Part shown: piece by piece, positions 1-34,357 of the stretch
Layout: every line of letters starts with the position of its first letter
Numbering within the stretch: position 1 is the stretch's first letter
DNA from: Flavobacteriales bacterium UBA6772
GTDB taxonomy: Bacteria; Bacteroidota; Bacteroidia; Flavobacteriales; UBA7430
Assembly (NCBI GenBank): GCA_905182215.1
Contig: CAJJAI010000055.1
Location: 1-34,357 of the forward strand
Length of the DNA stretch: 34,357 nucleotides
Direction: 5' to 3'
The notes under the pieces: generated by a model
Told to the model about the DNA's origin: nothing
The model's input: the letters and a program-made list of their open reading frames with translations, nothing else
Databases searched by the model: none
Position numbers and translations under genes: made by a program

Positions 1-1431
<1,431 letters not shown>

Positions 1432-1572
1432 TTAAAAGTCAATTTTGACATCTAACAAATATAAACATTTAGCTCATTTATTAAGATTTGAAAGACTCTA
1501 AAAAGAATCTATTTTATTAACATTTTATAGAGTAATTAACATTTGATTTAGAGGTAATTATAAGCCATAAAA

Positions 1573-1595
1573 AAAGGCTCCAAAAAGGAGCCTTT
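1573..1595 (-). terminator. Intrinsic terminator of rplI
   Basis: AAAGGCTCC-AAAAA-GGAGCCTTT stem-loop with a T-run on the minus strand, just after the rplI stop. Confidence 0.85.
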
Positions 1596-1616
1596 ATATG
1601 AATATGTTGAGAATAA

Positions 1617-2066
1617 TTACTCAGCAATAACTTCAAATATTACATCAACAACTACTTGTCTGTGTAAACGTACTTGAGCAGTATATTTACCTAAAGCCTT
1701 TACAGACCCACCAATAATAGTAATGTATTTCTTTTCAATTGTTTGACCCGCTTTAGCAAAGTTTGCTGCTAAATCGATTGTAGTAATTGAACCGAATAAT
1801 TTATGTCCGCCTTCAGCAACTTTAGCCGATAACTTCACTTCAAGACCTTTAAGTGCCGTAGCGATCTTGTTAGCGTCATCAACAATTTTTTGCTCTTTAA
1901 AAGCTCTTTGTTTTAAGTTTTCAGCTAAAACTTTCTTTGCTGAAATAGTAGCCAAAATACCTAGGCCTTTAGGAATAAGGAAGTTTCTACCGTAACCGTT
2001 TTTCACAATTACAACATCGTCTTTAAAACCTAAGTTTGCTACCTCTTGAGATAAAATAATTTCCAT
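1617..2066 (-). CDS. rplI: 50S ribosomal protein L9
   Basis: MEIILSQEVANLGFKDDVVIVKNGYGRNFLIPKGLG, L9 signature; gene order rpsF-rpsR-rplI. Confidence 0.98.
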   Translation of the reverse strand: MEIILSQEVANLGFKDDVVIVKNGYGRNFLIPKGLGILATISAKKVLAENLKQRAFKEQKIVDDANKIATALKGLEVKLSAKVAEGGHKLFGSITTIDLAANFAKAGQTIEKKYITIIGGSVKALGKYTAQVRLHRQVVVDVIFEVIAE

Positions 2067-2078
2067 CGTTTCGGTATT

Positions 2079-2348
2079 TTACTTCATTAAATCTGTTACG
2101 TAAGGTAAAACAGCTACGTGACGTGCTCTTTTTACCGCTTGGGCTACTTTTCTTTGAAACTTCAAAGATGTTCCCGTAATACGACGAGGTAATATTTTAC
2201 CCTGTTCGTTTAAGAATTTCATTAAGAAATCGCCATCTTTATAATCGATGTACTGAATACCTAATTTCTTAAAACGACAATATTTCTTCTGCTTACCAGT
2301 ATCAATAGATAGTGGAGTAAGGAATCTAATTTCTGAATTACTAGCCAT
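2079..2348 (-). CDS. rpsR: 30S ribosomal protein S18
   Basis: KKYCRFKK...IDYKD...[40 protein letters not shown]. Confidence 0.98.
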
Positions 2349-2698
2349 TACTTAGTCGCTTTAGATTTGTTTAACTTATCTCTTCTTTTAGCAGCATAAG
2401 CCATAGCATCTTTATCCAAGGCAACAGTTAAGAATCGCATAACACGCTCATCTCTCTTTAAGATAACCTCTAATGTAGAAGTTAAAGTTGCTTCTCCTTT
2501 GAATTCTACTAAAAAGTAAAATCCACTTTTCTTTTTTTGGATAGGGTAAGCTAGCTTTTTCAAGCCCCAGCTTTCCGACGCTACAATCTCAGCACCATTT
2601 GATGTCAAATGATCTGAAAATTTGCTTACTGCTTCCTTTGTCTGTTCATCAGACAAAACGGGATTCAAAATGAAAACAGTTTCGTAGTTTCTCAACAT
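2348..2698 (-). CDS. rpsF: 30S ribosomal protein S6
   Basis: [19 protein letters not shown]...[24 protein letters not shown]6 family; operon with S18/L9. Confidence 0.97.
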
Positions 2699-2727
2699 TG
2701 TTATTAATTTAGTTTATTAATAGTCTG

Positions 2728-2735
2728 CAAAAGTA
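2728..2735 (-). promoter_or_regulatory. Bacteroidota-type -7 element upstream of rpsF
   Basis: Minus-strand TACTTTTG matches TAnnTTTG, about 30 nt upstream of the rpsF start. Confidence 0.55.
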
Positions 2736-2877
2736 AGTAATTTTTCTCAATAAGAAAAACGTTCTAAACAACAGTAATTACAAATTCTAATTTGACTTAA
2801 TACAAAGACAAATAGAGTGCTATCATAATTTAAAATGAACCTGAATTTTCAACATTAAACCTTTTAAGCGAAGTTTA

Positions 2878-3351
2878 CTACTCATGATGATAGGGCTCAT
2901 TTTTTTGGATTGTCATTGCTCGGTAGATTTGCTCCACCATAAACAAACGAATCATTTGATGAGAAAAAGTCATTTTGGATAAGGAGAGTTTTCCTTGTGC
3001 TTTTGCATACACAGAAGTATCAAATCCATAAGGACCACCCACTACAAAAACAAGTCTTTTAATTCCAGAATTCATCTGCTGCTGCAAGTGTTTTGAAAAA
3101 GCCAAGGAGGTAAATTCTTTTCCTTTATCGTCTAGTAAAACTAATTTGTCGCCAACTTTGAGTTTAGCTAAAATTAAATCTCCTTCTAGTTTTTTTTGCT
3201 GAGCCTCAGACAAGGATTTCCTGTTTTTAATATCGGGAATCTCCTCACAATCGAAGCCAATATAGTGCTTTAGCCGATTGCGGTACTTATCCATACCTTC
3301 CATCAAATATTTCTCATCGGTTTTACCGATAACTAAAAGTAAAATCTTCAT
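2878..3351 (-). CDS. rlmH: 23S rRNA (pseudouridine1915-N3)-methyltransferase RlmH
   Basis: MKILLLVIGKTDEKYLMEGMDKYRNRL...FVVGGPYGFD...LSLSKMTFSHQMIRLFMVEQIYRAMTI...PYHHE, the RlmH/SPOUT signature. Confidence 0.97.
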   Translation of the reverse strand: MKILLLVIGKTDEKYLMEGMDKYRNRLKHYIGFDCEEIPDIKNRKSLSEAQQKKLEGDLILAKLKVGDKLVLLDDKGKEFTSLAFSKHLQQQMNSGIKRLVFVVGGPYGFDTSVYAKAQGKLSLSKMTFSHQMIRLFMVEQIYRAMTIQKNEPYHHE

Positions 3352-3406
3352 CTAGACTCTTTAAAATTTACTTATTTTGCAGCTGCATACAAAGTAACAG
3401 AATCTT

Positions 3407-4252
3407 ATGATTACAAAAGAACAAGTACTCCCTTTTATACATTTAGCTTTTGCCGAAGATGTGCGTGATGGCGACCACAGCTCATTAGCTTGCATACCAC
3501 AAGAAAAAGTGGGCAGAGCGCATTTACTTGTTAAAGACCAAGGGATTATTGCTGGAATACAATTAGCAAAATGGATTTTTGACAGTATAGATCGAACTCT
3601 GAAAGTAAGTACGCTACTTAAAGATGGAGATACTGTAAAAAAAGGAGACATCGCTTTTATAGTAGAGGGATGTTCTGTTTCTATACTTACAGCAGAACGC
3701 TTAGTTTTAAATTGCATGCAACGAATGAGTGCAATTGCGACTAAAACAAAAGAATACGTAGCACTCGTAGAAGGAACAAATACTACTATTTTAGATACGC
3801 GTAAAACAACTCCAGGAATACGAATTTTAGAAAAATGGGCTGTTAGAATTGGTGGAGGCGCCAATCATAGATTTGGTTTATACGACATGATTATGCTTAA
3901 AGACAATCATCTCGATTATGCTGGAGGAATAACTCAAGCAATAGAAAAAACACTTAGCTACTTAAAAGAAAAAAACTTAAACCTAAAAATTGAGGTTGAA
4001 GCTAGAGATCTTGACGAGGTTAAAGAAATTATGAAAACGGGTGGAATACATCGTATTATGCTCGACAATTTCTCTCCTTCAGAAACAATCGTTGCTGTTC
4101 AGTTAATTAACAAAACGTACGAAACGGAATCTTCTGGTGGTATTACCGACCTAACAATACGTTCTTATGCAGACTGTGGTGTAGATTTCATCTCCGTAGG
4201 AGCACTTACGCATTCTGTATATAATATGGATTTGAGTTTAAAAGCTTTTTAG
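3407..4252 (+). CDS. nadC: Nicotinate-nucleotide diphosphorylase (carboxylating)
   Basis: AEDVRDGDHSSLACIP...LNCMQRMSAIATKT...TILDTRKTTPGIRILEKWAVRIGGGANHRFGLYDMIMLKDNH...IEVEARDLDE. Confidence 0.97.
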   Translation: MITKEQVLPFIHLAFAEDVRDGDHSSLACIPQEKVGRAHLLVKDQGIIAGIQLAKWIFDSIDRTLKVSTLLKDGDTVKKGDIAFIVEGCSVSILTAERLVLNCMQRMSAIATKTKEYVALVEGTNTTILDTRKTTPGIRILEKWAVRIGGGANHRFGLYDMIMLKDNHLDYAGGITQAIEKTLSYLKEKNLNLKIEVEARDLDEVKEIMKTGGIHRIMLDNFSPSETIVAVQLINKTYETESSGGITDLTIRSYADCGVDFISVGALTHSVYNMDLSLKAF

Positions 4253-4280
4253 TAAATTCACAGCATCTTAAAATTATAAT

Positions 4281-5171
4281 TTGAGTTTAAAAGGATACAC
4301 AAAAAAATTAATTATTCCCGGTTTTGAAGGCTTGAGTCTCTATGAGGTCTCTATGTTTTTTTACAAAGGATTGGTTGAAGGAGCACTTACTACAAGAGCC
4401 TCTTCCCTGGCATTTAATTTCTTTTTAGCTTTTTTCCCTTCTATTATTGTACTTTTTACGCTTATCCCTTTCGTACCCATAGAAGGATTTCAAGAGCAAT
4501 TATTTGTCTTAATCAGAGATATATTACCTCCATTAACCTTTGATGCTACAAAATCTATTTTAGACGATATCGTAAATAATGAACAAGGAGGCTTACTCTC
4601 GTTAACATTTGTACTCGCCTTATATTTCTCTACTAATGGAGTAAATGCCATGATTACAGGATTTAATGCTACCTATCATTTAAGCGACAAAAGAACCTGG
4701 TGGGAGCTAAGATTATTATCTTTTGCACTTACTTTAGTTTTGGCCATACTTTTGGTTTTAACCATCATCTTTCAATTATTCTCTCAAGGATTTATGAGTA
4801 ACCTTGTAAGCGAAGGGTATCTGCACCAATATTCTGTAGACATCATCTTGTATGCAAAATGGTTACTCTTGGTTTTTGTCCTATTTATAAGTTATAGCAT
4901 CTTATTTTATTACGGCCCAGCCGATAAAAAAGGATGGAAATTCTTGTCTGCAGGATCCATTATTACCACATTTTTAAGTGTAGTCTCGTCCTTGGGTTTT
5001 AGTTATTATGTGAACAATTTCGCACAATACAATCAATTATATGGGTCTATAGGTACGCTTTTAGTTATTTTACTTTGGATGTATTTTAACTCTATTATTC
5101 TACTACTAGGCTTCGAATTAAATGCAAGTATTGTGAGTGCAAAAGAGAAGCAGCAGAATAAGCTTGACTAA
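4281..5171 (+). CDS. YihY/virulence factor BrkB family membrane protein
   Basis: Multi-TM protein with ALTTRASSLAFNFFLAFFPSIIVLFTLIPFVP and LYGSIGTLLVILLWMYFNSIILLLGFELNA; TTG start. Confidence 0.9.
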   Translation: MSLKGYTKKLIIPGFEGLSLYEVSMFFYKGLVEGALTTRASSLAFNFFLAFFPSIIVLFTLIPFVPIEGFQEQLFVLIRDILPPLTFDATKSILDDIVNNEQGGLLSLTFVLALYFSTNGVNAMITGFNATYHLSDKRTWWELRLLSFALTLVLAILLVLTIIFQLFSQGFMSNLVSEGYLHQYSVDIILYAKWLLLVFVLFISYSILFYYGPADKKGWKFLSAGSIITTFLSVVSSLGFSYYVNNFAQYNQLYGSIGTLLVILLWMYFNSIILLLGFELNASIVSAKEKQQNKLD

Positions 5172-5217
5172 ATCATTTTATTACTTATCTTTTGAGTCCA
5201 AAAAAACTAGGACTCTA

Positions 5218-8200
5218 ATGAGAATTTTCTGTTGTTACCTATGGGTATTATTCATATCGATTAATACTCTTTCTGCGCAAAGCAAAGCACTAAAATACAA
5301 CCCAATAGCCAAACCGAATACTTTTCGAAACCTTGACAACCCCAACTATTGGAATAACAAGAAGCCTCACTCGGATTACTGGCAACAAGATGTTTACTAT
5401 AAAATAACAGCCAATATAGACGAGCAAAAAGACCAAATTCAAGGAACAGAATCGGTTACCTATTGGAATAATTCTCCTGAAGATTTAGACGTTGTTTATT
5501 TTCATTTGTATCAAAATGCATTTCAGCCCGAATCGCATCATGCAGATTTAAACGAGCAAAACAATAATAAGATAAAATACGGTCCTTACGAAGCGGATAA
5601 AAAAGGAACGGAAGTACATAAAATCACTTCTCAAGGAAGGCAAATTCTTTTAGAACAAGACAATACCATTTTAAAAGTACATCTAAGTAAATCCATTAAA
5701 TCGGGAGAGTCTATAGACTTTCACCTAGAGTTTACCACTTACTTCGGTGTTGGAGCTATGGGTAGAAGAATGAAGAAATTCAACTCGAATGGAAAGACTC
5801 ACTACGACGGTGTACACTGGTACCCTAGGATTTCGGTATATGACGCTAAATTTGGCTGGACAACAGACCAACACTTAGGTAAAGAGTTTTATGGTGATTT
5901 CGGTGCTTTTGATGTTGAGTTAACTTTTGCATCAAACTATATAGTAGATGCTACAGGGTTCTTATTAAACAGAGACGAATTACTTCCTGAAGACCTCAGA
6001 AGGAAATTAGATATTACTAATTTCAAAGACAAACCATGGAACGAAGGAGCTTCAGAAATAATAAAATACAATCCTGAAGAGCGAAAAACATGGAAATTTC
6101 ATGCAGAAAATGTACATGATTTTGCTTTTACCGCAGATCCTAGTTACAGAATTGGAGAAGCTAGCTGGAATGGTATTACTTGCTACGCTTTAGCACAAGA
6201 GCAACATGCTAGTAAATGGCAAAATGCGGCAGAATACGCTGCCAAAATAATTCAAGTATTTTCGGAAGACTTCGGTATGTACACCTACCACAAAATGATT
6301 GTTGCCGATGCACAAGATGGAATGGAATACCCAATGCTTACGCTAGACGGTGGCTCCGACCCAAGCTATAGAGGATTATTAGTACACGAAATTGGGCATA
6401 ATTGGTTTTATGGACAAGTGGGAAACAACGAAACTTATAGAGCAGCTTTAGATGAAGGATTCACTCAATTCCTTACTGCTTGGGGATTAGAGAAAATAGA
6501 TGGTCCTAAAATGGTTCAAAACATATCGACTAATAAATACATCGCCAATCACACCAAAGATTTACACCCAAGAGATCGTTCGGTGTACTACTCTTATATT
6601 AAAGATGCCACTATTAATAACACGCCACAACTCAACACCCACTCCGATGATTTTGGCTCGGCACTCGGCCATGGTGGTGGCTATAGACACGTATATTACA
6701 AAACGGCAGCCATGCTCTATAATTTACAATATGTATTGGGCGATGAATTATTTTTAGAAGCAATGCAAAACTATTTCCAAACTTGGAAAATAGCACACCC
6801 TTATTTTAACGATTTTAGAAAAACGGTAATTACGTTTACTAAAGTAGATCTTAACTGGTTTTTTGACCAATGGATGGAAACGACTAAAGACATAGACTAC
6901 GCAGTAAAATCTGCGAAAAAATTAAAAGGCTCAGACGAACTCTACGAGATAACTTTCGAACGTAAAGCAGAAATGCAAATGCCTATTGATTTCACCGTGA
7001 TTTCGAAAGATGGAAAACAGGAAAAATACCATATTCCAAACACTTGGTTTGTAAAGAAAACAGACGCTAGTGTATTAGATAAGTGGTATGGATTCGGTAA
7101 AATACACAAAGAACACAGTGTAATTATTAGATCTCCAAAAGGACTAAAAGACGTAGTTATAGACCCTACAAATAGATTGGCAGATGCCTATATGGTAGAC
7201 AACAGTCTGCATAAAAACATTTCTTTAGAAATGGAAGACTTCGTATGGTCTTATCCAGATTGGAAAAAATATGAACTTACACTACGACCTCAATTATGGT
7301 ATAATGGATACGATGGTATAAAAACGGGAATTCAATTTACTGGCGACTATATGAATATTCACCATAAGTTCGATGGTACATTTTGGGTAAACACAGGCTT
7401 TGCTCAGCTAAATGAATACCTACCAGAGGGTGTCGTAAATTATATAAATGCTGATGGATTTGAAGTTCTGGACACGATAAAATCGGCCAGCGATTACAAT
7501 CACTTTTCTTACGAAATAGATTACAGCACTCCTTTATTCAATATAAATAAAGGCTTAGAAATGAATTTACTTTCTAAAAAACTTGATGGATTAGACTTAC
7601 ACAAATTAAGGTTTGAGCAAGAATTAAAACAAAACAACAATATTTACATAGAACTAAAGGTGATGCAACGTCCTGAAGAAACTAGCAACACTTATTTACT
7701 CTTGAACGATGAGGAGTTTTGGTTGGCAAACAAATGGAACAACACACTTACGGTAGGGACAAATCATTATTACAACTACCACAGAGGAAATGGGGCGATT
7801 AACTTGGCACTAAAATCTAGTACACTGGGCAGCGATTACCAATACGCTCAAGTAAGTTTAGAAGTGCTAAATACTACTCAAATTCAAAAGCTCAAATTAA
7901 AAACCAGATTCTATGCGCTTCATACTTCAGGAACTAATATAGCACCCGAAAGTAAACTATTTACAGCTGGAGCTAATCCCGAAGAAATGATGGATAATAA
8001 ATACACGCGATCTACTGGTTTTATTAATAGAGATTGGGTAAGCTATAACTCAAGCTTGAATCACTTCCAAATTGGTGGTGGATTAAACCTTAGAGCTTAC
8101 GCAGGGTATTTAATGCCAGAAGGAGAATTAGAAAATCAAACGTTCAACTATTCCGGAACCTCTGGAACTTCATTCTCTACTGAATTAGAATTCTCTAACT

Positions 8201-8472
8201 ATTTACCTTTTGCTAAAAAGCTAAATATGACGAATTATATATTTGCCGATGCTGGGATTTTGAATTCAAATAAATTAGACGACAATCTAGCATTTGGGAA
8301 TTTCAGAACTGATGCTGGTTTGGGAACTACATTTACCCTATTTAAAAACATTGACAACATCAATCCTTTAACCCTGAGAGTAGACCTACCTTGGTTTATG
8401 AATAGACCTCCATTTGGAGAGAATTTCCTAGACTTTAACCGATTCGTTATTGGAATTAATAGAACCTTCTAA
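5218..8472 (+). CDS. M1 family metallopeptidase with C-terminal outer-membrane beta-barrel-like region
   Basis: Likely start is the internal ATG at 5218, giving a signal peptide (MRIFCCYLWVLFISINTLSAQ). Gluzincin motif HEIGHNWFYGQ...E at 6385. The C-terminal ~400 aa are rich in alternating aromatic strands, with GGGLNLRAYAGY and a terminal RFVIGINRTF. Confidence 0.9.
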   Translation: MRIFCCYLWVLFISINTLSAQSKALKYNPIAKPNTFRNLDNPNYWNNKKPHSDYWQQDVYYKITANIDEQKDQIQGTESVTYWNNSPEDLDVVYFHLYQNAFQPESHHADLNEQNNNKIKYGPYEADKKGTEVHKITSQGRQILLEQDNTILKVHLSKSIKSGESIDFHLEFTTYFGVGAMGRRMKKFNSNGKTHYDGVHWYPRISVYDAKFGWTTDQHLGKEFYGDFGAFDVELTFASNYIVDATGFLLNRDELLPEDLRRKLDITNFKDKPWNEGASEIIKYNPEERKTWKFHAENVHDFAFTADPSYRIGEASWNGITCYALAQEQHASKWQNAAEYAAKIIQVFSEDFGMYTYHKMIVADAQDGMEYPMLTLDGGSDPSYRGLLVHEIGHNWFYGQVGNNETYRAALDEGFTQFLTAWGLEKIDGPKMVQNISTNKYIANHTKDLHPRDRSVYYSYIKDATINNTPQLNTHSDDFGSALGHGGGYRHVYYKTAAMLYNLQYVLGDELFLEAMQNYFQTWKIAHPYFNDFRKTVITFTKVDLNWFFDQWMETTKDIDYAVKSAKKLKGSDELYEITFERKAEMQMPIDFTVISKDGKQEKYHIPNTWFVKKTDASVLDKWYGFGKIHKEHSVIIRSPKGLKDVVIDPTNRLADAYMVDNSLHKNISLEMEDFVWSYPDWKKYELTLRPQLWYNGYDGIKTGIQFTGDYMNIHHKFDGTFWVNTGFAQLNEYLPEGVVNYINADGFEVLDTIKSASDYNHFSYEIDYSTPLFNINKGLEMNLLSKKLDGLDLHKLRFEQELKQNNNIYIELKVMQRPEETSNTYLLLNDEEFWLANKWNNTLTVGTNHYYNYHRGNGAINLALKSSTLGSDYQYAQVSLEVLNTTQIQKLKLKTRFYALHTSGTNIAPESKLFTAGANPEEMMDNKYTRSTGFINRDWVSYNSSLNHFQIGGGLNLRAYAGYLMPEGELENQTFNYSGTSGTSFSTELEFSNYLPFAKKLNMTNYIFADAGILNSNKLDDNLAFGNFRTDAGLGTTFTLFKNIDNINPLTLRVDLPWFMNRPPFGENFLDFNRFVIGINRTF

Positions 8473-8488
8473 AAAACAAACCCCTACT

Positions 8489-8932
8489 ATGAAAAAATCA
8501 ATTTTACTATCGCTACTCATTACAGCTTCAAGTACTCTTTTCGCTCAAAACGCTCAAGATATTTTAGGCATATGGCTAAATGAAGAAAGAGATGCTCAAA
8601 TAGAAGTCTTTAAAGAGAAAGATCACTATTTCGGGAAAATTGTATGGCTCGAAAAAGCAAAAGATGAAAATGGCGAATGGATGCTAGATGTAAAAAATCC
8701 AGACGAGAAACTTAAGTCAAGAAAAAAATTGGGAATGACCGTAATGCAAAACCTAGTTTGGGATGTTAAAGAGAAGGAATGGAACGACGGTAAAATATAC
8801 GATGCTCGTGAGGGTGACACCTATTCTTTATATGCAAAGACCGATGGAAAGGACACATTAAACCTTAGAGGGTACATTGGTTTCGCTCTATTCGGTAAAA
8901 CAACCTCATGGACAAGGTCTATACGTAAATAG
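8489..8932 (+). CDS. DUF2147 domain-containing secreted protein
   Basis: Start ATG 8489, signal peptide MKKSILLSLLITASSTLFAQ; DILGIWLNEERDAQIEVFKEKDHYFGKIVWL...GLTVMQNL-type DUF2147 pattern. Confidence 0.88.
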   Translation: MKKSILLSLLITASSTLFAQNAQDILGIWLNEERDAQIEVFKEKDHYFGKIVWLEKAKDENGEWMLDVKNPDEKLKSRKKLGMTVMQNLVWDVKEKEWNDGKIYDAREGDTYSLYAKTDGKDTLNLRGYIGFALFGKTTSWTRSIRK

Positions 8933-8977
8933 ATAATACTCTTCCATAAAGTACTCAAGTACTTATTTATTACAAAA

Positions 8978-9004
8978 AAGGACTCTAATTAGAGTCCTTT
9001 TTTT
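8978..9004 (+). terminator. Intrinsic terminator after the DUF2147 gene
   Basis: AAAGGACTCT-AATT-AGAGTCCTTT followed by TTTT. Confidence 0.9.
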
Positions 9005-9090
9005 CATTCCGATCAAACCGAAACATAACCTAACCAACTAAAATCAAATAAATAAACTACTAATTGCTAAATAAACCTATTACATACGAA

Positions 9091-9116
9091 AAGAGGCTCG
9101 CAATTGCGAGCCTCTT
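9091..9116 (-). terminator. Perfect 26-nt palindrome, probable terminator of the minus-strand dehydrogenase gene
   Basis: AAGAGGCTCGCAATTGCGAGCCTCTT is a perfect palindrome; the minus strand continues into TTCG. Confidence 0.65.
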
Positions 9117-9214
9117 AAACTATGATTCTAAATCCCCCCCAGGATTTTAATCTGTTGCAAATATACAACAAACTATATATAACAACAACTATGCCAAAGT
9201 AAATATTTTAATAA

Positions 9215-10417
9215 TTATTTACCTAGCACATAATTCGAGAGGTATTCGTAGTGTTTTGTGAGTTTCCCATTCTCACAAATAGTAGCTCTTTCTATAATTT
9301 TAGTTGGATCTTCAGACAACAAACAAGGTAAAATATGCTTTATCATTTCTGCGCCAAAATCCTCAGAAGCATCTTTAGGCAACTCACAGGGTAAATTATC
9401 AACAGCCATAACAGTAATTACATTGGGCTTAGTAAAGTCATCTACCAATTCTGTTAAAGGATTGTAACCATAAATAGGATCAGCAATGGTAGAAGGCTCA
9501 ATAGTACTTGCTACAGGACCATCAATATCGCAAGAAACATCGGCAACAGTTCTAATTTTAAAGTCAGCTAATTTCGCATCCTCACGAGTAAACAAATAAG
9601 GGGAGTCTGCAGCATAATAATGACCAGCAATAAACATTTCTGAAACTTTAGCGTATTTTAAGAAGTCAGATTTATACAATTTTGGATTTGCATAGAAATC
9701 ACTTTTAGACGATGTAGATCCATCAATACGAACATTGTAATCAAGTGTATTTAAATGAACAAAAACAGGTTCAGCAAAAGACTCATTTAAGAAAGCTTCT
9801 TTACTTATTTCCTTAATTCCAATTAAGTTAATGATTTCCAAAATCCCATTACCAACTCTTCCAGAACCTGTAAGTACTATTTTAATTGGCTTTAATTTTA
9901 TTTTACTGAGCTCCGACTCCATTTCCACACGGTCTTCGCAAAGGTTAGCTGCTTTTAAATCGTACGAACCAGTACTTTTTCCATGCGCTAAAAAACCATT
10001 ATAACAACCTACAATTCCAGCATACCTTCCAAAACCAATCAATCGTTTACCCGATGCATTGGTCAGTGTTTCGTAATCGATCATACGAATATTTAAAGAC
10101 ATCATCTTTAAGAGCAAATCTCTATTATAAGGCTGTTCTTTAATAGTATGAGAAAAATAAAAATAGGTTTTATTGGCAATTAAATTCTCTTTAGGAACTT
10201 CCTTAACTCCAATAATAACATCACAATCAGATAAATCTTCTTGCATAACAACACCCAAATCAGCGTAATCATTGTCCACAAATCGTCTTATAGGACTTGG
10301 TTGTACTACTAATTCTAAATCTGTATATTGTTTTTGTACTTGAACACATTGCTCAGGACTTAAAGCAACGCGTTTATCTGGAGGAGTTTTACCTTCTCTA
10401 AGGATACCTATTTTCAT
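9215..10417 (-). CDS. NAD(P)-dependent dehydrogenase, alanine dehydrogenase/PNT N-terminal family (saccharopine dehydrogenase LYS1-like)
   Basis: MKIGILREGKTPPDKRVALSPEQC; YFYFSHTIKEQPYN; RLIGFGRYAGIVGCYNGF; VLTGSGRVGNGILE. Confidence 0.85.
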   Translation of the reverse strand: MKIGILREGKTPPDKRVALSPEQCVQVQKQYTDLELVVQPSPIRRFVDNDYADLGVVMQEDLSDCDVIIGVKEVPKENLIANKTYFYFSHTIKEQPYNRDLLLKMMSLNIRMIDYETLTNASGKRLIGFGRYAGIVGCYNGFLAHGKSTGSYDLKAANLCEDRVEMESELSKIKLKPIKIVLTGSGRVGNGILEIINLIGIKEISKEAFLNESFAEPVFVHLNTLDYNVRIDGSTSSKSDFYANPKLYKSDFLKYAKVSEMFIAGHYYAADSPYLFTREDAKLADFKIRTVADVSCDIDGPVASTIEPSTIADPIYGYNPLTELVDDFTKPNVITVMAVDNLPCELPKDASEDFGAEMIKHILPCLLSEDPTKIIERATICENGKLTKHYEYLSNYVLGK

Positions 10418-10485
10418 GAAGAAATTTTTGGGGATTCAAAAAACACAATCTTACAGTCTATAGACTACAAAAGGAATAATCAGTA

Positions 10486-10674
10486 TTACTCAGCTTTACA
10501 CTTCTCTTCGGACTCTGCACCACAAAAACCACAAGCCTCACCCTCTGGAGTAACTAAAGGATTGTTACTGGCACAAGTACCTTCAAACTCACCGTCTTTC
10601 TTTGCCCAAATCTTAATGGCAATTCCAGCTATTCCTAAACCCAATAAACCTATGGTTAATAATACTGTTTTCAT
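10486..10674 (-). CDS. Small membrane or secreted protein
   Basis: MKTVLLTIGLLGLGIAGIAIKIWAKKDGEFEGTCASNNPLV...CGFCG: one N-terminal TM plus a Cys-containing tail. The internal Met is a more plausible start than 10692. Confidence 0.7.
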   Translation of the reverse strand: MKTVLLTIGLLGLGIAGIAIKIWAKKDGEFEGTCASNNPLVTPEGEACGFCGAESEEKCKAE

Positions 10675-10739
10675 CTGTAGTAATTTTTGCAAATTTAAAC
10701 CAAAGAATTTAAACTACGAATTTAAAAAGCCAAATAGAC

Positions 10740-11747
10740 TTATTTAATAATATTCACCTCCATATGCAAATGAATATCAAAGCTACTTTTCACAGACTCT
10801 TGAATCTTCTTCGCTAATTGATAAATATCGTTTCCATTAGCTCCACCATAGTTTACGAGTACTAAAGCTTGATTTTTATGTACACCGTAATTATCTATTA
10901 CTTTTCCTTTCCAACCTGATTTTTCAATCAACCAGCCAGCAGGAACTTTCACCTCTACATCGTTAATAGGGTAAGAAGGGATATCTTTATACTGCTCTTG
11001 TAATTTTATAAAATCAGATTTTAAAATCACTGGGTTTTTAAAAAAAGACCCTGCGTTTCCTATCTTTTTGGGGTCTGGAAGTTTTGATTCTCGAATAGAA
11101 ATCACAGCATCACTAACCTGTTTAGGTGTAGGGTTTACAATACTTTTACTTTCTAATACGGCAGTAATAGCACCATATCGAACATCAACGTTACCCGTAT
11201 TAGCCAAGTTAAAACGTACGGAGAGGATTATATACTCCCCTCTTCGGCTATGCTTAAAAATAGACTCTCTATAACCAAACTCACATTGAGAATTAGAAAA
11301 GACATGTACTTCCTCAGATTCAATATGAAAAGCTTCAAGATCCAGAAACACATCTTTTAACTCTACTCCATAAGCCCCAATATTTTGCATGGGTGCTGTT
11401 CCTACATTTCCAGGGATTAGAGACAAATTCTCAATTCCATTATACCCATTCTTTAAAGACCATAAAACGAAATCATGCCAATTTTCTCCTGCTTGAACTT
11501 TCACAGAACCATCTGTTAATCCTTCAATCCCTTTAAGATCAATTTTAATAACCAATCCTTCAAAATCTGAACACAACAGAATATTACTCCCCCCACCTAA
11601 AATTAATTTGGGGAGTTTTAAGAATTCTGGTTCTGCATATATTTTCCTTAAATCTGATCTAGATTCAATAATCGCAAAATAGCGTGCAGTACAATCTATT
11701 CCAAAAGTATTATAAGGCTTAAGCGAAACATTTTCTAAAACTTTCAT
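10740..11747 (-). CDS. murB: UDP-N-acetylmuramate dehydrogenase
   Basis: NVSLKPYNTFGIDCTARYFA; LGGGSNILL; IPGNVGTAPMQNIGAYGVELKDVF; IRESKLPDPKKIGNAGSFFKNPV; PAGWLIEKSGWKGK. Confidence 0.97.
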   Translation of the reverse strand: MKVLENVSLKPYNTFGIDCTARYFAIIESRSDLRKIYAEPEFLKLPKLILGGGSNILLCSDFEGLVIKIDLKGIEGLTDGSVKVQAGENWHDFVLWSLKNGYNGIENLSLIPGNVGTAPMQNIGAYGVELKDVFLDLEAFHIESEEVHVFSNSQCEFGYRESIFKHSRRGEYIILSVRFNLANTGNVDVRYGAITAVLESKSIVNPTPKQVSDAVISIRESKLPDPKKIGNAGSFFKNPVILKSDFIKLQEQYKDIPSYPINDVEVKVPAGWLIEKSGWKGKVIDNYGVHKNQALVLVNYGGANGNDIYQLAKKIQESVKSSFDIHLHMEVNIIK

Positions 11748-11769
11748 ATAAATACAATCAAATAAAAAT

Positions 11770-12192
11770 TTATGTCTGAAAATTCAAGCTCAATAAAGCC
11801 AAACGATAAGACTCTAAGCCGAATCCACTGATAGTAGCTTTACATTTCCCAGCGATTAAAGACTTATGTCTGTATTCCTCTCTTGCAGGAGGCTGAGAAA
11901 TATGAATTTCTATACAAACGGTTTCAATAGAAGAAATAGCATCGGCAATAGCTACAGATGTATGTGTGTATCCTCCAGCATTTAATAAAATCACATCACT
12001 AGAAAAGCCAACTTCTTGAATTTTATCAATCAAAACTCCCTCTATATTACTTTGAAAATAGTCAAGAGTAAGAGCAGGGAATTCCGTTTGTAAAGCACTT
12101 AAATACGCTTCAAAAGTTTGAGTACCATAAATAGAAGGTTCTCTAGTTCCCAAAAGATTTAAGTTAGGACCATTGATGATAATCACTTTCAT
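11770..12192 (-). CDS. aroQ: 3-dehydroquinate dehydratase, type II
   Basis: MKVIIINGPNLNLLGTREPSIYGTQTFE; LLNAGGYTHTSVAIADAI; EIHISQPPAREEYRHKSLI. Confidence 0.97.
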   Translation of the reverse strand: MKVIIINGPNLNLLGTREPSIYGTQTFEAYLSALQTEFPALTLDYFQSNIEGVLIDKIQEVGFSSDVILLNAGGYTHTSVAIADAISSIETVCIEIHISQPPAREEYRHKSLIAGKCKATISGFGLESYRLALLSLNFQT

Positions 12193-12276
12193 GTGTCTAT
12201 AATTGATTCTTAGTTCTTAAACAGAAACACTAAATTCATTCCCCTTTGAATAAGGTTTAGTTTATAGCTCGTTTCA

Positions 12277-12284
12277 TATATTTG
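12277..12284 (+). promoter_or_regulatory. Bacteroidota-type -7 element upstream of xerD
   Basis: TATATTTG, 24 nt before the ATG at 12308. Confidence 0.6.
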
Positions 12285-12307
12285 CCTCTAGATTGCTAAG
12301 ATAACAA

Positions 12308-13207
12308 ATGAACTGGAAAAGAGCTTTAGAAGAATACGGTAATTACCTCGTTTTGGAGAAGGCATATGCCAACAACACTATCGAAGCTTACATACGTGAC
12401 CTTACAAAACTAGCTGACTTTTGTATATCGGACTTAGAAATTAAAGATTGTACAAAACTGAGCACCGAAAACATACGTTTATTCATAATTAACTTATACG
12501 AACAAGAAGCGTCTAGCAAATCTCAAGCTAGGATTCTTTCTAGTTTAAAGTCGTTTTACAATTATTTAGAATTGGAAGAATGTATTTCCGTAAATCCTTT
12601 TTCTAAAATAGACAACCCTTCTATAGTGCGTAAGCTCCCTGAGACACTCAGTAAGGAAGAGGTAGACACGATTATAAATTCGGTAGATTTATCAGGGAAA
12701 TTCGGGGAACGTAACAGAACAATTTTAGAAACACTTTACTCTTGCGGATTAAGAGTTTCGGAATTAGTAAATCTACAATGTTCGCGTATATTTTTAGAGG
12801 AAGGGTTTTTAATTGTCTTAGGAAAAGGATCAAAAGAACGACTTATTCCACTTAACAAAATTTTAATTACCTACTTAAAAAACTATTTAAGCCTAATTAG
12901 ATCACATCAAAACATAGCTCCAGGACACGAGGATTTTGTATTCTTAAACAACAGAGGGAAGCAATTAACGAGAGTTATGATTTTTACAATCGTACAAAAG
13001 GAAGCTATAAAAGCAGGAATACAAAAAAAAATAAGTCCTCATACTTTTAGACATTCTTTTGCGAGTCATTTATTAGAGGGAGGAGCAGATTTAAGAGCCA
13101 TTCAAAGCCTATTAGGACACGAGAGTATAAGCACCACAGAAATTTACTTACACATAGATCGTCGATTTGTGAGAGAAGAAATAATAGCACACCATCCAAG
13201 AAAATGA
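12308..13207 (+). CDS. xerD: Site-specific tyrosine recombinase XerD
   Basis: Tyrosine recombinase core: LYSCGLRVSELVNL, HTFRHSFASHLLEGGADLRAIQSLLGHESISTTEIYLHID. Divergent from aroQ. Confidence 0.93.
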   Translation: MNWKRALEEYGNYLVLEKAYANNTIEAYIRDLTKLADFCISDLEIKDCTKLSTENIRLFIINLYEQEASSKSQARILSSLKSFYNYLELEECISVNPFSKIDNPSIVRKLPETLSKEEVDTIINSVDLSGKFGERNRTILETLYSCGLRVSELVNLQCSRIFLEEGFLIVLGKGSKERLIPLNKILITYLKNYLSLIRSHQNIAPGHEDFVFLNNRGKQLTRVMIFTIVQKEAIKAGIQKKISPHTFRHSFASHLLEGGADLRAIQSLLGHESISTTEIYLHIDRRFVREEIIAHHPRK

Positions 13208-14394
13208 TCCGATTTCCACACCCCAATATTCTGAAGCTTTTCATCATCAAAGGAACTTTATGGTTTATGATCATCATGCCTATCATCGTTTTGTTTTTTC
13301 AAGACAATGGGCTGAGTCTGCAAAGAATCATGATACTCCAGGCTTGTTACTCTTTGTCGGTAGGTCTCATGGAAATTCCATCGGGTTATGCAGCAGATAT
13401 TTTAGGGAGAAGAAAAACTCTTATTTTAGGTTGTATTCTCGCTTTTATAGGCTTCAGTCTGTTTTCTATTTCCTATAATTTTTGGTGGTTTTTAGCTGCT
13501 GAAATTCTACTTGGATTAGGTAACAGTTTCATTTCGGGTGCAGACACCGCACTTATGTACGATAGTTTACTAGAAGTTAAAGCAGAAGATCGATTCTTAA
13601 AATACGAAGGTAGAAGTATCTCAATTGGAAATTTCTCTGAGGCAGCTGCAGGAATTTTAGGTGGTTTTTTAGCTGCAATTTCTTTTCGCTACCCTGCCTA
13701 TGCTCAAGTTATAGTAGCATTCCTTGCCATTCCTTTTGCCATCAGTCTTACAGAACCGACTATTCATAAAGACCGACTTAAAAGTGCCTGGAAATCTATA
13801 TTTAAAGTGGTTCATTTTTCTCTTGTAGAACACAAAACCTTGCGAACACATATAATTTACTCCTCTGTTATAGGTGTAAGTACCCTAATGATGGCCTGGT
13901 TGGCTCAACCTTTTTTAAAGGATATTGGCGTAAACATGAAAAACTATGGACTGGTATGGGCTTTACTAAACATAATTGTAGGTGTTTTTGCTTTTAGAGC
14001 GCACTATATAGAAAAACGATTTACAGAACTAACGAGTCTATACCTTATAGGGTTCATTACCGTAAGCACCTATTTTATTATAGGAATTCATATGAGTTAT
14101 TTAAGTCTATTTATTTTGTTTATTTTTTATGCTAACCGAGGTTATGCGACTCCATTGCTAAGGAATTATATAAACAGATACACCGAGTCTAATGTACGGG
14201 CTACAGTTATGAGTGTGAGAAGTTTTATTATACGCATTAGCTTTGCTATCATCGCTCCTTTTATAGGTTGGATTGCAGATAACCATAGTTTGAATACAGC
14301 CTTTTTTACAATGGGGATAATAGGAACTGTTGTAAGTTCTTATTGTTTGATCTGGTTTTCTAAAAATAAAAATGACCAAGCAATTAATTACTAA
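13204..14394 (+). CDS. MFS transporter
   Basis: About 12 TM segments; GLMEIPSGYAADILGRRKTLILGC is an MFS loop 2-3 motif. Overlaps xerD by 4 nt (ATGA). Confidence 0.9.
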   Translation: MIRFPHPNILKLFIIKGTLWFMIIMPIIVLFFQDNGLSLQRIMILQACYSLSVGLMEIPSGYAADILGRRKTLILGCILAFIGFSLFSISYNFWWFLAAEILLGLGNSFISGADTALMYDSLLEVKAEDRFLKYEGRSISIGNFSEAAAGILGGFLAAISFRYPAYAQVIVAFLAIPFAISLTEPTIHKDRLKSAWKSIFKVVHFSLVEHKTLRTHIIYSSVIGVSTLMMAWLAQPFLKDIGVNMKNYGLVWALLNIIVGVFAFRAHYIEKRFTELTSLYLIGFITVSTYFIIGIHMSYLSLFILFIFYANRGYATPLLRNYINRYTESNVRATVMSVRSFIIRISFAIIAPFIGWIADNHSLNTAFFTMGIIGTVVSSYCLIWFSKNKNDQAINY

Positions 14395-14410
14395 TGGTCT
14401 ATTTATTGCT

Positions 14411-14418
14411 TACTTTTG
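14411..14418 (+). promoter_or_regulatory. Bacteroidota-type -7 element for the MbnP-like/MbnH-like operon
   Basis: TACTTTTG, 15 nt before the ATG at 14433. Confidence 0.55.
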
Positions 14419-14432
14419 AAAAAAACAATTCC

Positions 14433-15374
14433 ATGAAAGCTCTACTTACTATTCTTATTGCAAGTGCATTGAACACTTTTACATTTGCACAATCTAAAGA
14501 AATCATTATAAAACTAAACCACGTTTACGATGGAGTTGTGTTCAATATAAATGACAGCTATTTGGTTGACGGGGATACTCCTGCTAAGTTTAGTAGAATG
14601 GAATATTACCTTCATCTCAATTCGATTGGAGAAACTTCTCTTGGAGAGGATAATTACATTCTTGTAAATACTCATCAAAACGATTACAGCATCGGAACCT
14701 TCGACGTTTCTGATGTAAATACATTGTCTTTTCACATTGGTGTAGCTCCAGGAGCAAATCATAGCGACCCTAGCTTATGGTCGAACTCACATCCTTTAGC
14801 ACCACAACAACCAAGTATGCATTGGGGTTGGGCTGCAGGATATAGATTTATTGCAGTTGAAGGTATGGTTGATGAAAATATTGATGGTATGTTTGAGTCT
14901 GTTTTACAATACCACGCGGTAGATGATGCATTTTATTCCTCTATAACAATAAGTGGAGCCGCTGTTGAAGACGAATCTTCTATTACTTTTTTCATGGATG
15001 TGAATTACCACAAAATGTTTGCAAACATAAATACGTCTGATGGAGGGGTATTCCATGGCTCTCAAAATCAAAACCTTGCACTTATAAATAACATCGTCAA
15101 CAACAATGTTTTCACTGTTGCAGAAAACCTGGCTTTATCAGAAGCAACAATTGGAACAACGATTTTCCCAAATCCTTTTACAGACGCAATACATCTAAAT
15201 ATTCTACAAAACTCTAGTGTTGGTATATACAACACTCTTGGCGAATTAATTGAAGCTCATCAAATAGACAAAGGAGAACAAGTCATAAAAAGTAGTCACC
15301 TTCCAAAAGGAGTCTATATACTTTCAGTAAAAAATAGTCTAAGTACTGAAAATACAATACTTATTAAAAAATAA
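14433..15374 (+). CDS. MbnP-like copper-binding family protein with T9SS type A C-terminal sorting domain
   Basis: Start ATG 14433, signal peptide MKALLTILIASALNTFTFAQ. The body carries LNHVYDGVVFNIND, FSRMEYYLHLNSI, LSFHIGVAPGANHSDPSLW, PSMHWGWAAGYRFIAVEG, the layout of MbnP/'metallo-mystery pair' proteins. Tail IFPNPFTDAIHLNI...SVGIYNTLGELIE...LPKGVYILSVKN...ILIKK is a Por/T9SS type A domain. Confidence 0.85.
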   Translation: MKALLTILIASALNTFTFAQSKEIIIKLNHVYDGVVFNINDSYLVDGDTPAKFSRMEYYLHLNSIGETSLGEDNYILVNTHQNDYSIGTFDVSDVNTLSFHIGVAPGANHSDPSLWSNSHPLAPQQPSMHWGWAAGYRFIAVEGMVDENIDGMFESVLQYHAVDDAFYSSITISGAAVEDESSITFFMDVNYHKMFANINTSDGGVFHGSQNQNLALINNIVNNNVFTVAENLALSEATIGTTIFPNPFTDAIHLNILQNSSVGIYNTLGELIEAHQIDKGEQVIKSSHLPKGVYILSVKNSLSTENTILIKK

Positions 15375-15400
15375 TCTAGGGCTTACTCCCATTTTTTTTA

Positions 15401-16390
15401 ATGAAAATCCTATTCTATCTACTTATATTGCTGTCGCTTATATCTTGCGAGATAGACAATCCTATTTATGAGGGACTCTATAAATTAGAAATTCCTCTTG
15501 GCTTTCCGGAACCTCTAATTCCAGAAGACAATCAACTAAATGTGGACAGAATAGAACTAGGAAAACGCCTTTTTTTCGATCCCATTTTATCTGCAGACAG
15601 CACCATTTCGTGCAGTTCTTGTCATAAGCAAGAATATGCTTTTGCTGACAATATTGCCATAACACCTGGGATAGAGGGTAGACTTGGTGTTCGGAATTCA
15701 ATGAGTTTGGCGAATGTTGCTTACAACGACTTTTTTTTACGTGAAGGAGGCGTTCCAACATTAGAAATGCAGGTTTTAGCTCCTATACAAGACCACAACG
15801 AAATGGATTTTAATATTATTCCTGTAGCAGAGCGAATGAAATTAGATTCTAGCTATGTAGCACAAAGTCTAAAAGCATATAACAGAGAACCTGATGCTTT
15901 CGTAATTACTAGAGCAATATCAGCTTTTGAACGAACCCTTATAAGTGGGAATTCAAATTATGATAAAGATCATTTATCCGCATCAGAAAGAGATGGTAAA
16001 GCGCTCTTTTTTAGCGAATCTTTAGCTTGTTCTTCATGTCATGGAACATTTCTATTTACCAATCAGGGTATAGAAAACAACGGTTTGTATGCCAACTACG
16101 CAGATTCAGGTAGATATAGGTTAACTCATTTACAAGAAGACATAGGTAAGTTTAAAGTTCCTACATTAAGAAATATAGAACTTACTGCTCCCTATATGTA
16201 CGATGGCTCTGTAGAAAGTCTAGAAGAAGTAATTAGCCATTATGAGGCTGGAGGAAAAGAACACTTTAATCAGAGTTCACTTATAAAAGGCTTCAATTTA
16301 ACCAGTACAGAAAGAGAAAACCTCATAGCCTTTCTTTATTCCTTAAGCGATGAAGACTTTACACAAAACACAAATTTCCAAAAAGATTAA
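15401..16390 (+). CDS. Diheme cytochrome c peroxidase / MbnH / MauG-superfamily lipoprotein
   Basis: Lipobox-like LLSLISCE; two CxxCH motifs (CSSCHKQEYAFAD at 15611, CSSCHGTFLFTN at 16028); ELGKRLFFDPILSADSTISC; KVPTLRNIELTAPYMYDGSVESLEEVI. Confidence 0.93.
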   Translation: MKILFYLLILLSLISCEIDNPIYEGLYKLEIPLGFPEPLIPEDNQLNVDRIELGKRLFFDPILSADSTISCSSCHKQEYAFADNIAITPGIEGRLGVRNSMSLANVAYNDFFLREGGVPTLEMQVLAPIQDHNEMDFNIIPVAERMKLDSSYVAQSLKAYNREPDAFVITRAISAFERTLISGNSNYDKDHLSASERDGKALFFSESLACSSCHGTFLFTNQGIENNGLYANYADSGRYRLTHLQEDIGKFKVPTLRNIELTAPYMYDGSVESLEEVISHYEAGGKEHFNQSSLIKGFNLTSTERENLIAFLYSLSDEDFTQNTNFQKD

Positions 16391-16397
16391 ACCAAAA

Positions 16398-16432
16398 AAA
16401 AGTCTTTCAATAATTATTGAAAGGCTTTTTTT
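16398..16432 (+). terminator. Intrinsic terminator after the diheme peroxidase gene (probably bidirectional)
   Basis: AAAGTCTTTCAATAATTATTGAAAGGCTTTTTTT, flanked by A8 and T7 runs. Confidence 0.88.
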
Positions 16433-16444
16433 AAAGAGTAAACT

Positions 16445-17047
16445 CTATAGTTTTTCAAGTAAATAAGTATATTCAAACTCTTCGTAGGCCACTAAGTCGG
16501 TAGAGTCTACATAAGTACGAAAGTCTTTCATAAAGAATACAAAAGTTTCGTCTGTTAACTCAACTACATGATATACTAATTCCTCTGTCGAAGAATCTAA
16601 GAAAAAGAGATCTTCGTTTAAGGTCCAATTGTACAATTTAGGTATAGAGTCGTATTCATCCCAAGTAACAGAACTTTCATTTACGTCAACTATAGTTAAA
16701 TTACTCTGGTGATCTACCACCAAAGTTTCTCTAGAATCAACAATTCTAACAGGAGGATCGTAAGGGCCATAATGCCCTAATTCGTGTGTAGTTTGAGTTT
16801 GAGTTATTTGCCATGTACCCAAAATTTTAGGCACTTCATTTTCATCGCAAATTCCATCACCATCCACATCATTTAAACAAACGTCATCGCAGTCTAAATA
16901 GTCCTCGGCATAAGTACAAGTAGCAGAAATGGTAGCAGTAGCACTATAATTACAAGCTGTTTCATCCATACAACCATTAATTTCGTCTTTTTTACAAGCT
17001 GAAAATACAACTGAAAGAACAAATATACTCAACAATACTTTTTTCAT
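16445..17047 (-). CDS. Hypothetical lipoprotein with Cys-rich N-terminal motif and lipocalin-like tail
   Basis: MKKVLLSIFVLSVVFSAC lipobox; GCMDETACNYSATATISATCTYAEDYLDCDDVCLNDVDGDGICDENE; then ILGTWQITQTQTT. Confidence 0.75.
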   Translation of the reverse strand: MKKVLLSIFVLSVVFSACKKDEINGCMDETACNYSATATISATCTYAEDYLDCDDVCLNDVDGDGICDENEVPKILGTWQITQTQTTHELGHYGPYDPPVRIVDSRETLVVDHQSNLTIVDVNESSVTWDEYDSIPKLYNWTLNEDLFFLDSSTEELVYHVVELTDETFVFFMKDFRTYVDSTDLVAYEEFEYTYLLEKL

Positions 17048-17104
17048 CTTTAACTAAATTTAGTTTGATTCAATATTACGATATATATTTTAGTTTAGAA
17101 ACCA

Positions 17105-17131
17105 AAAACGCAGCGATGAAGGCTGCGTTTT
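17105..17131 (-). terminator. Terminator of the aroC-symporter gene pair
   Basis: AAAACGCAGC-gatgaag-GCTGCGTTTT just downstream of the minus-strand stop at 17154. Confidence 0.7.
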
Positions 17132-17153
17132 CAACAAAAAATTGTCAACAATT

Positions 17154-18461
17154 CTAAGACATTAAATCTTTCTCCGAAACAGGTCTTAACTGACCTTCGC
17201 TACTAGCAATTACTGTAGCAACGGTAGCATCACCTGTAACATTAACTACGGTACGTAGCATATCTAAAATTCTATCTACTGCAAAAATTAAGGCTACACC
17301 TTCAGGATCCATCCCTACAGCACCTAAAACAATCACTAACATAACCAAACCAGCACCCGGAACTGCAGCTGCACCAATAGATGCTAGAGTAGCTGTTAAT
17401 ACAATGGTTAATTGTTGGGTTAAGTCTAAATCAATACCAAAAGCTTGGGCAATAAATACAGCGGCAACTGCCTGATACAAACTTGTTCCGTCCATATTTA
17501 TAGTAGCACCTAAAGGCAATACGAAAGAGCTAATTTCTTCGGATACTCCTAAATGATCTTCACAACGCTCCATAGTTACAGGAAGCGTAGCCGCACTAGA
17601 GCTCGTAGAAAAAGCCAACATTTGAGCCGGCAAAATTCCTTTAAAGAAATCGAAGTAATTCATCTTTGTAAACAAGCGAAGTATAATAGGATATACCACA
17701 AAAATCATGGTAAGTAGACCTATAATTACAGCTAAAGAATACAGCCCTAAAGCGGAAAATAATTCCAATACATTTCTAATATCTCCATCCGAAAAATCGA
17801 CCATCAGCGAGGCTAACAAAGCAAACACACCATAGGGAGCCATAGTCATAATCATATCTACAATTTGGAGAATCACATCGTTAACCCCATCGAAGAAACC
17901 TTTTACATACACCGTCTTTTCATCTGGCAACATAATCATAGCCATCCCAAATAAAATGGCAAAGAAAATAACTTGAAGCATGTTACTGTTGTCGGTTGCA
18001 GCATTTAAAAAGTTTTGTGGAACGATGTCTACCATAAACTGTAAAGGACCTTGATCGTTTACCTGTGCCGCAGCTTCCATTTTAGCTTCCGTTTTAGTAG
18101 CGAATTTCTCTTTAAATTCAATTCGTTTTTCCTCAGAGAAATACTTACCCGGCTGAATGGTATTTACAATTAACAAACCTATAGTAACCGCTATAACAGT
18201 AGAAGTTAAATACAGAGCTATAGTTTTAGAACCTATCCTCGAAAGTTTAGAAATATCGCTTAAACTAGCAACTCCTTTGATAAGAGAAGCGAAAACTAAA
18301 GGAACGGCAATCAATTTTAAAAGATTGATAAATATTGTTCCAAAAGGCTTTATCCAATCGCTGGTAAATTGATCCCAACCAATCGTAATTGCTAACAAAC
18401 CAAAAACAACTCCAAGAGTCATTCCTATAATAATTTTCCAGTGTAATGCTAAATTCTTCAT
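17154..18461 (-). CDS. Dicarboxylate/amino acid:cation symporter (DAACS family)
   Basis: AFSTSSSAATLPVTMERCEDHLGVSEEISSFVLPLGATINMDGTSLYQAVAAVFIAQ; ILDMLRTVVNVTGDA. Confidence 0.95.
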   Translation of the reverse strand: MKNLALHWKIIIGMTLGVVFGLLAITIGWDQFTSDWIKPFGTIFINLLKLIAVPLVFASLIKGVASLSDISKLSRIGSKTIALYLTSTVIAVTIGLLIVNTIQPGKYFSEEKRIEFKEKFATKTEAKMEAAAQVNDQGPLQFMVDIVPQNFLNAATDNSNMLQVIFFAILFGMAMIMLPDEKTVYVKGFFDGVNDVILQIVDMIMTMAPYGVFALLASLMVDFSDGDIRNVLELFSALGLYSLAVIIGLLTMIFVVYPIILRLFTKMNYFDFFKGILPAQMLAFSTSSSAATLPVTMERCEDHLGVSEEISSFVLPLGATINMDGTSLYQAVAAVFIAQAFGIDLDLTQQLTIVLTATLASIGAAAVPGAGLVMLVIVLGAVGMDPEGVALIFAVDRILDMLRTVVNVTGDATVATVIASSEGQLRPVSEKDLMS

Positions 18462-18468
18462 TTCTATA

Positions 18469-19548
18469 TTAAAGTTTAGTGCTTTTGTTTCTTAAATAAT
18501 GGTCTAAAATAACCATTGAGGTCATCGCTTCTACTATGGCTACGGCTCTAGGAACCACGCAAGGATCGTGTCTTCCTTTGCCTTTTACAATAACCTCTTC
18601 GCCTTTATTATTCAAGGAAATTTGATCTTGCATTATGGTAGCAACAGGCTTAAAGGCCACTCTAAAATAAATGGTTTCTCCGTTAGAAATTCCACCTTGT
18701 ATACCTCCTGAAAAATTGGTTTTCGTTTTAACGCCTTTAGCATCGGCTACAAAAACATCATTCACCTCCGAACCTCTACGTGTACAAATATCGAAACCAC
18801 CTCCGTACTCAAAACCTTTTACGGCATTAATACTCATCATGGCTTTTGCTAAATCTGCGTGAAGTTTATCGAAAACGGGCGCTCCTAATCCAACAGGAAC
18901 ATTTAGAGCTACTCCAGTAATTACACCGCCAACGGTATCGCCCTCTTTTCGAATGGCATCAATATGAGAGATCATTTTGGAGGCTAAATCTAAATCTGGA
19001 CAGCGTACAATAGTAGAATCTACAAGAGTAAAATCAACCTTATTATCAAAAGGTTGCATATGTAATTCGCCTACAGCAGACACATAAGCGTGTGTTTCAA
19101 CTTCAAGGATTTGTAGTACTTGTTTTGCAATAGAGCCAGCTACTACTCTAGCGATGGTTTCTCTAGCAGAAGATCTTCCACCACCTCTATAATCTCGAAT
19201 ACCATATTTTACATCGTAAGTATAATCGGCATGCGAGGGACGGTAAGAATCTTTTATGTGAGAATAGTCTTTGGGTTTTTGATCGCTGTTTACAATCTGA
19301 AAAGCAATAGGTGTTCCTAAGGTTTTCCCTTCAAAAATACCCGATAGAATTTCAACTCGATCAGCTTCTTTGCGTTGTGTGGTAATTTTAGACTGCCCAG
19401 GTTTACGTCTATCCAAATCTAATTGCACAGCAACTATATCAATAGGGATTCCCGAAGGACAACCGTCGATTATACCACCGATTGCTTTGCCATGGGATTC
19501 ACCAAAACTGGTTAAGCGAAATATATTTCCAAATGAATTTGAACTCAT
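18469..19548 (-). CDS. aroC: Chorismate synthase
   Basis: [93 protein letters not shown]. Confidence 0.98.
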
Positions 19549-19622
19549 AGAGAACAAAAATAGAAAAATGTTGGGTTTAATGGTCAGTTTAAAGTTAAAG
19601 GTTGAAAATTGAATTCAAAAAG

Positions 19623-19650
19623 GGTCTTCGACAAGCTCAGGATGACAAAC
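19623..19650 (+). repeat. Dispersed intergenic repeat, copy 1
   Basis: GGTCTTCGACAAGCTCAGGATGACAAAC; related copies at 22505 and 31136. Confidence 0.7.
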
Positions 19651-19776
19651 GAGAGATGATTTATCAAAAATGCAAAATTGAAAACTGATTAATAAAACCT
19701 CATCATTAAATTCTTAGCCTCTCAAACTACATATCTTCACTTTTTACCTTATTTTTGGGCTGTTTAATACAGCGCT

Positions 19777-21027
19777 ATGAAAGTCATAATTAAGAACATT
19801 GCCGAACTCGTTCAGGTAGAAGGAAATATTCAGGAAAAAGTTTCGGGTGCAGCCATGAAAAACTTAGGCACCCTAAAAGATGCCTTTTTATGTATGGAAG
19901 ATGGGCTCATAACAGATTTCGGAACTATGGATTCGTGGGCGGGTATAGACGACTGGAACAATACAGAAGTTGTAGATGCAGAAGGTGGAATGGTATTCCC
20001 TTCGTGGGTAGATTCTCACAGTCACTTAGTTTTTGGAGGAACTCGCGAAGGTGAGTTTGTAGACCGTATAAATGGTTTAACCTATGAGGAAATCGCTAAT
20101 CGTGGAGGTGGAATTTTAAATTCAGCTGCTAAATTAGCAGAAGCTAGCGAGGATGAATTATTCGAAAGTGCTTCTACTCGTTTAATTGAGCTTATAAAAA
20201 TGGGAACGGGTGCTTTGGAAATTAAAAGTGGTTATGGCTTAAGCACCGAAAGCGAACTGAAAATGCTACGCGTAGTAAAACGCTTAAAAGAGAACTTTCC
20301 AATTACAATAAAAGCTACTTTTTTAGGTGCGCATGCACTGCCTGTAGCTTATAAAAACGATAAAGAAGGCTATTTAAAATTAATTGAAGAGGAAATGCTT
20401 CCTTTAGTAGCCAAAGAAAACCTTGCCGAATATGTAGACATCTTTTGCGAAAAAGGATATTTTTCTGTCGCAGATATGGAGCGTGTAGTTACCGCTGGTA
20501 AAAAACACGGTTTGATTCCAAAGGTGCATGTAAACCAATTTAATATAATTGGTGGAATTCCATCTGCTGTAAAATTAGACGCTTTATCCGTAGACCATTT
20601 AGAAGTGGTAAACCAAGAAGATATTGATGCATTAAAAGGATCGAGCACAATGCCAACGATGCTTCCCTCCTGTTCGTTTTTCCTTAAAATCCCTTACGGC
20701 CCTGCCCGTAATATGATAGACCAAGGCTTGCCTATTTGTTTGGCAACCGACTACAATCCTGGTTCTACTCCATCTGGGAATATGAACTTTGTGGTTTCAT
20801 TGGCTTGTATTCACATGAATATGAATCCCGAAGAGGCTATAAATGCCGCGACTATCAACGGAGCTTACGCAATGGGAATCAGTAAAACAGAAGGAAGTAT
20901 TGCCAAAGGGAAAAAAGGTAATATATTTATCACCAAGAAAATACCTTCCTATTCTTTTATACCTTATAATTTTGGGCATAACTGCATAGACCGAGTTTTC
21001 ATAAACGGTTGCGAATTCAACCGATAA
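19777..21027 (+). CDS. hutI: Imidazolonepropionase
   Basis: VFPSWVDSHSHLVFGGTREGEFVDRINGLTYEEIANRGGGILNSA; LEIKSGYGLSTESELKMLRV; TFLGAHALP; LATDYNPGSTPSGNM. Confidence 0.97.
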   Translation: MKVIIKNIAELVQVEGNIQEKVSGAAMKNLGTLKDAFLCMEDGLITDFGTMDSWAGIDDWNNTEVVDAEGGMVFPSWVDSHSHLVFGGTREGEFVDRINGLTYEEIANRGGGILNSAAKLAEASEDELFESASTRLIELIKMGTGALEIKSGYGLSTESELKMLRVVKRLKENFPITIKATFLGAHALPVAYKNDKEGYLKLIEEEMLPLVAKENLAEYVDIFCEKGYFSVADMERVVTAGKKHGLIPKVHVNQFNIIGGIPSAVKLDALSVDHLEVVNQEDIDALKGSSTMPTMLPSCSFFLKIPYGPARNMIDQGLPICLATDYNPGSTPSGNMNFVVSLACIHMNMNPEEAINAATINGAYAMGISKTEGSIAKGKKGNIFITKKIPSYSFIPYNFGHNCIDRVFINGCEFNR

Positions 21028-21036
21028 ACTTTAAAG

Positions 21037-21948
21037 ATGAAAAAAGTACTTAGCTTAATCTGCATCCTCCTCGCAAACACTTTTGCGCAAGCCCAGGAAC
21101 AAAATTGGTTTTCCGATTTTCATATTTGTGAAACAAAAGACACAACTATCGTTTTTCCTACATCTGTTATTAGCGATTCTACCTTTACTTGGTTGTTTAA
21201 TAACGATCCTATTTCGTACAACTTCGACAACTCTATTACGATAGATTCCACAGGCGTTTATACATTAGAGATAATCAACATCGGAGAAGATACACTCACA
21301 GACAACTTTACAGTAACTGTAGATTTAGAACAGTACGATTTTGTGGTTTCGTTAAACACAGAACAGAGTTTAGATTCTGTAATCACCATGTGTTTAGAAG
21401 ATTCTCCAATATTGGGAACAACACAATCTGACTACACTCACTTTTGGTATTTAGATGGTTATTTACTTCATGATTCTCTCTCGGAAAACACACTTGTGGT
21501 AGCTGATATTCTAGACGAAATAGAATTTGACCAAGAGCATTTTTACACCGCAGAAATAGAAAATGCCTGCGGTATAGTACTAGCAAAAAATGAAGTTACA
21601 CTGATTGTTAACGAATGTCATTGTGCTTTAAATATGCCAAACGTGTTTACTCCTAACGGTGATGAATTTAACAATACATTTAAACCTTACAACGACCACG
21701 AAGATCAAGTTGAAGCAGAAAACATTTGTGAATCGACCGACTTTAGCATGGAAGTATTTAGTCAGTGGGGAAGACATATGGCAACTGTAAATTCGGGTAA
21801 CGAGTACCCTAGCTGGGATGGTTTAAACAAAAGTGGAAATGAAGTTGCCGAAGGGGTTTATTTTTATAGAATTGTGTACAAAGTAAATATTTACACATTA
21901 CCTAAGCAAAAAGAAATTTCTGGATTTGTGCATTTATACAGAGACTAA
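21037..21948 (+). CDS. Secreted protein with T9SS type B / gliding motility-associated C-terminal domain
   Basis: Signal peptide MKKVLSLICILLANTFAQAQ; CHCALNMPNVFTPNGDEFNNTFKPYND...MEVFSQWGRHMATV...SWDGLNKSGNEVAEGVYFYRIVYK. Confidence 0.9.
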   Translation: MKKVLSLICILLANTFAQAQEQNWFSDFHICETKDTTIVFPTSVISDSTFTWLFNNDPISYNFDNSITIDSTGVYTLEIINIGEDTLTDNFTVTVDLEQYDFVVSLNTEQSLDSVITMCLEDSPILGTTQSDYTHFWYLDGYLLHDSLSENTLVVADILDEIEFDQEHFYTAEIENACGIVLAKNEVTLIVNECHCALNMPNVFTPNGDEFNNTFKPYNDHEDQVEAENICESTDFSMEVFSQWGRHMATVNSGNEYPSWDGLNKSGNEVAEGVYFYRIVYKVNIYTLPKQKEISGFVHLYRD

Positions 21949-21973
21949 TCCGAAGCGTATTTAATAGAAAATT

Positions 21974-22471
21974 ATGAGCAGAACTCAAATTCTTACAAGT
22001 AAACAAATAGAGCAAAAGTTAACTCGTATGGCTTGGCAGATTTACGAAATGCACTACCAGGAATCCTCTATTGTATTGGCAGGTATAAATGGTAATGGTT
22101 TTGTTTTAGCCAATCGATTGTCTAAGCTTATAGAATCTATTTCTGACATTTCTACTTTAGTGGCGGAAGTTACTATAGACAAGAAAAAACCTTTCAACTC
22201 CCCAATAGAACTCAATATTAAAGAAGAAGACTTTAGTAATAAAGTAGTGATTTTAGTAGATGATGTATTGAATTCTGGAAAGACCATGATTTACGGTATA
22301 AAACACTTTCTTAAAGTACCTGTAAAGATGATTAAAGTCACAGCTCTTATAGACCGTAAACATCACCGTTTCCCTATCCGTACAGACTATGCTGGCCTTG
22401 TACTTTCTACCTCCATAAAAGATCATGTTGCAGTAGAATTAGGCGACAATGAAGGCGTTTTTATTCTGTAG
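21974..22471 (+). CDS. Phosphoribosyltransferase family protein (PyrR-like)
   Basis: PRPP-binding loop VVILVDDVLNSGKTMIYG. Confidence 0.85.
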   Translation: MSRTQILTSKQIEQKLTRMAWQIYEMHYQESSIVLAGINGNGFVLANRLSKLIESISDISTLVAEVTIDKKKPFNSPIELNIKEEDFSNKVVILVDDVLNSGKTMIYGIKHFLKVPVKMIKVTALIDRKHHRFPIRTDYAGLVLSTSIKDHVAVELGDNEGVFIL

Positions 22472-22504
22472 AATAAATAGGTCAAAATGGAAAACGTTAA
22501 TGGT

Positions 22505-22532
22505 GGTCTTCGACAAAGCTCAGACGGACAAG
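22505..22532 (+). repeat. Dispersed intergenic repeat, copy 2
   Basis: GGTCTTCGACAAAGCTCAGACGGACAAG; one-base insertion relative to copy 1. Confidence 0.65.
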
Positions 22533-22597
22533 ATTAAGTATTCTTTTTTTCGAGATCTACCATTTTCAAATTCCCAAATTATCAAATCAATTAATTA

Positions 22598-23263
22598 CTA
22601 ATTATTCTTAACCGCTCTACTCATTTCTCTTTTCCCAGGAGGTCCTGGAATACTCTGCAATTCAAAACCAACTTTCTTTAAAGCTCTTTTTACGATTCCT
22701 TTAGCGCAATAAGTAACCAACACACCATTCTTCTTTAAGGCTTTATACATCAGTGTAAAAATCTCTTCCGTCCACAATTCAGGTTGAATTTGTGGAGCAA
22801 AAGCATCAAAATAAATAATATCGAAAGTATTTTCAAAAGAGACTTCCTGTAGCTTTAAGTTTAGTTTTCTGAGAGAGAAATTTGCTGTTATCTTGGTAAA
22901 GTCATCCCATTCACAAGTATGCATTTTCTCAAAAGGTGTGGCATATTGTTGGTATCCTTCCATACTCATATATTCGAGCTTAGAGACTTCATCCCATTCT
23001 AAAGGATATGCTTCCAGAGAGGTAAATTCAATATTCAAGTTCGACTTTTCAGTCTCATTAAAAGTTGTGAGTGCATTGAGACCTGTACCAAAACCAACTT
23101 CCAAAATAGTCGCTTTCTTTAAGCTAGAAAACTTCAATCCAGCCTCAATAAAAACATGATTAGATTCTTGAAGCGCCCCATTGGTAGAATGGTAGGTTTC
23201 ATCTAATTCGGGAACGTATAAAGTATAAGAACCATCGGTGGTTTTAACAATCTCTTTTTTCAA
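22598..23263 (-). CDS. mnmD: tRNA (5-methylaminomethyl-2-thiouridine)-methyltransferase MnmD-like
   Basis: EVGFGTGLNALTTF (SAM motif I); FDIIYFDAFAPQIQPELWTEEIF; GVLVTYCAKGIVKRALKKVGFELQSIPGPPGKREMSRAVK. Confidence 0.93.
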   Translation of the reverse strand: MKKEIVKTTDGSYTLYVPELDETYHSTNGALQESNHVFIEAGLKFSSLKKATILEVGFGTGLNALTTFNETEKSNLNIEFTSLEAYPLEWDEVSKLEYMSMEGYQQYATPFEKMHTCEWDDFTKITANFSLRKLNLKLQEVSFENTFDIIYFDAFAPQIQPELWTEEIFTLMYKALKKNGVLVTYCAKGIVKRALKKVGFELQSIPGPPGKREMSRAVKNN

Positions 23264-23286
23264 AATTGAGCTATTTAAGTCTTCAC

Positions 23287-23294
23287 AAATATAC
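23287..23294 (-). promoter_or_regulatory. Bacteroidota-type -7 element for mnmD
   Basis: Minus-strand TATATTTG, 23 nt upstream of the mnmD start. Confidence 0.5.
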
Positions 23295-23345
23295 CAAGCA
23301 ATTTTCGTATATTCGTCAACCCAAAAATTATATTTAATTCGGCGA

Positions 23346-24431
23346 ATGAAAAAGAACTTTTTCTCTAAAAAATCACTGACTTTCCTAGAGTCTTACCTCA
23401 ATAACCCATCACCTACAGGCTTCGAAAGTGAAGGTCAAAAAATGTGGTTAGACTACCTAAAACCTTATATAGACGACTATATAGTTGATACATATGGTAC
23501 GGTAGTAGGAATTGTGAACCCCGAAGCAAAATACAAAGTTGTTATAGAGGCACATGCCGATGAGATTTCGTGGTTTGTACATTATATAACAAAAGATGGT
23601 TTTATATACCTGCGCAGAAATGGTGGTTCCGACCATCAGATAGCACCTTCAAAACGTGTAAACATACACACCGACAAAGGAATGGTGAAGGCTATTTTTG
23701 GATGGCCAGCGATACACACCCGTCATGGGAAAGACGAAAAAGCCCCACAAATGGACACTATTTTCTTAGACTGTGGAGCGATCTCTGACAAGGAAGTAGC
23801 AGAAATGGGTGTTCATGTAGGTTGTGTTATTACATACGAAGACGAGTTTATGACTTTAAACAACCGTTATTTTGTAGGTAGAGCACTTGACAATAGAATT
23901 GGTGGTTTTGTAATTGCAGAAGTAGCTCGCATGCTTCATAAGAACAAAAAGAAACTTCCTTTTGGATTATACATCACCAACTCTGTACAAGAAGAAGTAG
24001 GATTACATGGAGCTAAAATGATTGCTGAGACCATACGTCCGGATGTAGCTATAGTTACAGATGTATGTCACGACACGAATACTCCAATGATCAATAAGAT
24101 TAAACAAGGAGACCTAAAATGTGGCGATGGACCTGTATTGACTTACGGACCGTCGGTACAAAACAACCTTCTTAAAGTAATAATAGATACTGCGGTGGAA
24201 AACAAAATCCCTTTCCAAAGACAGGCAGCTTCTAGAGCTACAGGAACCGATACCGATGCATTTGCATTTGCTATAGGTGGTGTGGCTTCAGCTTTAATAT
24301 CGCTACCTTTAAGATATATGCATACAACAGTAGAAAGCGCACACATAGATGATGTACAACACGTAGTTGAACTCATTTATAATACGCTCTTAAATATAAA
24401 AGACCAACAAGATTTTAGATACCTTAAATAA
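23346..24431 (+). CDS. M42 family metallopeptidase (glutamyl/endo-aminopeptidase type)
   Basis: LNNPSPTGFESEGQKMW; VIEAHADEISWFVHYI; GRALDNRIGGFVIAEV; NSVQEEVGLHGAKM; TGTDTDAFAFAIGGVASALISLPLRYMHTTVE. Start at 23346 preferred over 23238. Confidence 0.94.
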   Translation: MKKNFFSKKSLTFLESYLNNPSPTGFESEGQKMWLDYLKPYIDDYIVDTYGTVVGIVNPEAKYKVVIEAHADEISWFVHYITKDGFIYLRRNGGSDHQIAPSKRVNIHTDKGMVKAIFGWPAIHTRHGKDEKAPQMDTIFLDCGAISDKEVAEMGVHVGCVITYEDEFMTLNNRYFVGRALDNRIGGFVIAEVARMLHKNKKKLPFGLYITNSVQEEVGLHGAKMIAETIRPDVAIVTDVCHDTNTPMINKIKQGDLKCGDGPVLTYGPSVQNNLLKVIIDTAVENKIPFQRQAASRATGTDTDAFAFAIGGVASALISLPLRYMHTTVESAHIDDVQHVVELIYNTLLNIKDQQDFRYLK

Positions 24432-24433
24432 TT

Positions 24434-25480
24434 ATGAAGATAGAGAAAATTGCAGAAAGTAGATGGAATGAGAACGCGTGGAAAGGTGCAGCTTTTGGTT
24501 CGGTTTTTTCCGATCATATGCTATTGGTACATTATAAAGATGGAAAATGGTTAACACCAGAAATTAAACCTTACGGTACATTAGATATGTTTCCTGCCCT
24601 GCATGCTTTGCATTATGGACAATCTATTTTTGAAGGAATGAAAGCTTATAAAGGACCTCAAAACGAGACTCTTCTTTTTAGACCTGAAGAAAATGCCAAG
24701 CGACTGAATAAGTCAGCAACGAGATTATGTATGCCTGAGATTCCTGAAGACATCTTCTTAAATGGCTTAAATGAGCTATTGAAATTAGATTCAAAATGGG
24801 TTCCTAAAGAACCAACTTCGGCACTATACATAAGACCTTTTATGTTCGCTTCCTCTAATTTCATTAAAGCAACTCCTTCGGATGATTATACCTTTATGAT
24901 CATCACTTGCCCAGTACAAGCTTACTATACAGGAGAGGTACATGTAAAGGTGGAGACCGATTATACTAGAGCGGCAGCAGGTGGTACTGGAGCAGCAAAA
25001 GCAGCAGGTAATTATGCGGCCTCTTTTTACCCAGCTAAACTTGGGCAACAAGAAGGTTTCCAACAGTTAGTTTGGACAGATGGTGATACTCACGAGTACA
25101 TAGAAGAATCGGGTACAATGAATATTTTCTTTAGAAGAAATAACGAATTGATTACCCCGCCTACAAGCGATTCTATACTCGCAGGAATAACTAGAAACAG
25201 CTTACTAAAACTTGCAAAACATTTAGGTATTAAGTGCACCGAAGAGCGCATTAATCTCGAACAAATGGCAGCAGATTATAAATCTGGTGCTATTACAGAA
25301 GCATTTGGGGCTGGTACTGCCGCAACAGTTGCAACTATAAACTCCATTACTTATAAAGGGGAGAAACTTCCCTTTACTGCTACTAAAGATAGTTATGCAG
25401 CTAAATTAAGAACTGCATTACAAGATTTACAATACGGTAGATCGGAAGATCCATTTGGATGGAGAAAGATAGTTGAATAA
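24434..25480 (+). CDS. ilvE: Branched-chain amino acid aminotransferase
   Basis: HALHYGQSIFEGMKAYKG; RPEENAKRLNKSATRLCMPEIP; YTRAAAGGTGAAKAAGNYAASFYP; EYIEESGTMNIFF; AFGAGTAATV. Confidence 0.97.
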   Translation: MKIEKIAESRWNENAWKGAAFGSVFSDHMLLVHYKDGKWLTPEIKPYGTLDMFPALHALHYGQSIFEGMKAYKGPQNETLLFRPEENAKRLNKSATRLCMPEIPEDIFLNGLNELLKLDSKWVPKEPTSALYIRPFMFASSNFIKATPSDDYTFMIITCPVQAYYTGEVHVKVETDYTRAAAGGTGAAKAAGNYAASFYPAKLGQQEGFQQLVWTDGDTHEYIEESGTMNIFFRRNNELITPPTSDSILAGITRNSLLKLAKHLGIKCTEERINLEQMAADYKSGAITEAFGAGTAATVATINSITYKGEKLPFTATKDSYAAKLRTALQDLQYGRSEDPFGWRKIVE

Positions 25481-25500
25481 GGACTTCATATATTTAGCAT

Positions 25501-25530
25501 AAAAAAATCGCTCCAAGGAGCGATTTTTTT
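25501..25530. terminator. Bidirectional intrinsic terminator
   Basis: Perfect AAAAAAATCGCTCC-AA-GGAGCGATTTTTTT between convergent genes. Confidence 0.93.
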
Positions 25531-25599
25531 GTTTCAAAACTATTTCCGACACAGTCTTTAAAAGACTATTCTAACATCAGGACTATTTTTCATTGTAAA

Positions 25600-25773
25600 C
25601 TAATATCTGTTTTTCTTTCGTTTAAAAACCCAGGAATAGCGATGTTGATCTACGGTTACTAATTCCCAACCTTGATCGCCTAATGAGTTAAGTTCTTCTT
25701 CTTTCACTGCATTAGAGGCAAACATGCCTCCCAATTTGTAAAACTTCACAATTTTATACTCCCACTTTTCCAT
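25600..25773 (-). CDS. Small DUF4177-like protein (57 aa), not in the ORF track
   Basis: Minus-strand translation MEKWEYKIVKFYKLGGMFASNAVKEEELNSLGDQGWELVTVDQHRYSWVFKRKKNRY*. The WEYKIV...LNxLGxQGWELV...FKRK pattern is typical of DUF4177. Confidence 0.82.
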   Translation of the reverse strand: MEKWEYKIVKFYKLGGMFASNAVKEEELNSLGDQGWELVTVDQHRYSWVFKRKKNRY

Positions 25774-25788
25774 AATTTCTATTTTAAA

Positions 25789-25974
25789 TTACTCCTTAGT
25801 TGAATCCTTATCAAGCTTCTTTTTAAGCTTCAATCGTTTAGCATCTTTCAAACTTTTGGTCATCATCCACTCTAACTGACCATTCACAGAACGGAATTCA
25901 TCAGCAGCCCATTTCTCAATTTGCTTGAAAGTTTCAGGGTCTATTCGGAGTACAAACGATTTTTTGTCAGCCAT
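25789..25974 (-). CDS. Arc-like ribbon-helix-helix DNA-binding protein
   Basis: MADKKSFVLRIDPETFKQIEKWAADEFRSVNGQLEWMMTKSLKDAKR. Confidence 0.8.
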   Translation of the reverse strand: MADKKSFVLRIDPETFKQIEKWAADEFRSVNGQLEWMMTKSLKDAKRLKLKKKLDKDSTKE

Positions 25975-25976
25975 TT

Positions 25977-26861
25977 CTAAGTATGTAAAGTACCTGTATT
26001 AATTACAGGAGTAACTTCTTTGTCACCACACAAAACTACCATTAAATTACTAATCATAGTTGCTTTCTTGTCGTCATCAAAATCAATAATCTTATCATCC
26101 GACAATCGTTGCAAGGCATCTTCTACCATACCAACAGCACCTTCAACAATTTTTTTACGTGCTGCTACAATGGCAACCGCTTGCTGTCGCTTTAACATAG
26201 AACTTGCAATTTCTGGAGCATAGGCTAAATACCCAATTCTAGCTTCCATCACCTCAATTCCTGCCATGGTTAAACGCTCAGTCAACTCATTCTCTAAAGC
26301 CTCATTTACCTCATCCATTCCAGAACGGAGTGTAACGTCAGATTGTGCATCGTCAAAACTATCATATGGATAGGAACCTGCCAATTTACGCACAGCTGCA
26401 TCGGTTTGAACTCGTACAAACTCTTCGTATTTATCTACATCAAAAGCCGCTTTAAAAGTATCTCTTACTTTCCAAACCAAAATAACATTTATCAAAATCG
26501 GATTCCCAATCTTGTCGTTTACCTTTACACGTTCGCTATCGAAATTACGAGCGCGTAACGATATTTTTTGTTTGGTAAAAAAAGGATTTGCCCAAAAGAA
26601 ACCATTGTCTTTTACAGTCCCTTTATAAGCTCCAAAAAGCACTAACACCTTAGAACTATTTGGGTTTACAATAAAAAATCCCCTTGCTATAAAAATTACG
26701 ATTGGAACTACACCAAAGAATATTGGATTCCCTCTACTGAGAACAATACTACCAATAGTAAATACAATTAAAAATAAGACCAATGCCAAATACACATAAC
26801 CACTTACCGCTTTTACTTCTTTTTCGTTTTTTTCGTTTTTTTCGTTTTTTTCGTTTTTCAT
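25977..26861 (-). CDS. SPFH/Band 7 domain membrane protein
   Basis: Two N-terminal TM segments; FIVNPNSSKVLVLFGAYKGTVKDNGFFWANPFFTKQKISLRARNF; INVILVWKVRDTFKAAFDVDKYEEFVRVQTDAAVRKLA; ELTERLTMAGIEVMEARIGYLAYAPEIASSMLKRQQA. Confidence 0.93.
   Translation of the reverse strand: MKNEKNEKNEKNEKEVKAVSGYVYLALVLFLIVFTIGSIVLSRGNPIFFGVVPIVIFIARGFFIVNPNSSKVLVLFGAYKGTVKDNGFFWANPFFTKQKISLRARNFDSERVKVNDKIGNPILINVILVWKVRDTFKAAFDVDKYEEFVRVQTDAAVRKLAGSYPYDSFDDAQSDVTLRSGMDEVNEALENELTERLTMAGIEVMEARIGYLAYAPEIASSMLKRQQAVAIVAARKKIVEGAVGMVEDALQRLSDDKIIDFDDDKKATMISNLMVVLCGDKEVTPVINTGTLHT
26823..26858 (-). repeat. Coding microsatellite: 4 x 9 bp encoding (Lys-Asn-Glu)4
   Basis: CG dinucleotides at 26825, 26834, 26843, 26852 (period 9); protein begins MKNEKNEKNEKNEKEVK. 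Confidence 0.95.
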
Positions 26862-26967
26862 AATGATATCGTTTTAGTATCACAATACTAGTAAAATTAA
26901 TTCAAACCTACAAACTCACACCTTAAAAATTAATCTACAAAACATTTTACAAGACTGATAATAAGTG

Positions 26968-26975
26968 TAGTTTTG
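26968..26975 (+). promoter_or_regulatory. Bacteroidota-type -7 element upstream of the PPIase gene
   Basis: TAGTTTTG, 17 nt before the ATG at 26992. Confidence 0.5.
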
Positions 26976-26991
26976 CAAAAAATTTAATCAG

Positions 26992-27495
26992 ATGAGTGAA
27001 GTAAAAAGCAAAGTAATAGGTCTTGACTACAAGTTATTTAGAGACACATTAGAAGGAGAGATGATAGAAACTACTGAAGGAAAAGAGCCTTTAGTATTTA
27101 TGTCGGGTGTACAGCACATGATCCCAGAATTTGAAGCTCAAGTAATTGACTTAAATGTTGGTGAAACTTTTTCTTTTGGTATAAAATCTGAAAATGCTTA
27201 CGGTAAAAGAACTGAAGATGCAGTTATTGAGTTACCTCAAGACATGTTCTTAAAAGAAGGTAAATTAGCTGAAGAGGTTGCTGTTGGTAACGTATTACCA
27301 TTACAAGACCAAAATAATCAAATGGTTCCTGCAAAAGTTGTTTCTATAAACGAAGCTACTATAACAATGGATGTAAATCACCCATTAGCAGACCAAGACT
27401 TACACTTTACAGGTACTGTAGTGGAAGTAAGAGAAGCTACCAGCGAAGAGCTTGAGCACGGTCACGTTCACGGACCTGGCGGACACGATCACTAG
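26992..27495 (+). CDS. FKBP-type peptidyl-prolyl cis-trans isomerase, SlyD-like
   Basis: PLVFMSGVQHMIPEFEAQVIDLNVGETFSFGIKSENAYGKR...MDVNHPLADQDLHFTGTVVEVREATSEELEHGHVHGPGGHDH, with a His-rich tail. Confidence 0.95.
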   Translation: MSEVKSKVIGLDYKLFRDTLEGEMIETTEGKEPLVFMSGVQHMIPEFEAQVIDLNVGETFSFGIKSENAYGKRTEDAVIELPQDMFLKEGKLAEEVAVGNVLPLQDQNNQMVPAKVVSINEATITMDVNHPLADQDLHFTGTVVEVREATSEELEHGHVHGPGGHDH

Positions 27496-27511
27496 ACAAA
27501 ATTGATTATAC

Positions 27512-27549
27512 AAATCCCTTTTCGCGCTAGCGAGAAGGGATTTTTTTTT
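27512..27549 (+). terminator. Intrinsic terminator after the PPIase gene
   Basis: AAATCCCTTTTCGC-gcta-GCGAGAAGGGATTTTTTTTT. Confidence 0.9.
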
Positions 27550-27619
27550 GTGCTCTACTAAAGAAAATCACCCTATTTTGTCTTGAAAATATATTCAGAA
27601 TTTGGAGCCTTAATTAACA

Positions 27620-27627
27620 TACCTTTG
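27620..27627 (+). promoter_or_regulatory. Bacteroidota-type -7 element immediately before the DEAD-box helicase gene
   Basis: TACCTTTG only 4 nt before the ATG at 27632; TTG at 27602-27604 as possible -33. Confidence 0.55.
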
Positions 27628-27631
27628 CCAC

Positions 27632-28942
27632 ATGTCGCATACTATAAAAACCCAAGAGGAGATACTTAAGAAATTAGGCATCCCGCAATTAAATAAGATG
27701 CAGGAAGAAGCTCAAGTAGCTATTTCTTCTAGCTCAGATACAGTATTACTATCGCCAACAGGAACAGGGAAGACTCTCGCATTCTTACTGCCCTTACTAG
27801 CAAAACTAGATCCTAATAACGAAGAGGTACAAGCCTTAATTGTTGCACCTTCTAGAGAACTAGCTATACAAATAGAACAAGTTCTTAGAGAAATGGGTTC
27901 TGGCTACAAGACATCTGTGGTGTATGGTGGGCGACTTTTTTCAAAAGATAAAATAGACCTCAAGCATAGACCAGCAGTTTTGGTGGGAACGCCTGGGAGA
28001 ATTTCAGATCACATACAAAGAGATAGCTTTAGAACATCATTTATAAAAACACTTGTTTTAGATGAGTTTGACAAATCCTTAGAAGTTGGTTTTGAAAAGG
28101 AAATGACTTCTATTTGCTCGTCGCTACCTAAACTAGAAAAGAAAATACTTACGTCTGCTACTCAAAAAGTTCGCATTCCTAAATTTGTACGTCTTAAGAA
28201 CCCTGTGTATGTAAACTACCTTAAAGAGGTGGAATCTCAATTGGAAGTAAGAGCTATTATTTCGCCATCTAAAGACAAAATGGAAACCTTAGTGTCTGCC
28301 TTAGATCATTTAGGTAATCAACCAGGGATAATATTCTGCAATTTCAAAGAATCTATACAACGCGTTAGCGAGCACCTTACAGACAACAATATAAACCACG
28401 GTTGTTTTTTCGGTGGAATGGAACAAAAAGAACGTGAACGAGCACTTATAAAATTCCGTAACGGTACGCATCAACTACTTATAGCAACCGATTTGGCGGC
28501 AAGAGGAATAGATGTACCCGAAATAAAATTCATTATACACTACCACTTACCTCTTAGAAAACAAGAGTTTACTCACCGTAATGGTAGAACAGCTAGAATG
28601 AACCAAGGTGGTACAGCCTATGTTTTACACTGGGAACAAGAAAAACTACCTGACTTTATCGACAATTTAAAAGTGGAGAAACTTACTGGAGAATTACCTC
28701 CTGAAACAACTCACAAAACAACACTCTTTATTTCTGGAGGTCGAAAAGATAAAATCTCTAAAGGAGATATAGCTGGACTCTTTTTTAAACAAGGTGGACT
28801 TGTGGGCGATGAATTAGGAACTATTGAGCTAAAACAAGACTGTGCCTTTGTATCTGTTCCAACAGAAAAACACGAAGAACTTATTGAAAAGCTTAATAAT
28901 ACAAAGCTTAAAAAACGTAAGATTAGAGTTACGAAAATATAG
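27632..28942 (+). CDS. DEAD/DEAH-box RNA helicase
   Basis: SPTGTGKTLAFLLPLL, APSRELAIQ, GTPGRI, LVLDEFDKSLE, TSATQ, IATDLAARGIDVPEI, HRNGRTARM. Confidence 0.95.
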   Translation: MSHTIKTQEEILKKLGIPQLNKMQEEAQVAISSSSDTVLLSPTGTGKTLAFLLPLLAKLDPNNEEVQALIVAPSRELAIQIEQVLREMGSGYKTSVVYGGRLFSKDKIDLKHRPAVLVGTPGRISDHIQRDSFRTSFIKTLVLDEFDKSLEVGFEKEMTSICSSLPKLEKKILTSATQKVRIPKFVRLKNPVYVNYLKEVESQLEVRAIISPSKDKMETLVSALDHLGNQPGIIFCNFKESIQRVSEHLTDNNINHGCFFGGMEQKERERALIKFRNGTHQLLIATDLAARGIDVPEIKFIIHYHLPLRKQEFTHRNGRTARMNQGGTAYVLHWEQEKLPDFIDNLKVEKLTGELPPETTHKTTLFISGGRKDKISKGDIAGLFFKQGGLVGDELGTIELKQDCAFVSVPTEKHEELIEKLNNTKLKKRKIRVTKI

Positions 28943-29040
28943 GTTTGGTTGAACTAGTCAAAATAGTCTTGATGTCAAAAAGTCGTTGAAAGACTCGATG
29001 GGGAGTTGGTTACTGGTTGTTGGTGAAATAAGAAATTAAA

Positions 29041-29766
29041 ATGAAAAGAATAAACAAATACCTAAGTGAGGTTGGATTTTGCTCTCGTAGAGGAGCAGAT
29101 AGACTTATAGAAGAAGGTAGAGTAACTATAAATGGGAAGGTTCCAGAAATGGGAACTAAGATTGCTTCTGGAGACTTAGTACATGTAGATGGGGAGTTAA
29201 TAGAGAAGCCCAACGAAGAACACGTTTACATAGCTTTAAACAAACCTAGAGGAATTGTATGTACAACTGATGCAGAAACCGAGAGAGATAATATTGTAGA
29301 CTATATTGGTCTTGAGAAACGCATATTCCCAATTGGCAGGCTAGACAAACCCAGTGAAGGATTAATATTTCTAACGAGCGATGGAGACATCGTAAATAAA
29401 ATATTGCGTTCTCGTAATAATCATGAAAAGGTATACGAGGTACGGGTAAACAAACCCATTACCAAAGAGTTTATTCACCGAATGGGAAATGGAGTGCCAA
29501 TAATGGATACAGTGACTGATGACTGCGAAGTAGAGCAAATTGATAGCTTCTACTTTAGAATTACACTTAAACAAGGTTTAAACAGACAAATCCGTAAAAT
29601 GTGTGCGCATTTAAACTACGAAGTTTACAAACTTAAACGCATACGGATAATGAACATAAACCTAGATGTACCCTACGGAGAGTGGCGGTATCTAACAGAT
29701 ATAGAAATGACAGAAATCAATCGTTTGGTACATGATTCTCATAAAACTTTTGATTCTGAACAATAG
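29041..29766 (+). CDS. rluF: Pseudouridine synthase, RsuA/RluF family
   Basis: S4 domain [91 protein letters not shown]. Confidence 0.9.
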
Positions 29767-29836
29767 ACCTGCATTGGTTTGACCCTATTTATTTCAAATA
29801 AACTCAACAAAAGATAGGTATTAAATTAAAGATGTT

Positions 29837-29844
29837 TATATTTG
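29837..29844 (+). promoter_or_regulatory. Bacteroidota-type -7 element for the csp array
   Basis: TATATTTG, 23 nt before the first csp ATG at 29868. Confidence 0.6.
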
Positions 29845-29867
29845 CACTTTAATTTACAAATTACACT

Positions 29868-30059
29868 ATGAACAAAGGAACAGTAAAGTTCTTCAATGAA
29901 TCTAAAGGATTTGGATTTATTGTAGACGACGAGTCAAAAACAGAATACTTCGTACACGTAACGGGTTTAATCGATGAGGTTAACGAAGGTGACGCAGTTG
30001 AGTTTGAGTTACAAGAGGGAAGAAAAGGTTTAAACGCTGTAAACGTAAAATCTGCTTAA
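29868..30059 (+). CDS. Cold-shock protein, tandem copy 1
   Basis: MNKGTVKFFNESKGFGFIVDDESKTEYFVHVTGL; CSD RNP1 (KGFGFI) and RNP2-like (YFVHV). Confidence 0.97.
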   Translation: MNKGTVKFFNESKGFGFIVDDESKTEYFVHVTGLIDEVNEGDAVEFELQEGRKGLNAVNVKSA

Positions 30060-30069
30060 TCTTACCACT

Positions 30070-30261
30070 ATGAACAAAGGAACAGTAAAATTTTTCAACG
30101 AATCTAAAGGTTTTGGATTTATCGTTGATGACGAGTCAAAGACAGAATATTTCGTACACGTAACTGGATTAATCGATGAGGTTAACGAAGGTGACGCAGT
30201 AGAATTCGAGTTACAAGAAGGAAGAAAAGGCTTAAACGCTGTAAACGTTAAAGCTGCATAA
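30070..30261 (+). CDS. Cold-shock protein, tandem copy 2
   Basis: One residue different from copy 1 (S62A); starts 202 bp downstream. Confidence 0.97.
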   Translation: MNKGTVKFFNESKGFGFIVDDESKTEYFVHVTGLIDEVNEGDAVEFELQEGRKGLNAVNVKAA

Positions 30262-30271
30262 TCTTACTACT

Positions 30272-30463
30272 ATGAACAAAGGAACAGTAAAGTTCTACAA
30301 TGAATCTAAAGGATTTGGATTTATTGTAGATGACGAGTCAAAAACAGAATACTTCGTACACGTAACGGGTTTAATCGATGAGATTAACGAAGGTGATGCG
30401 GTAGAGTTCGAATTACAAGAAGGTAAAAAAGGTTTAAACGCGGTTAACGTGAGAGTAAACTAA
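30272..30463 (+). CDS. Cold-shock protein, tandem copy 3
   Basis: F9Y, V39I, R53K and a different C-terminus (VRVN); starts 202 bp after copy 2. Confidence 0.97.
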   Translation: MNKGTVKFYNESKGFGFIVDDESKTEYFVHVTGLIDEINEGDAVEFELQEGKKGLNAVNVRVN

Positions 30464-30485
30464 TATACTTTACAATTTATTAAAC

Positions 30486-30518
30486 AAAGCCTATCATTTA
30501 TGCTAGGCTTTTTTTTGT
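30486..30518 (+). terminator. Terminator of the csp array
   Basis: AAAGCCTA-tcatttatgc-TAGGCTTTTTTTT. Confidence 0.88.
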
Positions 30519-30582
30519 GCTCTTTTTATTTTAAAACAGTATAAGCTATAGAAATCTCAACAAAACATAATATATTAGTCAC

Positions 30583-31101
30583 ATGGCAGAATACATTAAA
30601 TCGAGAGCTTTTTTTGAGAATTCCGAAGCTGGAAAAAGAACAAAGAACCACCCTATTATAGTTTGCTGGAAACTAACAAGCCCTACTAATTTAGGAAGTG
30701 TATTACGCCTTGCAGACAATATGGGTTGTACTAAAGTTTTATTTATTGACAACGAACCTAGCTTTAAGGATCGAAACATAAAAAGGACTGCACAAACTAG
30801 TTTTAAGGCGATTGATTGGCATTTTTGCGACAGCACAAACTGGAAAGAACACATCCCAGAAGACTATATGCTCTTGGCGATAGAAACCGCAGATCCTTCT
30901 TTTGACCTATACCAAACAGAACTACCAGAAAAATGTGTATTTTTTGTGGGCAATGAAAAAGTTGGACTTGACGATTGCCTACTAAAAGAATGTGAGAAAT
31001 CGATTTACATCCCAATGAAAGGACATAATAAATCGATGAATGTGAGCCATGCACTTACCATTGTTTTAGGAGAATGGACTCGACAGAATTACTACGAGTA
31101 A
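30583..31101 (+). CDS. RNA methyltransferase, SpoU/TrmH family
   Basis: LTSPTNLGSVLRLADNMGCTKVLFID; CVFFVGNEKVGLDDCLLKECEKSIYIPMKGHNKSMNVSHALTIVLGEW. Confidence 0.92.
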   Translation: MAEYIKSRAFFENSEAGKRTKNHPIIVCWKLTSPTNLGSVLRLADNMGCTKVLFIDNEPSFKDRNIKRTAQTSFKAIDWHFCDSTNWKEHIPEDYMLLAIETADPSFDLYQTELPEKCVFFVGNEKVGLDDCLLKECEKSIYIPMKGHNKSMNVSHALTIVLGEWTRQNYYE

Positions 31102-31103
31102 AA

Positions 31104-31254
31104 CGTGAGGCGTAAATCGTGAAAAGGAGATAAGTCCTTCGACAAGTCCAGCCTACTGGTAGGTAAATCAGGAATAAGTACCTAGTAGATAGTTGTAGTA
31201 ATTTTTCACTCAAAAACTCTTTACCCATTAACTACTTACGTTTTCCGTTTCACG
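31104..31254. repeat. MITE-like imperfect inverted repeat with the third CTTCGACAAG-type copy inside
   Basis: CGTGAGGCGTAAATCGTGA (31104-31122) against the reverse complement of TTACGTTTTCCGTTTCACG (31236-31254): 14/19 matches by eye. CCTTCGACAAGTCCAGCC at 31136. Confidence 0.4.
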
Positions 31255-31464
31255 AATTTTTCATTTCGTCCTTAAACAACCCTTTGACTGCAGGACTCTT
31301 TCGACCTTTTCAAACCAAAGCTTATTTTGTCAGGCTGTGGCACTCGAAGCCCAAATACAACCTTAACAGAGTCTTAACAATATAGAAAGCGGTATTCTTT
31401 GGTAGTTACGGAGAAACTTATAGATTTGTAATCGTTAAATAGAAACAACCATAAATCCATACAA

Positions 31465-31902
31465 ATGAAGAAATTAATTTTAGGAATTGTATTCGCAGTA
31501 GCTGGTACATTCGCATCTCAAGCTCAAGAAATCTCTTTCGAGAAAGATATTCACGATTTCGGAACTTTTGAGCAACACGGTAATGGACTTTACGAATTCA
31601 AATTCACGAATACTGGAGACGCACCTTTAATTATTTCAAATTCAAAAGGAAGCTGTGGTTGTACTGTGCCAATTTGGCCAAAAGCACCGATCGCTCCTGG
31701 AACATCAGATGTAATTAAAGTTAAATACGACACAAAAAGAATTGGTGCATTTAACAAAAGTATTACAATTACATCAAATGCAAAAACGGAAGCTACAAAA
31801 GTAATCCGCATAAAAGGAAAAACACTTGCTGCAGAAGGAGAACAAACAACTCCAGTGAAAAAACCAATCGGAAATTCACCCGTTGCAAAACCAACTAAAT
31901 AA
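31465..31902 (+). CDS. DUF1573 domain-containing secreted protein
   Basis: Signal peptide MKKLILGIVFAVAGTFASQAQ; FEKDIHDFGTFEQHGNGLYEFKFTNTGDAPLIISNSKGSCGCTVPIWPKAPIAPGTSDVIKVKYDTKRIGAFNKSITITSNA. Confidence 0.95.
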   Translation: MKKLILGIVFAVAGTFASQAQEISFEKDIHDFGTFEQHGNGLYEFKFTNTGDAPLIISNSKGSCGCTVPIWPKAPIAPGTSDVIKVKYDTKRIGAFNKSITITSNAKTEATKVIRIKGKTLAAEGEQTTPVKKPIGNSPVAKPTK

Positions 31903-31932
31903 GTTAGGTAATTCATAAAATTTTAAGAGATT

Positions 31933-31963
31933 TGTCTCGCAGTAAATGCGGGACATTTTTTTT
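31933..31963 (+). terminator. Intrinsic terminator after the DUF1573 gene
   Basis: TGTCTCGCA-gtaaa-TGCGGGACA followed by T8. Confidence 0.88.
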
Positions 31964-31986
31964 GATTAAATTTTAGAAACTACCTG

Positions 31987-33186
31987 ATGCCAAATATTTC
32001 AGCCAAAGGGCTAAGAATGCCAGAATCGCCAATTAGAAAGTTGGTGCCGTTTGCAGAAGACGCAAAAAAAAGAGGAACAGAAGTAATTCACCTCAACATA
32101 GGACAACCAGATATTAAAACCCCTGAAGTAGCCTTAGAAGCAATTCGCAACTTTGAGCCTAAGGTGGTAGCCTATAGTCATTCTGCAGGATTCCAATCGT
32201 ACAGAGAAGGATTAGCGACTTACTATAACAATGCTGGACTCCAAGTGGCGCACCAAAATATATTGGTTACTACAGGTGGTTCAGAAGCAATTACGATTTC
32301 CTTGAATAGCATAATGGACGAGGGTGATGAGATTATCATTCCAGAGCCATTTTACGCTAATTACAATGGTTTTTCTACTTCTGCAGGTGTTGTGGTAAAA
32401 CCAATTACTTCGAGTATAGAAAGTGGTTTTGCATTGCCTTCTATTTCAGAGTTCGAAAAGTTGATTACTCCTAAAACCAAGGCTATATTAATCTGTAACC
32501 CTGGAAACCCTACTGGGTATTTATACTCTCAGGAAGAATTAAACTCTTTAAAGGAAATCGTATTAAAACACGATCTATTCCTTATAGCCGACGAAGTGTA
32601 CAGAGAGTTTGCTTACGACGGAAAAAAACACATTTCTGTTTTAGAACTCGAAGGACTAGACCAAAACTCTATTGTTATAGATTCTGTTTCTAAACGCTAC
32701 AGTATGTGTGGTGCCAGAGTTGGATGTATCGTTTCTAAAAACAACGAATTTATAGCTACGGCACTTAAGTTTGCACAAGCAAGACTAAGCCCACCTACCT
32801 TTGGTCAAGTTGCAGGAGAGGCAGCTTTAAAAACTCCAGCTTCGTACTTTACCGAAGTTATAGAAGAGTACGTGGAACGTAGAGATGTACTTATAGAAGG
32901 ACTAAATGCCATTAAGGGTGTAATATGCCCAAAACCATCAGGTGCATTTTACTGTATTGCTCAACTCCCAGTAGACGATGCTGATGTATTTGCACAGTGG
33001 TTGCTCGAAGAGTTTAGCTGGAACAATAAAACAGTGATGGTAGCTCCAGCAGCAGGCTTCTACTCTACTCCAGAAATTGGAAAACAACAAATTCGTATTG
33101 CCTACGTACTAAACACTTCCGATTTAAAAGATGCGATAAGTATTTTAGAGGAAGCATTAAAGGTTTATCCGGGTACCCTAAAATAA
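31987..33186 (+). CDS. Pyridoxal phosphate-dependent aminotransferase (class I/II, aspartate aminotransferase-like)
   Basis: HLNIGQPDIKTPEVALEAI; VTTGGSEAITISLNSIMDEGDEIIIPEPFYANYNGF; CNPGNPTGYLYS; IADEVYREFAYDG; DSVSKRYSMCGARVGCIVS. Confidence 0.95.
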   Translation: MPNISAKGLRMPESPIRKLVPFAEDAKKRGTEVIHLNIGQPDIKTPEVALEAIRNFEPKVVAYSHSAGFQSYREGLATYYNNAGLQVAHQNILVTTGGSEAITISLNSIMDEGDEIIIPEPFYANYNGFSTSAGVVVKPITSSIESGFALPSISEFEKLITPKTKAILICNPGNPTGYLYSQEELNSLKEIVLKHDLFLIADEVYREFAYDGKKHISVLELEGLDQNSIVIDSVSKRYSMCGARVGCIVSKNNEFIATALKFAQARLSPPTFGQVAGEAALKTPASYFTEVIEEYVERRDVLIEGLNAIKGVICPKPSGAFYCIAQLPVDDADVFAQWLLEEFSWNNKTVMVAPAAGFYSTPEIGKQQIRIAYVLNTSDLKDAISILEEALKVYPGTLK

Positions 33187-33787
33187 AAAGTAGCCAAGGC
33201 TTCGTTTAAGAGTTAAAGGAAACTGCTATTTTTTTTTGTCTGCATTCAAAAGGTCATTTTTCTAATTGCAGTAGACGCTTAGTAAGATTGTGACACCGAC
33301 CTTCTCAGATAAAAAAGAGATTTTCAGATGACTAACAAAGACCTAAACTTATTTGATGATTTAATTTCCTTTTTTTTTACCCGACCTCTTTTATTTTAGA
33401 GAAAGAAACGTATAAAATGAGCGTAGTAAAATGCTGTTTGAGTTTTCTGACCGAATGAAGGAAGGAAACGAGTTCATTTTGGTAGCCATTTTAAAGATTC
33501 TGAAACGTCAATAAATAAAATAAGTCATGATTTTTCGTTCTTTTCATCGAGGAAAAGGACAAGAGAAATAAAGGTGAAACTTAGAATAAAATAAGGTTTC
33601 GAAAAATCTCACACTTCAAGAAACCTCAGCAGAGCAAATAAATTGTCAAGGCCTGCAAAGAAACGGACAAGCATAAAGGACTTAAACAGATGCTTTGAAT
33701 GCTTTTTAAAATAAACAAAAAGCAAATTAGTTTACTGAAAATATACTATTTTCGCAGTCTAATAAAGTTTACAAATTAAATTCAGTT
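33187..33787. other. ORF-less ~600-bp intergenic block, possibly a decayed or repetitive element
   Basis: No ORF in the provided track; many short interrupted frames; far longer than other gaps in the window. Confidence 0.45.
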
Positions 33788-34357
33788 ATGAATTACCAAG
33801 AAGAATTAAACGCACGTATTGCTGAGGAGAGAGCAGCCATTGAGCTGATTAAAATCACCAGTGATTTATCTTTTGAAAGATCTATTGAATTAGTAATTTT
33901 CAGACATCAATTAATAGACAAAAGATCGAGTGAAATCTTGAACCTTCACGAATACGCGAAGAACTTTGTTAACAAGCCAATTAATATCTTCGAAACTTTA
34001 GCAATTGCTAAAGGTATTTCTGAATCTGCTATAGCTCCTTCTAAAATCGACTTAGGTAAACTTACTTACGAGTGGATTAACGAAAAAGAGCAGTTTGCTA
34101 ATGTTGCTGCTTTTGTTGCAAAAAAATTGAATTTCGTAAACAACGAGAGTACTTCTATTACTCCTAAAGATGTAGTTCTTTACGGTTTTGGTAGAATTGG
34201 ACGTTTATTAGCGCGTGAGCTTATGGCGCAAGAAGGTAAAGGAGAGCAATTGCGTTTAAGAGCTATTGTTTTACGTAACAACGATGAGCAAAATATTATT
34301 AAAAGAGCTTCTTTATTACGTACCGACTCTGTACACGGAAAATTCCCAGGTACTGTA
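33788..34357 (+). CDS. gap: Glyceraldehyde-3-phosphate dehydrogenase with long N-terminal extension (partial, runs off the right edge)
   Basis: MNYQEELNARIAEERAAIELIKITSDLSFERSIELVIFRHQLIDKRSSEILNLHEYA...KDVVLYGFGRIGRLLARELMAQ...IVLRNNDEQNIIKRASLLRTDSVHGKFPGTV. The Rossmann GFGRIGR lies ~140 residues in. Confidence 0.92.
   Translation, partial: MNYQEELNARIAEERAAIELIKITSDLSFERSIELVIFRHQLIDKRSSEILNLHEYAKNFVNKPINIFETLAIAKGISESAIAPSKIDLGKLTYEWINEKEQFANVAAFVAKKLNFVNNESTSITPKDVVLYGFGRIGRLLARELMAQEGKGEQLRLRAIVLRNNDEQNIIKRASLLRTDSVHGKFPGTV

Follow-up and report, generated by a model that had tools for sequence, protein, structure and literature searches.

Two adjacent genes on the forward strand of a 34,357-nucleotide stretch of DNA from the marine flavobacterium Flavobacteriales bacterium UBA6772 (hereafter the window) encode an MbnP-like protein (14433-15374) and, 26 nt further on, a diheme enzyme with two CSSCH motifs (15401-16390). 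A preliminary description of the window had placed both genes at these positions and proposed that they form a stand-alone pair of the MbnP/MbnH type, in which the enzyme performs the same tryptophan-to-kynurenine modification as in characterized members. Both genes are real, and profile, fold and tree evidence supports the pair type. Its enzyme falls in a branch with a wide distribution, called clade B below, that is without the inter-heme tryptophan of all reference enzymes. Because of this loss, and because most relatives have a second enzyme that keeps the tryptophan, whether the window enzyme makes the 'same modification' is a real question.

The MbnP-like protein and its genomic setting

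The first gene starts at the ATG at 14433 (an ATG at 14394, given in the open reading frame listing, lies further upstream in the same frame), stops at 15374 and encodes 313 amino acids. Its product has a type I signal peptide (MKALLTILIASALNTFTFAQ, 14433-14489, read off the sequence), an MbnP domain that scores 69.8 bits against PF20243 (Pfam gathering cut-off, 27), and a C-terminal T9SS type A sorting domain (FPNPF...GVYILSV...ILIKK; 15162-15371). The sorting tail, part of the original proposal, is recognized above cut-off by both Por_Secre_tail (PF18962; 42.6 bits against 27) and TIGR04183 (37 bits against 23); with SprA encoded in the same genome, these matches identify the protein as a T9SS type A cargo.

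Sequence and profile searches for a solved relative of the MbnP part returned only T9SS tails and weak matches, and a fold search was needed. The AlphaFold model (pLDDT 91.8) has the MbnP of Methylosinus trichosporium OB3b (7L6G) as its top PDB match (E 1.5e-7, probability 1.00), with a TM score of only 0.42-0.45 that is due in part to the two-domain composition of the model; the T9SS tail of the model matches the T9SS CTD structures 8qb1/8glk.

The candidate kynurenine/copper motif, QPSMHWGWAAGYRF (14808-14849), contains the WxW of MbnP as W131-G-W133, and the two Trp codons (14823-14825 and 14829-14831) are those named in the preliminary description. M129, W131, G132 and W133 are unchanged in all 19 relatives of an alignment collected by Pfam profile, without use of the motif, which upholds the choice of WxW as the candidate. 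The region also aligns with GMAWNW of the MbnP of Methylocystis parvus and of 7L6G. The MbnP equivalog TIGR04052 is not reached (36 bits against a curated cut-off of 140), the match being confined to the WxW region, and the four-Cys motif is absent: the 313 residues include no Cys, and the MbnPs of Methylocystis and OB3b have several. No paper on a Bacteroidota MbnP turned up in the literature collection searched.

The two genes had been described as an isolated operon behind a promoter-like TACTTTTG at 14411. That element is no commoner than chance predicts, since the window has 49 matches to TANNTTTG, this one included, where 47.8 are expected, and it stands only 14 nt ahead of the ATG. The isolation is not supported either, because the family conserves xerD-MFS-mbnP-enzyme as a cluster. 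An MFS transporter gene (13204-14394, forward strand; PF07690, 109 bits), the conserved upstream neighbor in the family, lies with xerD directly upstream of mbnP on the same strand, 38 nt away in the window. The order of the four genes is kept in the relatives G001, G006, G007 and G009, and since it is kept and the MFS-mbnP gap is about 8 nt in G006 and G009, the pair may be co-transcribed with the MFS gene. In the relative G005 (locus L174), xerD and MFS are followed by 400 nt in which no mbnP frame is open, and then by the enzyme gene, there an orphan of clade B.

Downstream, the strong terminator of the preliminary description was confirmed as a bidirectional intrinsic terminator at 16395-16436 (-16.8 kcal/mol, z -7.68 against shuffles). 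On the reverse strand, a gene for a 200-residue lipoprotein (16445-17047) converges on it; the product includes a calcium-repeat-like stretch and matches Lipocalin_4 weakly, below the threshold. No copper genes adjoin the pair. As for the methanobactin genes mbnA/B/C, MbnB was found neither in the genome of the window nor in 12 relatives, in keeping with the earlier statement that no methanobactin locus is visible; the genome, from a Flavobacteriales family that includes metagenome-assembled genomes (MAGs) such as MED-G21 and CPC1469, comprises 1.26 Mb and is 62% complete. It encodes a second MbnP (G000:C10:1937-2491; L001:1399-2154), an untailed lipoprotein with a WTW motif and no diheme neighbor, located downstream of an apolipoprotein N-acyltransferase-like gene; several family members have a similar orphan arrangement.

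A diheme enzyme without the inter-heme tryptophan

The second gene encodes a lipoprotein of 329 amino acids (lipobox LISC) with hemes at C71/C74/H75 and C210/C213/H214, axial Y281 and distal Q124, P128 and E134. It matches CCP_MauG with 157.7 bits (Pfam), and its top PDB match is the OB3b MbnH, 6E1C (5e-45). A fold search with its AlphaFold model (pLDDT 91.4) returned the same structure (TM 0.87, 33% identity, E 9.3e-25), with CcpA and MauG far behind. Structure prediction, one of the checks proposed at the outset, gave 7L6G and 6E1C as the best PDB folds of the two proteins. In the proposed profile check, PF20243 is above cut-off and the MbnH equivalog TIGR04039 is the best NCBIfam model for the enzyme, but neither protein reaches its equivalog cut-off. 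For TIGR04039 the score is 253.8 bits against a curated 362.85, and none of 40 relatives reached that cut-off.

Only 4 of the 35 clade B enzymes with a recognized lipobox carry at least three acidic residues behind the Cys, and export of the enzyme to the surface through an acidic lipoprotein export signal was set aside on this count. We take the enzyme to face the periplasm because most clade B enzymes are without a strongly acidic stretch at this place.

In a tree of 147 rows, the enzymes encoded beside T9SS-tailed MbnPs fall into clade A (support 100) and clade B (99, or 91 when the nearest relative, L068, is included). Enzymes were assigned to the clades by the tree and not by an A/B score classifier, which mislabels some enzymes outside T9SS loci. 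A 35-row tree groups clade B with the MbnHs of Methylosinus, Methylocystis and Anabaena (98/92; 91/82 when the long MauG branches are left out) and clade A with the enzymes of untailed MbnPs, and places CcpA outside at 100/99. AU tests do not exclude other placements, either one that unites all Bacteroidota enzymes (p 0.26) or one that joins clade B with CcpA (p 0.18).

On an alignment of 136 relatives and 8 references, one constant offset of the MauG numbering brings Q103, P107, E113 and Y294 to Q124, P128, E134 and Y281 of the window enzyme, and Trp93 to Arg114 (codon CGT, 15740-15742, forward strand); Y281 thereby matches the Tyr ligand of the six-coordinate heme that is characteristic of MbnH/MauG-type enzymes. 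The inter-heme Trp is present in 42 of 42 clade A enzymes and 8 of 8 references and in none of the 49 clade B enzymes, which have Arg (40), Leu (3), Phe (3), Thr (2) or Ser (1) instead. All 49 have the axial Tyr, where CcpA has Met; the equivalents of Q103, P107 and E113 are retained. The clades differ at conserved sites near heme 1 (B/A: Y108/W, R114/W, E122/R), position 108 being Tyr in B and mostly Trp in A. Loss of the Trp is universal in clade B and not unique to it, since the residue is also replaced in a small number of the enzymes that go with untailed MbnPs (Ala 2, Arg 2, Phe 1 of 45). In a single lineage (family f9; L047-L049), MDWGW replaces MHWGW in the MbnP and Leu replaces Arg at the inter-heme position of the enzyme, possibly as a linked change.

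The CCP_MauG domain and the AU result for clade B with CcpA would suit an ordinary peroxidase of the CcpA type that merely neighbors a secreted protein unrelated to it, a reading we consider highly improbable. The axial Tyr, found in 49 of 49 clade B enzymes in place of the Met ligand, and a pairing conserved across phyla already refute most of it; in addition, the best fold is 6E1C and CcpA is split off in the tree, and we rejected the reading on ligand, fold and pairing. The preliminary description had itself named two outcomes that would count against its proposal, the lack of an MbnP-family HMM match and a tree position of the enzyme with CcpA; a match exists, and the tree does not put the enzyme there.

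One enzyme or two at T9SS-tailed MbnP loci

PF20243 is present in 65 of 99 relatives from the order, and a single scan, in which the tailed-MbnP motif was sought in 85,462 species genomes, yielded 405 relatives, by which measure T9SS-tailed MbnPs are common in Bacteroidota, Ignavibacteria and Kapabacteria. The best 80 of the 405, which were read, belong to Flavobacteriales, Saprospiraceae, Chitinophagales, Ignavibacteria, Kapabacteria and others; the invariance of the motif among these loci is by construction, because the scan selects M[HD]WGW.

Most sampled tailed-MbnP loci encode two diheme enzymes, one of each clade, and the window has B only. Among about 95 sampled loci, the order is MbnP-B-A in 45 and MbnP-A-B in 17, with B only in about 18 (some of these being one genome counted twice) and A only in 6. 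One locus with all three genes (L154) is that of Edaphocola flava, which has been cultured. Where relatives from the order have a strong match to clade B, the gene lies directly beside a T9SS-tailed MbnP in nearly all cases; the exceptions are G005, in which mbnP is gone, and G015, in which a clade B-like enzyme that has Arg as its inter-heme residue lies behind three tandem untailed MbnP genes (L068). In two Ignavibacteria (L119, L153) the order MbnP(untailed)-A-MbnP(T9SS)-B sets two pairs in a row, which suggests that B serves the T9SS-tailed MbnP there. Within three-gene loci, a mirror-tree comparison showed that MbnP divergence tracks A (r 0.72) more than B (r 0.59), and the idea that B is the closest co-evolving partner of MbnP was dropped.

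The frequency of tandem A and B enzymes and the closer tracking of A, taken with the two invariant Trp residues of MbnP and the differences near heme 1, would fit a division of labor in which A makes kynurenine and B carries out a different modification or a second step on the same MbnP, for example on W133 or as a hydroxylation. Lineages with B only, including that of the window, would then have the B-type modification alone. We regard this as rather unlikely, given that the tree puts B nearer than A to the characterized MbnHs and that genomes with B only keep the WxW context unchanged.

Alternatively, clade B could supply electrons or handle peroxide, either as a plain peroxidase or as a subunit of an A/B heterodimer, and in genomes with B only the MbnP Trp would be oxidized in trans by another diheme enzyme or left unmodified. 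The missing inter-heme Trp points this way, as does a further Trp-keeping diheme enzyme elsewhere in the genomes of G001-G003, G005-G007 and G009-G011. This enzyme is also present, however, in relatives where no T9SS-tailed MbnP was found, no second enzyme of the kind was found in the genome of the window (only 62% complete), and the axial Tyr speaks against a plain CcpA peroxidase; we judge such a partner role improbable. At seven loci of family relatives (L175-L179, L181, L182), a Trp-keeping diheme enzyme of about 358 amino acids lies away from MbnP and in most cases adjoins a conserved lipoprotein of about 186 amino acids that belongs to no family and is possibly another substrate or partner.

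Proposed maturation and comparison with known systems

In the OB3b MbnP (7L6G), the first Trp of WxW is oxidized to kynurenine through MbnH, and Cu(I) is held by His, Met, solvent and the kynurenine. Our preferred reading, which we hold with moderate confidence, is that the window pair is a Bacteroidota branch of MbnP/MbnH adapted to T9SS export, whose clade B enzyme converts Trp131 to kynurenine and so creates a Cu(I) site on a protein bound for export. Both proteins would cross the inner membrane, the enzyme becoming an outer-membrane lipoprotein that faces the periplasm. In this compartment hydrogen peroxide would drive its oxidation of Trp131 of the folded MbnP-like protein, and the kynurenine would complete the copper site with nearby Met and His residues (candidates M129, H130 and H208). 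Proteins exported by the T9SS travel folded and bear their signal at the C terminus, and modification before export is therefore possible; the finished protein would leave through SprA, lose its tail and end up as a copper-binding protein that is either secreted or attached to the surface. The enzyme would do without the relay through an inter-heme Trp, and BthA shows that a diheme enzyme can. Families, folds, gene pairing, tail, SprA and residue losses are established by the analysis; the oxidation, the copper site, the sequence of steps and the locations are inferred. Counting against this reading are the equivalog cut-offs and four-Cys motif already mentioned, the Trp loss throughout clade B, the tracking of A by MbnP, the AU tests and the lack of adjoining copper genes.

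A wider proposal is plausible, if on balance doubtful: two diheme enzymes of separate descent and with different jobs would mature the T9SS-exported MbnP, the Trp-less B performing a high-potential Trp oxidation with direct heme-to-heme transfer tuned by Arg114, or some other chemistry.

Among known systems, the MbnP/MbnH pairs of OB3b and Methylocystis (TIGR04052/TIGR04039, GenProp0940) are the closest, sharing adjacent genes, the MbnP fold, Met-x-Trp-x-Trp and a diheme enzyme with axial Tyr, and methanotroph MbnH is the nearest branch to the window enzyme in the tree, a grouping to which the AU tests leave alternatives. Unlike them, the window pair has no methanobactin genes that could be found, carries a T9SS tail, and lacks the four-Cys motif and the inter-heme Trp; both of its proteins fall below the NCBI equivalog cut-offs. 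The pair is best named a T9SS-exported Bacteroidota variant of the MbnP/MbnH system, and not a strict member, because the cut-offs and the four-Cys motif separate it from the latter. Kynurenine copper sites, surface location and a co-transcribed diheme enzyme are also known from MopE/SACCP and CorA/CorB of methanotrophs (PMC3912023, PMC3621798), which belong to a different protein family and use a different secretion route.

MauG shares with the window enzyme the axial Tyr, the distal Gln/Pro/Glu and a protein Trp as the site of action; it differs in its substrate, in its tree position and in Trp93, which is Arg in the window. In MauG this residue sits midway between the hemes and stabilizes the bis-Fe(IV) state, whereas BthA of Burkholderia has Ser257 at the equivalent place and still forms that state (PMC6405878). 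BthA thus resembles the window enzyme in the replaced Trp, but it is not described as modifying a partner MbnP and forms its own branch of the superfamily (PMC6405878).

If the preferred reading is correct, bacteria far removed from the methanotrophs, across Bacteroidota and related phyla, would form kynurenine-type copper sites in the periplasm and then export them to the surface. Clade B would then constitute a large natural family of MauG/MbnH enzymes in which the Trp93 relay is replaced and for which a candidate substrate is at hand, so that it could be tested directly whether the relay is needed, a point in dispute.

In the PLSDB gene table, two plasmid records (L187, L188) name an MbnH 'methanobactin export MATE transporter MbnM' and the mbnM gene 'hypothetical', as though the product names had been shifted.
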